DNA from: Alphaproteobacteria bacterium
Lineage (GTDB): Bacteria; Pseudomonadota; Alphaproteobacteria; UBA9219
DNA length: 64,000 nucleotides
Assembly: GCA_028866275.1 (NCBI GenBank)
Contig: JAGWIK010000002.1
Location: 1-64,000, forward strand
Direction: 5' to 3'
Made by a program: the position numbers and the translations under genes. How positions within the stretch are numbered: the first letter of the stretch is position 1; every line of letters starts with the position of its first letter. Below are positions 1 to 64,000 of this stretch, piece after piece. The notes beneath the pieces are model-generated. The model searched no databases. It was not told the DNA's origin and saw only the letters and a program-made list of their open reading frames with translations.

Positions 1-153
<153 letters not shown>

Positions 154-165
154 GCCGAAGACAAG

Positions 166-203
166 AAAAACCGGCATCCGGAGACGTCCGGATGCCGGTT
201 TTT
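166..203. terminator. Bidirectional intrinsic terminator between phaB-like gene and lon
   Basis: A 13-bp GC-rich stem (ACCGGCATCCGGA paired with its complement around a GACG loop) is flanked by an A-run on the left and a T-run on the right. It can terminate both the rightward reductase transcript and the leftward lon transcript, which converge here. Confidence 0.9.
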
Positions 204-213
204 TATCGCACGG

Positions 214-2628
214 TTAGTGTTTGACGACGCCTGCGCTTTTGGCTTCGCCGTTCGTCGCGCTTTTGGCGTCGGCGTTTTCGGCGTTTTCGTCCCATTCGAT
301 CGGCGTCAACGGCCGCACAAGAGCGTGTTTCAGCACTTCCTCGCCCGTGTTCATCAAAAGGATATTCATGCCTTTTTTGACGTTGTCGGGAATTTCGGCG
401 AGGTCTTTTTCGTTTTCCTTGGGGATCAACACCGTCGTGATGCCGCCGCGCAATGCCGCCAGCAATTTTTCCTTAAGCCCGCCGATGGGCAGCACGCGGC
501 CGCGCAGGGTGATTTCACCCGTCATGGCCACATCCTTGCGCACCGGAATGCCGGTCAGGACGGAAACAATCGATGTCACCATCGCCACGCCCGCGCTGGG
601 CCCGTCTTTGGGCGTCGCGCCTTCGGGGACGTGAACATGGATGTCGCGTTTGTCGAGCGATGTCGGCTTGATGCCGAACGCCACGGCGCGCGCCTTGACA
701 TAGCTTTCCGCCGCCTGCACGGATTCCTTCATGACGTCGCCCAGCTTGCCGGTCGTCGTGACCCTGCCCTTGCCGGGCAGCGCGACGGCTTCGATGGTCA
801 GCAATTCGCCGCCGACTTCGGTCCATGCCAGGCCGGTGGTGACGCCGATCAGGTCTTCGGCTTCCACTTCGCCGAAGCGGAACCGCTTTACGCCCGCGAA
901 TTTTTCCAGATTGCGCCGCGTGATATGGACGGATTTGACCTTGCCCGCCACGATTTCCTTCAAGGATTTGCGCGCGAGGTTGGCCAGTTCGCGTTCCAGA
1001 TTGCGCACGCCCGCTTCGCGCGTGTAGTAACGCAAAACATCGCGCAACGCGTCGTCGGACATGGAAAATTCGGTCTTTTTCAACCCGTGATCCTTCATGA
1101 TCTTGGGCAGAAGATGGCCTTTGGCGATTTCGATCTTTTCGTCTTCGGTGTAGCCCGACAGGCGGATGATCTCCATGCGGTCGAGCAACGGCTGCGGCAT
1201 TTTCAGCGTGTTGGCCGTGCACACGAACATGACGTCCGACAGGTCGTAATCGACTTCCAGATAATGGTCGTTAAAAGTGTGGTTCTGTTCGGGATCCAGC
1301 ACTTCCAGCAACGCCGCCGACGGGTCGCCGCGCCAATCCTGTCCCAGTTTGTCGATTTCATCGAGCAGGAACAGGGGATTCGACGATTTCGCCTTCTTCA
1401 TGCCCTGAATGACTTTGCCCGGCATCGATCCGATATAGGTGCGGCGATGGCCGCGGATTTCGGATTCGTCGCGCACGCCGCCCAACGACATCCGCACGAA
1501 ATTGCGGCCCGTGGCTTTGGCGATGGATTTGCCCAGCGAGGTTTTGCCGACGCCCGGCGGGCCGACGAGGCACAGGATGGGGCCTTTCAGCTTGTTGGCG
1601 CGTTTCTGCACGGCCAGATATTCAAGGATGCGTTCCTTGACCTTGTCCAGACCGTAATGATCTTCGTCCAGAACTTTTTCCGCGGCGTTGAGGTCGCGGC
1701 GCACGCGCGTCGATTCTTCCCACGGAATACCCAGCATCCAGTCGAGATAATTGCGCACGACGGTGGATTCCGCCGACATCGGGCTCATGCTTTTCAGCTT
1801 TTTGATCTCGGACTCGACTTTTTCGCGCGCTTCCTTGCTCAATTTCTTGGCGGCGATTTTCTTGACATATTCGTCGGCTTCGTTTTTGCCGTCTTCGGTT
1901 TCGCCCAGTTCTTTCTGAATGGCCTTCATCTGCTCGTTCAGGTAATAATCGCGCTGGGTTTTTTCCATCTGTTTCTTGACGCGCGACCGGATGCGTTTTT
2001 CGACCTGCAGCACGTCGATTTCGCCTTCCATAAAGGCAAAGATGCGTTCCAGCCGTTGATTGACCGACGGGATTTCCAGCAATGATTGCTTGTCCGGCTG
2101 TTTGAGCGCCAGATGCGCGGCGATGGTGTCGGCCAGCTTGGCCGGATCGTCGATCTGGTTGACGGTGACCAATACTTCGGGCGGAATTTTTTTGTTCAGG
2201 CGGATATACTGGTCGAACTGTCCGACCACGGCGCGCGCGATGGCGTCCAATTCGCCCTGATCGCCCATATATTCTTCGATCGGTTCGGCGAAGGCCTGAA
2301 AGAAATCGGGGTTTTTGGTGAATTGCGAAACCTTGGCGCGGTGGCTGCCTTCGACCAGTACCTTGACCGTGCCGTCGGGCAATTTCAAAAGCTGTAAAAT
2401 CGTGCCGACCGTGCCCGTGGTGTAAAGGTCTTCGGGCGCGGGGTCGTCGAGGCCCGGGTTTTTCTGGGTGAGCATCAGGATATGTTTGTCATCCTGCATG
2501 ACGTCTTCCAGCGCGCGCACGGATTTTTCGCGCCCCACGAACAAAGGTACGACCATATGCGGAAAAACGACGATGTCGCGCAATGGCAAGACGGGATAAA
2601 GCGCGCCGCCCGCGTGGGTGGTTTCCAT
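214..2628 (-). CDS. lon: ATP-dependent Lon protease
   Basis: Lon is a cytoplasmic AAA+ serine protease that degrades misfolded and regulatory proteins. The order is an N-terminal LON domain ([15 protein letters not shown]), a coiled central region, an AAA+ module with Walker [10 protein letters not shown] near residue 356, and a C-terminal protease domain. The protease domain carries Ser near residue 678 ([11 protein letters not shown]) and Lys near 721 ([10 protein letters not shown]), the expected Ser-Lys dyad. The start chosen is the ATG at 2628, which has AAAGGA six bases upstream; the longer frame starts at a TTG that lies inside that ribosome binding site. The resulting 804 residues are normal for the family. 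A sigma-32-like promoter lies about 35 bases upstream. The gene ends at a bidirectional terminator. Confidence 0.97.
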
Positions 2629-2661
2629 GATGAATCCTTTCAAACCCTCGATGTCGAGGAG

Positions 2662-2689
2662 ATATGGGCATTAAGCACACCATATCAAG
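2662..2689 (-). promoter_or_regulatory. Sigma-32 (RpoH) type heat-shock promoter of lon
   Basis: Read on the minus strand, CTTGATA is followed after 13 bases by GCCCATAT, close to the RpoH consensus CTTGAAA-N13 to 17-CCCCATNT. It lies 34 bases before the lon ATG, in the expected position. Lon is a classical RpoH regulon member, so sequence and context agree; transcription itself is inferred. Confidence 0.7.
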
Positions 2690-2779
2690 ATGTCGAAAAC
2701 AAGGATTCGCGGGGCTTTGTGGATATAACGCAGGCGGAAAGGGTCGGATTAACCAAGAACGGGCCGGGTTGCTGTGCGG

Positions 2780-3697
2780 TTACGCGGCGGCGGCCAGACG
2801 GCGGTCAATGGCGGCCTGCAGCGCGGCAAAGACCTGTTCATGCCCCGCGCGCAGATGCCACGGGTCGTGGGCGACGAAATGTTTCAGCCTTTCGAACGAT
2901 TTAGCGTCGCATCCGGCGGCGTCGAACAAGGCCGGCTTGCCGATCAGATATTGCGCGGCCCAATCCTTGGACGAGGCGAAGAAGATCGCTATTTCTTCGA
3001 AAACCGCGCGGGAAATCAGGTCTTCGGCATGCAAATGGCGGAAATAATCGACATCGATGACCATCAGGCTGGCGACTTTTTGCCCGACGTCGCGCAGGCG
3101 TTTCAGCCCGTTTTCGCCGCGCACATTGACGCACAGATTGCCCGCGCATGCGATGTGCAGGCCGTTCAACGCCGGTTGCCACAAATCGATAAAGCTGGCG
3201 GCGTTGTTGATAAGGTCGGAGACATGCAGCGTGACCGTATTCGCCGCGACCGGATGCGCGCACCATGATGTTTTGTTTTTGTACAAAAACAGGTGGGGCA
3301 GCCCCGCATCATGGGCGAAGGGGATGGAAAACAGCCAGTCGCGCCGTTCGCCGCCGGAAATGATGGAAAAATCGCCCGCCGGAAATTCGGTTCGCGCGCG
3401 GTCGATCATGGTGGCGATAAGTTTCTGCCACGACGGCGCGGTTTTATAGGCGCCCAGAATAAGGGCGTTGAGCTGTTCCGCGCGCGCCTGCGCATCGACG
3501 GTTCCGGCGACAATGGCGGTGATTTCGCGCAGCAGCCGCGCCGACAATTCCGCGCCGATGATCATTTCGGTGTTGACGTAAAACGGCCCCGGCACATTGG
3601 CCGCGTACCAGAAAACGGGGCCGGTGTCGTGGTTCCATATCGACACCGCGCGCGTGTCGTGGATAAGCTTCAAAAGTTCGGGCCGGGTATAGATCAT
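2780..3697 (-). CDS. Phosphoribosyltransferase-like protein (orotate PRTase-related)
   Basis: This 305-residue protein resembles the PyrE-like group annotated as orotate phosphoribosyltransferase. It has a central ISGGERRDWLFSIPFA segment, where type I PRTases have their second loop, followed by PHLFLYKNK and then TLHVSDLINNAAS. The last segment sits where the PRPP-binding loop (usually VVDDVITTGGS) is expected, but only one acidic residue of the pair is kept, so catalytic activity is uncertain. The ATG at 3697 is preferred because AAAGGTG lies six bases upstream; an in-frame GTG three codons earlier overlaps that site. It is transcribed in the same direction as lon, but lon has its own promoter between them. 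The substrate is not known. Confidence 0.5.
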   Translation of the reverse strand: MIYTRPELLKLIHDTRAVSIWNHDTGPVFWYAANVPGPFYVNTEMIIGAELSARLLREITAIVAGTVDAQARAEQLNALILGAYKTAPSWQKLIATMIDRARTEFPAGDFSIISGGERRDWLFSIPFAHDAGLPHLFLYKNKTSWCAHPVAANTVTLHVSDLINNAASFIDLWQPALNGLHIACAGNLCVNVRGENGLKRLRDVGQKVASLMVIDVDYFRHLHAEDLISRAVFEEIAIFFASSKDWAAQYLIGKPALFDAAGCDAKSFERLKHFVAHDPWHLRAGHEQVFAALQAAIDRRLAAAA

Positions 3698-3760
3698 GAT
3701 TTTCACCTTTGCCCGCCCATGCTACCCTTGCGCTCCGCAAAATTCAATCGGGCTTGCTTT

Positions 3761-4270
3761 ATGGATTTAATCGTTGAAACGCCGCATCTGGCCTTGTGGA
3801 ATAAACGGCAGTTGCGTTGTGCCGTCGGGCGCGGCGGCATTGTTTCCGCGGCGCAAAAACACGAAGGTGACGGCGCCACGCCGGCGGGGTGCTGGGCCAT
3901 GCGCGAGGTTCTGTACCGCACCGATCGCATTGCAATGCCGTCTTTGCGGTTGAAGCACAGGGCGATGAATCCGCAGGACGGCTGGTGTGAAATACCGGAC
4001 GATCCCCAATATAATAAGCTTGTGCGGCACCCTTATGCCGTTCCGGTCGATCATCTGTGGCGGGAAGACCATCTGTACGACATTGTGGTTGTGCTGGGTT
4101 ACAATGACGATCCGGTCGTGCCGGGCAAGGGCAGCGCGATATTCATGCATCTGGCGCGGCCCGATTTTTCGCCATCGGCGGGGTGCGTGACGCTGGCGCG
4201 CGAAGATTTGCTTGATGTTCTGCGCGAGGCCGATGCGCAATCATGCGTTGTCGTTAAGTCTCGACCCTAA
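3761..4270 (+). CDS. L,D-transpeptidase family (YkuD) protein
   Basis: The 169-residue protein carries the YkuD catalytic signature. It contains an upstream His (AIFMHLARPDF) and then SAGCVTL, giving the His...S-x-GC arrangement with the nucleophilic Cys. YkuD enzymes form 3-3 cross-links in peptidoglycan or attach proteins to it. No clear signal peptide is present at the chosen ATG, unlike many periplasmic members, so it may be a short cytoplasmic or non-classically exported form. It is divergent from the phosphoribosyltransferase-like gene, with about 60 bases between. Its stop codon overlaps the stop of the convergent hydrolase gene by four bases. Confidence 0.75.
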   Translation: MDLIVETPHLALWNKRQLRCAVGRGGIVSAAQKHEGDGATPAGCWAMREVLYRTDRIAMPSLRLKHRAMNPQDGWCEIPDDPQYNKLVRHPYAVPVDHLWREDHLYDIVVVLGYNDDPVVPGKGSAIFMHLARPDFSPSAGCVTLAREDLLDVLREADAQSCVVVKSRP

Positions 4271-5202
4271 AATTTGCCGAGAAATTCATCAATCAGTCGC
4301 CATGCCTCGTCCCGGGCCGGGGTGATTTCGTTCATCACGTCGTGGCGGCATTTGTCGATGATATGGGTTTGCACGCGCGGGATGAAATTCAGGGTAGGCG
4401 CGGTTTCCTTGGCCGGTGTGACTTTGTCTTCGGCCCCGAGTATCGCCAGAACCGGCACGGCGATGCGCCCCAGATAAGGCAACGTATGGGCGTGCTGCAT
4501 CGATTTCAGCGCGGCCAGCAGCCATCCCCATGTCACGCCGCCGACGGCCATATCGGGATGCGCGGCGAAATAATTTTCGATGATGGGAAAACGCGCGGCG
4601 TCCTGCGTCAGGACGTTGTCGGCGAAAACGCAGTCTTCGGCGTTGAAATCATGCTGCAGCGGCGCATATTCATAGGCATGGCCGAACAGGCGGACATTGA
4701 ACCAGCTGAGCCCGTGGGCGACCAGATGCGCGGGCATGCCGCTGAGCGCCATCATCGGCGAGGTCAGAAAGGCCGCCGTTATGGCGGGATTGTCTTCGGC
4801 CAGCCAGCGCAGCGTTAAATGGCCGCCCAGCGAATGGCCGTGCACGATCAGAGGTGTTGTCGTCAGTTCGGGTTTGACGACGGCGTCGTAGAAAGCGCGC
4901 AAATCGTTCAGATGCGTATCGAAATCGTCGATATGGTCGCGCTGGCGCATCGATCCGGACAGAACACGGGTGGAAAGCCCCTGACCGCGCGGTTCGACCA
5001 CGATCAGCCGCCATCCGGCGTCGAGCAATGGTTGTCCCAGTTCGGCAAATTTCTTTTCGATGAATTCGCGCCGCCCGGGAATCACCAGAACCGTGCCGCG
5101 GGACGCATGCGCCGTCTCAAAGCGCGCATAACGCAGCCTGCCGCCGTCTTTCAGGGTAAAGAAATTGTGGGGGCACAGTTCTGTTGGCGTTTCTGCGGGC
5201 AT
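4267..5202 (-). CDS. Alpha/beta hydrolase, lysophospholipase-like
   Basis: A single alpha/beta-hydrolase domain of about 311 residues. Visible features are the first strand and oxyanion region (VLVIPGRREFIEK), EPRGQGLS, the nucleophile elbow GHSLGG, a late Asp (LGAEDKVTP) and a C-terminal His (KCRHDVMNE). These match monoacylglycerol lipase and lysophospholipase L2 (PldB-like) proteins of COG2267. The ATG at 5202 has AAGG about ten bases upstream; another ATG at 5223 would add seven residues. A much longer upstream open frame has no family support. It is divergent from ribF and convergent with the YkuD gene. The substrate is not established. Confidence 0.8.
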   Translation of the reverse strand: MPAETPTELCPHNFFTLKDGGRLRYARFETAHASRGTVLVIPGRREFIEKKFAELGQPLLDAGWRLIVVEPRGQGLSTRVLSGSMRQRDHIDDFDTHLNDLRAFYDAVVKPELTTTPLIVHGHSLGGHLTLRWLAEDNPAITAAFLTSPMMALSGMPAHLVAHGLSWFNVRLFGHAYEYAPLQHDFNAEDCVFADNVLTQDAARFPIIENYFAAHPDMAVGGVTWGWLLAALKSMQHAHTLPYLGRIAVPVLAILGAEDKVTPAKETAPTLNFIPRVQTHIIDKCRHDVMNEITPARDEAWRLIDEFLGKF

Positions 5203-5264
5203 CGGCGATCGACCTTGTGACATAATTCTTGCGACAAATGCTGGCGTCTTCGTATCATAGGCGC

Positions 5265-6188
5265 ATGACAATAGACAGTGTTTCTCTGTTTCCATCTTCG
5301 GTTGCGCGCGGCGGCGTGTTCGCGCTGGGCAATTTCGACGGCGTGCATCGCGGGCATCGCGCGGTGCTGGACGCCGCCATCGAACGCGCGCGGTCATTGC
5401 ATGTTCCCGCGCGCGTATTGACGTTCGAACCGCATCCGCGCGCGTTGTTCTGGCTCGACCACGCGCCGTTCCGCCTGACGCCGCAGGCGGCGAAAGAAAG
5501 ATTGCTGAAAGAATGTGGCATTGATGAGGTGGTGGTTCTGCCTTTTTCTCTGGACGTGGCGCAAATGCCGCCACAGGATTTCGCGGTGCGGGTTTTGCAC
5601 GAAACATTGGGCGCGCGGCATGTCGTGGCCGGATATGACTTCACCTTCGGCTACAAACGCGGCGGCGATATGGCGCGTCTGGGCGCTTGGCTGAAACCTT
5701 ATGATGTCGGGGTGACCGATATCGCGGCGCAGGGCGCGCCGGACGGCGAAGTGTTTTCATCGACCCGCATTCGCGCGCATTTGCAACAGGGCGAAGTTGA
5801 ACAAGCCGCGGCGATGCTGGGGCACGTATGGGCGATTGAAGGCGTGGTGACGCAGGGCGCGCAACGGGGGCGCACGATCGGCGTGCCCACGGCCAATATC
5901 GCGCTGGGCGATTATCTGCGTCCCCGCTTCGGCGTTTACGCCGTGCGCGCGGGCAGGGCGGGCGAAGAAATGTCGTATAAAGGCGTGGCCAATATCGGCG
6001 TGCGTCCGACGGTGGGCGGCGTGGGCGAAAATCTGGAAGCCCATTTGTTCGATTTCGACGGGGATATATACGGGCAGGTCTGGCAGTTCGCCCTGACGCG
6101 TTTTATCCGCCCGGAAATGAAATTCGACGGGATTGACGCGCTGAAGGCGCAGATTTTGCGGGATATCGACGCCGCGAAACAGGCTTGA
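5265..6188 (+). CDS. ribF: Bifunctional riboflavin kinase / FAD synthetase
   Basis: RibF phosphorylates riboflavin to FMN and adenylylates FMN to FAD. The N-terminal adenylyltransferase half shows GNFDGVHRGH and the later SSTRIR motif. The C-terminal kinase half shows GRTIGVPTANI, YKGVANIGVRPTVGG and EAHLFDFDGDIYGQ. At 307 residues the length is normal. The ATG at 5265 directly precedes the conserved N-terminus; the open frame extends upstream only through a TTG without family support. It is followed 56 bases later by ileS, a common order in Proteobacteria. Confidence 0.95.
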   Translation: MTIDSVSLFPSSVARGGVFALGNFDGVHRGHRAVLDAAIERARSLHVPARVLTFEPHPRALFWLDHAPFRLTPQAAKERLLKECGIDEVVVLPFSLDVAQMPPQDFAVRVLHETLGARHVVAGYDFTFGYKRGGDMARLGAWLKPYDVGVTDIAAQGAPDGEVFSSTRIRAHLQQGEVEQAAAMLGHVWAIEGVVTQGAQRGRTIGVPTANIALGDYLRPRFGVYAVRAGRAGEEMSYKGVANIGVRPTVGGVGENLEAHLFDFDGDIYGQVWQFALTRFIRPEMKFDGIDALKAQILRDIDAAKQA

Positions 6189-6244
6189 ACGGTTGTTTTT
6201 CCTGCCGGCAATGGTATTGTCACGTCGGAACAACAGGATAAATC

Positions 6245-9133
6245 ATGACTGACGCCAAAAAAGATTACCGCGACACCGTTTTTCTGCCCCAGACCGCGTT
6301 TCCGATGCAGGGCGGGTTGCCGAAGAAAGAACCCGAACTTCTGGCGCGCTGGCAGCGCATGGATCTGCACGGCAAGTTGCGCGGGCAAAGCGCGGGCCGC
6401 GAAAAATTCATTCTGCATGACGGGCCGCCCTATGCCAACGGCAACATTCATATCGGCCACGCGCTGAACAAGATTTTGAAGGATGTGATCAATCGCAGCC
6501 GCCAGATGATGGGCTTCGACGCGCCCTATGTGCCGGGGTGGGATTGCCACGGGTTGCCCATCGAATGGAAGATCGAGGAAAAATACCGCGCCGAAGGCAA
6601 AGACAAAGACGGCGTGCCGATTTTGCAATTCCGCGCCGAATGCCGCGCCTTTGCCGAACATTGGAAAACGGTACAGGCGGAAGAATTCCAGCGTCTGGGC
6701 GTGGTCGGCGATTGGGCGCATCCCTACAGCACGATGACGAAAGCGGCGGAAGCGCAGATTTTGCGCGAGATGTATAAATTCGTCGATAACGGATTGCTGT
6801 ATAAAGGCGTCAAGCCGGTGATGTGGTCGGTGGTCGAAAAAACCGCGCTGGCCGAGGCGGAGATCGAATATCACGATCATACATCCACAACATTGTGGGT
6901 GAAGTTTCCGGTGGTCAAAACCGCGTGCAAGGAATTGGAAGGCGCGTCGGTCGTCATCTGGACGACGACGCCGTGGACAATACCGGCGAACCGGGCGATT
7001 GCGTATGGGGATTTCGCCTATAGCGTATTGCGCGTCGAAGAAGTCGCCGAAGGCGGAATCGCCAAGGTTGGCGATGTTCTGGCTGTGGCGGAAAACCTGC
7101 AAGATGCGTTTGTTCAGGAAGCAAAAATTGGACGCGTTTCCAAACTTGCAGTTTTGGCAAAGGATGATTTGGGCAGTGTCGTCTGTGCCCACCCCTTCCG
7201 CGGCCGTGCGGGCAGCGACGGTTATTTCGATTATGACGTGCCGCTGTATTTCGGCGATTTCGTCACCACCGATGCTGGCACGGGTTTCGTGCATATCGCG
7301 CCCGGCCACGGCGAGGACGATTTCAATCTGGGCCGGAAACATAAAATCAAATTCGACGAAACCGTCGGCGATGACGGGCGGTATCTGCCCAATGTCAAAG
7401 GCTTTGAAGGTTTGTATGTGTACAAGCCCGACGGCAAGGTGGGCGAGGCCAACGGCGCGGTGATCAAGGCGTTGCTGGACGCCGGCGCGTTGCTGGCCAA
7501 GAAAAACATCAAGCATTCATATCCGCATTCGTGGCGGTCGAAGGCGCCGTTGATTTTCCGCACCACGCCGCAATGGTTCATCGCGATGGACGAAAAAATC
7601 GCGGCCACAGGCAAGACGCTGCGCGAAACCGCGCTGGAGTCGATCGGCCAAACGGGGTGGTATCCCGGCATCGGTGAAAACCGCATTCGCGGCATGATCG
7701 AAAGCCGTCCCGACTGGTGCATCAGCCGCCAACGCGCGTGGGGCGTGCCGATTGCCTTGTTCGTCGACAAAACCACCGGCGACGTGTTGCGCGACAAGGC
7801 CGTGATGAACCGCATTGCCGCCGCGTTCGACGCCGACGGCGCGGATGCGTGGTATGCGCGTCCGGCGCAGGAATTTCTGGGCAATGATTACAGGGCCGAT
7901 GATTTCATTCAGGTGTTCGACATCGTCGATGTGTGGTTTGAATCCGGTTCCACGCATGCCTTTGTTCTGGAAAGCGGCGTGTGGCCGAATTTGCAATCGC
8001 CGGCGTCGCTTTATCTGGAAGGGTCGGACCAGCATCGCGGCTGGTTCCATTCGTCGCTTCTGGAATCCTGCGGCACGCGCGGGCGCGCGCCGTTCGACAA
8101 GGTGCTGACGCACGGCTTCACGCTCGACGAGCAGGGACGCAAAATGTCCAAGTCGCTGGGCAATGTGACCGCGCCGCAGGAAGTCAACGACAAATGGGGC
8201 GCGGATATTCTGCGCCTGTGGGTGCTGTCGTCCGATTACAGCGAGGATTTGCGCATCGGGCCGGAGATTCTGAAACAGAATGGCGACCTGTATCGCCGTT
8301 TCCGCAACACGCTGCGTTATCTGCTGGGCGCTTTGAACGGCATGAGCGACGCCGAACATGTGGCCGTGGCCGATATGCCCGAACTGGAACGCTGGGTTTT
8401 GCATCGGTTGCATGAAGTCGATGCGTCCATTCGCGCCGATATGGCCGCATTCGATTTCGGCCATATGCTGCAAACGCTGCACAATTTCTGCAACACCGAT
8501 CTGTCGGCTTTTTACTTCGACATCCGCAAGGACAGCCTGTATTGCGACCGCGCGGATTCCCTGCGCCGCCGCAGCGCGCGCACGGTGATGGAACAGATAT
8601 TCAATCATCTGGCGGTGTGGCTGGCGCCGGTTTTATGCTTTACCGCGGAAGAAGCATGGCTGGCGCGTTTCGGCGACGACGAAAATAACAGCGTGCATCT
8701 GCAGACTTTTCCGGCCGTGCCCGCCGCGTGGCGCGACGACGCGCTGGCGCACAAATGGGCGGAAATCCGCGCCGTGCGCCGCGTGGTGACGGGGGCGCTG
8801 GAACGCGCGCGCAACGACAAGAAGATCGGCGCGCCGTTGCAGGCGCATCCGCATGTTTATGTGTCGGACAGGGTGATTGTCACGCTGCAGGATGTCGATT
8901 TCGCCGAAATCTGCGTCAATTCGTCGCTGACATTGCAGGCCGACCCCGCGCCGGAAAACGCGTTCAGCCTGCCCGATATCGCCAATGTCAGCGTGGTCGT
9001 CGAACTGGCCGAAGGCAGGAAATGCGAACGCTGCTGGCAGGTATTGCCCGAAGTCGGCAGCCATAAGGACGCGCCCGATTTGTGCCATCGCTGCCATGAC
9101 GCGGTGACGCATAGCGGGCAGGCGGCGGCCTGA
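6245..9133 (+). CDS. ileS: Isoleucyl-tRNA synthetase
   Basis: A class I aminoacyl-tRNA synthetase of 962 residues. The HIGH signature is near residue 69 (GNIHIGHALNK), the catalytic loop KMSKS near 633 (GRKMSKSLGN), and an editing domain (CP1) lies between (TTTPWTIPANRAI). The C-terminus carries a zinc site (CERCW...CHRCH, residues about 927-955), typical of the eubacterial IleS type. AGGA lies before the ATG (AACAGGATAAATC). The next gene starts one base after the ileS stop codon, so the two are probably cotranscribed. Confidence 0.98.
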   Translation: MTDAKKDYRDTVFLPQTAFPMQGGLPKKEPELLARWQRMDLHGKLRGQSAGREKFILHDGPPYANGNIHIGHALNKILKDVINRSRQMMGFDAPYVPGWDCHGLPIEWKIEEKYRAEGKDKDGVPILQFRAECRAFAEHWKTVQAEEFQRLGVVGDWAHPYSTMTKAAEAQILREMYKFVDNGLLYKGVKPVMWSVVEKTALAEAEIEYHDHTSTTLWVKFPVVKTACKELEGASVVIWTTTPWTIPANRAIAYGDFAYSVLRVEEVAEGGIAKVGDVLAVAENLQDAFVQEAKIGRVSKLAVLAKDDLGSVVCAHPFRGRAGSDGYFDYDVPLYFGDFVTTDAGTGFVHIAPGHGEDDFNLGRKHKIKFDETVGDDGRYLPNVKGFEGLYVYKPDGKVGEANGAVIKALLDAGALLAKKNIKHSYPHSWRSKAPLIFRTTPQWFIAMDEKIAATGKTLRETALESIGQTGWYPGIGENRIRGMIESRPDWCISRQRAWGVPIALFVDKTTGDVLRDKAVMNRIAAAFDADGADAWYARPAQEFLGNDYRADDFIQVFDIVDVWFESGSTHAFVLESGVWPNLQSPASLYLEGSDQHRGWFHSSLLESCGTRGRAPFDKVLTHGFTLDEQGRKMSKSLGNVTAPQEVNDKWGADILRLWVLSSDYSEDLRIGPEILKQNGDLYRRFRNTLRYLLGALNGMSDAEHVAVADMPELERWVLHRLHEVDASIRADMAAFDFGHMLQTLHNFCNTDLSAFYFDIRKDSLYCDRADSLRRRSARTVMEQIFNHLAVWLAPVLCFTAEEAWLARFGDDENNSVHLQTFPAVPAAWRDDALAHKWAEIRAVRRVVTGALERARNDKKIGAPLQAHPHVYVSDRVIVTLQDVDFAEICVNSSLTLQADPAPENAFSLPDIANVSVVVELAEGRKCERCWQVLPEVGSHKDAPDLCHRCHDAVTHSGQAAA

Positions 9134-10954
9134 GTGACGCGCGAGAACCGACAGGCGGCGCAAGACCCGATGCCGGTTTTCTTTGTCCTGTTGTTTTTTG
9201 TCGCGTTGATGTTGCGCGTGTGCTTTGTCCTGCAATGGCAGATGACGCCCTATGGCGATGCGCCGCAGCTTGACGCCGATATGTACGACAAATGGGCGTG
9301 GCGTCTGGCGCAGGGGGGCGCGGACGATGCGGGGGTTTATTATCAATCGCCGCTTTATCCGTGGCTGCTGTCCTTTGTGTATCGCGTCGCGGGCCATTCA
9401 TATCCCGCCGCGGGGTTGTTCAACGCGTTTCTGGATTCGCTGACCGTCGTCGGGCTTTCCGTTATCGCGCGGCTTTCCGGCGGCAACAAAGCCGCCGCGT
9501 TGACCGGCATTCTGGCCGCGCTTTTCGCGCCGATGGTTTTTTACACTGCCGCGCCGATGAAAGAATCTTTGACGCTGTTCTTGATGACGGCTTGCGTCGT
9601 GGCGTCATTATGGGCGTTGCGCGCCACCGGCTGGCGGCGTTACGGGGCGGCGGGGGTGATATGCGGGCTGGCCGTGCTGGCGCGCGGCAACGCGCTTTTC
9701 TTGCTGCCGGTTCTGCCGTTTTTCGCGTGGCGATATTATGGGCGGCGCGCGGTCGCGCCTTGTCTGGCCTTCGTCGCCGGCGTGGCCGTGGCGATTGCGC
9801 CGGTGACGCTGCATAACTGGCGTGCCGCGCATGACATCGTGCCCATAACGTCCGACGGCGGATTCAACCTGTATATCGGCCATTCGCCCTATGCCAACGG
9901 CACCAACGCCTATCCGCCCGAAGTCGCGACGGGGCCGGATCAGGAACGGCTCGACACCGCGTGGGTGGCCGAACAACAAACGGGGCATGCGTTGAAACCG
10001 TCGCAAATATCGGCCTTCTGGCGCGACAAGGCGATTGATTACGCGCGTCATCATCCGGCGCGCGAAGTGGAATTGCTGGGATTAAAATTTCTGGCTTTTT
10101 TCAACGATGCCGATCGTTTCGACAATTACGATTTCGGATTCATTCGCCGGCATTTTCCGTCGGTCGTCAATATGTTGCCGCGCGATATCGGCGTGATAAC
10201 GGCTCTGGCGATTTTTGCGTTTATTCTGGCATGGCGAACAGGAGGCGTTCCCCGAGATATGGTTTTTCTGGCCGTATGCGCCGTTGTTTATACCGCGTCG
10301 GTTCTGGTTTTCTATGTCACCGACAGATATCGTTTGCCGGTCATCGTGTTTTTGCTGCCGCTGGCGGGGTGCGCGTGGCCTTATGCGGTCGCGGCGTGGC
10401 GCGAAAAAAGAAAAACGGCTTTGACCGTCGCGGCGTGCGGCGCGGTTGTAACTCTGGCGCTGGCTTTTATGCCCGCGCTTGACGCCGTCGATCATCGCGC
10501 CTTCGATTGGGAAGTTCTGGAGGCGATTGCGGACGCCAAAGGCGACGATGATGCCGTGCTGCGCGATTTCGAAAAAGCGGAAAGCCTGTCGCCGGTAATG
10601 GCGGGTGCGCAGGCTTTCGTGCGCGCCGCGACTGTTTATGAAAAACGGGGACAGGCGGCGCGGGCGGAAAAATTGATCGACGATGCCGTGGCCTTGTTTC
10701 CGCAGGACGGCATCGCGTTGTATAACAAGGGTCGCCTGCAGGCTTTGCGCGGCGATATCGACGGCGCGCTGGCGACGATGCGGGCCGCGCAAAAACTGAC
10801 CCCCACTTATGGGCTGATTTATTACGCGCTGGCGCGGCTGTATGACCGCAAAGGCGATGCGGCGGCGGCGCAGGCGGCGATAGAGCAGGGGCTTGAAATC
10901 GATCCGTCCGATTCCCGTCTTCTGGCCCTTATTCACGCGCAAAACGGCGATTGA
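9134..10954 (+). CDS. GT-C family membrane glycosyltransferase with C-terminal TPR repeats
   Basis: The 606-residue protein starts with GTG immediately after the ileS stop. The N-terminal two thirds are a multi-spanning membrane domain resembling the PMT/ArnT-like (GT39, PMT_2) family. It has an early acidic loop (LDADMYDKWAW) and YYQSPLYPWLLS, followed by many hydrophobic helices. Residues from about 470 to the end are soluble and look like TPR repeats (NKGRLQALRGDIDGALATM, YYALARLYDRKGDAAAAQ). Such enzymes use polyprenyl-phosphate sugars to modify lipids or proteins. The acceptor is unknown. In many Proteobacteria lspA follows ileS; here this gene occupies that place. Confidence 0.7.
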   Translation: MTRENRQAAQDPMPVFFVLLFFVALMLRVCFVLQWQMTPYGDAPQLDADMYDKWAWRLAQGGADDAGVYYQSPLYPWLLSFVYRVAGHSYPAAGLFNAFLDSLTVVGLSVIARLSGGNKAAALTGILAALFAPMVFYTAAPMKESLTLFLMTACVVASLWALRATGWRRYGAAGVICGLAVLARGNALFLLPVLPFFAWRYYGRRAVAPCLAFVAGVAVAIAPVTLHNWRAAHDIVPITSDGGFNLYIGHSPYANGTNAYPPEVATGPDQERLDTAWVAEQQTGHALKPSQISAFWRDKAIDYARHHPAREVELLGLKFLAFFNDADRFDNYDFGFIRRHFPSVVNMLPRDIGVITALAIFAFILAWRTGGVPRDMVFLAVCAVVYTASVLVFYVTDRYRLPVIVFLLPLAGCAWPYAVAAWREKRKTALTVAACGAVVTLALAFMPALDAVDHRAFDWEVLEAIADAKGDDDAVLRDFEKAESLSPVMAGAQAFVRAATVYEKRGQAARAEKLIDDAVALFPQDGIALYNKGRLQALRGDIDGALATMRAAQKLTPTYGLIYYALARLYDRKGDAAAAQAAIEQGLEIDPSDSRLLALIHAQNGD

Positions 10955-11110
10955 AACCAAATCAAATCATTGCATTAACCATAATCGGTTGTAATGATGC
11001 GCCGCCTGTCGGATAGGGAGTGGCAACGCTTTTTTAACCAAATGCGAACGCTTTCTTAAATGAAATCCGATACATAATGGCTCTCTTTCGCTCATCGGGT
11101 TAGGTTTTCT

Positions 11111-13699
11111 ATGTATCTCGGCATCGATCTTGGCTCATCCAACAGCGTCGTCGCGGGCATTGTCGACGGCAAGGCGCGCGTTTTCCGCCCCGCCGACGGC
11201 GGCGAGGTTTTGCCGTCGGTGATTTATTTCGACAAGCGCGGGCATCGTCTGTATGGCCGCCGCGCGCATGATCAGGCCTTGGTCGCGCCGGAAAATGTGG
11301 CGGCGGGGTTCAAGCGTTTGATGGGGTCGTCGACGCCGATTGAAATCAAAGATCTTGAATTGAAATTGACGCCCGAGGAATGTTCGGCGGAAATCATCCG
11401 CCAATTGCTGGGGCAGGCGGCGACGGAATCCGGCGGCGACCGCATCACCGGCGCCGTCATCACCATTCCCGCGGCATTCAACCAGATGCAGTCGGAATCG
11501 ACATTGCGCGCCGCGAAAATGGCGGGGCTTGACCGCGTCGATTTGCTGCAGGAACCTATCGCCGCGGCAATGGCCGCAATGGAAGGCGCGAAACGGTCGG
11601 GCCGTTTTCTGGTGTATGATCTGGGCGGCGGCACGTTCGACGTCGCGCTGGCGCAGGCCATCAACGGCGAAGTCAAAATCGTGGCGCATCAGGGCATCAA
11701 TATGCTGGGCGGGCGCGATTTCGACCGCATGATCGTCAACGAAGTCGTGCGCCCGTGGCTGGCGGCGACGTTCGACCTGCCGGAAAATTTCCAGCGCGAT
11801 CCCAATTACCGCCGCTTGATCCGCATCGCGCAACTGGCCGCCGAAAAGGCGAAAATCGACCTGTCGTCGCAGGATGAAGCCGCCATTTTCGCATCGGACG
11901 ACGAATTGCGCATGATGGACCAGAACGAAATGGAGATGTATCTGGACGTGCCGTTCACGCGCGCGCGGTTCGAAGAATTGATCCGCGAACCCGTCATGCA
12001 GACGATTGATCTGATCCGCAGCCTGTTGGCCGACAACAATACCAGCCACGAAGAAATCGACCGTATCGTGTTCATCGGCGGGCCGAGCCGCATTCCGTTG
12101 ATCCGGCAAATGGTGTCGAATGAATTGGGCATCGCCGCCGATTTGAAAACAGACCCGATGACGGCGGTGGCCGTCGGCGCGGCCTATTATTGCGAAGGAC
12201 GGCAATGGGACGCCGACAATGTCAGTTCGCCCAAGCCCAAGGAAGCCGTGGTCGAAGCGCCGAAATCCGCGCCCGCCTCCGTCCCCGCGGTGGAAGACGC
12301 TTCCGTGCCGGCGGCGCCGGTTATTTCCGAACCGGGCGTGTCCTATGCCTATACCGCGCGCACGCCGTCGGATAAAACGGTCGTGACGGTTCAGGTCAAG
12401 GGCAATGCCGAAACGCGCCAGATCAAGCTGATCGGCAAGGGGTGGGATTCCGGCGCGCTGCCCCTGTTCGACGGGCTGACGATTTCGGTGCCGCTGGCGG
12501 ACGCCGGCGAACATATGTTCACCGCCCATGTGCTGGACGAAGCCGGCAATGTGTTGCCGCAGCATGATCAGGCTTTGGCCATTACGCGTTTGGTGGCGTC
12601 GACGGGCAGCATTCCCGCGGCGCAGACGATTGCGGTCAAGGCCTTGGGCCACATGCATGCGCAGGAAAACATCCTGATGCCGCTGGTCAGAAAAGGCGAC
12701 ACGCTGCCCGCGCATGGCCGCGTGCGTTTCACCACGGCGCGCGGCATCAAGGCGCATGAATTCGGTTCAGTGAGTTTTGAGCTGTTTCAGGTCGAATATC
12801 CCGAACGGGTCGATTTGAATTTGTGCGTCGGCGTGTTCCGCATCGGCGGTGAAGATCTGCCCGACGGGTTCGCCTTGCCTGAAGGGTCGGTGGTGACGTT
12901 CGACTGGACGATGTCGGACAGCGGCATTTTACAGGCCACGGCCATTTTGGAAGGCGCCGAAGGCGCGCGGCTGGAACATAAAGCCCCGCGTTTTTACGCG
13001 CCGCAGGCGGGGCAGATTTCTTTCGCGGGTGAAGGCGGTGCGCAATTCGCGTCGGCCATTATCAGGCAGGGTGAAGAAGAATGGGGCGATCTGGCCGCCG
13101 CCGTCGGCCCCGAGGGCGGGCCTGAAATGCAATTGCTGAAAATGCGGATTCAGGAACAAAGCGAAACGCTGGCCGAAGCGGGCAACGATCCCGAAACCAT
13201 CCGCCGCGTCGCCGAAGAATCGCGCTTCGTGCGGCAGGATATCGCGCGTCTGGCCAAAAAATACCGCGCTGCGATGTTGCAACGCCGTTTGGGCAAGATG
13301 AACGCGGTGTTCAACCGCATCGCCCGCGCCCATGCCGACAAACCCGAAAACGCGCGGTTCGACAATCACGCCGTCAAGGTGCAGGGCATTATCGACGCCG
13401 CCGACGTGGCCGCTTATGAAGATGCCGATTTGCATCTGGCGGAAATGCGGGATCTGTTTTTCTTTGTCGCGTGGCGCGACGCGGGCTATGTCCAGACATG
13501 GTTCAAGCGTCTGGCGGGCGAACCCTATCTGTTCCCCGACGCGGCGGAATTCAAGGATATGGTGGCGCAGGGGCAGGCACTGGCCGCGGCGGACGATATC
13601 GACGCGTTGCGCCAGCTGGTCAAACGCATGCTGTCCTCGCGCATCGCGCTGGGCGCCAGCGACAGCGCCAGCGAGCTGGCGACGATTGTGAAGGCGTAA
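11111..13699 (+). CDS. Atypical Hsp70 (DnaK-like) chaperone, enlarged
   Basis: The actin-like ATPase domain (about residues 1-370) is intact, with GIDLGSSNSVV, VITIPAAFN, VYDLGGGTFDVAL and FIGGPSRIPLI. An Ala/Pro-rich linker (about 375-415) follows, then an extra beta-rich segment (about 416-500). A DnaK-like substrate-binding beta domain comes next (LMPLVRKGDTLPAHG ... VVTFDWTMSDSGILQATA), then a helical tail of more than 200 residues. At 862 residues it is much longer than DnaK (about 640) and lacks the EEVD-like end. No J-protein or GrpE gene is adjacent. It is a divergent Hsp70 paralogue rather than the housekeeping dnaK, and its clients are unknown. A terminator follows. Confidence 0.9.
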   Translation: MYLGIDLGSSNSVVAGIVDGKARVFRPADGGEVLPSVIYFDKRGHRLYGRRAHDQALVAPENVAAGFKRLMGSSTPIEIKDLELKLTPEECSAEIIRQLLGQAATESGGDRITGAVITIPAAFNQMQSESTLRAAKMAGLDRVDLLQEPIAAAMAAMEGAKRSGRFLVYDLGGGTFDVALAQAINGEVKIVAHQGINMLGGRDFDRMIVNEVVRPWLAATFDLPENFQRDPNYRRLIRIAQLAAEKAKIDLSSQDEAAIFASDDELRMMDQNEMEMYLDVPFTRARFEELIREPVMQTIDLIRSLLADNNTSHEEIDRIVFIGGPSRIPLIRQMVSNELGIAADLKTDPMTAVAVGAAYYCEGRQWDADNVSSPKPKEAVVEAPKSAPASVPAVEDASVPAAPVISEPGVSYAYTARTPSDKTVVTVQVKGNAETRQIKLIGKGWDSGALPLFDGLTISVPLADAGEHMFTAHVLDEAGNVLPQHDQALAITRLVASTGSIPAAQTIAVKALGHMHAQENILMPLVRKGDTLPAHGRVRFTTARGIKAHEFGSVSFELFQVEYPERVDLNLCVGVFRIGGEDLPDGFALPEGSVVTFDWTMSDSGILQATAILEGAEGARLEHKAPRFYAPQAGQISFAGEGGAQFASAIIRQGEEEWGDLAAAVGPEGGPEMQLLKMRIQEQSETLAEAGNDPETIRRVAEESRFVRQDIARLAKKYRAAMLQRRLGKMNAVFNRIARAHADKPENARFDNHAVKVQGIIDAADVAAYEDADLHLAEMRDLFFFVAWRDAGYVQTWFKRLAGEPYLFPDAAEFKDMVAQGQALAAADDIDALRQLVKRMLSSRIALGASDSASELATIVKA

Positions 13700-13716
13700 T
13701 GTAATACGGAATCCGG

Positions 13717-13929
13717 TTAGCCGAATAGAAAATCCCTGTAGACGCGGGGATTTTTTTGCATCCCTTTCCAGTGATCGAGCCGGGTGGGTTTGTGCATGCC
13801 GAGGGTCAGGCGGTGACGTTTGACGCTGGGAGGCAAAAGGGGGATTTGCGGTTTAAGCGACTGATACTGGTTCGGGGGCGGTGTGATATGCGGTGTGCGC
13901 GTGGATGTGCCGTTTTTACCGTTTTTCAT
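13717..13929 (-). CDS. Possible small basic protein, hypothetical
   Basis: A 70-residue frame rich in Pro, Lys and Arg with no recognised domain. Support comes from its signals: AAGGGA lies six bases before the ATG, and a good sigma-70-like promoter (TTGACA, 18 bases, TACCAT) ends about 50 bases upstream. The last codons run through the inverted repeat that terminates the Hsp70-like gene from the other side. The overlap and lack of homology leave open that the transcript is a non-coding RNA instead. Confidence 0.4.
   Translation of the reverse strand: MKNGKNGTSTRTPHITPPPNQYQSLKPQIPLLPPSVKRHRLTLGMHKPTRLDHWKGMQKNPRVYRDFLFG
13728..13757. terminator. Terminator of the Hsp70-like gene
   Basis: AAAATCCC pairs with GGGATTTT around a 10-base loop and is followed by a run of seven T on the plus strand. 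On the minus strand it also forms, followed by the weaker TTTTCTATT, so it may serve the small leftward gene too. Confidence 0.75.
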
Positions 13930-13976
13930 TTTAAATCCCTTGATTTATATGGCTGCATCGATGAATAAGCCGGATT

Positions 13977-14006
13977 ATGGTACTTTGGCGCGCGCGGCTT
14001 TGTCAA
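13977..14006 (-). promoter_or_regulatory. Sigma-70-like promoter for the leftward small gene
   Basis: On the minus strand a perfect TTGACA (14001-14006) is followed after 18 bases by TACCAT (13977-13982). It reads toward the small basic gene and is divergent from the rpsF promoter. Confidence 0.5.
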
Positions 14007-14023
14007 ACCGCCCTATTTACCCC

Positions 14024-14051
14024 TTGCAATCTTCGGTTAAATCGCTATAAA
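14024..14051 (+). promoter_or_regulatory. Probable promoter of the rpsF-rpsR operon
   Basis: TTGCAA at 14024-14029 and TATAAA at 14046-14051 are separated by 16 bases. The implied transcript has a leader of about 115 bases before rpsF. The leader contains GC-rich inverted repeats, leaving room for autogenous control by S6:S18, as known for many bacteria. Confidence 0.55.
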
Positions 14052-14172
14052 CGCCCGGCTTTAACAGGCACCTTGCTCGTCCCTTCGAGGGCGGGCTCAG
14101 ACCGGGGCGGCTGATGATTTGGGATTGGCCCAGACCAGCTTCCGGTCGCATAACCATAAGGGAACCGCGGAT

Positions 14173-14607
14173 ATGCCGCTTTACGAAACCATTTTTATCG
14201 CGCGTCAGGATGTGCCGACCACGCAGGTCGAAGCTCTGGCCAAGGCTTTCACCGACATCATCGTCAAGGATAGCGGTTCGGTCAAAAAGACCGAACAATG
14301 GGGCCTGCGCAATCTTGCCTATCGCATCAACAAGAACAAAAAAGGCCATTACGTTCTGATGAATATCGACGCGCCCGCCGCGGCGATTGCCGAAATGGAA
14401 CGTAATATGGGCCTGAATGAAGACGTTCTGCGTTTCATGACCGTGCGCGTCGAAGAACATGAAGAAGGCCCGTCGGCCGTTCTGCGCAAGGATGAACGCA
14501 GCGAACGCCCCGCGTTCGGCGAACGCAATGATCGTGGCGGCGACCGTGGTGGCGATCGCCCCCGCCGCGCCCCGCGCAGCGAATCTGTTGAAGGAGATGC
14601 CGCATGA
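14173..14607 (+). CDS. rpsF: Ribosomal protein bS6
   Basis: S6 binds 16S rRNA together with S18 in the small-subunit platform. The protein opens with [13 protein letters not shown] and contains [23 protein letters not shown], both typical of S6. After about residue 105 it has a charged, Gly/Arg-rich tail ([18 protein letters not shown]). The ATG at 14173 has AAGGGA upstream. Its stop overlaps the rpsR start in an ATGA. Confidence 0.97.
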
Positions 14608-14900
14608 GCATGAGCGAACAAACAACCCGCGCCCCGCGCGGCGAACGTCCTGCCGCCGGCGGTTTCGGCGGTTTCCGTCGCGGCCGCAAGAGCTGCCCCT
14701 TTACCGGCAAGCACGCGCCCAAGATCGACTACAAGGATCCGGCTTTGCTGAAGCGTTTCATTTCGGAACGCGGCAAAATCATGCCGAGCCGCATCACCGC
14801 CGTTTCGGCGAAAAAGCAGCGTGAACTGGCGCAGGCCATCAAGCGCGCGCGTTTTCTGGCCTTGCTGCCTTATGCGGACAAGCGTGGCAACGCGAACTAG
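14604..14900 (+). CDS. rpsR: Ribosomal protein bS18
   Basis: The 98-residue protein contains the S18 core: [31 protein letters not shown], split here by the usual spacing, then [17 protein letters not shown] and [12 protein letters not shown]. It is the partner of S6 in the ribosome. AAGGAG lies before the ATG, which overlaps the rpsF stop, implying translational coupling. Confidence 0.97.
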
Positions 14901-14923
14901 GTTTTAAGTGACGAAGTCCTCTT

Positions 14924-14943
14924 CCCCCGCGCGTGCGCGGGGG
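14924..14943. repeat. GC-rich palindromic hairpin in the rpsR-DUF2232 gap
   Basis: An 8-bp stem (CCCCCGCG/CGCGGGGG) with a CGTG loop lies 24 bases after rpsR and has no T-run. A second GC-rich stretch follows. It may be an RNA processing or REP-like element rather than a terminator, because the operon seems to continue. Confidence 0.5.
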
Positions 14944-15013
14944 CGGTTGGGCCTGGGGCTTTGCCTCTAACCTTGCGGCATGGAGCCGCGGGGGACACGT
15001 TAAGGGGATTGTG

Positions 15014-16000
15014 GTGTCGGAAATTCTTCCCGTATCGCGTGGCCTGATAGGCCATTTGCTTGGCGTTCTGGCCGGTTTGGCCAGCGCGGGGCTGTGCGCA
15101 TTCGCCGGATTCCATGCCGAATCCGTTTTGATCCTGATGGCCTATTTTCTGGCGATACCGCTTTATATGGCGGGCTTTGCCTGCGGCGCGTTGTCGGGTT
15201 TTCTGGCCTGTCTGGCGGGTGTGGCGGGCGTGTTTGCGTTCGCGCCCGCCGGTTTCGGCATTTTTTATCTGTTTTTCGACGCCATTCCGGCCGCCATTCT
15301 CATTCTGCTGGCGATGGGGCGTCGTGTCGATGCTGATGGCGCGGTGACGTGGCGTTCCGAAGGGACGGTGCTGGCCGTGATGACGCTTTATCCTTGTCTG
15401 ATTTTCATGGCGGTCTTCGTCATCGCGATGGGGCATGACGGCGGGTTGCAGGCGATGACTCTTCACGCGCTCGACGGCATGAGCGATCAGGTGACGAAAT
15501 TAATCGCCGCCGACGGGCAGAAGGTCACGCCGGAGATTATCGCGAACATTCATCAGGCCTTTGGCATGATCGCGCGCATTATGCCCGCCTTTGTCATGTG
15601 CGTGTGGCTGTTTTCGACTTTCGTCGATATGGCCGTGGCGCAAAGTTTTGTCGGCCAGCGTCAATGGAAATTGCGTCCCGCTTTTACGCTGGGCAACCTG
15701 CATGTGCCGTCTTTGGTTGTTTTTGCCGCCGCCATTGTCGGGTTGGTCGCCGTTTTCGCCCCCGAACCTTATCGCTATGTCGGGCTTAATCTGGGGCTGG
15801 TGCTGGGCGTGCCTTTTTTCTTTTCCGGCCTTGCCGTCATTCATGGCTGGGCGGCGCGCACCGCCTATCCCGGCGCGGTGCTGGCCGGGTTTTATATTCT
15901 GCTGGTCGCTATCGTCTATCTGGCTTTTCCCGTCACGTTTTTGGGCGTGCTGGATCAGTGGGTCAATTTCCGCAAACGGTTTGCGGAACCTAAAAATTAA
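15014..16000 (+). CDS. DUF2232 family integral membrane protein
   Basis: A 328-residue protein with about eight hydrophobic segments. It lies between rpsR and rplI, the usual place of DUF2232 (YybS-like) proteins in Alphaproteobacteria. The GTG at 15014 has AAGGGG six bases upstream; a GTG one codon earlier is too close to that site. The longer upstream frame runs through the palindrome and is not supported. The function is unknown; a membrane transport or envelope role is only a guess from topology. Confidence 0.75.
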   Translation: MSEILPVSRGLIGHLLGVLAGLASAGLCAFAGFHAESVLILMAYFLAIPLYMAGFACGALSGFLACLAGVAGVFAFAPAGFGIFYLFFDAIPAAILILLAMGRRVDADGAVTWRSEGTVLAVMTLYPCLIFMAVFVIAMGHDGGLQAMTLHALDGMSDQVTKLIAADGQKVTPEIIANIHQAFGMIARIMPAFVMCVWLFSTFVDMAVAQSFVGQRQWKLRPAFTLGNLHVPSLVVFAAAIVGLVAVFAPEPYRYVGLNLGLVLGVPFFFSGLAVIHGWAARTAYPGAVLAGFYILLVAIVYLAFPVTFLGVLDQWVNFRKRFAEPKN

Positions 16001-16027
16001 ACCGACACACAACCGAAGGAGAAAAAC

Positions 16028-16693
16028 ATGATCGAAGTTATTTTGCTGGAACGTATCGAACGTCTGGGCGCGATGGGCCAGACGGTCAAAGTGCGCCCCG
16101 GTTATGCGCGCAATTTCCTGTTGCCGCAGAACAAGGCTTTGCGCGCGACCAAGGCCAATATGGACCTGTTCGAAAAGCAACGCGCCGAACTGGAAGCGCG
16201 CAACGCCGCCGAACGCGCCAAAGCCGAAACGCTGGCCGCCAAGCTGCATGACGTCAAATTTGTCGTCATTCGTCAGGCCAGCGACACCGGCCATCTGTTC
16301 GGGTCGGTTTCCGCGCGCGACGTGGCCGAAGCCGCCGTCAAGGCCGGGCATCAGATTGATCGCGGCCAGGTGCAGATCGACAGCCCGATCAAGGCGCTGG
16401 GCCTGTTTCCGGTCAAGGTCAAGCTGCACCCCGAAGTGACGATCAAGGTCACGGTCAATGTCGCGCGGTCGCCTGAAGAAGCGATTGTGCAGGCCGAAAA
16501 GGGCGCGGCGGTGTTGAAGGCCACGGAAGAAAAAGCCCAGGTCGAAGCGGCGTTCGAAGCCGCGGCTGAAAAAGCCGATGAACCTGTCGCCGAAGAAAAA
16601 CCCGCGAAGAAGGCCAAGAAAGCCGACGCCGCGGAAGAAGGCGAAGAACCCAAAGCCAAGAAGCCCCGCGCCAAGAAAGCGGCGGCGGAATAA
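16028..16693 (+). CDS. rplI: Ribosomal protein bL9 with long C-terminal tail
   Basis: L9 binds 23S rRNA near the L1 stalk. The N-terminal motif [31 protein letters not shown] and the elongated helix (residues about 45-80) are typical. The C-terminal domain ends near residue 150. About 70 further residues are rich in Ala, Glu and Lys ([22 protein letters not shown]), a tail type seen in several Alphaproteobacteria. A good GAAGGAG site precedes the ATG. A terminator follows. Confidence 0.97.
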
Positions 16694-16713
16694 ATCGGGC
16701 TTTGATGTAAGGG

Positions 16714-16747
16714 AAAACTGGCCTTTCGCAAGAAAGGCCGGTTTTTT
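16714..16747. terminator. Bidirectional terminator between rplI and the ComEC-like gene
   Basis: AAACTGGCCTTTC pairs with GAAAGGCCGGTTT around a GCAA loop, with T-runs available on both strands. The two flanking genes converge here, and the ComEC-like stop lies in the right edge. Confidence 0.9.
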
Positions 16748-18869
16748 ATTGCGCGGTTATGTTGAAGCCGCGCCAGCCGACGCTCCACGGCCGCGCGCCG
16801 CGGGCGGGGCGCGATTGCACGATGCGCGGCGTATTGCCGTCAAAGTAGATAGCCGCCGCGCCGTGTTGCCACAGGGCGTGATCGTCAATGACTTGCGGCG
16901 CGGCGCAGCGATTGATCAGGAACGGGGCTATGACGATATCGGCTTTGCCGCAATCTTCCAAAGCCGCCGGTTCCGTGGCGGGCATGGCGATGAGGGTCGG
17001 GCCGTGGCGATAGACGCAACCCATATCGTCGCAGCGCAGTTGTTTGTCGTCGGGCGACAGGGCGGTGACGTCGAGCGCGGGAACATTGCCCAGCCTCTGT
17101 TGCCATTGCCTGACCGCGAACGCGTCGTGGTCAAGGTTGGAAACCGCCAGCGTGCCGTTGTCGAGCCGCGCCGCCCATTCGCGCCCGTCGGGCGATACAA
17201 AAAACGCGGGCGTTGGGATGTAAAGCGGATACATCATGCCCACGGCAATGGGCAGCAATCCCCAATATCGCCATGTCTCGCGCCACAGGCACAACCATAA
17301 TCCGCCGACGACGATGGGGATGAGGATATAAACGGGCATGGCGGGCCAGTAAAAAATCGACCCCGGCCACGCGGCGACCGTCGTGGCGATGTGGATTGTC
17401 AGCGCGACGCCCGCGCCGGCGGCGTCGATGAACCAGCCGTCGAGATTGAAGGGCGCCGTCAGATAGGCCATCAAAATGGCCGGCATGACCCAGAAGCTGG
17501 TCAAGGGGATGGCCAGCATGTTGGCGATAAAACCGTACAGGCTGAAAGATTGGAAGTGATAGATGGAAAAAGGCGTCGTCGCCGCCGTGGCGATCAACGA
17601 TGTGCGCGCAATGACGAATAAATGCGCGGTCGCCGATTTCATCCATTCCGGCACGAAGGCGGAAAAATCGCCGGTCATGAATTCCCATGCGCGTTGATGC
17701 GTGGCGACGAGGCAGAACACGGCTGCGAACGACATCTGGAAGCTGGGGCCCAGCGTGGCGTCTGGCGCCGCCAGCATGCACAAACCCGCCGACATCATGA
17801 CCAGCCGCAACGGCGACGCGCGGCGGTCGAGCGTAATGGCCAGCATGGCGAGGCCGGTCATGATCATCGACCGCAATGTGGCGGCTTGCGATCCGACAAG
17901 GAATGTATAGCCGAGCGCGGAAAAGATCGCCGCGCCCGCCGCCCATTTTTTAATGGGATATCGCAACGCCAGCCACGGAATGAGGGCAAGAATGGCGCGC
18001 AGGGGAAAATAAATCAGCAACGCCATAATGGTGACGTGGAAACCCGATGTCGACAACAGATGCGACAGGCCCGCGATACGCATGGCTTCGATCACCGGCG
18101 GCGAAATGGCGGTCTGTTCGCCGTTCAGGCGCGTGGCCGTCATGGCGGCGACGTCGCCCGACAGATGTTGATAGACATGCCGCGCCAGCATTTTGCGCAT
18201 GCGTTCGAAAAACAGCGCGAACCGTTCGCGCCATGACAGAACCGGCGGCGCGGGGTCGAGGATTTTGATCGGGCTGTAGCTCCATCCCAGACCGCCCAGA
18301 TGCTTGAAATAACCCAGCCGGCGGAAATCGGTGGCTCCCGGCGCGACGGGTTCGCTGAATCCGCCGATCTGGCCGTACAGGTCGATATCGGCGCCGGCGG
18401 GCGGCGCGTCGGCCAGCGTCAGGCCCGAAAATTTGACCCGTATTTTTTCCGGCGTGGCGTCGAACGGCACGCGGACGATACGCGGATGGGTCAGGGTAAT
18501 GCGAATGCCGTCGGGCATGATTTCGGTCATGGCGACGCGGCCCTGAATGCCTGTGGGCGGCGTAGTGCGGTCGAGCATAGGCCGTTCGGCCATGCGCGTT
18601 TCAATTTGCGCCGACGCAAAACTTGTGGCGGCCAGGGTCAAAGTGAACAGCAAAACAGCCGCCGGCCACGATGTGTGGCGCAAGGCCCATGCTCCCAGCG
18701 CCAGCGGGACGGGCGCGGCCACAGCCCATAAAGGCGGTTCAAAAGGCAGGGCGAAATACAGGCAGATGCCCGCCGCGATCGCCACCGGCAGCCAATAGGG
18801 CCAGCGCGTCCGTTCGCGCAGGAACGCGTCCGCAAGAATAGATAAAGGGGCGGCGTGTAGGGGGTTCAC
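16746..18869 (-). CDS. comEC: ComEC/Rec2-related membrane protein
   Basis: A 707-residue polytopic membrane protein. An N-terminal DUF4131-like beta domain lies between the first helices. The Competence core is clear (HLLSTSGFHVTIMA, SQAATLRSMIMTGL, PSFQMSFAAVFCLV). ComEC forms the inner-membrane channel for DNA uptake. The metallo-beta-lactamase-like domain of canonical ComEC is not seen: the C-terminal 150 residues show no HxHxDH motif. This short form is common in Alphaproteobacteria, and DNA uptake competence is not demonstrated. It is divergent from gltX, with 62 bases between. Confidence 0.85.
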   Translation of the reverse strand: MNPLHAAPLSILADAFLRERTRWPYWLPVAIAAGICLYFALPFEPPLWAVAAPVPLALGAWALRHTSWPAAVLLFTLTLAATSFASAQIETRMAERPMLDRTTPPTGIQGRVAMTEIMPDGIRITLTHPRIVRVPFDATPEKIRVKFSGLTLADAPPAGADIDLYGQIGGFSEPVAPGATDFRRLGYFKHLGGLGWSYSPIKILDPAPPVLSWRERFALFFERMRKMLARHVYQHLSGDVAAMTATRLNGEQTAISPPVIEAMRIAGLSHLLSTSGFHVTIMALLIYFPLRAILALIPWLALRYPIKKWAAGAAIFSALGYTFLVGSQAATLRSMIMTGLAMLAITLDRRASPLRLVMMSAGLCMLAAPDATLGPSFQMSFAAVFCLVATHQRAWEFMTGDFSAFVPEWMKSATAHLFVIARTSLIATAATTPFSIYHFQSFSLYGFIANMLAIPLTSFWVMPAILMAYLTAPFNLDGWFIDAAGAGVALTIHIATTVAAWPGSIFYWPAMPVYILIPIVVGGLWLCLWRETWRYWGLLPIAVGMMYPLYIPTPAFFVSPDGREWAARLDNGTLAVSNLDHDAFAVRQWQQRLGNVPALDVTALSPDDKQLRCDDMGCVYRHGPTLIAMPATEPAALEDCGKADIVIAPFLINRCAAPQVIDDHALWQHGAAAIYFDGNTPRIVQSRPARGARPWSVGWRGFNITAQ

Positions 18870-18931
18870 GGGCGGCGAGGAAGGTATTAAAGTAGAGCTT
18901 CAGTTTGCAAGCATAACCCAAGGTTTTATTT

Positions 18932-20359
18932 ATGTCATCGGCCTCCAAACCTGTCGTTACCCGTTTCGCCCCGTCGCCCACCGGTTTTTTGCATATCGGC
19001 AGCGCGCGCACGGCCTTGTTTTGCTGGCTGTTCGCCAAGCATCATGGCGGCAAGAATTTGCTGCGTATCGAAGACACCGACCGTGCCCGTTCGACGCCGG
19101 AATCCATCGATACGATTCTGGACGGGCTGACCTGGCTGGGCCTTGACTGGGATAATAAGGACTATAACGGCCGCAGCTATTATTCGCAGTATGAACAGCG
19201 CGACCGCCATGCCGACGTCGCGCGCCAGATGGTCGCAAACGGCAAGGCCTATTATTGCTATGCCACGCCGGAAGAGCTGGACGCCATGCGGGCCGAGCAA
19301 AAGGAAAAAGGCCTGCCGCAGCGTTATGACGGGCGGTGGCGCGCCCGTCCGGCCAGCGACGCGCCCGCCGGCATCAAACCGGTTATTCGCCTGAAGGCGC
19401 CGCAGGATGGCGAAACCACCGTGCATGACGCGGTGATGGGCCGCGTGACGGTGCAGAACAGCCAGCTGGATGACATGATCTTGCTGCGCAGCGACGGCAC
19501 GCCGACTTATATGCATGCCGTGGTCGTGGACGATCACGATATGGAGGTCACGCATGTTATCCGCGGCGACGATCATCTGACCAATACTTTCCGGCAGGTG
19601 CAGATTTATAAAGCGATGGGGTGGGATGTGCCGACTTTTGCCCATTTGCCGATGATTTTGGGGCCGGACGGCGCGAAATTGTCGAAACGCCACGGCGCGC
19701 CCGCGGTCGGCGATTACCGCGACCGCGGTTATCTGCCCGAAGCGATATGCAATTATTTGCTGCGTTTATGCTGGTCGCACGGCGATGACGAGATTATCTC
19801 GCGCGAACAGGCCGTGGAATGGTTCGATCTGGACGGTATCGGCAAATCGCCGGCGCGGTTCGACTTTGCCAAATTGGGCAGCGTCAATGCGCATTATATC
19901 AAACAGGCCGACGATGCGCGTTTGGCGAAACTGGCCGAGCCGTTTATCGCGCGGGCGCTGGGCCGTCCTTTGACGATGGCGCAGATGGATTTGCTGGCGC
20001 GCGCCATGACCGACCTGAAGCCGCGCGCGCAGACAATCGCCGACATTGCCGACATGGCGGTGTTTTATTTCCATGACGGCGCGTTGCCGATGGATGACAA
20101 GGCGCAGAAGCTTCTGACGCCGGATGCGAAAGCCATTCTGGCCGATATGGCCGCGCGTATGGAAAAACTGGACGATTTCACCGCGCATGCCGTCGAAGAA
20201 GCGTGCCGTGCCTATGCCGAAGAAAAAGGCATCAAGCTGGGCGCCGTCGCGCAACCGCTGCGCGCGGCCCTGTCCGGTTCGACCGTATCGCCGCCGATTT
20301 TCGGCGTCGCGGCGATTTTGGGGCGCGACGAGACGTTGCGGCGGGTTAAATCAGCCTAA
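18932..20359 (+). CDS. gltX: Glutamyl-tRNA synthetase
   Basis: A class Ic aminoacyl-tRNA synthetase of 475 residues, normal length. The HIGH-type motif appears as HIGS near residue 21 (PTGFLHIGSARTALF). The KMSKS-type loop is KLSKRHGA near residue 249. GDDHLTNTFRQ and PTFAHLPMILG are also typical of GluRS. AAGG lies eight bases before the ATG. The gene is divergent from the ComEC-like gene and its stop overlaps the convergent ribonucleotide-reductase-like gene by four bases. Confidence 0.97.
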   Translation: MSSASKPVVTRFAPSPTGFLHIGSARTALFCWLFAKHHGGKNLLRIEDTDRARSTPESIDTILDGLTWLGLDWDNKDYNGRSYYSQYEQRDRHADVARQMVANGKAYYCYATPEELDAMRAEQKEKGLPQRYDGRWRARPASDAPAGIKPVIRLKAPQDGETTVHDAVMGRVTVQNSQLDDMILLRSDGTPTYMHAVVVDDHDMEVTHVIRGDDHLTNTFRQVQIYKAMGWDVPTFAHLPMILGPDGAKLSKRHGAPAVGDYRDRGYLPEAICNYLLRLCWSHGDDEIISREQAVEWFDLDGIGKSPARFDFAKLGSVNAHYIKQADDARLAKLAEPFIARALGRPLTMAQMDLLARAMTDLKPRAQTIADIADMAVFYFHDGALPMDDKAQKLLTPDAKAILADMAARMEKLDDFTAHAVEEACRAYAEEKGIKLGAVAQPLRAALSGSTVSPPIFGVAAILGRDETLRRVKSA

Positions 20360-22425
20360 ATCTTCGCGCGCCGTTCGCCGGATTTGCGCGCCACATGCAG
20401 GGTGGTTTTTGCCGTTTTGGTTCGGCGGGACAGGCTGTGCGACGGCCGTGCCGGCGCATGCGGCGCCGGTTTGATTTTGCGCGCGGTCGAAACGCGCGCG
20501 ACCGGCGCGGCCAAGGCCGGATCGAAAATGACAGAGAGCGATTTAAGCCCGCGTTTCCAGGCATCCATGACGATGGCGGCGGCCTGTTCGCGTCCTCTGG
20601 CCAAAGGCAAGGACGCCGTTATGCCGGTATCGCCCGATATGAAAGGCTGAACTGCGGCGGCCATGCGGATGCGGGCGTCGATGCCGGTTTCATTGCCGCT
20701 GCTGAACAGCACGCGGTGGCGCAAATGAACCAGTTTGCAATTGCGCGCCGTGCCGTGGCCATAGCAATGGCGGTCGGCGGCGGCGATATCGGCATCGTCG
20801 ATGCCCAGATGGGCCAGCAGATCAAAACGCGGCGCGTCGAGCAGTCGCGCCGGAATTTTCAAAATATCGCGGCAATAATCGAGGCCGACAATCCACGGCG
20901 TCACGGCCAATCGGACGCTGTCGACATGGGGTAAATAGGATTCGATGCGTTCGAAGGCGGCGGCATCGATGCCGCGGGCGCGCAGCGTTTTGGCATTGAT
21001 GGCGGGGGCGTGCGCCAGAGATTTCGCGCCCGCAATGTGCCGCGCCGTTTCCTTGGCCGTGCCGCGCGGGTAACCGAGGCGGGACAGGGCTTCGGCCGCC
21101 GCCGGATGCAAGGCGCTGTGCAGCAGGCCGACATCGCCTTCGGTCATTACGGTCAACGACCGCATGGGTTCGCATCCCTGCGATGCGCTTTGCATCAGCA
21201 TCGCCAGCGCGGGCGAGGGGGTAAAGTCGGTGACTTGCACGGCGCGCAGGCCGAAAGCATGGGCGCGCGTGACGGCGTCGTCCCAGCGTTGCTGCGCTTC
21301 CGCCGCCAAGGTCAGGTCGGGGCAGTTTTTCAGCGACAAAGCGACGGGGCGTACCGATAGTTTTTCGTAATCGTTGCTGTCGCCGTGAACGGCGCGGCGG
21401 CGGTTGCGCAACGCGCGCAGGATGTCGTCGCTGCCGGCGGTAAAGGCCGCGCCCGGCCCGCGCAGGGCCGCCATTTCGGCGGAGGCGGCATAGCATTCCG
21501 CCGTGACGAGGGCCGCCAGCGATGCCGCCAGCGCGCGGCCGGATTCGCTGTCATAGCCAAGCCCGAGCGCCAGCAGCAACGGCGCGACATTGGCCAGCGT
21601 GACGGTCGCGGGCGCATCATGCAGGTCGAGCAAGACGGTCAGGATGCGCGCGGCCTGCTTCAGCGCGTCGATATTGATGCTGCCGTCGTTATGGCGCATC
21701 GGCAGAACGTCGATGGCGGCTGTGGCGGGCGTGCTTTGCGCGGCCCAGTCGCGGGCGATGTCGGTCAGGGTCAGGTCGACGCGGCTTTCCTGTTTGGCCG
21801 GCAGGACAAACAGTTTTTTCCACACCGGCGCGTGCGTGGCGTCCGCTTTGTTCATCGCCGCGTCTATGTCGGCATTGGACAGCGCGGTTTGGCGCGTGGC
21901 GGACGAACGCGACGGGCGCGATGCCGGCGTTTCCGGCATGTCATAGGCCCATGCCGCGCCCCAGTCGCGCAAAAGGGCCGGCGCGACGGCGATATGGCGT
22001 TGCATCAACGCGTAGCGTGCCTCGTCGTAAAAAGCGCGGGCGTGTTTTTCGCTGCTGAACAGATGCAGCGACCATGCCTTTGCCGCCGCCGCGCCGACCA
22101 CGCGGTCGACGATCTGGCGCGTGTCGCTTTCGGCGGCGCGGCGCGGGCCGCGGCTGCGGTGTTTCCACAGCCAGCTGGGCACAGTGTTTTCTTCGACGGC
22201 GTCGATATCGGCGGGAATATCGGCGCGCGCGGCCTGCGCCATTGTTTCGATGGCCAGCGTGCCCCATGTCGCCGGCGCGGTCAGAGCCGGAGATGTTTCG
22301 TCGCCGAAGCCGTCCGCATATTGAAAAGGAATGTCGGCATAGGCGTCATGATCTACGCGCGTGGTCAGGCGTGCAAAAGGCGGCAGGAATGCGGGTTTCT
22401 TAACGGATTTGATCATGAGGGACAT
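20356..22425 (-). CDS. Degenerate class II ribonucleotide-reductase-like protein
   Basis: The 689-residue protein matches the C-terminal half of adenosylcobalamin-dependent NrdJ along its length. Matching segments are GLGYDSESGRALAASLAALVT, YAASAEMA, LRALRNRRRAVHG, EKLSVRPVALSLKNCPDLTL, and ARIRMAAAVQPFISGD followed by DAWKRGLKSLSVIF. Where NrdJ has the active-site NPCSE, this protein reads STPATA, losing the Cys and Glu. The PTGTI phosphate loop is also replaced (FTPSPALAM). The finger-loop cysteine region is not recognisable. It is therefore likely a pseudoenzyme. The last 40 residues are basic. An ATG at 22416 is an alternative start. It lies upstream of dnaB in the same orientation, without a short intergenic spacing. 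Confidence 0.65.
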   Translation of the reverse strand: MSLMIKSVKKPAFLPPFARLTTRVDHDAYADIPFQYADGFGDETSPALTAPATWGTLAIETMAQAARADIPADIDAVEENTVPSWLWKHRSRGPRRAAESDTRQIVDRVVGAAAAKAWSLHLFSSEKHARAFYDEARYALMQRHIAVAPALLRDWGAAWAYDMPETPASRPSRSSATRQTALSNADIDAAMNKADATHAPVWKKLFVLPAKQESRVDLTLTDIARDWAAQSTPATAAIDVLPMRHNDGSINIDALKQAARILTVLLDLHDAPATVTLANVAPLLLALGLGYDSESGRALAASLAALVTAECYAASAEMAALRGPGAAFTAGSDDILRALRNRRRAVHGDSNDYEKLSVRPVALSLKNCPDLTLAAEAQQRWDDAVTRAHAFGLRAVQVTDFTPSPALAMLMQSASQGCEPMRSLTVMTEGDVGLLHSALHPAAAEALSRLGYPRGTAKETARHIAGAKSLAHAPAINAKTLRARGIDAAAFERIESYLPHVDSVRLAVTPWIVGLDYCRDILKIPARLLDAPRFDLLAHLGIDDADIAAADRHCYGHGTARNCKLVHLRHRVLFSSGNETGIDARIRMAAAVQPFISGDTGITASLPLARGREQAAAIVMDAWKRGLKSLSVIFDPALAAPVARVSTARKIKPAPHAPARPSHSLSRRTKTAKTTLHVARKSGERRAKI

Positions 22426-22437
22426 CCGGGACAGAAG

Positions 22438-22446
22438 TTATCCACA
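22438..22446 (+). promoter_or_regulatory. DnaA-box match
   Basis: TTATCCACA is a perfect match to the strict E. coli DnaA box, in an AT-rich gap of 172 bases between dnaB and the reductase-like gene. A second, 7/9 match on the other strand (TGTGGATGG) lies at 22536-22544. Function is inferred only. Confidence 0.4.
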
Positions 22447-22597
22447 AGATTATGTGTGGCCAGATCAAATTGCCACAAAATATAGGGTGCATAAAGAAAA
22501 AGTTATTAACAATTGAGGGCCGTGCACCACAAAGTTGTGGATGGATTGGGGATGAATCCGTTCCGGCGCGGATTTCTGGGGTCAGGACCTATTCATT

Positions 22598-24106
22598 TTA
22601 ATGCTCGTCCTCGCTGAAGCGTTTTTCGAGGTCGGAGAAGCGCGTGAACTGGCCGTCGAAATGCAATTCGACCGTGCCGATGGGGCCGTGGCGTTGCTTG
22701 GCGACGACGACTTCGGCGATGTTGCGGATTTCCTCGCCGCGCTGCATCCACCGGCTGTGGCGGTCGGCAAATTTGTCCGGGCTTTCTTCGGGGCGTTGGG
22801 TCGGTTCGCTGCGCGCGTGGTAATATTCTTCGCGATACACGAACATCACCACGTCGGCATCCTGTTCGATCGAGCCGGATTCGCGTAAATCGGCGAGCTG
22901 GGGTTTTTTGTCTTCGCGCATTTCGACGGCGCGCGACAGCTGCGACAGGGCCAGCACCGGCACGTCGAGTTCCTTGGCCAGCGCTTTCAGGCCGCGGGTG
23001 ATTTCCGACACTTCCTGCACGCGGTTTTCGTTGCCGCGGTTGGCACCGGAACCCTGCAGCAATTGCAGGTAATCGATGACGATGACGCCCAGATGCGGAA
23101 CCATGCGTTTAAGGCGGCGCGCGCGCGTGCGCACGGCGGAAATGCTGAGCCCCGGCGTGTCGTCGATATAAAGCGGCACGCGCGACAAAGTCTGTGACGC
23201 TTCGACGAATTTGGTGAAATCCTCGGTCTTGATTTCGCCGCGGCGGATTTTGTCGGACGGCACGCTGGAAAAATCGCCCAGCAAACGGGTCGCCAGCTGT
23301 TCCGATGACATTTCCAGCGAGAAAAACGCCACGCCCGACCCTTCGCGGCCATCGGTTTTAAAATAGGCGTGGGCGGCGTTGAAGGCGATATTGGTGGCCA
23401 GCGCGGTTTTGCCCATCGACGGACGACCGGCAAGGATGACGAGATCGGAACGTTGCAGCCCGCCCATTTTGCGATCCATGTCGCGCAGGCCCGTGGTGAC
23501 GCCGGTGATGTGGCTGTCGCGTTTGTGCGCTTCTTCGGCCATCCGGATCGACACCGTCAGGGCTTTTTCCAGCTTGACGAAGCCGCGGTCGGTTTCGCCG
23601 GTGCGGGCCAGTTCGAACAGCTTGCCTTCGGCCTGCGATATTTGCGCCGTGGCGGGCAGGTCGAGATCATGCTGGAACGCCGTGTTGACGACGTCGGTGC
23701 CGAGGCCGATCAATTGCCGCCGCAGATGCAGATCCTGAATCAGGCGGGCGTAATCTTCGACATTGAAGATGGTGACGATATTGGCGGCAAGGTCGACCAG
23801 ATAATTCGCGCCGCCGACGGCGGCAAGGGCAGGGTCGTTTTCAAACAAACCGCGCAAGGTTTTGGGGTCGGCGATCTGGCCGCGATTGATCAGCGTCGCG
23901 ATGGCTTCGTAAATACGGCCATGAACGGGGTCATAGAAACTGTCGGGTTTCAGGATTTCGCCGACTTTTTCGTAAACGACATTATTGACCAGCAGCGCGC
24001 CCAATAACGCTTGTTCGGCTTCCAGATTATTGGGTTGCGCGCGCGCCGCGCCCAGCGCGTCGCTGGTCGCAGGGCGAAGGGCAGGGAGGGTTGCGATTTC
24101 GGCCAT
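22598..24106 (-). CDS. dnaB: Replicative DNA helicase
   Basis: DnaB is the hexameric 5'-3' helicase of the replication fork. The N-terminal primase-interacting domain has NNLEAEQALLGALL. The RecA-like C-terminal domain has Walker A GRPSMGKT near residue 227, FFSLEMSSEQLATRL, the Walker B region VIVIDYLQLL, and the arginine-rich end (NIAEVVVAKQRHGPIGTV). At 502 residues it is normal and shows no intein. No clear Shine-Dalgarno site precedes the ATG. Upstream lie two adjacent DnaA-box-like nonamers. Confidence 0.97.
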   Translation of the reverse strand: MAEIATLPALRPATSDALGAARAQPNNLEAEQALLGALLVNNVVYEKVGEILKPDSFYDPVHGRIYEAIATLINRGQIADPKTLRGLFENDPALAAVGGANYLVDLAANIVTIFNVEDYARLIQDLHLRRQLIGLGTDVVNTAFQHDLDLPATAQISQAEGKLFELARTGETDRGFVKLEKALTVSIRMAEEAHKRDSHITGVTTGLRDMDRKMGGLQRSDLVILAGRPSMGKTALATNIAFNAAHAYFKTDGREGSGVAFFSLEMSSEQLATRLLGDFSSVPSDKIRRGEIKTEDFTKFVEASQTLSRVPLYIDDTPGLSISAVRTRARRLKRMVPHLGVIVIDYLQLLQGSGANRGNENRVQEVSEITRGLKALAKELDVPVLALSQLSRAVEMREDKKPQLADLRESGSIEQDADVVMFVYREEYYHARSEPTQRPEESPDKFADRHSRWMQRGEEIRNIAEVVVAKQRHGPIGTVELHFDGQFTRFSDLEKRFSEDEH

Positions 24107-24176
24107 TTTATTTATTCAAAAACCATCGGTTAACACAAAAAAGATAGACCATATCGGCCCTCAAGTCTCGGGATTG

Positions 24177-24194
24177 TTATCCCCGTTATCCCCA
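24177..24194 (+). promoter_or_regulatory. Tandem DnaA-box-like nonamers upstream of dnaB
   Basis: TTATCCCCG and TTATCCCCA stand directly next to each other, about 70 bases before the dnaB start. Each differs from TTATCCACA by one or two bases. They could link dnaB expression to DnaA, but this is untested. Confidence 0.3.
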
Positions 24195-24205
24195 GCCCCC
24201 TGAAT

Positions 24206-24835
24206 TTAGATAATAGGGGTTCCGACATCGCTGACCAGCCAGCGGCTGCGCAGGTCGGTGTGGCGGGTGGCGAACCATTGCAGGGCGACCAGAGTCTGGG
24301 CGTCGTGGATTTTATTGGCATAAAGCATCGTTATAGCCTGCATTGCATCCAGAACATGAACGCGGATGTCTTCGTTTTCGTGGGCGACGCCGAAAACACC
24401 GCCTTCGGCGGGGGCCGTCACGCGTCCGACGAATAAATGGATATATTCGGATGTGCCGCCGGGGCTGGAAAAATAGGCGGCGATAGGCTGCAAATTCTGG
24501 ATTTCACAGCCGGCCTCTTCCAACGCTTCGCGCCGCGCCGCCTGTTCCGGCGTTTCGCCGGCATCGACCATGCCGAGGACGATTTCCATAACCCACGGGT
24601 CCATGCCGATTTCAGCGGGGGCAGGGCGGAATTGTTCGACCAGCACGACTTTGTCCTGTTGCGGGTCGAACAACAGCACGCCTGCGACTTTGGGGCTGCG
24701 GTGGAACATTTCACGGGTGAAAATGGCGCTGTCGCTGCCGTCGAAGCGTTCGTGGCGGATATGCAGCCGGTCGACGCGGAAAAAGCCCTGAAACAGGACT
24801 TCGCGGCGCAGGATTTCGTATTTTTTCGATGACAT
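24206..24835 (-). CDS. nudF: NUDIX hydrolase, ADP-ribose pyrophosphatase-like
   Basis: The 209-residue protein has a complete Nudix box, GMVDAGETPEQAARREALEEAGC, which here reads GX5EX7REAXEEAG as required for metal-dependent pyrophosphate cleavage. The preceding VLVEQFRPAP and the following AYFSSPGGTSEYIHLFVG match the ADP-ribose/ADP-sugar pyrophosphatase group. It cleaves ADP-ribose to AMP and ribose 5-phosphate in characterised members. It is divergent from the family 9 glycosyltransferase, with 82 bases between. Exact substrate is inferred. Confidence 0.88.
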   Translation of the reverse strand: MSSKKYEILRREVLFQGFFRVDRLHIRHERFDGSDSAIFTREMFHRSPKVAGVLLFDPQQDKVVLVEQFRPAPAEIGMDPWVMEIVLGMVDAGETPEQAARREALEEAGCEIQNLQPIAAYFSSPGGTSEYIHLFVGRVTAPAEGGVFGVAHENEDIRVHVLDAMQAITMLYANKIHDAQTLVALQWFATRHTDLRSRWLVSDVGTPII

Positions 24836-24917
24836 GATTTAAGCCATTGGTTGTCTTTCCTTTTATAGCTATTGTCTGTATTCCTTTCCAGTCATTCGTT
24901 GTCTGTCCGGCTCGCCG

Positions 24918-26090
24918 ATGTCTGTACCCGCCCATACCATTTCCATTCACCTGTTCGACGGGCGCGACGGCGGCGCGGGGCCGGATGCCGCGGGGTTGCA
25001 TAAAATCCTGATTTTAAAGCTGGGCGAACGTATCGGCGATTTTGTCACCGCCATTGCCGCGTTTCGCCTGTTGCGGGTTTCTTTTCCCGCGGCGGAAATC
25101 ACCCTTGTTTGCCTGCCGTCCATTGTGCCTTTTGCCGCCAGCACGGGTTTGTTCAACCGCGTGGTGGGGTTTGCCCATGTGGGGGATGTCATGGCGCAAA
25201 AAGGCACGACACCCGACCCGACGCAGCCCGAACATGTCGAGGCGTTCAAGGCATTGCTGCACGGGCCGTACTGGCTGGCCGTCGATTTTCGTTGCGATGA
25301 ATCGACGCGGCACTGGCTGGATTACGCCGAAACCTATTTGCGCGCCGGGTTCGCCGGGCCGACGCAATGCGGGTTGGATATCGCGTTGCCGGCGATGGAA
25401 TGGGACGTGCCGGTGCCCGATTTGAAAAACAAAAGCCTGCCGCTGCATTCGGATATCCGGCTGTTGTTGTTGACGCATGCCATTATCGAAAGCGTGCGCG
25501 CCGCGCCGCCCGATGCGGCTTTGTTCGCCACGCCGCGCGCGGCGGCCGGCGACCCCCGATATGAAGCTTTGCGCGCGGAAAAACGCATGAAGATCGGCGT
25601 CAGCGTCGGCGCGGGATCGGAATTGCGTAAATGGCCCACGGATTATTGGGCCGAGTTGCTGCAAAAACTGGTGGCCACGCGGGATGCGGTGATTGTGTTT
25701 TTCGGCGGCCCCGGCGACGGCGAGGAAAGCCGCGCTTTGGCGGCGGGCTTGCCGGCAGGCCGCGGCGTCGATATGACCGCCACTGTGTCGCTTGACCATC
25801 TGCCTGCCTATATGCGCTTGATGGACGGGTATGTCGGATGCGACACGGGATTAACCCATCTGGCGGCCAAACTGGGCGTCCCGACGGTCGATATTTATGC
25901 CGGCATTTCCAATATATCGGTGTGGCGGGCGCGCGGGCCAAGGGTTAAAAACATATATGCCGAAGTCATTTGCGCCCCCTGTCATTTACGGTTCAAGGAC
26001 GAGTGCCCCAACAAAAACGTGTGTATGACCGTCATCATGCCGGAGATGGTCGCGGCGTGTTTCGGGCAGGTGGCGGGGGATGTGCCGTAG
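24918..26090 (+). CDS. Glycosyltransferase family 9 (heptosyltransferase-like)
   Basis: The 390-residue protein shows the two-domain GT-B layout of GT9. The N-terminal motif is KILILKLGERIGDFVTAIAAFRLLR. The C-terminal nucleotide-sugar site region has GVSVGAGSELRKWPTDYWAELL, then MDGYVGCDTGLTHLAAKLGVPTVDIY. A cysteine-rich end (CAPCHLRFKDECPNKNVCM) is common in this family. GT9 enzymes transfer heptose in lipopolysaccharide core or O-antigen assembly. No other cell-surface polysaccharide genes adjoin it. Confidence 0.85.
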   Translation: MSVPAHTISIHLFDGRDGGAGPDAAGLHKILILKLGERIGDFVTAIAAFRLLRVSFPAAEITLVCLPSIVPFAASTGLFNRVVGFAHVGDVMAQKGTTPDPTQPEHVEAFKALLHGPYWLAVDFRCDESTRHWLDYAETYLRAGFAGPTQCGLDIALPAMEWDVPVPDLKNKSLPLHSDIRLLLLTHAIIESVRAAPPDAALFATPRAAAGDPRYEALRAEKRMKIGVSVGAGSELRKWPTDYWAELLQKLVATRDAVIVFFGGPGDGEESRALAAGLPAGRGVDMTATVSLDHLPAYMRLMDGYVGCDTGLTHLAAKLGVPTVDIYAGISNISVWRARGPRVKNIYAEVICAPCHLRFKDECPNKNVCMTVIMPEMVAACFGQVAGDVP

Positions 26091-26101
26091 CGGACAATAA
26101 A

Positions 26102-26116
26102 TTTCAGTGACTGAAA
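26102..26116 (+). terminator. Weak hairpin after the family 9 glycosyltransferase
   Basis: TTTCAG pairs with CTGAAA around a TGA loop, followed by GTAATCTTTT. The short AT-containing stem makes it a marginal terminator. Confidence 0.35.
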
Positions 26117-26190
26117 GTAATCTTTTATGTCATATGGCTGCGCGTAGATAACAGGTTATTTTTAGAGTGTCGATTGTTTGAGGTGATATT

Positions 26191-27129
26191 ATGCCGGAAA
26201 ATAAAAAATCAACGATGATGGAACGTCTTCTTGCCGACTTTGAAGCTGTCCGTGAACCCTTATCCGGTCTTTTGCACTATCTTGGCGCGCGCGGTTATGC
26301 CGATTTCGGCCTGTTGTATCGAAAAGTTTTACGTGAGGAGGGGCCGGGGCGCGCCAAGGAGCTACGCGTGCTTTTTGGGCGCGGCGTCGAGCTTGACCCC
26401 AATAAATCGACTGTAGCCGTCCAGAAACAGGATGGGGTTTTGCATGGCGTCATTGTCCCGAACAGAAAAAACGACGAGCCTGTCGTTTTGATAAGTTTGG
26501 ATCATAACGGCGGCGTTCAATACAGTTCGTTGGCCAGAATTCTGCACCATATTGCGGTGGCTCCGGGAAAAACCGACATCAATATTGTGTACAGATCCCT
26601 GCTTGAGAAAATGGAGATAGATAACCGTGTGTCATTCGGGGCTGCCTACCTGAAACCGGAGGAGCAAAATATAACCCAATCGGAAATCGGGAATGGCGTC
26701 TCCAGCTCAAGCCCTGAATCCGATAATGGAAGCGGTGATTGCTTCATTTCCGATGAAGCGTCGCACGACATGCTTACGGATTTCTCGCCGATGGCCCTAT
26801 GGCGTGCGGCGGCGGCAAAAACGGTTGGCGGCGCCAGAAGGCATAAGGGGTGCAGGAACACCGAAGAATGGGCGCGCATGATTGCGCCTTATTTGTATCG
26901 CCGGCAAACAGAACCTTTGCGGGCCGAGTGGATGAAATCGGCCGAAACGATTTCAGTTGTTCTTAAGCGGGTCGAATCCGCCGATGCCGGAGTCGATGTC
27001 GATGATGTCGCACGCGTTCTGGCTATTTGTCATGCCGATTATTGCGGAGAAAGCGCCCGCAGGATACGACTGCTTATCAAGGCTTGCCCCGTCCCCTTTA
27101 ATCAGGGGATTGTGCCCGCGTTGCGCTAG
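26191..27129 (+). CDS. Hypothetical protein, unrecognised
   Basis: A 312-residue soluble protein with no family I recognise. GAGGTG lies before the ATG. The N-terminal 150 residues look folded ([45 protein letters not shown]). A Ser/Asn-rich linker (about 165-190) follows, then a helical C-terminal part with a possible small Cys/His cluster ([10 protein letters not shown]). No signal peptide or membrane segment is seen. Base composition is visibly less GC-rich than neighbouring genes, suggesting transfer. Its stop overlaps that of the convergent ettA by three bases. Confidence 0.75.
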
Positions 27130-28811
27130 CCGCGTTCCAGAGGTTTGTATTTGAGGCGGTGCGGCTGGTCGGCGTCCGAACCCAACCGGCGATGGCGGTC
27201 GGTTTCGTAATCCTGATAATTGCCTTCGAACCAGACAACCTGGCTGTCGCCTTCGAACGCCAGAATGTGCGTGGCGACGCGATCCATGAACCAGCGGTCA
27301 TGGGTGATGACGACGACGCAGCCGGGGAAGGCGACGATGGCGTCTTCGAGCGCGCGCAGCGTATCGACATCCAGATCGTTCGACGGTTCGTCGAGCAGCA
27401 GGACGTTGGCCCCCGATTTCAGCATTTTGGCCATATGGACGCGGTTGCGTTCGCCGCCCGACAGGATGCCGACCTTTTTCTGTTGATCGACGCCTTTAAA
27501 TCCGAATGCGGCGACATAGGCGCGGCTCGGCATCGATTTTTTGCCCAGATCGATGATGTCCAGCCCGTCCGAGATTTCTTCCCATACCGTTTTGTTGGCG
27601 TTCAGGCTGTCGCGGCTTTGGTCGACATAGCCCAGTTTGACGCTGTCGCCGATTTTGATCGCGCCGCTGTCGGGCGTTTCCTGTCCCGTGATCATGCGGA
27701 ACAGGGTCGATTTGCCGGCGCCGTTGGGGCCCAGAATGCCGACGATGCCGCCGGGCGGCAATTTGAACGACAAATCGTCGATCAGCAGCCGTTCGCCGTA
27801 TGATTTCCGCAGATGATCGGCATCGATGACATTGTTGCCCAGACGCGGCGGCGCGGGGATGATGATCTGCGCGGTGTCGGATGTCGCCTCAGCGCTTTGC
27901 TGCAGCAGGTTTTCATAGGCGGTGATGCGGGCCTTGCTTTTGGCTTGCCGCGCTTTGGGCGATTGCCGGATCCATTCCAATTCGCGGGCCAATGTTTTCT
28001 GGCGGCCGGTTTCGTCGCGCGATTCCTGTTCCAGACGTTTTTGTTTTTGTTCCAGCCACGCCGAATAATTGCCTTCATAGGGGATGCCCTTGGCGCGGTC
28101 GAGTTCCAGAATCCAGCCGGTGACGTTATCAAGGAAATAACGGTCATGCGTGACCATGACGACGGCGCCCGTATATTGCGCCAGATAGGTTTGCAGCCAC
28201 GCGATGGATTCCGCATCCAAATGGTTTGTCGGTTCGTCGAGCAGCAACAGGTCGGGTTTTTGCAGCAGCAGGCGGCACAAGGCGACGCGGCGGCGTTCGC
28301 CGCCCGACAAATTGGCGACATCGGCGTCGCCGGGCGGGCAACGCAGCGCGTCGAGCGCGATGTCGATCTGGCGGTTCAGGTCCCACAAATTGCCGGCGTC
28401 GATTTTTTCCTGCAGCGCGGCTTGTTCGTCGATCAGTTTTTGCATCTCGTCGGGGTCTTCGACTTCGCCGAGTTTGTTGCTGACTTCCTCGAACCGGTCG
28501 ATCAAGGCTTTTTTCTCGCCCAGGCCCGACATGACATTGCCCATGACCGTCAGGCCGGGGTCGAGCTGCGGTTCCTGCGGCAGATAGCCGACGGTGGCGC
28601 CTTCGGCCACCCACGCTTCGCCCGACCAATCGGTGTCGAGACCGGCCATGATTTTCAAAAGCGTCGATTTACCCGCGCCGTTGGGGCCAAGGACGCCGAT
28701 TTTGGCGTCGGGGTAGAAGGACAGCCAGACATCGTCCAGCACCTTCTTGCCGCCCGGCCACGCCTTGGACAGGCCCTTCATGACATAGATATATTGGTGA
28801 TGCGTGGCCAT
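27126..28811 (-). CDS. ettA: Energy-dependent translational throttle protein (ABC-F ATPase)
   Basis: EttA is a ribosome-binding ABC-F protein that gates the first elongation step according to the ATP/ADP ratio. The 561 residues contain two ABC modules: Walker [10 protein letters not shown] twice, signatures [11 protein letters not shown] and [11 protein letters not shown], and [11 protein letters not shown] and [12 protein letters not shown] linker helix region with many charged residues lies between them ([16 protein letters not shown]). The ATG at 28811 ([14 protein letters not shown]) matches the family N-terminus. The reading frame stays open upstream to 29033, but that part has no homology. 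Confidence 0.95.
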
Positions 28812-28980
28812 GGGGGAGTCCGTTCCAAAACAAGGGGATGGAGGGCGTTTTAAACCTATTGCCCTCAAAACGCAATGCGCGATTCGCCGGATGGACTTGA
28901 CAGTTGTGCAGCGCAGTACCAGAGTTCGCCCCATTTTCGACATAATCGAGCCAGTCGAATAAATCAGGTCGGAGGCGACA

Positions 28981-29802
28981 ATGTCTGTGGCGATGAAGAG
29001 CAAGGCGGGATCCTGTGGGCAAGACCCAAGCAAGACCGTTATCGATTATGGGCGCAAGCATATCAACGCGGTGATCGAGGATTGCAGGCAGCAGAGTGCC
29101 ACTTTTAGCTGCATGGAACGCGCGGTTTTATCCATCTTCACGGAAATGGATAACCGGCCCGGCGTTAATGCGGTTTACAGGATGTTCAGGTTTGCCGCCG
29201 TGGAAATCGCCGCCGAAATCGACGTCACGATGGAAACCGGCCTTGCCTGCTCCGGCGCTGCGGTTCATCCGGCCGCCGACAGTCGCGACAATTTGCGGTA
29301 TTTTATACTGGCGGCTGAAACTTTCGCGGCGTTGGCGCGGGAATTCAATCTGGCCGCCGAACGCGACAGGCTGGACAGCGCCGACCTGGCCCGTGGATTA
29401 TTCGTGCTTGTCAGTTCCTACGCCTGGGCGGGCAAACTTGACGGGACACAACAAGCCGATGCCGGAACGTTCGACCGGGCCCAAATTGCCGAAAATGTCA
29501 AAGATCAGGTAACGGCGTGGCTCGGCTGTGTTCGGGGATTGTCTGACGAAAACAGGGGCGGATTGATGGGAGCTCTGGCTTTTTCCGATAACGACAAAGA
29601 CAGGCTTTTGTCTGCCCTGATTCACGATGCCTATGTTCTGCCTGGGCTGCTGTATGCGGAAGCGGGCGCGGTTCGGTGCGATGAGGCGCCGTTTCGGCCA
29701 TCGGCGGCATCGGCCCATGCGGAGAATTTATACCGTGAAGCGGGGGGCTTGAAAAGCGAAGTCGGCCGCAGGCTTGCCGCGGGGCGGTTGGCTTTGGCCT
29801 GA
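28981..29802 (+). CDS. Hypothetical protein, unrecognised
   Basis: A 273-residue, mostly helical and acidic soluble protein with no recognised domain. A strong GGAGG site lies six bases before the ATG. Ala-rich helices such as [14 protein letters not shown] and [20 protein letters not shown] dominate. No signal peptide or membrane segment is visible. It is divergent from ettA, and the leader peptide of DAHP synthase starts 45 bases after its stop. With the gene at 26191 it is the second orphan flanking ettA; no similarity between the two was seen by eye. Confidence 0.75.
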
Positions 29803-29847
29803 AATCATTCTGTTGCGCCGGCGGATTCGTTTTGTTAGGCTTGGCCC

Positions 29848-29931
29848 ATGATTTCCGCGCCCATCCCTTTTTCCGTTTCGACGCCTGTTGCCGGCGGCGC
29901 GTTCGGCTATGGATTCTATTGGTTCCGGTAA
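29848..29931 (+). CDS. Putative aromatic-rich leader peptide upstream of DAHP synthase
   Basis: A 27-codon frame too short for usual gene calling. It ends FGYGFYWFR, so six of eight consecutive residues before the final Arg are Phe, Tyr or Trp. It lies 94 bases before the class II DAHP synthase, the first enzyme of aromatic amino acid synthesis. Its last codons and stop form the left arm of an 8-bp hairpin. This is the layout of ribosome-mediated attenuation. A weak promoter (TTGCGC, 17 bases, TAGGCT at 29836-29841) would start transcription at or next to its ATG. That would make it leaderless, as known for the trp leader peptide of Sinorhizobium. Confidence 0.65.
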   Translation: MISAPIPFSVSTPVAGGAFGYGFYWFR

Positions 29932-29940
29932 AACCGGAAC
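29922..29940 (+). promoter_or_regulatory. Hairpin at the end of the leader peptide (attenuator element)
   Basis: GTTCCGGT pairs with ACCGGAAC around an AAA loop, overlapping the Trp-Phe-Arg-stop codons. A ribosome finishing the peptide would cover it, while one stalled at the aromatic codons would leave it free. An upstream segment, GCGCGTTCGG, could pair with CCGGAAC plus GCGC downstream as an alternative. No T-run terminator was found before the DAHP synthase gene. Confidence 0.5.
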
Positions 29941-30025
29941 ACACGCGCGCTTTTCCCCCTTATAATTCGACATTTTCCCTCGGCCCGGCTAAAAGCCGTG
30001 GCGCTGAATTTATGAAAGACCGATC

Positions 30026-31399
30026 ATGACAAATCTTGCGAACTGGACGCCCGACAGCTGGCGCGCCAAACCGGCCAAGCAGATGCCGACCTATCTTGAC
30101 GCCGCTAAAGCGGCCGAAGTGGAAGCGCGGCTGGGCAAAATGCCGCCGCTGGTTTTTGCGGGCGAGGCGCGCAAGTTGAAGAAAAAGCTGGCCACGGTCG
30201 CGGCCGGCGAGGCGTTTTTGTTCATGGGCGGCGATTGCGCCGAAAGCTTTGCCGAATTTTCCGCCAACAATATCCGCGACACTTTCCGCATGATTTTGCA
30301 AATGGCGGTGGTGTTGACCTTTGGCGGCGGCATTCCCGTCGTCAAGGTCGGGCGCATGGCCGGGCAATTCGCCAAGCCGCGGTCGGACGACACCGAAACG
30401 CGCGATGGGGTGACGTTGCCCAGTTATCGCGGCGATATTATCAACGGGCTGGATTTCACCGCGGAATCGCGCCGTCATGACCCCGAACGCATGATGCAGG
30501 TGTATAACCAGTCCGCCGCGACGCTGAATTTGTTGCGCGCCTTTGTGCAGGGCGGTTATGCCGATTTGCATCGCGTGCATCAATGGAATCTGGATTTTGT
30601 CGCGCGCGGGTTGCAGGGCGAACGATATCGCAATCTGGCCAACCGCATCGACGACACGCTGGAATTCATGGCCGCCTGCAATATCACGGCGGAAACGTCG
30701 GCGCAGATACGCGAAACCGAATTTTACACGTCGCATGAAGCTTTGTTGCTGCCCTATGAACAGGCATTGACGCGTATCGATTCAACGTCGGGCGATTGGT
30801 ACGACGTGTCCGCGCATATGTTGTGGATCGGCGAACGCACGCGCCAGCCGGACGGCGCGCATGTCGAGTTTCTGCGCGGCGTCAAAAACCCCATCGGGTT
30901 GAAATGCGGGCCGAAAATGGCGACCGACGATTTGATGCGTTTGGTCGAGGTTTTAAATCCGGCCAACGAACCGGGGCGGTTGACCTTGATCGCGCGTATG
31001 GGCGACGACAAAATCGCCACGGCGTTGGCGCCGTTGCTGCGTGCGACCAAAGCGGCGGGACGTGTCGAAGTGTGGTGCAGTGATCCCATGCACGGCAATA
31101 CGCATGTGTCGGCCAGCGGGTACAAGACGCGCGAATTTTCGCGTATTTTGACAGAGGTGCGCGGCTTTTTTGATGTCTGCCGCGCCGAGGGCGTTCATCC
31201 CGGCGGCGTGCATCTGGAAATGACGGGGCAGGAAGTCACCGAATGCGTTGGCGGCGCGGCGGCCGTTACCGATGCGGGGCTGGCGGCGCGTTATGAAACC
31301 CATTGCGATCCACGATTGAATGCGACGCAGGCGTTGGAGTTGGCTTTTCTGATCGCCGATTATCTGAAACAGGGACGCAAAGCCGCGCCGGAAATCTGA
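30026..31399 (+). CDS. aroG: Class II 3-deoxy-D-arabino-heptulosonate 7-phosphate synthase
   Basis: This enzyme condenses phosphoenolpyruvate and erythrose 4-phosphate as the first step of the shikimate pathway. The plant-like class II signature is clear over 457 residues: [15 protein letters not shown] (metal-binding Cys), [43 protein letters not shown] and [18 protein letters not shown]. It is normal in length. The leader peptide and hairpin upstream suggest control by aromatic amino acid supply at the level of tRNA charging. Confidence 0.96.
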
Positions 31400-31429
31400 A
31401 AAATCCGGTTTGTTAGCGCTTCCTTAAGC

Positions 31430-31454
31430 ATAGATGGCCTTGCGGGCCATCTAT
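31430..31454. terminator. Perfect 10-bp hairpin after DAHP synthase
   Basis: ATAGATGGCC pairs exactly with GGCCATCTAT around a 5-base loop, 30 bases after the stop. No T-run follows, so it may act as an RNA end-stabiliser or a Rho-assisted terminator. Confidence 0.45.
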
Positions 31455-31596
31455 CGCTACCCGCCATTGGTATGTTCATATCCATAAACAATAAAAGTAT
31501 TAATGGTGTTTGGGCGAAGTCTTTCGCGTGGTATTTTGCCTGAGTAACGAATTTTTGCCGCGATTTTTGAAAGACATTTTAAACGGAGAAAAGACC

Positions 31597-31977
31597 ATGG
31601 TTTACGAAACGCGTCGCATTGTTTTGGAAAAAGAAGAGCTGTTCCTGGCATTGGAAGCCCATGGTCGCATGACCCCGCATTTCTTGCCGCGCGGCCGGGT
31701 CGTGGATTTCGAAGCCTTGTCGCCGACCAGCATTATGGTCACGGTCGAGACCGAACCTGATGCGCAGGAAGCGACGGTGATTTTCACCGACGGCAAGCTG
31801 GTGCAGGCTTTGGTGCGGTTTTGTCTGGAAAACAATATCATGTTGCCGCGCGCCGCGCGCAAATCCGTGGCGGTCGATGCCGAACATGTGTCGCTGTGCA
31901 TGGATATGGATGTCGATATTTTTATGCCGCGCAGTGCGCCGGCGTCGTTTGCCGATTTGTGCATGGCGGCGGGATAA
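31597..31977 (+). CDS. Conserved hypothetical protein
   Basis: A 126-residue soluble protein. GGAG lies ten bases before the chosen ATG; the longer open frame from 31510 lacks such a site. It contains RRIVLEKEELFLALEAHGRMTPHFLP and VQALVRFCLENNIMLPRAARKSV, resembling small proteins of unknown function in Rhodospirillales-type genomes. That resemblance is from memory and not verified. No signal peptide, membrane helix or catalytic motif is seen. It stands alone between DAHP synthase and the tRNA-Ile2 terminator. Confidence 0.7.
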   Translation: MVYETRRIVLEKEELFLALEAHGRMTPHFLPRGRVVDFEALSPTSIMVTVETEPDAQEATVIFTDGKLVQALVRFCLENNIMLPRAARKSVAVDAEHVSLCMDMDVDIFMPRSAPASFADLCMAAG

Positions 31978-32029
31978 GGTGGTGGGCCATTGGGTCGAAC
32001 CGGCTGGCCCTTCAACTCTGCCAGACAAA

Positions 32030-32065
32030 CCAATGAACAACCCCGTTAATGGGGCTGTTCATTGG
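32030..32065 (-). terminator. Terminator hairpin fused to the tRNA-Ile2 3' end
   Basis: CCAATGAACAACCCC and GGGGCTGTTCATTGG flank a 6-base loop. On the minus-strand RNA the single mismatch becomes a G-U pair, so all 15 positions pair, followed by UUUGUCU. The stem begins with the CCA of the tRNA itself. Confidence 0.75.
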
Positions 32066-32138
32066 TGGGCCCGGCAGGATTCGAACCTGCGACAACACCG
32101 TTATGAGCGGTGCGTTCTAACCGCTGAACTACAGGCCC
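32063..32138 (-). tRNA. tRNA-Ile2 (CAU anticodon), CCA encoded
   Basis: On the minus strand a full cloverleaf is seen: acceptor GGGCCTG/CGGGCCC, D-arm GTTC-AGCGGTTA-GAAC, anticodon arm CACCG-CTCATAA-CGGTG, T-arm GCAGG-TTCGAAT-CCTGC, A discriminator and CCA. The CAT anticodon leaves Met or Ile2. The GGGCC acceptor and short D-loop resemble Ile2 (AUA-reading after lysidine modification) more than elongator Met. Family assignment is therefore probable, not certain. Confidence 0.8.
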
Positions 32139-32214
32139 ACGCAGCAACGGATGCACAGGGATAACAAAGTCTTACGGCTTTGAGAAACATATTTTTGCCG
32201 TTATAACGGCTTTC

Positions 32215-32778
32215 ATGAGCAAGGCTTTTACCAAAGACACGGATTCGGACGATGAAGACAGGGACGGCGACGATGCCGCCGCTTTGCCGTCGGGATTAAA
32301 AAATTACGTCACGCCGCGCGGTTTTGCCGCGATGCAGGACGAGCTGCGTCAATTGATGCGCGTCGAACGACCCAAAATCGTGGAAATCGTGTCATGGGCG
32401 GCGGGCAATGGCGACCGGTCGGAAAATGGCGATTACATATACGGCAAAAAACGGTTGCGCGAGATCGACCGCCGCGTGCGGTATTTGACCAAGCGGCTGG
32501 AATCCGCAGAAATTGTCGACCCGCAAATGCAGAAAAACCGCGACCGCGTGTTTTTCGGGGCGACGGTTACGTATATCCGCGCCGACGACAGCGAACAGAC
32601 GGTCACGATTGTCGGCGTCGACGAAGCCGATATGGGGCAGGGCAAGATAAGCTGGATTTCGCCCATCGCGCGAGCGTTGACCAAGACGCAGGTGGGAGAC
32701 ACGGTCGAGGTGCGCACGCCCGCCGGTGTCGAGGCGTTGGAGATCGTTTCGATCAGTTATGATGTGGTTGCGTTGTGA
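32215..32778 (+). CDS. greB: Transcription elongation factor GreB
   Basis: GreB rescues backtracked RNA polymerase by stimulating transcript cleavage. The coiled-coil tip motif GDRSENGDYIYGKKRLREIDRRVRYL, split by its usual spacing, is diagnostic of GreB rather than GreA. The C-terminal FKBP-like domain has FFGATVTYI and SPIARALTKTQVGDTVEV. An acidic N-terminal extension of about 28 residues (DTDSDDEDRDGDD) precedes the Gre core. greA is present separately at 46951. It is divergent from tRNA-Ile2. Confidence 0.93.
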   Translation: MSKAFTKDTDSDDEDRDGDDAAALPSGLKNYVTPRGFAAMQDELRQLMRVERPKIVEIVSWAAGNGDRSENGDYIYGKKRLREIDRRVRYLTKRLESAEIVDPQMQKNRDRVFFGATVTYIRADDSEQTVTIVGVDEADMGQGKISWISPIARALTKTQVGDTVEVRTPAGVEALEIVSISYDVVAL

Positions 32779-33089
32779 GTGCGGTTAGTTTTTGGCCTTG
32801 TGTTCTTCTTATGGAACCGGCGGGGCAAGATGCCGGATTCCAGTTTTTTATGTTCAGGCGAGCAAGGTTTGTGGATTAGGCATGGTTAAAGGGCGGGGAA
32901 AAAACGCATAAATTCCATGCGCCATTTCTTAATTGGTTAACAGAAAGTAACCAAGTTATTGAAAGTATTGATAAAATTGTCTTTATTGCCATTTTCGGGT
33001 AATATCAATTCTACCACAAGATTTATGAGCTGAGCGGCGCAAGCCGTTAATAACTCTGAAACTATTTGAGAAAGCCAAAGGAGGCAGCT
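32779..33089. other. AT-rich intergenic region, no gene
   Basis: No credible coding frame is present. It holds a terminator for greB (32813-32850) and then an AT-rich stretch. A plausible promoter for the next gene is TTGTCT (32977-32982), 17 bases, TAATAT (33000-33005). Base composition shifts here toward that of the following two genes. Confidence 0.6.
32813..32850 (+). terminator. Terminator after greB
   Basis: GGAACCGGC pairs with GCCGGATTCC (one bulged A) around a 10-base loop, followed by AGTTTTTTA. Confidence 0.6.
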
Positions 33090-33527
33090 ATGTTGGGAGC
33101 AGTTGCAGTATTAGAAGAACGGATTGTTCGCAGCGTTCGGTCTGTTCCGCGTTTAAGATTGGTCCCTATGCCCGAAGCGTCTTACATTGGCGAACTTTAT
33201 GAAACGCCAAAACAGCGGCATCCGCAGGAAAACTCCTTGGCGGGACTTTATCGCGTGTCCGGGCTGGGCGACGATGACGGCGTTTACGCAATTCCCGTTT
33301 TCGATGATGAAACGCCTCAACGGGTCTTTCTAAGCGAAGCAAAAAAAGTGACTAGCAGGCTTCCGCACCGGGAAGGCGTTATTCCGACCTATGGAATGAA
33401 TGAAGTCACGCTGTATCCCGAAGGCAAAAATGAGGTTCTTGACCTCCGGGAAAAGCCCGAACTTCATAGAACTCTTGTTAAGGGGGTTCAGAAGGCATTC
33501 CCCAATACATCTTTTGATTTCGTCTAA
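33090..33527 (+). CDS. Hypothetical protein, unrecognised (accessory)
   Basis: A 145-residue protein with no recognised family. The ATG at 33090 has a very strong AAAGGAGG site; the frame also runs 24 bases upstream to another start without one. The sequence is basic near the N-terminus (RIVRSVRSVPRLRLVP) and otherwise soluble (YRVSGLGDDDGVYAIPVF). GC content is clearly lower than the surroundings. The next gene follows after 29 bases in the same direction, so the two are probably an operon. Confidence 0.7.
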   Translation: MLGAVAVLEERIVRSVRSVPRLRLVPMPEASYIGELYETPKQRHPQENSLAGLYRVSGLGDDDGVYAIPVFDDETPQRVFLSEAKKVTSRLPHREGVIPTYGMNEVTLYPEGKNEVLDLREKPELHRTLVKGVQKAFPNTSFDFV

Positions 33528-33556
33528 GCATAGCAACTTCGCACCGAGGGACAGCT

Positions 33557-34378
33557 ATGCTTGGGTTAAGCCTCAAGACTGATGAATTTTTTCAAACCGT
33601 CATTCAAAGCAAGATTGACGCGGGTGATCTGGCTTTCCCCGATCCTGCCACGGATTTTATCCTTTTTTATGCTGGCCCTTCCAAAGAAATTCTGCGCCGC
33701 CTAAATGCCACGGCGACCGCGTGGGGAAGAATTGACGAAACACCGAATTGGAAAACGGCGGCGAACGAAGCCAAAAGGCTCGGGGCTGGCCGCTTGGACG
33801 ACACGAATCTTTTTTCTTATTTAATGTCCGCTGCTTTCGAGGCCGATCTTGCGGCTGCAATCGGAAGCACAGACATAAAGGACACGAAAAAGCAGATATG
33901 GGATAGCGTTTCAGACAAGCTTGCTCATACCAATTTCCGCGAAGCGGCAACGCTCGTATGCGGGGCAGATGAAGCATCTTCATTCGTCCAAAAAGAAATG
34001 CTCGGCATGTTGGACGGTACGCATCTGGAAATCTTGAACAAGCGCCCGGCTAATCTGTTCCGCGATTTTAAAGCGCTAGGCGCGGATGAGGTTCAGCGCC
34101 TAATGAGCGCGACTTACCTGCTTGAGTTGAAGGCTTATGCAAAGGCCAATAAAGACGTTGAAGCAGTGAAATTCTACAAACGCCAACGCGCTTTCTTTCT
34201 TGCTTGGAGAGTTGATAAGAGAACAGCCCTTAAGGCCCAGCCGCAAGATGCACGTATGGCATTCCGGCAAACCAGAAAAGAAATTCTTGTCCGTCATAAT
34301 GGCTCCGCAAAACAGGCTCCAAACCCTCCTGCTAATTCCAATGTCGCGCCCGTACCGCCATCCAGCAACACGCTGTAA
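33557..34378 (+). CDS. Hypothetical protein, unrecognised (accessory)
   Basis: A 273-residue protein, largely helical and soluble, with no recognised domain. GAGGGA lies before the ATG. The C-terminal 35 residues are Pro/Asn-rich (APNPPANSNVAPVPPSSN) and probably disordered. Repeated Lys/Ala helices such as LLELKAYAKANKDVEAVKFYKRQRAF are notable. Base composition and codon use differ from nearby housekeeping genes, as in the preceding gene. The pair sits between two tRNA loci, a common setting for acquired DNA. Confidence 0.7.
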   Translation: MLGLSLKTDEFFQTVIQSKIDAGDLAFPDPATDFILFYAGPSKEILRRLNATATAWGRIDETPNWKTAANEAKRLGAGRLDDTNLFSYLMSAAFEADLAAAIGSTDIKDTKKQIWDSVSDKLAHTNFREAATLVCGADEASSFVQKEMLGMLDGTHLEILNKRPANLFRDFKALGADEVQRLMSATYLLELKAYAKANKDVEAVKFYKRQRAFFLAWRVDKRTALKAQPQDARMAFRQTRKEILVRHNGSAKQAPNPPANSNVAPVPPSSNTL

Positions 34379-34638
34379 GACTTTCTTCAAAAATCAAAAA
34401 AATCGTCCGCTTTTAAAGGGGACTCCTTAATATAATTTTCCCCGTCCGATAGTCCGGGCGTTTTCCGAGTTAGGGTAAGAATACAGTAGCGGGCGCTCGG
34501 CATAAGAAGCCGACACGACAGGATTGAAGAGATAAGAAGTTGGGAAATCTTGGCTTATTTCTACAATGCTTCTACATGAAGCAATTTGTGTTTTTAGCAA
34601 AACAGCCATAAACCAAGCATAACATCTTGATTATAAAA

Positions 34639-34713
<75 letters not shown>

Positions 34714-34816
34714 ATCGGGCGGTATGTATAATGGTCTGGCGGGCCGAGCGCAACTGCCTATTTTATAATTCCGCTGTTTACTTTCAACGGCTTCCCCTGA
34801 TATTCCTGTTTTGTCT

Positions 34817-34903
34817 GCGGGCATGGCGGAACTGGTAGACGCACAGGACTTAAAATCCTGAGTCCGCAAGGACGTGCCGGTTCGATTCCGGCTGCCCGCA
34901 CCA
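34817..34903 (+). tRNA. tRNA-Leu (UAA anticodon), CCA encoded
   Basis: A class II tRNA of 87 bases with acceptor GCGGGCA/TGCCCGC, anticodon arm CAGGA-CTTAAAA-TCCTG with TAA, a long variable arm (AGTCCGCAAGGACG) and T-arm GCCGG-TTCGATT-CCGGC. CCA is encoded. Two GC-rich hairpins (one at 34929-34944) follow before the next gene. Confidence 0.96.
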
Positions 34904-34963
34904 CCTTTTGCCCGCTTGGCGGGGGCTTGGGTGGCCTGCCACCCACACAACAAAGGCGGCGTT

Positions 34964-35185
34964 ATGAGCGACGGCGAAGTCAAAGACAGCAACGGCACGG
35001 TTCTTAACGAAGGCGACAGCGTTCAGCTTATCAAGGATTTAAAGGTCAAGGGCGCGGGCGAAACCTTGAAACGCGGCACGACTATCAAGAACATCCATTT
35101 GACGTCGAATGACGAAGAAATAGAATGCAGAACCGGATCGATTAAAGGGCTGGTTCTGAAAACCTGCTTTTTGAAAAAGGTGTAA
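34964..35185 (+). CDS. PhnA-type protein, C-terminal domain only
   Basis: The 73-residue protein corresponds to the C-terminal PhnA (YjdM) domain: [25 protein letters not shown], split by normal spacing, then TIKNIHL and [20 protein letters not shown]. The N-terminal zinc ribbon of full-length YjdM is absent. Single-domain forms are common. Despite the name, YjdM has no demonstrated general role in phosphonate breakdown. AAAGG precedes the ATG. guaA starts eight bases later, so they may be cotranscribed. Confidence 0.85.
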
Positions 35186-35192
35186 TCGCAGC

Positions 35193-36746
35193 ATGTCCTC
35201 GCAAGATAAAATCCTTATCCTCGATTTCGGTTCGCAAGTTACGCAGCTGATTGCCCGCCGCGTGCGCGAAGCCGGCGTTTATTGCGAAATTCAACCCTAT
35301 AACCGCAGCGATGCGGAAGTTCTCGCTTTTGCGCCCAAGGGGATTATTCTATCGGGCGGGCCGTGTTCGACGCTGGATGAAGGCAGCCCGCGCGCGCCGC
35401 AGGCCGTGTTCGACATGGGCGTGCCTGTCATGGCTATTTGCTATGGCCAGCAGACGGCCTGTTTGCAATTGGGCGGCAAAGTGGAAGGCGGGCATGACCG
35501 TGAATTCGGCAAGGCCGTCATCGATATTAAAAAACCCAGCGCCCTGTTCGATGGCGTGTGGACCATGGACAGCAAGCCGCAGGTGTGGATGAGCCACGGC
35601 GACCGCGTAACCCGCTTGCCCGAAGGGTTCGAGGTTGCGGCGACCAGCGAAGGCGCGCCCTTTGCCATTGCCACCGACGAAAAACGCCGCATTTACACGA
35701 CGATGTTTCATCCCGAAGTCGTGCATACGCTCGACGGCGCGAAATTGTTAAGCAATTTCGTGCATAAAATCTGCGGGTGCGGCAGCGATTGGAGCATGAA
35801 GTCGTTCCGCGCGGCGGAGATCGAAAAAATCCGCGCGCAGGTCGGCAAGGGCAGGGTGATTTGCGGCTTGTCGGGCGGCGTCGACAGCGCGGTTGCCGCC
35901 GTGTTGATTCACGAAGCGATCGGCGACCAGCTGACCTGTATTTTTGTCGATACGGGCCTGATGCGCGAAGGCGAGTCCAGGCAGGTCGTCGATTTATTCA
36001 GGTCGCATTATAACATTCCGCTGGTTGCGGTCGATGCGGGCAAGAAATTTCTGGGCGCGCTGGACGGCGTCACCGATCCCGAACAGAAACGCAAGACCAT
36101 CGGCAAATTATTCATCGAAGTGTTTGACGAGGAAGCGCACAAGATAAAAGACGTGGCGTTTCTGGCGCAGGGCACGTTGTATCCCGACGTTATCGAAAGC
36201 GTATCCTTCACCGGCGGGCCGAGCGTCACGATCAAATCGCACCACAATGTCGGCGGTTTGCCCGAGCGCATGAATTTGAAACTGGTCGAACCGTTGCGCG
36301 AATTGTTCAAGGACGAAGTGCGCGCGCTGGGCCGCGAATTGGGCTTGCCGGAATCTTTTGTCGGGCGGCATCCGTTTCCGGGGCCGGGGCTGGGCATTCG
36401 CGTGCTGGGCGAAATTACCGAAGAACGGCTGGCAATTTTGCGCAAGGCCGATGTGGTTTATCTGGATGAAATCCGCAAGGCGGGTTTGTATGACGATATC
36501 TGGCAGGCTTTTGCCGTTTTGCTGCCGGTGCGCACGGTCGGCGTGATGGGCGACGGGCGGTCATATGATAATGTGCTGGCGTTGCGGGCGGTGACGTCGG
36601 TGGACGGCATGACGGCGGAAGCCTATCCGTTCGAGCACGCGTTTCTGGCGCGGTGCGCCACGCGCATCATCAACGAAGTGCGCGGCATCAACCGCGTGAC
36701 CTATGACGTGACGAGCAAGCCGCCCGGCACGATCGAGTGGGAATAG
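35193..36746 (+). CDS. guaA: GMP synthase (glutamine-hydrolysing)
   Basis: GuaA converts XMP to GMP using glutamine and ATP. The class I amidotransferase domain has [18 protein letters not shown] and the nucleophile region AICYGQQ (Cys near residue 83), with the FHPEV His/Glu pair. The N-type ATP pyrophosphatase loop is [12 protein letters not shown] near residue 226. The dimerisation domain ends in [15 protein letters not shown], identical in pattern to GuaA termini. The 517 residues are normal. Confidence 0.98.
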
Positions 36747-36749
36747 CCG

Positions 36750-37046
36750 ATGGCGAAGGCGCAAACAGGAAAAGCCGAGAAGGAGCTTATCGAGGCGTTC
36801 CTTGCGCTGGAGAACGCCGACGAAGCCTATCGCTTCCTGCGCGATATCTGCACCCCTAAGGAAATTTCCGATCTGGCCGACCGCTGGCAGGTGGCGCGGC
36901 TGCTCGACGAGGGGAAATTGTCATATCGTGAAATCCACGCGCAAACGGGGGTCAGCGTCACCACCGTCGGCCGCGTCGCGCGGTTTTTACAGCAGGAAAA
37001 TTATCAGGGGTACCGGTTGCTGATCGACCGGATGAAGAAGAAATAA
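36750..37046 (+). CDS. TrpR-like protein, YerC/YecD family
   Basis: A 98-residue helix-turn-helix protein. It has the family pattern LRDICTPKEISDLADRWQVARLLDEGKLSYREI followed by TGVSVTTVGRVARFL, written here in two parts of a single TrpR-like DNA-binding fold. Members are conserved in many bacteria but mostly uncharacterised. It starts three bases after guaA and is likely cotranscribed. It converges with rnpB, only four bases away. Confidence 0.85.
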   Translation: MAKAQTGKAEKELIEAFLALENADEAYRFLRDICTPKEISDLADRWQVARLLDEGKLSYREIHAQTGVSVTTVGRVARFLQQENYQGYRLLIDRMKKK

Positions 37047-37050
37047 AAAG

Positions 37051-37494
37051 CCAGACGGTCTGTAAGCCGGGTTCTGTCCTCGCGCTTGCGCGCGATGGAT
37101 GATCATTCATCTGGGACGTTCGTTGCCGAACGCCTCGTGCAACCTACCCGAGCCACGCGCGGGGAACGCGCCGCGCACTTATGGGCCGAAACCCAAGTCT
37201 GCGCTGTGTGGCTCCTATTCGGTTTTGCTTCAGGCGGGGTTTTCCATGCCGCCCCCGTTGCCGGGGACGCGGTGCGCTCTTACCGCACCTTTTCACCTTT
37301 TCCCGTTTCCCGAAAGAAACGGGTAGTTTGTTTTCTGTGGCACTTTCCTTTGGGTCGCCCCAACCGGACGTTATCCGGCGCCTTTTTCCCCTGAAGCCCG
37401 GACTTTCCTCCTGACATCTGAAACAAAGACATTTCATTAACATATTGGAATAATGTCATTATTTCAGATGTCAGGCGATCACCCGACCGTCTGG
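37051..37494 (-). ncRNA. rnpB: RNase P RNA (class A), with extended P3
   Basis: On the minus strand the 5' end CCAGACGGTC pairs with the 3' GACCGTCTGG as P1. The conserved GGAAAGTCCGGGCTTC follows P3, and AAAGTGCCACAGAAA, GGTAAGAGCGCACC, GATGAATGATCA and ACAGAACCCGGCTTA occur in the correct order. P3 is unusually long: a perfect 14-bp stem (arms 37410-37423 and 37462-37475) plus an inner 6-bp stem in AT-rich sequence. A possible promoter upstream is TTGTTT, 17 bases, TGCTAC. Confidence 0.95.
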
Positions 37495-37666
37495 CGCAGA
37501 AAAGGTAGCATGCGGGGTGTCGCATAAAAACAACAATTTCAAAAAACTATCGGGAAAAAGGCATTTTTCCTTAAACTTGCCTTATTTGGATTGCTAGTAA
37601 GGGGGCGAGAAATCTAGAGCTCTTTCTGCCCCACCTTAGAATTCATTCTTTCCAAAGGAGAAGACC

Positions 37667-38740
37667 ATGAAGAAACTTTCCGTATCTCTGTTGGCCCTCG
37701 CGGCTGCGATCGTTGCGGCGCCTGCGGCCCATGCCGGCACGACCCCCGGTTGGTATGTCGGCGGCGGCTTCGGCGGCGCGTTCGGCCAAGACCCCATCAT
37801 GCATTCGGTTACCGGCCAGCATTCGGCCCGCGATGAAGACGTCAATCTCGACCTGCTGGCCAATGGCGGTTACGCGTTCGGTAACGGCCTGCGTCTGGAA
37901 GGCGAATATTTCCACAACCAGATCAACGTCAACAATATTGACGGTCGCGCCGGCGTGGGCGGCCATGTCAGCAACAACGCCGCGTTCGTCAACGCGTTGT
38001 ATGACATCGACACGCAGAAGCTGTTCAACGTCAACAGCGGCATGTTCACCCCGTATGTCGGCGCCGGTGTCGGCCCCGATTGGGTTAATGTTTCGCATGT
38101 CGGCGCGTCGGGCGTCGGTTATCTGGGCGGGGAAACGCTGGTCGGTGCCTATCAGGGCATTGCCGGTGTTTCGGCGCAGATCACCCCGAAATGGGCCGTG
38201 TCTGCTGATTACCGCTACATCTCGTCCTTTGATCCCAAGGTCGACAGCACCGCTGGCGGTCAGGGCCGCATGGACAATGCGTCGCATAACGTGATCATTG
38301 GCGTGCGTTACAGCTTTGGCAGCGCACCCGCCGCCGCGCCGGTTGAAACGGCGATGGCTCCGGAAGTCGCGCCGATGGCGCCTGCCGCGCCGGTCGTCGC
38401 GCCTGTGCCGCAGGATTTCATGGTGTTCTTTGACTTCAACAAGTCGGTCTTGACCCCTGAAGCCAAGCGCATCATTGCCGCCGCGGCCAAGGAGTTCAAG
38501 AAAGGCCATTACGTGACCATCCAGGTCACGGGCCACACCGACACCGTCGGTACGGCTGCGTACAACCAGAAACTGTCGGTGCGCCGCGCCGATGCCGTCA
38601 AAGCCTATCTGGAAACACTGGGCGTGTCGGGCAAATATGTTCGCGCCGCCGGCGTGGGCAAAAACGGTTTGATGGTTCCGACCGCCAACGGCGTTCGCGA
38701 AGCGCAAAACCGCCGCGCCGAAATCGTTCTGAGCAAGTAA
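37667..38740 (+). CDS. OmpA family outer-membrane protein
   Basis: A signal peptide (MKKLSVSLLALAAAIVAAPAAHA) is followed by an eight-strand beta-barrel with aromatic girdles (GWYVGGGFGGAFG, GLRLEGEYFHNQ, FTPYVGAGVGPDWVN, YSFG end strand near residue 220). An Ala/Pro/Met hinge follows. The C-terminal OmpA-like peptidoglycan-binding domain has FFDFNKSVLTPEA and VTGHTDTVGTAAYNQKLSVRRAD, ending ...QNRRAEIVL. It anchors the outer membrane to peptidoglycan. AAAGGAG precedes the ATG, and a strong terminator follows. Confidence 0.93.
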   Translation: MKKLSVSLLALAAAIVAAPAAHAGTTPGWYVGGGFGGAFGQDPIMHSVTGQHSARDEDVNLDLLANGGYAFGNGLRLEGEYFHNQINVNNIDGRAGVGGHVSNNAAFVNALYDIDTQKLFNVNSGMFTPYVGAGVGPDWVNVSHVGASGVGYLGGETLVGAYQGIAGVSAQITPKWAVSADYRYISSFDPKVDSTAGGQGRMDNASHNVIIGVRYSFGSAPAAAPVETAMAPEVAPMAPAAPVVAPVPQDFMVFFDFNKSVLTPEAKRIIAAAAKEFKKGHYVTIQVTGHTDTVGTAAYNQKLSVRRADAVKAYLETLGVSGKYVRAAGVGKNGLMVPTANGVREAQNRRAEIVLSK

Positions 38741-38766
38741 GCCTGAACGGTTAGGTTTTAGCATTA

Positions 38767-38796
38767 ACGCCGCATCCGCAAGGATGCGGCGTTTTT
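38767..38796 (+). terminator. Terminator of the OmpA family gene
   Basis: ACGCCGCATCC pairs perfectly with GGATGCGGCGT around a GCAA loop, followed by TTTT. Confidence 0.92.
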
Positions 38797-38868
38797 GTTG
38801 GCGAAAATTCGCTTGTTTATCGACATAAGACGCGCGAAAGATATCTCTCCGTCTTTGGAGACATGGAT

Positions 38869-39846
38869 ATGACCAGCGAAAATTTTCCGTCCGTCCGTAT
38901 GCGCCGTTTGCGCAAGACGCCCGCTTTGCGCGATCTGGTGCGCGAAAATACGGTGACGATGAGTGATTTGATTTTGCCGATTTTTGTCGAGGAGGACATC
39001 GACGCGCCGTTGCCGATTTCATCGATGCCGGGCGTGGTGCGTATTCCCGAAAAAGATTTGGCCGCCGAAATCAAGGCTATTCAGGCCGACGGCGTCAAGG
39101 CGGTGATGATGTTCGGCGTGTCGCATCACAAGGACGCGACCGGCAGCGATTCATGGAAAAGCGACGGGTTGTTGTCGCGCATGATCAAGCGCGCCAAGGA
39201 CGCCGCGCCGGATATGGTGGTGATGGCCGATACGTGTTTTTGCGAATATACCGATCACGGCCATTGCGGCGTCGTCGATCACGGCCATGTCGATAATGAC
39301 GCGACGCTGGAAAATCTGGCGATGCAGGCGGTGTGTTCGGCGCGCGCCGGGGCCGATGTCATCGCGCCGTCGGCGATGATGGACGGGCAGATCGCCGTGT
39401 TGCGGCAGGGGCTGGACGAAGCGGGCTTCACCGACACGCCGATCATGGCCTATTCGTCGAAATTCGCGTCGGCTTTTTACGGGCCGTTCCGCGCCGCCGC
39501 CGGATGCGAATTGAAAGGCGACCGCAAAACATACCAGATGGATCCGTTCAACGGGCGCGAGGCGTTGCGCGAGTCTTTGCTGGACGAATCCGAAGGGGCC
39601 GATTTCCTGATGGTCAAGCCGGGCTTGCCCTATCTCGACGTGTTGGCGCGGGTGCGCGAACATACCCTGTTGCCGTTGGCGGTTTATCAGGTCAGCGGCG
39701 AATATGCGATGATCAAATTTGCCGCCGCCGCGGGCGCGCTGGACGAAAAACGCGTGGTGCGCGAAACGCTGGGCGCGTTCAAACGGGCAGGGGCCGATCT
39801 GATTTTATCCTATTTCGCGCGGGATATCGGGCGGGAAGGGTTTTGA
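38869..39846 (+). CDS. hemB: Delta-aminolevulinic acid dehydratase (porphobilinogen synthase)
   Basis: HemB condenses two aminolevulinate molecules in tetrapyrrole synthesis. The active-site lysines lie in [15 protein letters not shown] and [12 protein letters not shown]. The metal site reads [14 protein letters not shown], the three-cysteine zinc type of E. coli HemB rather than the Asp-rich magnesium type known from Bradyrhizobium. The ATG at 38869 has GGAG eight bases upstream; the ATG at 38863 is too close to it. Length is about 325 residues, normal. Confidence 0.95.
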
Positions 39847-39916
39847 TAAAGCCCTGTTCGCAGGGCATTCCGGATGATAGGCTGTAGGCGGTTTTTGTTA
39901 TTCGGGATTCGGTGAT

Positions 39917-42331
39917 ATGCGCATAGCACTTATTTGTGGCGGGCCGTCGGCCGAACGCGGGATTTCGTTGAATTCCGCGCGGTCGGCGATGGATCATCTG
40001 ACGCCGCTGGGTTGGGAAATTATCCCGCTTTATTGCGATTTGAACCGGCAATTTTACCGCCTGTCGCCGCCGCAGCTTTATTCCAACACGCCGTCGGATT
40101 TCGACTACAAGCTGGCGCAGACGGCGCAGCCTTTGACGCAATCCGAATTCATTGCCGCCTGCCGCGAAGCGGACATCGCGTTTCCGGCCATTCACGGCGC
40201 GTTCGGCGAGGATGGCGCGTTGCAGGCTTTGCTGGAAGCGCACGACATTCCCTTTGTCGGGTCGCCTGCGCAGGCGTGCCGGTTGATGTTCGACAAGGCC
40301 GTTGCCAACGCCCATATGGCCGAACACGGTTTTGCGACATTGCCGAATTGCCGCGTCGATGCCGCGGAAACGCCAGAGGCGCGGCGGGAAAAAATCGCGG
40401 CGTTTTTTGCCGCCAACCATATCGACAAAGCGGTTGTTAAGCCGTCGGCGGGCGGGTCGAGCCTTGGCGTGGCGTCTGCCGTTACGGCGGACGAAGCCGC
40501 CGCGCGGGCGCAGGATATTTTCGATCAGAAACACGGGGCGCAGGCCTTGATCGAGCCTTATTGCCGCGGACGCGAATTCACCGTCGTGGTGTTGCAGAAC
40601 GGCGAAGGCAAACCGGTCGCGTTGATTCCGACGGAGATCGAGCTGATCGGCGGCGATATTTTTACTTTTCGCCATAAATACCTGCCGACCTGTCATGTCG
40701 AATATCATTGCCCGCCGCGTTTCGAAGACGATGTCATCGACCGCATTCAAAAAGCCGCCGAAGTTTTGTTCAGTTTTTTCGGCATGCGGGATTTTTCACG
40801 GCTCGACGGCTGGCTGCTGGACGACGGGCGCGTGATTTTTTCCGATTTCAATCCCATTTCGGGGATGGAGCAGAACAGTTATCTGTTCATTCAGGGCAGC
40901 CGCATCGGCTTTACCCACGGCGACATGCTGCGTTACATCGTGACGCGCGCGGCCAGCCGTTACGGCATTGAGGCCGAGGTCAACCCCGTTATTAAAAAGC
41001 CGGATGCGCAGAAAGTCCGTGTGCTGTTCGGCGGGACGACGGCGGAACGGCAGGTATCGTTGATGTCGGGCACCAATGTGTGGCTGAAACTGTTGCCGTC
41101 GGCGGATTACGCCCCCGCGCCCTATATTATGGGGCCGGGCCGCAAAGTCTGGCATTTGCCCTACAGTTTTACGTTGAATCATACGGTCGAGGAAATCTGG
41201 CAGCGTTGCGCCGAGGCTGAATCGATCGTGCTGCGGCTGAAGGCGCTGGTTCCCGCATTGCGGCAGCGTTTGGGCGTGTTGCCGCTGCCCGCCAACGCGA
41301 TGGCGATGCCGCGCGTAATGGATTTCGATGCGTTCTGCCGCGAAGCGGTCGATGAAAAGGCGTTTGTTTTTATTGCGCTGCATGGCGGCGAGGGCGAAGA
41401 CGGCACAATACAGGGCGTGTTGAACCATTATGGCTTGGCCTATAACGGGTCGGATGTCGCGGCGTCACGCCTGTGCATGGATAAAAACGCGACGGGCGCG
41501 GTTATTCATGCATTGGGCGACAATTTCCTGACGGCGGCTGATAAAATACTGATTGTGCCTGCGCAGGCCGGCGAGGCGGATAAAGTCTGGCGCGACGCCG
41601 TAGCGAAACTGGGCACGGCGGATATTCTGATCAAGCCGCAGTCGGATGGATGTTCGGCGGGCGTCGTGCGTTTGTCGTCGGCGCGCGAACTGGCGGTTTA
41701 TCTGGGCGCGATTGCGCGCGGCGATGCGGTTTTGCCAGCCGGCACGCTGGAACACCAATCGAACCTGATCGAATTGCCGGTGCGCGATACGGCGTTCATG
41801 CTGGAACCCTTTATCGTCACGGACGCTATTCATATCGACGGGTTGCGATTGCTGCATCAGCCGCGCACGGGGTGGGTGGAATTGACGGTGGGTGTTTTGG
41901 AACAAAACGGCATGGTTCACGCCCTGACGCCCAGCATTACGGTGGCGCAGTCCGCGGTGTTGTCGCTGGAGGAAAAATTTCAGGGCGGCACGGGCGTTAA
42001 TTTGACGCCGCCGCCCGTCGACATTATCGAACCGCGTCATATCGATTTGATTCGCGCTAAAATCGAACAGGCGGCCAAGGCGTTGGGGATTCAGGGCTAT
42101 GCGCGCATCGACATTTTCTTTAACACGCGGAACGCCAAGGTCATGATTATCGAGGCCAACAGCCTGCCCGGGCTGACCGCCTCGACGGTTATCTATCATC
42201 AGGCTTTGGCCGAGCAGCCGCCCATGCCGCCGCAGGCGTTTCTGGCGTATTTGGTCGATGCCGGTCTGGAACGGCGCGCGATTGGGCAAGTTCTTGACCA
42301 TAAAGGCGAAAAGCCGCTTGCCCGCGGGTGA
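39917..42331 (+). CDS. Tandem D-alanine-D-alanine ligase-like protein (two fused ATP-grasp modules)
   Basis: The 804-residue protein contains two complete ligase-like modules. Module 1 (about 1-355) has GGPSAERGISL, IHGAFGEDGALQALL, KPSAGGSSLGV and the end FSDFNPISGME. Module 2 (about 365-800) repeats these as GGTTAERQVSL, LHGGEGEDGTIQGVL, KPQSDGCSAGV and IIEANSLPGLTAS. Canonical Ddl is a single unit of about 310 residues. Module 1 has the less standard metal-binding end (DFNPISG instead of N-x-x-PG). The gene is not in a division and cell-wall cluster, so another peptide-bond substrate is possible. It is 70 bases after hemB and upstream of carA. Confidence 0.8.
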   Translation: MRIALICGGPSAERGISLNSARSAMDHLTPLGWEIIPLYCDLNRQFYRLSPPQLYSNTPSDFDYKLAQTAQPLTQSEFIAACREADIAFPAIHGAFGEDGALQALLEAHDIPFVGSPAQACRLMFDKAVANAHMAEHGFATLPNCRVDAAETPEARREKIAAFFAANHIDKAVVKPSAGGSSLGVASAVTADEAAARAQDIFDQKHGAQALIEPYCRGREFTVVVLQNGEGKPVALIPTEIELIGGDIFTFRHKYLPTCHVEYHCPPRFEDDVIDRIQKAAEVLFSFFGMRDFSRLDGWLLDDGRVIFSDFNPISGMEQNSYLFIQGSRIGFTHGDMLRYIVTRAASRYGIEAEVNPVIKKPDAQKVRVLFGGTTAERQVSLMSGTNVWLKLLPSADYAPAPYIMGPGRKVWHLPYSFTLNHTVEEIWQRCAEAESIVLRLKALVPALRQRLGVLPLPANAMAMPRVMDFDAFCREAVDEKAFVFIALHGGEGEDGTIQGVLNHYGLAYNGSDVAASRLCMDKNATGAVIHALGDNFLTAADKILIVPAQAGEADKVWRDAVAKLGTADILIKPQSDGCSAGVVRLSSARELAVYLGAIARGDAVLPAGTLEHQSNLIELPVRDTAFMLEPFIVTDAIHIDGLRLLHQPRTGWVELTVGVLEQNGMVHALTPSITVAQSAVLSLEEKFQGGTGVNLTPPPVDIIEPRHIDLIRAKIEQAAKALGIQGYARIDIFFNTRNAKVMIIEANSLPGLTASTVIYHQALAEQPPMPPQAFLAYLVDAGLERRAIGQVLDHKGEKPLARG

Positions 42332-42441
42332 TAATTCTGTTGCCATGACGGGATAGAAACGGCATAGTCTGCCTCCGTTTGGGCAACGGAATCCAACAAG
42401 ACGAATCAATGACAACTCCTTCGCAGCAGGAAGGCGCATCC

Positions 42442-43635
42442 ATGCGCGTAAATAAAGAAACGAAACCTGAAAACGCCACGGGCGTTCTGGTATTGGCCGA
42501 CGGATCGGTTTTCTGGGGTCGTGGATTGGGGGCCGAAGGCGTCGGCACCGGCGAATTGTGTTTCAACACCTCGATGACCGGATACCAGGAAATCACCACC
42601 GACCCCAGTTATGCCGGGCAGATCATCACTTTTACCTTTCCGCATATCGGCAATGTCGGCATCAATATGCAGGATGTCGAAACGCAGAAACCATCGGTGC
42701 GCGGCGTCGTGCTGCGCGAGGATATCACCACCCCGTCGAACTGGCGCGCGGCGGGGCATCTGGAAGACTGGCTGGATCGCAGCAACCTGATCGGCATTTC
42801 GGGGCTGGATACGCGCGCGCTCGCCATACGCATTCGCGACACCGGCGCGCCCAACGCGATTATCGCGCATAGCCGCGACGGCAAATTTGACATCGAGGCT
42901 TTGAAAAAGGCCGCGCGCGAATGGCCGGGGCTGGAAGGCATGGATCTGGCCAAGGAAGTGACCTGCGCCGTGCCCTATGACTGGAACGAGGGCGCGTGGA
43001 AATGGTATCCGCAAGGGCACGCGGTTTACGGCAAATCGACCAATGGCCGGTATCATGTCGTCGCGATCGATTACGGCGCAAAATATAACATCCTGCGCTG
43101 CCTTGTGAATGCGGGGTGCCGCGTTACCGTCGTGCCCGCCACGGCGACGGCGGACGAGATTTTTGCCCTGAATCCCGACGGCGTCTTTTTGTCGAACGGC
43201 CCCGGCGATCCTGCCGCCACCGGCGTTTATGCGGTGCCGGTTATTCGGGCCATTCTGGACAAGGGCATTCCGTTGTTCGGCATTTGTCTGGGGCATCAGA
43301 TATTGGCGCTGGCGCTGGGGGCCAAAACCGCCAAGATGCCGCGCGGCCATCGCGGCGCCAATCATCCGGTCAAGGATCTGGCGACGGGCAAGGTCGATAT
43401 CACCAGCCAGAACCACGGTTTCCATGTCTTGCCGGAAACGCTGCCGGAAACGGCGGAAGTCACGCATGTCAGTTTGTTCGACGGGACGAATGAAGGCATC
43501 CGGTTGAAAGACAAACCGGCCTTTTCCATTCAATATCACCCCGAAGCGTCGCCGGGGCCGCATGACAGCCACTATCTGTTCAAAAAATTCGTCGAAATGA
43601 TCGAAAGCCACAAAGCCTCGCGGAAAGCAGCCTGA
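42442..43635 (+). CDS. carA: Carbamoyl-phosphate synthase, small subunit
   Basis: CarA hydrolyses glutamine and channels ammonia to CarB for arginine and pyrimidine synthesis. The N-terminal domain has [21 protein letters not shown] and the amidotransferase domain has GICLGHQ (nucleophilic Cys near residue 282) with [19 protein letters not shown] lies seven bases before the ATG at 42442; an ATG at 42409 would add 11 residues without such a site. The stop overlaps the carB start by one base. Confidence 0.96.
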
Positions 43636-46600
43636 TGCCTAAACGTACAGATATCAAATCCATCCTCATCATCGGCGCGGGCCCTATCGTTATCGGGCAG
43701 GCTTGCGAATTCGATTATTCCGGCGTTCAGGCCTGCAAGGCTTTGCGCGAGGAGGGGTATCGCATCATTCTGGTCAATTCCAATCCGGCGACCATTATGA
43801 CCGACCCCGACATTGCCGATGCGACCTATATCGAACCGATCACGCCCGACACGGTTGCCAAGATTCTGGAACTGGAAAAACCCGATGCCGTGTTGCCGAC
43901 GATGGGCGGGCAGACCGCGTTGAACACGGCGATGGCGCTGGCCAAGGACGGCACGCTGGAACGGCTGGGCATCGAATTGATCGGCGCGAACCGCGCCGCG
44001 ATTGAAAAGGCCGAAGACCGCGCCTTGTTCCGCAATGCGATGCAGGGCATCGGGCTGTCTTGCCCAAAAAGCCATGTCGTGCGCGACATGGATCAAGCCA
44101 ACAAGGCATTAAAGGATGTCGGGTTGCCTGCCATCATCCGGCCCAGTTTTACGCTGGGTGGCACGGGCGGCGGCATTGCCTATAACAAGGAAGAATTCGC
44201 CGAAATCGTGGCAAGCGGTTTGTCGGCGAGCCCCGTCGGCGAGGTTCTGGTCGAGGAATCCGTGCTCGGCTGGAAAGAATATGAAATGGAAGTCGTGCGC
44301 GACGCGGCGGATAATTGCATCATCATCTGCTCGATCGAAAATGTCGACCCGATGGGCATTCATACCGGCGACAGCATGACGGTCGCGCCCGCGCTGACTT
44401 TGACCGACAAGGAATATCAGATCATGCGTGACGCATCCATTGCGGTGCTGCGCGAAATCGGCGTCGATACCGGCGGGTCGAACGTGCAGTTCGCCGTTAA
44501 TCCTGCCGACGGGCGGATGGTCGTCATTGAAATGAATCCGCGCGTCAGCCGGTCTTCGGCGCTGGCATCGAAAGCCACGGGGTTTCCCATCGCCAAGGTC
44601 GCCGCGCGTCTGGCGGTCGGTTATACGCTCGACGAGTTGAAGAATGACATCACCGGCGACACGCCCGCCGCGTTCGAGCCGACGATCGATTATATCGTCA
44701 CCAAAATTCCGCGGTTTGCTTTCGAAAAATTCCCCGGCACCGAGCCGTTGTTGACGACGGCGATGAAATCTGTCGGCGAGGTTATGGCCATTGGCCGCAA
44801 CTGGCACGAATCCCTGCAAAAGGCGTTGCGCGGTTTGGAAATCGGCTTGTCGGGGCTGAATGAAATGCGACAGTTTGCCAATGCCGATATCAAGGATTTG
44901 CACGCCGCGCTGGCCAGGCCGACGCCGGACCGGATTCTGGTGATCGCCGAGGCGTTGCGCCGCGGCGTAACCGTCGATCAGGTTGCCGCCATATGCAAAT
45001 TCGATATCTGGTTTTTGGATCGCATCGCCGAATTGGTCAATGTGGAAAAGGAAATCCGCGCGGGCGGATTGCCGAAAGACGCGCAAGGCTGGATGCGGCT
45101 GAAGCAAATGGGATTCAGCGATGCGCGATTGGCGCAATTGACGGGCGGCAAGGAACGCGATGTCGCCGCGGCGCGCCGCGCGTTGCATGTCGCGCCGGTG
45201 TTCAAGCGCATCGATACCTGTGCCGCCGAATTCGCGTCGCACACGCCCTATTTATATTCGACCTACGAAGGCAACGGTTTTTACCAGCCGCAATGCGAAG
45301 CACAGCCCAGCGATAAAAAGAAAATCGTCATCCTTGGCGGCGGGCCGAACCGCATCGGGCAGGGTATCGAATTCGATTATTGCTGTGTCCATGCCGTGAT
45401 GGCGTTGCGCGCCGCCGGTTATGAAACCATCATGATCAATTGCAATCCTGAAACCGTGTCGACCGATTACGACACGTCGGACAGGTTGTATTTCGAACCG
45501 TTGACCGGCGAAGATGTCGTCGAAGTGATCCGCAGGGAACAAAGCAGCGGGCAGGTTCTGGGCGTTATCGTGCAATTCGGCGGCCAGACGCCGTTGAAGC
45601 TGGCGCGGGCGTTACAGGAAGCCGACATTCCCATTTTAGGCACATCGCCTGATGCTATCGACCTGGCCGAGGATCGCGAACGGTTTCAGGCCTTGTTGCA
45701 GAAACTGGGTCTGCGTCAGCCTGCCAACGGTTTGGCGCGCACGGTCGAGGAAGCCGAGCAAGTCGCGGAAAAAATCGGTTATCCCGTGGTCGTGCGCCCG
45801 TCCTATGTGTTGGGCGGCCGCGCGATGGAGATTACGCATGACGTCGAAAGCCTGCGCCGGTATATGCAGAAAGCCGTGCATATTTCCGCGGGCAACCCGA
45901 TCTTGATCGATTATTACCTGCAGGACGCGATTGAGGTCGATGTCGATGTCGTGGCCGACGACAGCGGCGTTTTCGTCGCGGGCATCATGGAACATATCGA
46001 AGAAGCCGGCATTCATTCCGGCGACAGTTCCTGCGCCTTGCCTCCGCATTCGTTGGCGGCGCCGGTTATCGAGGACATCAAACGCCAGTCGGAAATGCTG
46101 GCGCGCGCCATCGGCGTCGTCGGGTTGATGAATGTGCAATTCGCCGTCAAGGATGGCGATGTGTATATTCTGGAAGTCAATCCGCGCGCCAGCCGCACCG
46201 TGCCGTTTGTCGCCAAGGCCATCGGCCTGCCCATCGCCAAAATCGCGGCGCGTTTGATGGCGGGCGAAAAATTAAAGGACATGAATTTATCGCATCACAC
46301 CCAGCCGCATCTGGCGGTGAAGACGCCGGTGTTCCCGTTTGCGCGTTTCCCGGGCGTCGATGTCGTGCTGGGGCCGGAAATGAAATCGACCGGCGAAGTG
46401 ATGGGCATCGACAAGACTTTCGCGCGGGCCTTTGCCAAGGCGCAAATCGGCGCGGGCATTCGCCTGCCATTGAAGGGCACGTGTTTTATCTCGGTCAAGG
46501 ACCGCGATAAGGCGGCGATCATCCTGCTCGGCGCGCAGCTGGTTAATCTGGGTTTCACGCTGGTGGCGACGGAAGGCACGGCGGCCGTGTTGCAGAAGGC

Positions 46601-46877
46601 GGGCGTGCCGGTGCGCCGCATCAACAAGGTTTATGAAGGCCATCCGCATGTCGTCGATGCCATGATTGACGGCGACGTGCAGATGATGATCAACACCACG
46701 GCGGAAGGCGCGCAGATGCTGGCCGACAGTTTCAGCCTGCGCCGCACGGCGTTGATGCGCGGTATTGCGCATTATACCACCATGCCGGGGGCACGGGCGG
46801 CGATCGAGGCCATTGCCGCGCTGCAAAGCGGCGGTCTTGATGTCGCGTCGATTCAGTCGTACCTTCGGGCATCCTAA
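43635..46877 (+). CDS. carB: Carbamoyl-phosphate synthase, large subunit
   Basis: The 1080-residue subunit has two homologous ATP-grasp halves. The first half begins [23 protein letters not shown] and the second [23 protein letters not shown]. Each contains the [16 protein letters not shown] or [14 protein letters not shown] segment. The C-terminal allosteric MGS-like domain follows ([21 protein letters not shown]). Length is normal. It overlaps carA at TGATG, implying translational coupling. greA follows after about 73 bases. Confidence 0.98.
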
Positions 46878-46950
46878 ATCGAGTCTGCTTTGTCGGCATG
46901 TTTCATGCCGCGGGCGGCTTTTGCTTTTTCGTTAGAATGTGAGGCGTCTT

Positions 46951-47427
46951 ATGACCGACAAAGTGCCGATGACCAAGCTGGGCTATGAACGGCTGGAAGA
47001 AGAGCTGAAGAAGCTGAAGAGCATCGAACGTCCCGCCGTGGTCAAGGCCATTGCCGAAGCGCGCGAGCATGGCGATTTGTCGGAAAACGCCGAATATACG
47101 GCGGCGCGGGAAAAGCAGAGCTTTATCGAAGGCCGCATTCAGGAAATCGAGGACAAGGTCAGCCGCGCCGAAATCATCGACGTGTCGGCATTGTCGGGCA
47201 AGGACATCAAATTCGGCGCGACGGTCACCTTGATCGACGACGATACCGAAGAAGAATCCACCTATCAGATCGTCGGCGAAGACGAAGCCGACATCAAGGC
47301 CGGTTTGTTGTCGGTGACGTCGCCGCTGGCGCGCGCGTTGATCAATAAAACCGTCGGCGACACGGTCGAGGTGGTGACCCCCAAGGGCGGCAAGGGGTAC
47401 GAGGTCACGAAGGTCGTCTATAGATAG
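46951..47427 (+). CDS. greA: Transcription elongation factor GreA
   Basis: The 158-residue protein has the GreA coiled coil ([46 protein letters not shown], interrupted only for length here) with the acidic tip DLSEN. The C-terminal domain contains [12 protein letters not shown] and [22 protein letters not shown] lies seven bases before the ATG. Placement after carB is common in Alphaproteobacteria. It complements greB at 32215. Confidence 0.96.
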
Positions 47428-47442
47428 CGGCGTCGGCCGGCT

Positions 47443-48042
47443 ATGCACGACATTTACACACTCATCCATCGCCACGGCGATTTGTTTTATTTCATCACCT
47501 TTTTATGGACGGTGCTGGAAGGTGAAACTTTCGTGATTTTTGCCGGTCTTGCCGCGCAGAAACACATGTTGAATATCTGGTTGCTGTTTCTGGCGGCGTG
47601 GGCGGGAACTTTCTGCGGCGACCAGCTTTTCTTTGCGGCGGGGCGCATGTTCGGGGCGCGGTTGCTGCATCATCTGCCGCGGCTGGAAGCGCCGGTCGAA
47701 CGCGCGCTGGGCTGGCTGGAGCGGCATGCCGATATTTTTATCCTGACCTATCGTTTCATGTATGGCGTGCGCAATATCAGCGGCATCGCCATCGGCATGT
47801 CGCATCTGCCGTGGCGGCGCTTTATGGCCCTGAACGCGCTGGCGTCGTTCATCTGGGCGGCGGCATTTGCCGGTTTCGGCTATCTGTTCGGCGACGTTAT
47901 CAGCCATATGCATCACAAGGACGAGGTGGTGCAGAACAGCGTGCACCATGTCATGTTATCCGCGCTGGGGCTGTTTTTGCTGATTGTTGTGTTCCGGCTG
48001 GCGGTGTCGTGGCTGCAAAGACGAAGGCAGGGCGGGCAGTAA
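47443..48042 (+). CDS. DedA family membrane protein
   Basis: A 199-residue polytopic protein. DedA (SNARE-associated) features are FLWTVLEGETFVIFAGLAAQ, FCGDQLFFAAGRMFG and YRFMYGVRNISGIAIGMSHLPWRRF, where a conserved Arg and Gly line the predicted re-entrant helices. DedA proteins act in membrane homeostasis, and some transport undecaprenyl phosphate or cations; the specific role here is unknown. It starts 15 bases after greA. Confidence 0.88.
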   Translation: MHDIYTLIHRHGDLFYFITFLWTVLEGETFVIFAGLAAQKHMLNIWLLFLAAWAGTFCGDQLFFAAGRMFGARLLHHLPRLEAPVERALGWLERHADIFILTYRFMYGVRNISGIAIGMSHLPWRRFMALNALASFIWAAAFAGFGYLFGDVISHMHHKDEVVQNSVHHVMLSALGLFLLIVVFRLAVSWLQRRRQGGQ

Positions 48043-48113
48043 TAACGAAGTTATGACGCTTGCGCGCCCGTGGCTTTGCGGCTTAAATACGGGTGAAATA
48101 AGGGAAAACCGCT

Positions 48114-50756
48114 ATGCCTATTGAAAAAACCTATGATTCCGCCGCGACCGAAACCCGGCTTTATGCCCGTTGGGAACAATCGGGTGCGTTCAAATGCGAT
48201 CCGGCTTCGGCCAAGGTGCCATATTGCATCATGCTGCCGCCGCCGAACGTCACTGGCAGTTTGCATATGGGCCATGCCCTGATTAACACGTTACAGGACA
48301 TCTTGATCCGGTTCGAACGCATGCGCGGCAAGGATGTATTGTGGCAATTGGGAACCGATCATGCCGGTATTTCCACGCAGATGGTGGTCGAACGGCAATT
48401 GGCGGCGCAAGGGCTTAACCGCCGCGAGATGGGTCGCGACGCCTTCCTGAAAAAAGTGTGGGCATGGAAAGAAGAATCCGGCGGCACGATCACGCGCCAG
48501 CTGCGCCGTCTGGGCGCGTCGGGCGATTGGTCGCGCGAACGCTTTACGCTCGATGACGGGCTTAGCCGTGCCGTCGCTCATGAATTCGTTACGCTGTATA
48601 ATCAGGGCCTGATTTACAAAGACAAACGTCTGGTCAATTGGGACCCCAAGATGTTGACGGCGGTGTCCGATCTCGAGGTCGAGTCCGTCGAGGTCAAGGG
48701 GCATTTATGGTATTTCAAATATCCCGTCGAAAACAGCGATGAATTCATCACCGTGGCGACGACGCGGCCCGAAACGATGCTGGGCGACACCGCCGTTGCC
48801 GTGCATCCGGAAAATGAAAAATTGAAGCATCTGATCGGTAAAAATGCCGTACTGCCTTTGGTCGGGCGGTTGATCCCGATTATCGCCGACACCTATGCCG
48901 ATCCGGAAAAGGGTACGGGTGCGGTGAAAATTACGCCCGCGCATGATTTCAACGATTTCGAGGTCGGCAAGCGTCATAAATTGCCGATGATCAATATTTT
49001 CGACCAGCATGCCCATTTGAATGACGAGGTGCCGGAAAAATATCGCGGGTTGGAACGGTTCGCGGCGCGCAAGCAGATCGTGGCCGAAATGGAAGAATTG
49101 GGGCTGCTGGAGAAAATAGAACCTCATACCCACGCCGTGCCGCATGACGAGAAAAGCAAGACGGTCGTTATCGAGCCGTGGCTGTCGGAGCAATGGTATT
49201 GCGACGTGCGCGGCATGGCCGACAAGGCGGTGGACGCCGTGCGCGACGGCAAGACGCAATTTGTGCCCAGGCAGTGGGAAAACACTTTCTATGCGTGGAT
49301 GAACGATATCCAGCCCTGGTGCATTTCGCGCCAATTATGGTGGGGGCATCAAATTCCGGCGTGGTACGGCCCTGACGGCAAAGTGTTCGTTGCCGAGAGC
49401 GCGGCGGAAGCGCAGGCGCAGGCCGATAAACATTACGGCAAGCCGAGCGAAATAAAGCGCGACGAGGATGTGTTCGACACATGGTTTTCGTCGGCCTTGT
49501 GGCCGTTTTCGACGCTGGGCTGGCCGGATAAAACGCCCGAACTGTCGCGCTATTATCCGACCGATGTGTTGATGACGGGGTTCGACATCATCTTTTTCTG
49601 GGTCGCGCGGATGATGATGATGGGCATCCATTTCGTCGGCGACGTGCCGTTTAAAAAAATTTTCATCAGCGCATTGGTGCGCGATGAAAAAGGCCAGAAA
49701 ATGTCGAAGACCAAGGGTAATGTCATCGACCCCATCGACGTTATCGACAAATATGGGTGCGACGCGCTGCGCTTTACCCTTGCCAACATGTCGACGCCGG
49801 GCCGCGACATCAAACTGGCGACAGGGCGCATCGAAGGCAATCGTAATTTCGCCACGAAATTGTGGAATGCGGCGCGGTTCTGCCAGATGAACGAATGCGC
49901 GTGGCGCGCGGATTTTAATCCCGCCGCCGTGACGCAGACGGTCAATCAATGGATTGTCGGGGAAACAAAACAGGCGGTCGATAAAATCGCCGCGCATCTG
50001 GACGAATTCCGTTTCGATCTGGCGACGTCCACGGCCTATGAATTCGTGTGGAACAATTTCTGCGATTGGTATCTGGAATTCACAAAGCCGGTTTTGTCGG
50101 GGACGGATGAAGCGGCCAAGGCCGAAACGCGCGCCACCACGGCGTGGGTGTTGGGGCAGATATTGCATTTCCTGCACCCCTTTATGCCCTTTATCACCGA
50201 AGAATTGTGGCAGCAATTTACGGGCAGCGAGGCGATGTTGATTACGGCGGCGTGGCCTGTGATTGACGCGCCGGCCGACCATGCGGCGCGCGAAGAAATG
50301 AACTGGCTGGTGCGGTTGATTTCGGACATCCGCGCCGTGCGGGCTGAATTAAACGTGCCCGCGGGCGCGCAAGTGCCATTGCAGGTCAAGGGCGCGGGTG
50401 CGGAAACGCGCGCGCGGCTGGAACGTCATGCGGCGATTATCGCGCGACTGGCGCGGTTGTCGGGCGTCACCCATGTCGAGACCATTGCCAAAGGCGCGGC
50501 GCAATCGGTGCTGGGCGAGGCGGTGCTGATTTTGCCGCTGGCCGAGATTATCGACCTCGATCAGGAACGCGCGCGGTTGAAAAAAGAAGGCGAAAAACTG
50601 GCTGCCGAGATTAAGAAGATCGAAGCCAAGCTCGGCAACAAGGAATTCGTCGACCGCGCGCCGCCGGAAATCGTCGAAGAACAACGCGAACGCAAGGCCG
50701 AGGCGGAGGCGACGCTGGCGCGGCTGGAAGCGGCGCAGAAAAGTCTGGCAGGATGA
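48114..50756 (+). CDS. valS: Valyl-tRNA synthetase
   Basis: A class I synthetase of 880 residues. The HIGH motif is HMGH near residue 51 (PPPNVTGSLHMGHAL) and the KMSKS loop is KMSKT near 529 (GQKMSKTKGNVIDP). The editing domain has VATTRPETMLGDTAVAV. The C-terminal coiled coil (DLDQERARLKKEGEKLAAEIKKIEAKL, written with its natural gaps elsewhere) is typical of ValRS. AAGGGA precedes the ATG. The next gene overlaps its stop by four bases. Confidence 0.98.
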   Translation: MPIEKTYDSAATETRLYARWEQSGAFKCDPASAKVPYCIMLPPPNVTGSLHMGHALINTLQDILIRFERMRGKDVLWQLGTDHAGISTQMVVERQLAAQGLNRREMGRDAFLKKVWAWKEESGGTITRQLRRLGASGDWSRERFTLDDGLSRAVAHEFVTLYNQGLIYKDKRLVNWDPKMLTAVSDLEVESVEVKGHLWYFKYPVENSDEFITVATTRPETMLGDTAVAVHPENEKLKHLIGKNAVLPLVGRLIPIIADTYADPEKGTGAVKITPAHDFNDFEVGKRHKLPMINIFDQHAHLNDEVPEKYRGLERFAARKQIVAEMEELGLLEKIEPHTHAVPHDEKSKTVVIEPWLSEQWYCDVRGMADKAVDAVRDGKTQFVPRQWENTFYAWMNDIQPWCISRQLWWGHQIPAWYGPDGKVFVAESAAEAQAQADKHYGKPSEIKRDEDVFDTWFSSALWPFSTLGWPDKTPELSRYYPTDVLMTGFDIIFFWVARMMMMGIHFVGDVPFKKIFISALVRDEKGQKMSKTKGNVIDPIDVIDKYGCDALRFTLANMSTPGRDIKLATGRIEGNRNFATKLWNAARFCQMNECAWRADFNPAAVTQTVNQWIVGETKQAVDKIAAHLDEFRFDLATSTAYEFVWNNFCDWYLEFTKPVLSGTDEAAKAETRATTAWVLGQILHFLHPFMPFITEELWQQFTGSEAMLITAAWPVIDAPADHAAREEMNWLVRLISDIRAVRAELNVPAGAQVPLQVKGAGAETRARLERHAAIIARLARLSGVTHVETIAKGAAQSVLGEAVLILPLAEIIDLDQERARLKKEGEKLAAEIKKIEAKLGNKEFVDRAPPEIVEEQRERKAEAEATLARLEAAQKSLAG

Positions 50757-51202
50757 CGGCGGGCGGGACATTGCGACACAGGATATGGATTCCGGCCGGA
50801 ATGGCGTTGCTGTTCGTCATGATGGAAATAACGGCGTCGCATGCCGCGGAACCTTACAAGCCGGATCCCGCTTTGTGTCAGGCTTTGGTCAAACATACGC
50901 CCGATGCGGATGTGACCTATCAACCCGGCGTCGATGCCGACGGCAACCCTGTCGCGCCCGCCGATTTGCCGAACCAGCCGCAGATGAAATTGCCCGAACA
51001 TATCAAAATTCCGCTGACCATTAATATGGCCAAGGCGTTGAATTTCGACACCGCCGCCTATCCCTACAACCAATTGGGGCAGGGGACGGAGGCGACATTG
51101 GGCGTCATCGACGTTGACGGCGACCGCGTGACGTTCAACGGCAAGCCCCTGACCGACGATCAGCAAGACAATCTTGCCGTATTGTGCATGCAGCCGGAAT
51201 GA
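50753..51202 (+). CDS. Secreted or periplasmic hypothetical protein
   Basis: A 149-residue protein with an N-terminal signal (RIWIPAGMALLFVMMEITASHA, cleavage probably after SHAA). The mature part contains CQALVKHTPDADVTYQPGVDADG and ends VDGDRVTFNGKPLTDDQQ. It overlaps valS (ATGA) and the DUF167 gene (ATGA), so the three are translationally coupled. Similar small exported proteins follow valS in other Alphaproteobacteria, as far as I recall. The function is unknown. Two cysteines in the mature part could form a disulfide. Confidence 0.75.
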   Translation: MTAGGTLRHRIWIPAGMALLFVMMEITASHAAEPYKPDPALCQALVKHTPDADVTYQPGVDADGNPVAPADLPNQPQMKLPEHIKIPLTINMAKALNFDTAAYPYNQLGQGTEATLGVIDVDGDRVTFNGKPLTDDQQDNLAVLCMQPE

Positions 51203-51525
51203 GCGTCGATTTAACCGGTATCGTGACACTATTTGCGGGTGGCATACGCATGACGGTGCGGGCCAAACCGGGTTTGTCCCGCGCGCGCGGCATCAAAATC
51301 GTCGATATCGGCGACGGCAAAAGGGCTATAGAAATAGCCGTGGCGGCGCAGGCGCAGGATGGCAAGGCCAACGCGGCGATTATCGAACGGCTGGCGCGCG
51401 AATGGGGTGTCGATAAAAAGACCATCACGATAAAAGCGGGGCAGACGGGGCGGTTGAAAATCGTCGAAATCGCGGGAAATGGCGATGTTCTGGCTGGTTT
51501 GATCGCTGCAAAATTTGAAACATAG
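51199..51525 (+). CDS. DUF167 (YggU) family protein
   Basis: The 108-residue protein shows the DUF167 pattern: RMTVRAKPGLSRARG near the N-terminus, then VAAQAQDGKANAAIIERLA and TIKAGQTGRLKIVEIAG. The fold is known for YggU, but the function is not. The ATG overlaps the upstream stop in ATGA. The stop codon is the first part of the terminator stem. Confidence 0.88.
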   Translation: MSVDLTGIVTLFAGGIRMTVRAKPGLSRARGIKIVDIGDGKRAIEIAVAAQAQDGKANAAIIERLAREWGVDKKTITIKAGQTGRLKIVEIAGNGDVLAGLIAAKFET

Positions 51526-51581
51526 AGCATTTCCGTGTAGAACCGGGCCGGGATGTGTTGCCGAAAATGCTCTTATTTTTT
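51524..51581 (+). terminator. Terminator of the valS operon
   Basis: AGAGCATTTCCG pairs with CGAAAATGCTCT (one mismatch) across a 26-base loop, followed by TATTTTTT. The stem includes part of the DUF167 stop codon. Confidence 0.7.
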
Positions 51582-51670
51582 GTACGACCAGCGCTTCCAT
51601 CTGACAGGATCGCGGTCTGGGTGGCGTTTTATCCTTTCCCCTGCTATTTTGCCGGAGGAAAGGGGATAGA

Positions 51671-52222
51671 ATGAAAAACGCGCTTTTGTTGCACGGGCTG
51701 CAAGGCAATCCGGATAATTTCTGGTTCGCGTGGCTGCGCACGCAGCTGGAAGCGCAGGGCTTTGCTGTCGCCGCGCCGCAATTGCCGAATCCGGACGAGC
51801 CGAATCTTGAAATATGGACGCGGTTCGTTTTGAACAATTTATCGCTGGATGCCGAGACGCTGATTGTCGGGCATTCCGCCGGATGCCCGTTGGCCTTGTC
51901 GCTGCTCAACCGCATCGACGCGCCCGTCCGGCGCGCGGTATTGGTCGCCGGTTTTATCCGGTTGAAAGAAATGGAAGATGATAATGTGATGTTGATGAAA
52001 AATCCTGATTGGGAAAAAATCCGGCGCAATGGGCGCGAATTTTTCTTTTTTAATTCTGACAACGACCCGTGGGGATGCAACCATCATCAGGGCGAGGCCT
52101 TGCGCGAAAAACTGGGCGGCACGTTGATTGTCCAAAGCGGCGAAGGCCATTTCGGTTCCAAGATTTTCGACCAGCCTTATGATAGATTTCCCTTGCTGAA
52201 AGACATATGCCTGTTGGCATGA
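51671..52222 (+). CDS. RBBP9/YdeN family serine hydrolase
   Basis: A 183-residue alpha/beta hydrolase of the RBBP9/YdeN (DUF452-like, COG3545) type. It begins ALLLHGLQGNPDNFWFAWLRTQLE. It has the nucleophile motif GHSAGCPLAL, an Asp (NSDNDPWG) and a late His (SGEGHFG) forming the triad. GGAGGAAAGGGG lies before the ATG. The substrate is not known. argS follows after 12 bases. Confidence 0.88.
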   Translation: MKNALLLHGLQGNPDNFWFAWLRTQLEAQGFAVAAPQLPNPDEPNLEIWTRFVLNNLSLDAETLIVGHSAGCPLALSLLNRIDAPVRRAVLVAGFIRLKEMEDDNVMLMKNPDWEKIRRNGREFFFFNSDNDPWGCNHHQGEALREKLGGTLIVQSGEGHFGSKIFDQPYDRFPLLKDICLLA

Positions 52223-52234
52223 CAAAGGACAAAC

Positions 52235-54010
52235 ATGACGATTTACAGAAAAATACATCAAGCCGTCGGCGCCGCAGTTGACGAAGCGATCACGTCCGGC
52301 GCGTTGACATTATCGACCGACATGCCGGTTTTTGTCGTCGAGCCGCCGCGCGAGGCCGCGCATGGCGATCTGGCTACCAATGTCGCGATGGTTTTGGCCA
52401 AACCCGCGGGCAAACCGCCGCGCGCGATTGCCGACATTTTGAAACCGTTGCTGGCGGCGCATGCCGACGTCACCGGTGTGGAAATCGCGGGGCCGGGTTT
52501 TATCAATCTGCGTTTGCGGCCGGAAATCTGGCTGGACGAAGCGCGGGAAATTATCCGCGCCGGAACGCATTATGGCGACAGCGATGCCGGCCGCGGCGTG
52601 CGCGTCAATGTGGAATATGTGTCGGCGAACCCGACCGGGCCGATGCATGTCGGCCATTGCCGCGGGGCCGTCGTGGGCGACGTGTTGGCGTCGCTGCTGA
52701 AAAAGGCGGGTTACGATGTGTGCCGCGAATATTACATCAATGATGCGGGCGCGCAGGTCGATGTGCTGGCGCGGTCGGTGTTTTTGCGGTACCGCGAAGC
52801 TTTGGGCGAAAATATCGGCGAAATTCCGCAAGGGCTTTATCCCGGCGATTACCTTGTGCCCGTGGGTAAAATGATAGCCGGACAAGACGGCGCAAAATGG
52901 TCGGCGGCGGCGGAAGCGGAATGGTTGCCGCGTTTTCGCGCTATCGCGGTCGATGCGATGATGGCGTTGATCCGCGCCGACCTTGTCGCGTTGAATGTCC
53001 ATCACGACGTATTTATGTCGGAAAAATCTTTGGTCGATAGCGGCAAGGTCGATGCCGCGCTGGCTTTGCTGCAAGGCAAGGGGCTGATTTACGAAGGCGT
53101 GCTGGAACCGCCCAAGGGCAAATTGCCGGATGATTGGGAAGCGCGGCCGCAGACTTTGTTTCGCGCCACCGAATTCGGCGACGATACCGACCGGCCGTTG
53201 AAGAAATCGGACGGAAGCTGGACATATTTCGCCTCCGACATCGCCTATCATTTCGATAAATTTACGCGCGGGTTTCCCTTGATGGTCGATATATGGGGCG
53301 CGGATCACGGCGGTTACGTCAAACGGTTGCAGGCCGCCGTTGCGGCGGTAACCGGCGGGCAGGGACGGCTGGAAGTGCGTTTATGCCAGATGGTCAATTT
53401 GTTGAAAGACGGCCAGCCTTTCAAAATGAGCAAACGCGCGGGAACTTTCGTCACGCTGCGCGATGTCGTCGATGAAGTCGGCGCCGACGTTGTGCGCTTC
53501 ATCATGCTGACGCGCAAAAGCGATGCGCAGCTGGATTTCGATCTGGCCAAGGCATTGGAGCAGACCCGCGACAATCCCGTCTTTTACGTTCAATATGCCC
53601 ATGCGCGGTGCTGTTCGATTTTGCGGCATGCGGCGGAATTGTTCACGCCCGACGAATTAAGCGAGGCGGGGCTGGCCAAGGCGGATTTGTCGAAAATCGC
53701 GTCCGAAGACGAATTGCTGGTTATCAAAAATCTGGCCAACTGGTCGCGCATCGTCGAATCCGCCGCCGCCGCGCAGGAACCGCATCGCGTCGCTTTCTAT
53801 CTGATGGAAACCGCGGCCTCGTTCCATGGTTTGTGGAACAAAGGCAATGACAATGCCGCTTTGCGCTTTATCATTCCCGCCGACAAGCCCTTGACCCATG
53901 CGCGGCTGGCCTTGATCGCCGCCGTGCGTACCGTGTTGCGCAGCGGGCTTGGCGTGCTAGGATGTCAGCCAATGGAGGAATTGCGCAGTGACGCCACCGC
54001 AGCCGCCTGA
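52235..54010 (+). CDS. argS: Arginyl-tRNA synthetase
   Basis: A class I synthetase of 591 residues. The N-terminal Add-1 domain (residues 1-110) binds the tRNA D-loop. The HIGH motif is HVGH near residue 138 ([20 protein letters not shown]). The KMSKS position reads [13 protein letters not shown]. The C-terminal anticodon-binding domain has [16 protein letters not shown] and ends [20 protein letters not shown]. Its last 23 bases overlap the SPOR gene. Confidence 0.97.
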
Positions 54011-54995
54011 GCGCGAACCCTATGAACGCCAATTATTCGTCGCCGACCGTCCGGTACGTTCCGATTTCGGGCGTTCGGGCGCAACGCGGCGCGGCGGGAC
54101 GGATGCGGCGCGCGAACGCGTCTATGCGCGGCGGCGTTTTTTCACGGTCACGGTTCTTGTGCTGGCGGTTGCCGGCGTGGCCTATGCCATATGGGGGCAT
54201 CATTCCACCCCCGGCGAAATTCCCACAATCATGGCCGAAAGCGGATACCGCAATAAACCGGCCAACCCCGGCGGGATCGACATCCCCAATCAGGATGTCG
54301 CGATTTATAATCAGTTGAAAGATTCCAGCACGCCGCCATTGCCTGTCGAACATTTATTGCCGCCGCCGGAAATGCCGGACGCATCGGCGCATCCGGAATC
54401 TTTTGCAACGCCGCCGCCGGCTGTGGCCTCGCCCGCGTCGACTGTAGAACCTGCGCCGACAGCGGACGCGGCCAAACCGGCTGCGCCGCCGCCCGTGACG
54501 CCCGCGCTTGTAGCCACGACCGTCGCACCGGTGCCGACACCGGCACCTGCGCCTGTAGCCGCGCCTGTAACCGCGCCTGCGGCGGCGCCCGAGGCCGCCG
54601 TGGTTGCCCCCGCGCCGGTTGCGCCGCCATCTGCACCCAAGCAAGTGTTGTCGCCACCGCCTCCGCCTCCGTCTCAGTCTCAGCCACCGTCCCAGCCCCA
54701 GCCTCCGGTTGAAACAAAGGCCACGCCATCCATGCCCGCGGTCAAAACGGGCGGCGTCGTTGTCCAATTGGCGTCCGTTCCCGGCGAAAGCCACGCGCGG
54801 GATTTGATGAAAAAATTGCAGCAGCAATATGCCGCCGCGTTGCAAGGCGTGTCGTTGCACCTGACGCGTGCCGATCTGGGCAAACGCGGCGTTTATTATC
54901 GCATTCAAAGCCAAGGCCTTAGCGAAGAGGCGGCGAATCATCTATGTTCGGCCCTGAAGCAGAAAAACGCCGGGTGCATTCTTGTCAGAAAATAG
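53988..54995 (+). CDS. SPOR domain protein, single-pass membrane
   Basis: The 335-residue protein has a cytoplasmic basic N-terminus, one membrane helix near residues 50-68 ([20 protein letters not shown]), and a Pro/Ala-rich periplasmic linker of about 150 residues. The C-terminal SPOR domain ([23 protein letters not shown] ... [23 protein letters not shown]) binds denuded glycan strands at division sites. The GTG start has GGAGG nine bases upstream, inside argS. This argS-SPOR-nagZ order is typical of Alphaproteobacteria. Confidence 0.9.
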
Positions 54996-55008
54996 GCCAA
55001 AACCTGTG

Positions 55009-56028
55009 ATGTTCGGTTGTGCCGGGCCGCGCCTGACGGTGCAGGAACGCGCCTTGCTGCGCGATGCCGATCCGTTCGGGTTCATTTTGTTCAAGCGGAA
55101 TTGCGAAACGCGCGAGCAGGTGCGCGCCCTGATCAATGATTTGCGCGCCGCGACGGGGCGCGAGGATATCGTTATTGCCATCGATCAGGAAGGCGGCCGC
55201 GTGTCGCGCTTGCAACCGCCGGAATGGCCCAAATACCCGTCGGCGCGGACATTCGGCTTGATGTACGAACGTGATCCCGATTGGGGTTTGGAGGCGATAT
55301 CGGCCTATGCGCGGCTGGTGGCGCATGAATTAGCCGGTTTGGGCGTTATCATCAATTGCGCGCCCGTTGTCGATTTATACAACCCCGAGGGCACGCCGGC
55401 CATCGGCGACCGCGCGTTCAGTTCGCGGCCCGGTATTGTGGCGGCTTTGGCGCGGCCTTTGATCGAAACATTCATGGCCAACGGTGTGTTGCCGGTTATC
55501 AAGCATTTGCCGGGGCACGGGCGGTTGGCGCTTGATCCGCACGAATTGTTGCCGACCATCGACGCGCCGCGCGGGGAATTGGAAACTTTGGATTTTATGC
55601 CGTTCGAATTGCTGAAAGACGCGCCGCTGGGCATGAATTCGCACGCCCTATTTACCGCGCTCGACCCTGCCAATCCGGTGTCGTTGTCGCCGGTTATCAC
55701 GCGCGACGTCATTCGCGGCACGCTGGGGTTCGACGGGTTGTTGCTGTCCGACGATCTGACGATGAAGGCGTTAAAAGGCAATGCCGCCGATCTGGCGCGG
55801 CGCGCCATTGCCGCCGGAAACGACGTGGCTTTACATTGCAGCGGCGACGTATCGGAAATGCAGGCGATCTGCATGGCGCTGGAGCCGATGAGCGATGACA
55901 GCTGGGCGCGGTGGGGGCATGCGCGCGCGATGCTGGGCCGGGGCGCGGCGGATTATGACGCCGCCGCGGATGCGGCGCGGCTGGATGTGCTGCTGGGCGG
56001 GCTGGCGGTGTTTGATGCCGTGGGTTGA
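55009..56028 (+). CDS. nagZ: Beta-N-acetylhexosaminidase (peptidoglycan recycling)
   Basis: A GH3 enzyme that removes N-acetylglucosamine from muropeptides in the cytoplasm. Features over 339 residues are DPFGFILFKRNCE, IAIDQEGGRVSRL, the catalytic loop KHLPGHGRLALDPHELLP (His of the Asp-His dyad) and SDDLTMKAL (nucleophile Asp). The ATG at 55009 is used; GTG at 55006 and TTG at 54982 are possible earlier starts. It follows the SPOR gene closely and probably shares its transcript. Confidence 0.93.
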   Translation: MFGCAGPRLTVQERALLRDADPFGFILFKRNCETREQVRALINDLRAATGREDIVIAIDQEGGRVSRLQPPEWPKYPSARTFGLMYERDPDWGLEAISAYARLVAHELAGLGVIINCAPVVDLYNPEGTPAIGDRAFSSRPGIVAALARPLIETFMANGVLPVIKHLPGHGRLALDPHELLPTIDAPRGELETLDFMPFELLKDAPLGMNSHALFTALDPANPVSLSPVITRDVIRGTLGFDGLLLSDDLTMKALKGNAADLARRAIAAGNDVALHCSGDVSEMQAICMALEPMSDDSWARWGHARAMLGRGAADYDAAADAARLDVLLGGLAVFDAVG

Positions 56029-56113
56029 TAACGGGCTTTAACCATATAAAATATGTGCGTTTGATGGCGGGGCGGGCTATGCTTGCCGCCTGTTGTTTTG
56101 ATTCGGGAAATGA

Positions 56114-56932
56114 ATGACCCAAGCGGCTGAAATCATGGACGAAAACGGCGGCGCGGAACGTGCCGACCTTGTCGTCGCCCTTGACGGGTTCGACGGGCCT
56201 ATCGACCTGCTTTTGTCTCTGGCCAAGGAACAGAAGGTCGATCTGGGCAAGCTCGCCATCTTGCCGCTGGCCGAACAATATTTGGCCTATATTGCCGAAG
56301 CGCGGCGGTTGCGTTTGGAAGTCGCGGCGGATTATCTGGTGATGGCGGCGTGGCTGGCGTTTCTGAAATCGCGTCTGTTATTGCCGGAACAGGAACAGCC
56401 CAAAGACGAAACCGACCCCGTCGCGATGGCGGAAGCTTTGAAATTCCAATTGTTGCGTCTGGAAGCGATGCAGAAAGCGGCGCGGCAGATTCAGGATCGT
56501 CCGCAATTGGGCAGCGATATTTTCCTGCGCGGCATTCCCGAACCGGTCGAGATCGAGGAAAAACCGGTTTATTATCTGACCATTCAGGATTTGATGACGG
56601 CGATCGCCGCGCCGTCGCGCCGCCGCAAGCCCGTGACCTATAACATCGCGCCGACGCGGTTATACAGCTTGCAGGAAAGCGTGTTGCGCCTGCGCGACGT
56701 TTTGGGCGCGATGCCGAGTTGGAGCACATTGCAGGCCTATCTGCCCGACCTGGCGTCGACGGAGCAGATTTTGCAGGTGCGCTCGGCCTTGGCGTCTACC
56801 TTTGCCGCGACGCTGGAACTGGTCAAAAACGGCGAATTGGAGTTACGGCAGGACGGCACGTTCGCGCCCATTTACATGCGCCGTCGTGAAAAACAGCCCG
56901 AAGACGGCGAACAGCAAGCGAGTATGTCATGA
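56114..56932 (+). CDS. scpA: Segregation and condensation protein A
   Basis: ScpA is the kleisin bridging SMC heads in the condensin complex. The 272 residues begin with the conserved FDGPIDLLLSLAKEQKVDLGKL, followed by AEQYLAYI and AADYLVMAAWLAFLKSRLLLP. The C-terminal winged helix includes ELVKNGELELRQDGTFAPI. The stop overlaps the scpB start in ATGA. Confidence 0.95.
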   Translation: MTQAAEIMDENGGAERADLVVALDGFDGPIDLLLSLAKEQKVDLGKLAILPLAEQYLAYIAEARRLRLEVAADYLVMAAWLAFLKSRLLLPEQEQPKDETDPVAMAEALKFQLLRLEAMQKAARQIQDRPQLGSDIFLRGIPEPVEIEEKPVYYLTIQDLMTAIAAPSRRRKPVTYNIAPTRLYSLQESVLRLRDVLGAMPSWSTLQAYLPDLASTEQILQVRSALASTFAATLELVKNGELELRQDGTFAPIYMRRREKQPEDGEQQASMS

Positions 56933-57585
56933 GCGATGAACTGAATCCGTTGAGCCCCGAATTGCGATTGCTGGAAGCGGTGATTTTCGCCAGCGCCGAA
57001 CCTGTCGGCACGGCGATGCTGGCCGCGCAACTGGGCGAAGGCGTCGATGTCGCGCCGCTGTTGCAGCAATTGAAGGATCTATACGCGCCGCGCGGCGTCA
57101 ATCTGGTCGAAACCGCCGGAGTGTGGAGTTTCCGCACCGCCGCGGACATCGCGCCGCATATGAAAATTATCCGCGAACCGCGCCGCAAATTGCCGCGCGC
57201 CGCCGCCGAAGTGCTGGCCATCATTGCCTATCACCAGCCCGTCACCCGCGCCGATATCGAAAGCATTCGCGGCGTCGATACCGGCAAGGGCACGCTGGAT
57301 ATTCTGCTGGAACTCGGCTGGATCCGCCCCGGCAAGCGTCGCGACACGCCGGGCCGCCCGTTGACGTGGCACACCACGACGGAATTTCTGGGCCATTTCA
57401 ATATTGAATCGCTGAAGGATCTGCCGGGACTGGACGATCTGAAGGCCGCCGGATTGCTGGATGCGCGCCCCGTATTGTCGAACCTGCCGCGTGAAAACGA
57501 CGACGGCGCGGACATTACCGACGAAGACAGCGAATATGAAACATGGGTGGCAGAGGCGATCGAGCCGGAAGCCGCCGCGGGATGA
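56929..57585 (+). CDS. scpB: Segregation and condensation protein B
   Basis: ScpB forms the second accessory subunit of SMC-ScpAB, with two winged helices. The 218 residues contain LEAVIFASAEPVGTAMLA, LPRAAAEVLAIIAYHQPVTRADIESIRGVD and the WIRPGKRRDTPGRPLTWHTT segment, with TEFLGHFNIESLKDLPGL. The stop overlaps the serB start in ATGA. The tail is acidic. Confidence 0.95.
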   Translation: MSDELNPLSPELRLLEAVIFASAEPVGTAMLAAQLGEGVDVAPLLQQLKDLYAPRGVNLVETAGVWSFRTAADIAPHMKIIREPRRKLPRAAAEVLAIIAYHQPVTRADIESIRGVDTGKGTLDILLELGWIRPGKRRDTPGRPLTWHTTTEFLGHFNIESLKDLPGLDDLKAAGLLDARPVLSNLPRENDDGADITDEDSEYETWVAEAIEPEAAAG

Positions 57586-58451
57586 AGGTGGCGATGTTCG
57601 TCGCTACGCTTGTCGCGCCGCAAGGCGTCGATTTATCCGATGCCCAGCTATCATCCTTTGTCGACGTGACCGGTTGGGCAGGGGGCATCGTCGATCGATC
57701 AACGCGCATTGATGGCCGCGCCGCCGATGTCTTTTTTTCCGGCGCGAGTCCGGAAATAAAGGACATGCCGTTCGATGTCATCATCCAGCCCGCCGCTGGC
57801 CGCCGCAAAAAAATCCTGATCGCCGATATGGAATCGACCATCATCGAACAGGAAATGCTTGATGAATTGGCCGCCGAAATCGGCGTCGGCGCAAAAGTCG
57901 CCGACATCACGCGCCGCGCGATGAATGGCGAGCTGGATTTTGCCGACGCTTTAAAAGAACGTGTTAACTTATTGAAAAATCATAGTGAAGGCCTGTTGCA
58001 TCAAGTCGCCGCGCGCATGACGGTGATGCCGGGGGCCGAAACGCTGGTTGCAAGCATGAAACGCGATGGCGGGCGGGCGTGGCTGGTGTCGGGCGGTTTT
58101 ACCTGTTTTGCAAAGATCGTCGCGCAACGGCTTGGTTTTGATGATTGTTTTGCTAACGAACTGATCGTCGAAAAGGGTGTCATGACCGGCGATGTCGGGA
58201 TGCCGATTCTGGATAAAGACAGCAAGGCGGCGCTGTTAAAACGGGCTTGCGATATTTATGGCTGCGGCATTGGCGAAACGCTGGCGGTCGGTGACGGCGC
58301 CAATGACGTGCCGATGCTGCAGGCCTGTCATAACGGAGGCGGTTTGGCGGTCGCCTTTCATGCCAAGCCGCGGGTTCGCGAGATTGTGGCGAACCAGATC
58401 AATCACGGCGATTTGTCGGCGTTGGTGTATGCGCAGGGACTTGTGCCGTAA
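57582..58451 (+). CDS. serB: Phosphoserine phosphatase
   Basis: A HAD-family enzyme that makes serine from phosphoserine. The 289 residues have an N-terminal regulatory-like region, then HAD motif I as [18 protein letters not shown]. Motif II/III and IV follow as [13 protein letters not shown] and [14 protein letters not shown]. Motif I has Glu where DxDST usually has the second Asp, which acts as general acid/base. The change is conservative and the rest is intact. It overlaps scpB (ATGA). In many Alphaproteobacteria tatA follows scpB; here serB does. Confidence 0.88.
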
Positions 58452-58534
58452 CGGTATTTACCCCCTTGATTTTCGGGCGCAACAGGTCGATGTTGCCCTG
58501 CAAACAAGCTTTCCGGCGACTCGGTATTTCTCCC

Positions 58535-58903
58535 ATGTTCGACGCTATTGCCATTAACTACCTGCCTATTATGGTTTTTTTAGCTATCGCGGTCTTTATC
58601 GCGGGCGCGGCGGTGGGGCTGTCTTTTATCCTTGCCAAACAAAACCCCGATTCCGAGAAGATATCGGCCTATGAATGCGGTTTTCCGGCCTTCAGCGATG
58701 CGCGCGCCAAATTCGACGTGCGGTTCTATCTGGTGTCGATTTTGTTTATCATTTTCGACCTTGAAATCGCCTTTTTGTTCCCGTGGGCCATATCGCTGGG
58801 CGATATCGGTTTGTTCGGTTTCTGGTCGATGATGCTGTTTCTGGCGGTTTTGACCGTCGGGTTCATTTACGAATGGAAAAAGGGAGCGCTGGAATGGGAA
58901 TAA
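58535..58903 (+). CDS. nuoA: NADH-quinone oxidoreductase subunit A
   Basis: NuoA is a three-helix membrane subunit of complex I. The 122 residues include [32 protein letters not shown], split at the usual places, and a C-terminal [10 protein letters not shown]. The ATG at 58535 gives the standard N-terminus. It is the first gene of the nuo operon here and overlaps nuoB by ten bases. Confidence 0.96.
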
Positions 58904-59427
58904 CCAGCCAGGTCGAACTTGCCAAAGCCAATGCGCTGGCCGCGCAGTTGGGGCAGGATGTGCACGACAAGGGGTTCGTGCTGGCCAAGCTTGACGATTT
59001 GCTGAACTGGGCGCGTACGGGGTCGATGTGGCCGATGACCTTCGGTCTGGCCTGCTGCGGCGTCGAGATGATTCACGCCTATATGGCGCGCTACGATCTC
59101 GACCGGTTCGGCATGATGCCGCGCGCGTCACCGCGCCAGTCCGACGTGATGATCGTCGCCGGAACGCTGACCAATAAAATGGCGCCTGCTTTGCGTAAAG
59201 TCTATGACCAGATGGCCGAACCGCGGTGGGTTATCTCGATGGGGTCATGCGCCAATGGCGGCGGTTATTACCATTATTCCTATTCCGTGGTGCGGGGATG
59301 CGACCGGATTGTGCCGGTCGATGTCTATGTGCCGGGATGTCCGCCTTCGGCCGAAGCGTTGATTTACGGCATCATGCAGTTGCATCGTAAAATTCGGCGC
59401 GGCAATCGGGTTATCAGTCGGGTTTAG
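58894..59427 (+). CDS. nuoB: NADH-quinone oxidoreductase subunit B
   Basis: NuoB carries the N2 [4Fe-4S] cluster of complex I. The 177 residues contain the adjacent ligands in [10 protein letters not shown], then [17 protein letters not shown] and [13 protein letters not shown]. The ATG lies within the end of nuoA; a longer upstream frame exists but is not used by the family. Confidence 0.97.
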
Positions 59428-59428
59428 C

Positions 59429-60055
59429 ATGCTTTCTGTCGAACAAATTCAGGACGAAGTCGCGCGTGTCTTAGGCGATGCCGCCATAGACATAACCGCC
59501 GAACGCGGCGAGGTTTGCGTGATGATTCCGCGTCCGCGCATCGCCGAGGCGTTGCAGGCTTTGCGCGATGACGCCGGCACGGCGATGATCCAGCTGGTCG
59601 ATATTTGCGGCGTCGATTATCCCGAACGGCCGGAACGGTTCGATGTGGTGTACCATCTGTTAAGCCTGCGCCACAATGCGCGGCTGCGCATCAAGATACA
59701 GACCGACGAAGCCACGCCGGTGCCGAGCGTGGTCGGCGTGCATCCGTGCGCCGGTTGGTTCGAACGCGAAGCGTGGGACATGTATGGCATCGCTTTTTCC
59801 GGTAACCCCGATTTGCGCCGTTTGTTGACCGATTACGGGTTTGAAGGCCATCCGTTGCGCAAGGATTTCCCGCTGACCGGCTATGTCGAGATGCGCTATG
59901 ACAATGCCGAAAAACGCGTGGTCTATGAACCCGTCAAATTGCCGCAGGATTTCCGCAATTTCGATTTCCTCAGCCCGTGGGAAGGCATGACCGATGTCAA
60001 TACCCGCATGGCGCAGGAAGAAAAACCGGCCGGCGTCGAAGGAAACAAACCATGA
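59429..60055 (+). CDS. nuoC: NADH-quinone oxidoreductase subunit C
   Basis: NuoC (30-kDa subunit) supports the quinone-binding module. The 208 residues contain [48 protein letters not shown] and [28 protein letters not shown], each with the usual spacing. The nuoD start overlaps the stop in ATGA. Confidence 0.97.
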
Positions 60056-61287
60056 TGCAGGATATGGAATTTCCCGAACGCGAAACCGTCGGCCCCGACG
60101 GCAAGCGCGTGCTGCCTTTTACCGTCAATCTGGGCCCGCAGCATCCGGCGGCGCACGGCGTTTTGCGCATGATTTTGGAAATGGACGGCGAAATCGTCGA
60201 ACGCGCCGACCCGCATATCGGGCTTTTGCATCGCGGCACGGAAAAGCTGATCGAATATAAAACCTATATGCAGGCTTTGCCCTATTTCGACCGGCTGGAC
60301 TATGTCGCGCCGATGAGCCAGGAGCATGCCTTCGCGCTGGCGGTCGAAAAACTGCTGGGCCTCGATGTGCCGTTGCGCGGGCAATATATCCGCGTTCTGT
60401 TTGCCGAAATTTCGCGCATTTTGAACCATATTCTCAACATCACCACATTCGCCATCGACCTTGGCGCGGTGACGCCGTCGCTGTGGGGCTTTGAACAGCG
60501 CGAAGTGTTGATGGAATTTTACGAACGCGCGTCGGGCGCGCGCATGCATGCCAATTATTTCCGTCCCGGCGGCGTGCATCAGGATCTGCCCGAGGGTTTG
60601 GAATCCGATATCGCGACATGGGCGGCGCAATTTCCGCAATTCCTGTCCGACGTCGAAACCTTGCTGAACGAAAACCGCATTTTCCGCCAGCGCACCGTCG
60701 ATATCGGCACGGTAACAAAGGATGAGGCGATTGCATGGGGCTTTTCAGGCCCGATGTTGCGCGCGTCGGGCGTGGCGTGGGATTTGCGGAAATCGCAACC
60801 CTATGACGTTTACGGCCGTATGGATTTCGACGTGCCGGTCGGCAAGACCGGCGATTGTTATGCGCGTTATCTGGTGCGGGTCGAAGAAATGCGGCAATCG
60901 CTGCGCATCATCAACCAATGTCTGAAGGAAATGCCGGCCAGCGATTCAAAAGATGGCGCGGTCATGACGGCAGACCACAAGGTCGCGCCGCCCAAACGGG
61001 CAGATATGAAAATGTCGATGGAAGCGATGATCCATCATTTCAAATTATACAGCGAAGGCTATCACGTGCCCGCGGGCGAAACCTATACCGCGGTCGAAGC
61101 GCCAAAGGGCGAATTCGGCGTTTATCTGATTTCGGACGGCAGCAACAAACCGTATCGCTGTAAAATCCGCGCGCCCGCCTATGCCCATTTGCAGGGCAGC
61201 GATTTCATGTTCCGGGGCCATATGCTGTCGGACGCGGTGGCGACGATCGGCAGCCTTGATATCGTGTTTGGGGAGATTGACCGGTGA
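60052..61287 (+). CDS. nuoD: NADH-quinone oxidoreductase subunit D
   Basis: NuoD (49-kDa subunit) lines the quinone pocket. The 411 residues contain [41 protein letters not shown] and the end DIVFGEIDR, all standard. GAAGGA precedes the ATG. Fifteen bases after its stop begins the inverted repeat of a small insertion that separates it from nuoE. Confidence 0.97.
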
Positions 61288-61302
61288 TGAATCTGGAATC
61301 CC

Positions 61303-61333
61303 GTCATGATCGCGCAGGCGAGCATCCCATTTG
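61303..61333 (+). repeat. Left inverted repeat of the GIY-YIG element
   Basis: Thirty-one bases starting GTCATGATCGCGCAGGCG and ending CCCATTTG. It is the reverse complement of 61663-61693 except for A instead of C at its seventh base. It starts 15 bases after the nuoD stop. Confidence 0.9.
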
Positions 61334-61366
61334 TTTCGTTTTTCTTTCGCAAAGAAAGGGAGATGG

Positions 61367-61657
61367 ATGGAGAAGAGCTATTGGGTCTATATCGTTACGG
61401 ACAAGCCGTTCGGTACGATCTATGTTGGCGTCACAAACGATATTGTGCGCCGCGCCGATGAACATCGCCGCGGCCTTGTTAAGGGGTTCACAAGAAAATA
61501 CGGCCTTAAAAAACTGGTCTATTGCGAAGAATATGCGACGGCAATGGAGGCTATTGAACGCGAACATCAAATCAAGCATTGGAATCGCGAATGGAAGATT
61601 CACCGGATCAAGCAACAAAATCCGACTTGGCGAGATTTGTACGAAACTATCCTGTAA
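61367..61657 (+). CDS. GIY-YIG nuclease family protein
   Basis: A 96-residue single-domain GIY-YIG (URI) nuclease of the COG2827 type. Motifs are YWVYIVTD with GTIYVGVTNDIVRRADEHR, the variants of GIY and YIG plus the catalytic Arg. The metal-binding Glu follows in CEEYATAMEAIEREHQIKHW. AAGGGAG lies four bases before the ATG. Standalone members are widespread and multicopy in some genomes, but their role is largely unproven. The gene lies inside the nuo operon in the same direction. Confidence 0.92.
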   Translation: MEKSYWVYIVTDKPFGTIYVGVTNDIVRRADEHRRGLVKGFTRKYGLKKLVYCEEYATAMEAIEREHQIKHWNREWKIHRIKQQNPTWRDLYETIL

Positions 61658-61662
61658 AAAAC

Positions 61663-61693
61663 CAAATGGGATGCTCGCCTGCGCGAGCATGAC
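61663..61693 (-). repeat. Right inverted repeat of the GIY-YIG element
   Basis: Reverse complement of the left end with one mismatch. Internally GATGCTCGC and GCGAGCATG form a hairpin with a CTGC loop. It ends 12 bases before the nuoE GTG start. Confidence 0.9.
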
Positions 61694-61705
61694 GATGGTG
61701 CTGGC

Positions 61706-62308
61706 GTGAACATCTCGAAATCATCTGAATCTTTCACCTTTACCCCCGAAAATCTGGCGCGGGCGGAAAAAATCGTCGCCAAATATCCTGAAGGCCGTCA
61801 GGCCAGCGCGGTGTTGCCGTTGCTCGACATGGCGCAGCGGCAAAGCGGCAACTGGCTGCCGCAGGCCGCGCTGGATTATGTTGCCGACTATCTGCAAATG
61901 CCGCCTATCCGCGTTTATGAAGTCGCCAGTTTTTACACCATGTTCAACCTGAAGCCGGTCGGCGAACATTTCGTGCAGGTGTGCACCACGACGCCGTGCT
62001 GGCTGCGCGGATCGGACGGCATTGTCGGCGCGTGCAAGAAAAAGCTTGGCATCGGGCCGGGCGAAAGCACGGCGGACGGCAAATTCACGGTGGTCGAGGT
62101 CGAATGCATGGGCGCCTGCGTCAACGCGCCGATGGTTCAGATTAACGACGATTATTACGAGGATTTGTCGCCCGAACTGATGGAAAAAATTCTCGACGAT
62201 CTGGCCGCGGGGCGCAAACCGCCGCCGGGGTCGCAAACGGGCCGCCGCGGGTCGTGCGCACAGAACGGGCCGACGAGCTTGAAGGAAAAGGCGAAGTCAG
62301 ATGCTTGA
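61706..62308 (+). CDS. nuoE: NADH-quinone oxidoreductase subunit E
   Basis: NuoE carries the N1a [2Fe-2S] cluster. The 200 residues contain [25 protein letters not shown] and the ligands CTTTPC and CMGACVNAP. The GTG start is the only in-frame start before the conserved region. It has no good Shine-Dalgarno site, probably because the insertion ends only 12 bases upstream. Translation may rely on a new context. The gene overlaps nuoF by eight bases. Confidence 0.95.
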
Positions 62309-63581
62309 AGATAAAGACCGCATTTTCACCAATCTGTATGGCTTCGACGGCTGGAACCTCGCGGCGGCGCGGCGGCGCGGCGTGTGGGACGGCACCGGCG
62401 ACATCATCAAGAAGGGCCAGCCGTGGGTTGTCGAGGAAACCAAGAATTCCGGCCTGCGCGGACGCGGCGGGGCAGGATTTCCCACCGGCATGAAATGGTC
62501 GTTCATGCCCAAGCCTTCGGACAAGCCGCATTATTTATTGGTCAATGCCGACGAATCCGAACCCGGCACATGCAAAGACCGCGATATTTTGCGTTACGAT
62601 CCGCATCGGTTGCTGGAAGGCGTGCTGATCGCCGCCTTCGCCATCAACGCGCATACGGCCTATATCTATGTGCGCGGCGAATATTATAACGAAGCCTCGC
62701 ATTTGCAGCAGGCAATCGACGAAGCCTATTCATATGGCTTGCTCGGCAAAAATGCCTGCGGGTCGGGTTGGGACTGCGACGTTTATTTGCATCGCGGTGC
62801 GGGCGCCTATGTCTGTGGCGAAGAAACCGCGTTGATGGAAAGCCTGGAAGGCAAAAAGGGCCAGCCGCGCAACAAACCGCCCTTTCCGGCGGGGGCGGGG
62901 CTTTATTCATGCCCGACCACGATCAACAATGTCGAAACGATTGCCTCCGTGCCGGAAATTTTGCGTCGCGGCGCGACATGGTTCAGCGGTTTCGGCCGGC
63001 CCAAAAATAACGGCACCAAGCTGTTTTCTATCTCCGGTCATGTTGAACAGCCGTGCAATGTCGAAGAGGCGATGAGCATTCCGCTCAAGGAACTGGTGGA
63101 AAAACATGCGGGCGGTGTGCGCGGCGGGTGGGATAACCTGCTGGCCATCATTCCCGGCGGGTCGTCGACGCCGATTTTGCCGCGCGAAATTTGCGACACC
63201 GTGTTGATGGATTTCGACGCGCTGCGCGAAGTGCGTTCCGGCCTCGGCACCGCGGCGGTCATCGTCATGGACAAATCGACGGACGTTATCTATGCCATCG
63301 CGCGGCTGGCCAAATTCTATATGCATGAAAGCTGCGGCCAATGCACGCCCTGCCGCGAAGGCACGGCGTGGTTGTGGCGCATGATGCAACGCATGGTGCG
63401 CGGCGACGCCACGGTTGCGGAAATCGACCAGTTGCTTGACGTCACCAAGGAAATCGAAGGCCATACCATCTGCGCTTTCGGCGACGGCGCGGTGTGGCCG
63501 GTGCAGGGCCTGATCCGGCATTTCAAGCCGCAGATGATCGAGCGCATCGAGCAATATCGCAAAATAGCAAAGGCGGCGTAG
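62301..63581 (+). CDS. nuoF: NADH-quinone oxidoreductase subunit F
   Basis: NuoF oxidises NADH with FMN and an [4Fe-4S] cluster. The 426 residues contain [17 protein letters not shown] (NADH site), [19 protein letters not shown] (FMN site) and the cluster ligands in [11 protein letters not shown], with the fourth Cys in [10 protein letters not shown]. It starts within the end of nuoE. An unrecognised gene follows after two bases where nuoG is usually expected. Confidence 0.97.
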
Positions 63582-63583
63582 TC

Positions 63584-63976
63584 ATGAATATATCGTTTAA
63601 AGCGGCGCTAGGACTTTTCAGGCGTAACAACAAGTCCGGAACAGAAACCTTGGCGCTGCGCGTCAAATCGGCCTGTGGCATCAATGTTTTTAAATCCGGC
63701 ATTCAATTGCCGCGTGATGCGGACATGCTTGCCGCCGTCGAAACCATCAATGCGCGTATCGGTGAAAATAGCGCGGGATCATCTTGCTATATAACTTGCA
63801 CCGAGCACGGCCATTTTGTTCATGACAAGGCCGAGCAAGGTCGCGCCCTGACCATCTTTCCGCAGGGCAGCGCGGCGTTGCTGCCGTTTCTGGAAAAATT
63901 TGTCGAAAGCGGCCTTGATCTGCGTGCCTATATGGCCGCGCGCTCCTGTCATCAACCGTTGAAGCTGGCTGCATGA
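63584..63976 (+). CDS. Hypothetical protein within the nuo operon
   Basis: A 130-residue soluble protein with no recognised family. It starts two bases after the nuoF stop and overlaps the next frame (ATGA), so it is embedded in the operon. It contains CGINVFKSGIQLPRDADMLAAVETINARIG and ...CYITCTEHGHFVHDKAEQG, with Cys/His residues that could bind a metal. No nuo accessory protein I know matches. Confidence 0.65.
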   Translation: MNISFKAALGLFRRNNKSGTETLALRVKSACGINVFKSGIQLPRDADMLAAVETINARIGENSAGSSCYITCTEHGHFVHDKAEQGRALTIFPQGSAALLPFLEKFVESGLDLRAYMAARSCHQPLKLAA

Positions 63977-64000
63977 TGTCCGTCCCCATCCCCGCAACGA
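63973..64000 (+). CDS. Start of next gene, truncated by window end
   Basis: Nine codons (MMSVPIPAT) begin at an ATG overlapping the previous stop. The family cannot be told from so little; the usual next gene would be nuoG, but the start does not resemble it. Confidence 0.35.

Follow-up and report, generated by a model that had tools for sequence, protein, structure and literature searches.

How a cell might tie the first step of aromatic amino acid synthesis to three end products at once is the question raised by a short open reading frame in the DNA analyzed here, a stretch of 64,000 nucleotides (the window) from a 2.19-Mb alphaproteobacterial assembly. Analysis of the window revealed a gene at 30026-31399 on the plus strand whose product matched PF01474 (E value of 8e-211) and TIGR01358 (E value of 7e-221), both well past the cutoff, and is therefore a class II DAHP synthase (DAHPS), the first enzyme of the pathway; orthologues are present in relatives. 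An SD-like GAAAGA (30014-30019, plus strand) precedes this gene. Upstream of it, at 29848-29931 on the same strand, lies a frame of 27 codons, MISAPIPFSVSTPVAGGAFGYGFYWFR*, which ends 94 nt before the DAHPS ATG (30026). A reading made from the letters of the window (the sequence-only reading) had described this frame, ending in FGYGFYWFR*, as an aromatic leader peptide with an attenuator, and the frame, its distance from the gene and the identity of the enzyme were confirmed. A longer form of the frame is ruled out because an in-frame TAG is located four codons upstream. The putative control codons, F19 to R27 (FGYGFYWFR), occupy 29902-29928 (plus strand), with the core FYWF at codons 23 to 26. 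Across its six frames, the window has 1,772 stop codons that follow at least 15 open codons, and this is the only one with at least six aromatic residues in the 10 codons before it; the frame has six. Rfam yielded no match at E values up to 10 in 29780-30080 and none at the leader in a scan of the whole window.

A DAHPS search of relatives, followed by strand-correct reading of the upstream regions, revealed this layout in 15 genomes from the window's family, its own included, and in one genome of a sister family (G025). A covariance model run over 33 genomes of the order added a further family member (G008) and recovered nearly all of the other leaders. The arrangement is thus found before orthologous DAHPS genes in 17 genomes of one order, 16 from the window's family and 1 from the sister family, and the frame is kept over a length of 27 to 31 codons. 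According to the same model, the leader occurs in one copy per genome, always before DAHPS save for one orphan. This orphan lies in a sister-family genome (G032:C139:1757-1846; about 1500-1590 of L048), away from DAHPS and without an in-frame ATG, and ends in ..AAGFYFYGFR* with TTCCGGTGACCCCGGAA. It may be an orphan leader, a remnant, or the product of a contaminating contig or binning error. Four family genomes (G002, G009, G010, and G011) carry DAHPS without the leader, which indicates that the leader is dispensable.

Model R1, applied with strict filters to 385 genomes of the class, found leaders only in the window's order. When 104 regions upstream of DAHPS genes were scanned for aromatic frames, almost all of them belonging to genomes outside the family and exclusive of 15 further regions for which the script assigned no orientation, no comparable leader was found; the T-rich frame LFFFWFFSGTF upstream of DAHPS in L160 was taken as a chance occurrence. 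An exact pattern, searched in 84,980 species with a single genome per species, was found in nine alphaproteobacterial metagenome-assembled genomes (MAGs) and in four unrelated genomes (two Streptococcus, a Carnobacterium, and a Bacteroidetes MAG), where by our own estimate about two matches are expected by chance. The expectation that the same peptide ending would precede this gene in other Alphaproteobacteria therefore held within one order and failed beyond it. No published description of such a leader upstream of class II DAHP synthase in Alphaproteobacteria was found in a literature search whose scope left subscription journals mostly outside.

Comparison of the 17 leaders revealed a peptide end of F-Y-W-F-R, in which Phe, Tyr, and Trp are exchanged at the free positions, preceded by Gly, Ala, and further aromatic residues. 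Phe occupies position -2 in all 17 leaders, whereas position -3 holds W in 15 and Y in 2, position -4 Y in 13 and F in 3, and position -5 F in 12 and Y in 2. Conservation is absent from the first half of the peptide; what is kept is the peptide end, together with an overlapping hairpin (hairpin B, see below). The last 10 codons contain on average 6.4 aromatic residues in the leader frame, compared to 1.7 and 1.2 when the other two frames are read, and the aromatic share upstream of these codons is 5%. In most species all three aromatic amino acids are present within the positions of the FYWF core. The joint occurrence of Phe, Tyr, and Trp codons, and with it the leader-peptide interpretation, is thus supported by conservation in 17 genomes. 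The identity of the aromatic residue at each position varies, which would be expected for codon sensing and less so for a fixed arrest peptide.

The transcript was predicted to begin at the leader ATG. A sigma-70-type promoter, TTGCGC-17-TAGGCT, is located at 29813-29841 (plus strand) and ends 6 nt before this ATG. The -35/-10 pair of the window is weak in itself, and its placing is the same in the relatives: all 17 leaders have a -10-like hexamer 6 to 7 nt before the ATG and a TTG-starting -35 hexamer 17 nt higher (16 nt in L003). This placing was assigned by script in 16 leaders and by eye in L008, where it fits the second of two adjacent ATGs. Compared to other positions, the placing gave a combined Fisher P value of 6e-17, with sequences that are not independent. 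A leaderless start at the ATG, as put forward in the sequence-only reading, is accordingly predicted for all 17 leaders.

The 8-bp hairpin which that reading had placed over the last leader codons was likewise found. Hairpin B (29922-29940, plus strand) consists of GTTCCGGT (29922-29929), an AAA loop, and ACCGGAAC (29933-29940). It spans codons F26 and R27 and the stop codon, which begins in the 5' arm and ends in the loop. The hairpin is nearly invariant in the 17 leaders and the orphan copy, with energies of -7 to -13 kcal/mol and a mean z-score of -2.9; its columns vary so little that covariation is uninformative. In L026 the peptide end has changed from WFR to YFG, yet a one-base slide preserves a 6-bp helix; this argues for selection on the RNA structure itself.

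Folding z-scores computed along the 17 leaders revealed structure at two further places. Hairpin A (29880-29902, plus strand) would lie inside the frame before the aromatic codons; its mean z-score is -1.16, versus +0.19 in the window's own sequence, so that it is weak here and emerges only as a trend of the family. Hairpin C (29983-30002, plus strand), a GC-rich stem without a U run, lies between the linker described below and the DAHPS ribosome site, in the family 40 to 94 nt beyond hairpin B, and has a mean z-score of about -1.2 and an unconserved sequence. The evidence for both hairpins comes from energy statistics, since their stems differ between species in sequence and position and could not be aligned for column-wise covariation. 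Between hairpins B and C extends a C-rich, G-poor, unstructured linker (29941-29982, plus strand), a candidate loading site for Rho. Its excess of C over G places it in the top 1% of the window's 42-nt stretches, with a mean of +9.9 in the 17 leaders, and it is less structured than shuffled sequences (mean z-score of about +1). One genome, G019, departs from the usual spacing: 217 nt separate hairpin and gene, compared to 91 to 115 nt in the others, and the leader is kept. The difference stems from about 100 to 110 extra nt that follow hairpin C and precede the DAHPS start (G019:C23, L010), including a strong CCCCCGCGCAGGCGGGGG stem. A repeat origin of this DNA was rejected, as its 20-mer is found a single time in G019.

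Taken together, these features suggest that 29848-29931 is, in all probability, a stalling-based sensor of the charging of Phe, Tyr, and Trp tRNAs. The proposal draws on the conserved frame, the aromatic codons, the predicted leaderless promoter, the stop-codon hairpin, the C-rich and unstructured linker, the lack of a U-run terminator, and the link to DAHPS, all established by comparing sequences. We infer that the leader is translated, that ribosomes stall on it, and that stalling raises DAHPS expression. RNA synthesis would start at the leader ATG, and the 27-codon frame would be translated immediately. With ample charged Phe, Tyr, and Trp tRNAs, the ribosome would pass FGYGFYWF, terminate at the UAA within hairpin B, and depart; hairpin B would then fold, and the exposed C-rich RNA that follows would permit a transcription stop before DAHPS. 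If any one of the three were short, the ribosome would stall on FYWF and hold hairpin B open, and DAHPS would be expressed. A ribosome stalled there would probably overlap the 5' arm of hairpin B, given a footprint of about 16 to 18 nt from the P site, so that the hairpin could form only once the ribosome had cleared the Phe, Tyr, and Trp codons and left.

For the output step, Rho-dependent termination on the linker is the preferred candidate, with somewhat less than an even chance. It is favored because no terminator is present, the rho gene is found in the genome, the linker composition is right, and the extra nucleotides of G019 are tolerated; a leader kept at this greater length fits an output that is independent of the DAHPS ribosome site. 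Several points stand against this mechanism. The linker, at about 42 nt, is short for a Rho site, a ribosome halted at FYWF would leave it uncovered, so that the anatomy does not explain how stalling would exclude Rho, and there is no conserved alternative pairing to carry the stalling signal onward. The full scheme, a leaderless sensor with three inputs in which a stall on FYWF keeps the stop-codon hairpin open and Rho replaces the intrinsic terminator as the off-switch, is put forward tentatively.

Stalling might act on translation instead, with transcription unaffected and the position of the ribosome on the leader altering access to the DAHPS ribosome site. Leaderless stalling frames with translational output are known (PMC9031893), an intrinsic terminator is absent here, and hairpin C lies near the ribosome site; the folds, however, show no conserved pairing with this site, and the G019 leader is kept despite about 100 extra nt before the gene. 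We consider this explanation the main rival, if a rather doubtful one. A classical attenuator, with a 2:3 antiterminator and a 3:4 intrinsic terminator formed by hairpin C, is unlikely. In about half of the leaders a CCGG stretch of hairpin B is able to pair with one of hairpin C, but no stem followed by a U run was found between the leader and DAHPS, neither behind hairpin B or C in the window nor, on visual inspection, in the 17 leaders. Intrinsic terminators do seem to be used elsewhere in the genome (46 found versus 31 ± 6 in shuffled sequences). The 3' arm of hairpin B paired with hairpin C no better than in shuffled sequences (mean z-score of -0.29). Alternative pairing with an upstream segment, which had been suggested from the window, can indeed be drawn there; across the family, conserved pairing with the region upstream within the frame was no better than in shuffles (mean z-score of -0.35) or in pairings across species. 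Such pairings look attractive in single species (L002, L017, and L036) and not across the family. The label of attenuator, in its classical sense, is not supported.

The end of the leader also resembles an arrest peptide responding to one of the aromatic amino acids in free form at the stop codon, in the manner of TnaC and tryptophan: the WFR* end is conserved, the stop codon is placed in a hairpin, and a C-rich stretch follows as in tna. The last codons are also constrained by hairpin B, however, and the hairpin is kept where W is replaced by Y (L028) or WFR by YFG (L026); the preceding positions exchange aromatic residues freely. Moreover, arrest induced by the product that opened the gene would act in the wrong direction for a biosynthesis gene. 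The tnaC leader, induced by free Trp through its arrest peptide, serves a breakdown operon. Arrest of this kind is improbable here. A chance frame that happens to cover a conserved RNA element or DNA site could account for the stronger conservation of hairpin B compared to the N-terminal portion of the peptide, but it is hard to reconcile with the in-frame excess of aromatic residues, a frame kept over 27 to 31 codons, and a promoter fixed relative to the ATG, and we regard it as highly improbable.

Compared to described systems, the leader is of a known general kind. The nearest is AroR of Corynebacterium glutamicum, whose transcript is leaderless, as is predicted here. AroR precedes aroF (DAHP synthase) and carries Phe-Tyr-Phe; stalling raises expression under Phe limitation, and the leader responds to Phe and not to Tyr (Neshat et al. 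2014, as cited in PMC11802643 and PMC7356990). The likeness is one of design, an aromatic-codon leader peptide before a DAHP synthase gene. AroR belongs to Actinobacteria, and these two sources report no Trp sensing, whereas the window's leader has Phe, Tyr, and Trp codons; the class II enzyme, the stop codon inside a hairpin, and the missing intrinsic terminator are further differences. The trpL leader (rnTrpL) of Sinorhizobium meliloti is likewise an alphaproteobacterial leaderless leader for aromatic synthesis that acts by attenuation; it responds to Trp only, precedes trpE, and yields an attenuator small RNA (PMC10117765), whereas in the window's family no such leader was found before trpE, and no terminator is seen here. 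Rho-dependent attenuation is described for tnaC of Escherichia coli (Konan and Yanofsky 2000, as cited in PMC1262725), where a leader stop codon is likewise followed by a Rho site, here a candidate one, without an intrinsic terminator. Here, too, the leader stop is followed by tna-type RNA, rich in C, poor in G, and unstructured, though the stretch is short. The poly-cysteine leaderless frames and cys leaders of mycobacteria are stalling frames, as is proposed here, and also lack a conserved terminator hairpin; Rho-dependent or translational output has been proposed for them; they sense another amino acid, and no stop-codon hairpin is described in these reports (PMC9031893, PMC1262725). A leader was predicted for aroF of Shewanella (PMC2659441, which cites Camakaris 1980 for an attenuator sensing tyr-tRNA); attenuation is thus proposed for a DAHP synthase gene there as well, but for a Tyr-sensitive isozyme and for Tyr only.

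The physiological meaning lies in the step that is controlled. No aromatic leader was found before trpE or pheA of the family (gene starts being approximate), so that leader control of this kind seems to fall on the entry step. Other bacteria handle multiproduct control of this step by allostery or isozymes. Because the genomes show one DAHP synthase of the class, a three-product reading at this step makes sense, and the leader would read all three end products with codons. Parts of the family seem to be losing their capacity for amino acid synthesis. No trpE match was found in about half of its genomes (G001, G003, G004, G007, G009, G013, G017, G018, and G020 to G023), several of which are incomplete, and G003 and G004 have no DAHPS or pheA match either. 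In several genomes the Trp codon is kept without a trpE match, and Trp sensing there would report outside supply. The two leaders that lack Trp in their aromatic run (L026 from G017 and L028 from G020) both belong to genomes in which trpE gave no match; as Trp-bearing leaders occur in such genomes too, a relation between loss of the codon and of trpE is suggestive at most. The system offers a clear test case of leader-peptide control without an intrinsic terminator, proposed elsewhere, for the mycobacterial cys genes, on weak evidence.

Besides this locus, the window contains a bacterial class A RNase P RNA gene (Rfam RF00010) at 37047-37494 on the minus strand and tRNA genes at 32066-32138, 34642-34713, and 34817-34900. 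The plus-strand frame at 31877-32164, ending in ...WARQDSNLRQHRYERCVLTAELQAHAATDAQG, overlies a tRNA gene on the opposite strand and represents a familiar type of false ORF.

Follow-up and report, generated by a model that had tools for sequence, protein, structure and literature searches.

We found that an 804-residue protein encoded in the window, by which we mean the whole 64,000-nucleotide stretch of DNA analysed here, consists of two D-Ala-D-Ala ligase (Ddl) units joined in one chain, and that no other Ddl-type gene was found in the genome carrying it. The tandem is a real, conserved two-headed form of Ddl, which is essential and is targeted by D-cycloserine. The explanation that best accounts for the results, and that we regard as probable in its entirety, is that this protein serves as the organism's sole peptidoglycan D-Ala-D-Ala ligase, in a two-domain form.

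A single reading frame with two Ddl units

The gene is a single frame running from ATG to stop at window:39917-42331 (+). The original prediction had described it, from the letters alone, as a fused tandem of two Ddl-like units placed between hemB and carAB, and both parts of this description were borne out by the features that follow, given in window positions.

38863..39846, + strand: hemB, the upstream neighbour of the tandem
39917..42331, + strand: the tandem Ddl gene, 804 aa, with ATG start and stop (Pfam and NCBIfam matches)
39917..40978, + strand: first Ddl half, aa 1-354 (alignment, structure match and family scores)
40679..40681, + strand: Tyr255 codon, equivalent to DdlB Tyr216, canonical (alignment)
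40844..40846, + strand: Asp310 codon, equivalent to DdlB Glu270, an altered metal ligand (alignment)
40979..41011, + strand: short linker between the Ddl halves (comparison of tandem proteins)
41012..42328, + strand: second Ddl half, aa 366-804 (alignment, structure match and family scores)
41651..41653, + strand: Cys579 codon, equivalent to DdlB Ser150 (alignment)
41978..41980, + strand: Phe688 codon, equivalent to DdlB Tyr216 (alignment)
42439..43635, + strand: carA, the downstream neighbour of the tandem, followed by carB

When the whole protein was searched with Pfam, both Dala_Dala_lig_N (PF01820) and Dala_Dala_lig_C (PF07478) matched two stretches each, far above their cut-offs, and PF01820 matched each half of the protein above cut-off. 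An alignment of the two halves covers 300 aa, with 24.7% identity and an E value of 5e-13. With the NCBIfam Ddl model TIGR01205 the whole tandem scored 305.2 bits, above the cut-off of 245.65, and since the first half scored 172.8 bits and the second 137.9 bits when taken alone, the cut-off is reached solely by the sum of both halves. In an AlphaFold2 model of medium confidence built from six tandem sequences (pLDDT 68.6, pTM 0.62), residues 1-351 superposed on several Ddl crystal structures (best Z 21.9) and residues 362-801 superposed best on the Coxiella Ddl (Z 28.3), so that in the predicted structure both halves fold as Ddl. We infer two Ddl units carried on a short tolerant linker, probably packed as a built-in dimer. 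An assembly or frame artefact, or chance, was ruled out as the origin of the fusion since complete tandem frames are also present in further assemblies.

In one relative (G006) the linker of the tandem gene holds an in-frame palindrome of 138 bases (L040:7069-7206) with 28-base inverted ends and a predicted fold of -94 kcal/mol, and the frame stays open across it, which is consistent with two units that fold independently and are joined by a tolerant tether. This palindrome resembles a repeat element and lengthens the coding sequence by about 46 codons. The tandem frame of another genome (G433, L076) has an N-terminus that is some 110-120 aa longer, and the additional stretch, which resembles by eye an XRE/HigA-type helix-turn-helix protein, may reflect a fusion or an in-frame upstream gene.

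Active-site residues of the two halves

We aligned the halves of 17 tandem proteins, together with a lone second half (from G104), to 40 single Ddls, among them DdlA and DdlB of E. coli, and widened the tandem set to 20 with two very divergent copies from genomes of 1.0-1.1 Mb and the frame-broken copy of G078. These 20 proteins come from two classes of one phylum. Residues are numbered as in E. coli DdlB, whose sequence was used directly, and the roles of its active-site residues follow the Ddl literature.

In the first half of the window protein the substrate triad E13/S181/Y255 is kept (E15/S150/Y216 in DdlB), and the metal ligand equivalent to Glu270 is replaced by D310, giving the metal set D/D/N; the modified metal-binding end that had been predicted for this half was therefore recovered in the domain-by-domain alignment. 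The second half keeps the metal ligands D732/E746/N748 (D257/E270/N272 in DdlB) and carries Cys579 for Ser150 and Phe688 for Tyr216, giving the triad E/C/F. The prediction had named the first-half change only, and these mirror changes were absent from it.

The two patterns are not particular to the window protein. All of the first halves (17/17) keep E15, S150 and Y216 and have Asp at E270 and Ser at P275, all of the second halves (18/18) keep D257, E270 and N272 and have Cys at S150, Phe at Y216 and Thr at S281, and every single Ddl (40/40) has Ser at S150 and Tyr at Y216. In the wider set the split signature was present in both halves of 20/20 tandems, with the first-half E15 unread in the frame-broken G078 copy. 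The other catalytic positions checked, namely the lysines, the arginine and the remaining metal ligands, were kept in both halves of all 20 tandems; the exceptions among the checked positions were the unread E15 of G078 and a Gly276 to Ala change in four second halves. Around the second-half Phe the loop is unlike that of the 40 single Ddls compared.

Both residue patterns hold without change even among tandems that are only about 45% identical, including those of the genomes of 1.0-1.1 Mb, which argues that both halves would be needed. Since the substrate triad of the first half is complete and its Glu-to-Asp metal change is conservative, this half is expected to make D-Ala-D-Ala, most likely by using ATP to form an acyl phosphate that is attacked by a second D-Ala. 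The second half, with its full metal site, is probably catalytic too, and its Cys and Phe substitutions should alter the handling of the second substrate. The balance leans towards both halves being catalytic. The E270 to D change may weaken catalysis in the first half, and S150C and Y216F may do so in the second.

The strongest of the alternatives, which we nevertheless consider rather unlikely, is that one half is catalytic and the other acts as a non-catalytic sensor of D-Ala or ATP, or as a stabiliser, as in pseudoenzyme pairs. Such a division would suit the observations that the two halves depart from the canonical residues at different sites and that, in 16/16 comparisons with the window protein, conservation is lower in the second half. 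It sits poorly, however, with the retention of the other checked catalytic positions in both halves of the 20 tandems, with the two exceptions given above, and with the fact that genomes as small as 1.0-1.1 Mb retain both halves.

A sole Ddl, its gene position and its spread

The genome that contains the window (G000) has 2.19 Mb in 78 contigs and is rated 100% complete. A search for a separate ddl had been set beforehand, and none was found in it: PF01820 matched only the tandem gene, and the PF07478 matches were the tandem again and other proteins, namely AccC, CarB (in the window) and a PurD-like protein (named by inspection). A separate ddl elsewhere in this genome was therefore rejected, and this absence was one of the two findings that the original prediction had named as jointly counting against it. 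Mur ligases are present.

The same holds more widely. In the order, 29 genomes have one Ddl locus each, which is a tandem in 11, a long single Ddl (frames of 393-458 aa) in 8 and a short single Ddl in 10, one of the latter (G020) being a fragment; of four further genomes, G007 and G017 gave no match, G008 a partial match and G012 a short single Ddl. Outside the order, no further PF01820 gene was found in 6/6 intact tandem genomes or in the frame-broken G078. Taken together the tandem was the only Ddl-type gene in 18/18 tandem genomes checked, a count that leaves G1008 and G1099 aside.

Two genomes are worth recording separately. In G104 (70% complete) a lone second half was seen as a 425-aa frame (L070 / L135), with no first half found in that genome, and G772 (99% complete, from the order of G433) gave no PF01820 match and is possibly devoid of any ordinary Ddl.

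The position of the gene in relatives points in the same direction as its uniqueness. The tandem lies directly after murB in four of the 11 tandem genomes of the order (G015, G019, G023 and G026), in three of which it is followed by ftsQ-ftsA, and it lies near ftsA in two more (G014 and G011). Eight of the 10 short single ddl genes likewise stand immediately behind murB, and in G030 a single ddlB takes the murB-adjacent slot, in the arrangement murG-murC-murB-ddl with ftsA and ftsZ further on. In G000 no ddl follows murG-murC-murB, and all 5 tandem genomes of the window's genus have the tandem near hemB. From the position next to murB or near ftsA in relatives, as against that near hemB in the window's genus, it follows that the tandem fills the ddl position of the cell-wall cluster in those relatives and sits elsewhere in one genus. 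The original prediction had placed the gene away from cell-wall genes, which is correct for G000 but does not extend to 6/11 tandem genomes of the order, where it lies in the division and cell-wall cluster.

Since it is the sole Ddl-type gene and has this murB/ftsA placement in relatives, the tandem is most likely the cell's D-Ala-D-Ala ligase. That it is the sole Ddl and would make D-Ala-D-Ala is highly probable from the sequence data, and being the only Ddl it must be the source of the dipeptide for MurF.

To follow the distribution of the family we used P0001 as the query. Besides the 11/33 genomes of the order, the tandem was present in 6 of the 385 class genomes sampled (the window's genome and the frame-broken G078 among them), in 2/398 from the phylum (including the window's own), in 2/7 genomes in the order of G433 and in 3/369 in the class of G433. 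Other genomes of the same genus, family or order carry single Ddls that are only distantly related. This patchy spread would match gene transfer and replacement, and the tandem is most likely an old, patchily spread two-domain form. First halves form one clade and second halves another, each with support of 100/100. In a tree of 74 rows the second half joins the long single row S_L075, and in a tree of 59 rows both halves come together with a support of 63, both joins being flagged as possible long-branch artefacts; S_L029, which aligned with a gap, was left out of both trees, and S_L075, S_L017 and 13 further rows were left out of the second. The halves may go back to an internal duplication or to two different Ddls. 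Plasmids gave no tandem match, viral contigs gave no match either and motif scans of the viral contigs were also empty, so spread via viruses or plasmids was rejected.

Known systems and alternative readings

The closest known relative is the ordinary Ddl (E. coli DdlA/DdlB; PF01820 plus PF07478), which the tandem resembles in fold, in domains and in nearly all catalytic residues, as well as in the slot after murB in some tandem-bearing relatives. The tandem differs in having two units per chain, with E270 to D in the first half and S150 to C plus Y216 to F in the second, and its identity to the best-matching single Ddls is about 24-29%. The MurC-Ddl fusion (NCBIfam NF011171) also places a Ddl in a two-enzyme chain, but there the partner is MurC and here it is a second Ddl; the first half scored 81.8 bits with this model against a cut-off of 1015. 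In the open-access literature searched, no account of a bacterial Ddl fused to a second Ddl was found.

The plastid DDL of plants (Arabidopsis, Physcomitrella) likewise has two DDL units in one chain; it is eukaryotic, and the likeness to the tandem is one of layout, by description only. Plant second halves may share motifs with the tandem family, which is not used as evidence here. According to PMC9954125, the Arabidopsis DDL is, like its Physcomitrella homologue, a fusion of two putative DDLs found throughout plants, and its status as a functional ligase is yet to be demonstrated. PMC9434261 places the moss Ddl closest to the Fibrobacteres-Chlorobi-Bacteroidetes group, which somewhat disfavours the tandem's phylum as the source of the plant fusion. 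A broader account, which we find doubtful, would bring these strands together: a bacterial family of two-headed Ddls with complementary fixed sites (one head Tyr-type and dipeptide-forming, the other Phe-type and using another second substrate) would have spread by transfer, replacing the ordinary ddl, and would share its fusion with the plant plastid DDL, bacteria such as these being a possible source.

The Phe-type head also underlies a narrower proposal, in which the first half would make D-Ala-D-Ala and the second D-Ala-D-X, where X is a hydroxy acid such as D-lactate or another D-amino acid, leading to mixed precursor ends. D-Ala-D-Lac ligases of the LmDdl2 type have Phe at the Tyr216 position, as does the second half in 20/20 tandems, and LmDdl2 (1ehi) was the second-ranked structural match of this half in the AlphaFold2 model (Z 26.9). 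In lactic acid bacteria the choice of Phe or Tyr here sets depsipeptide versus dipeptide activity, as stated in PMC5996685, and the complementary, fixed nature of the changes in the two halves would also suit two specificities. The tandem second half, however, adds a Cys at S150 and its loop at the Phe differs from that of the single Ddls compared; with the listed curated NCBIfam lactate-ligase and Van-type models either half scored far below the cut-offs; and PF01427, the D-Ala-D-Ala dipeptidase type, does not track the tandem, being present in 9/11 tandem genomes and in 14/18 others. On the present sequence evidence we judge a second product of this kind unlikely, and if it were true it would mean unsuspected variation in Gram-negative wall precursors. 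A glycopeptide-resistance cluster was rejected, since VanX-type genes do not track the tandem.

The suggestion in the original prediction that the halves might work in series to give a tripeptide-like product found no support beyond the tandem layout itself and is very improbable: the neighbours hemB and carA are no biosynthetic cluster, and as the tandem is the only Ddl, and in the cell-wall clusters of relatives stands in for a single ddl, the dipeptide for MurF must come from it.

On the reading that we prefer, a sole D-Ala-D-Ala ligase in two-domain form, several lineages have a fused two-site enzyme instead of the single-domain Ddl, and its halves carry opposite, fixed active-site changes. 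The tandem permits a direct test of why two Ddl sites are tied together, and the family supplies expressible bacterial genes.

Finally, G001, a genome of the window's genus without the tandem, carries a single long Ddl of 414 aa in a gene run at L134:8125-13499, together with an alpha/beta hydrolase, a VanX-type D-Ala-D-Ala dipeptidase, a second alpha/beta hydrolase and a MurF-like ligase. This run looks like a separate ligase/dipeptidase module that acts as the only Ddl there, and a PF01427 gene is also found near the long single Ddl in G004, G025 and G029.
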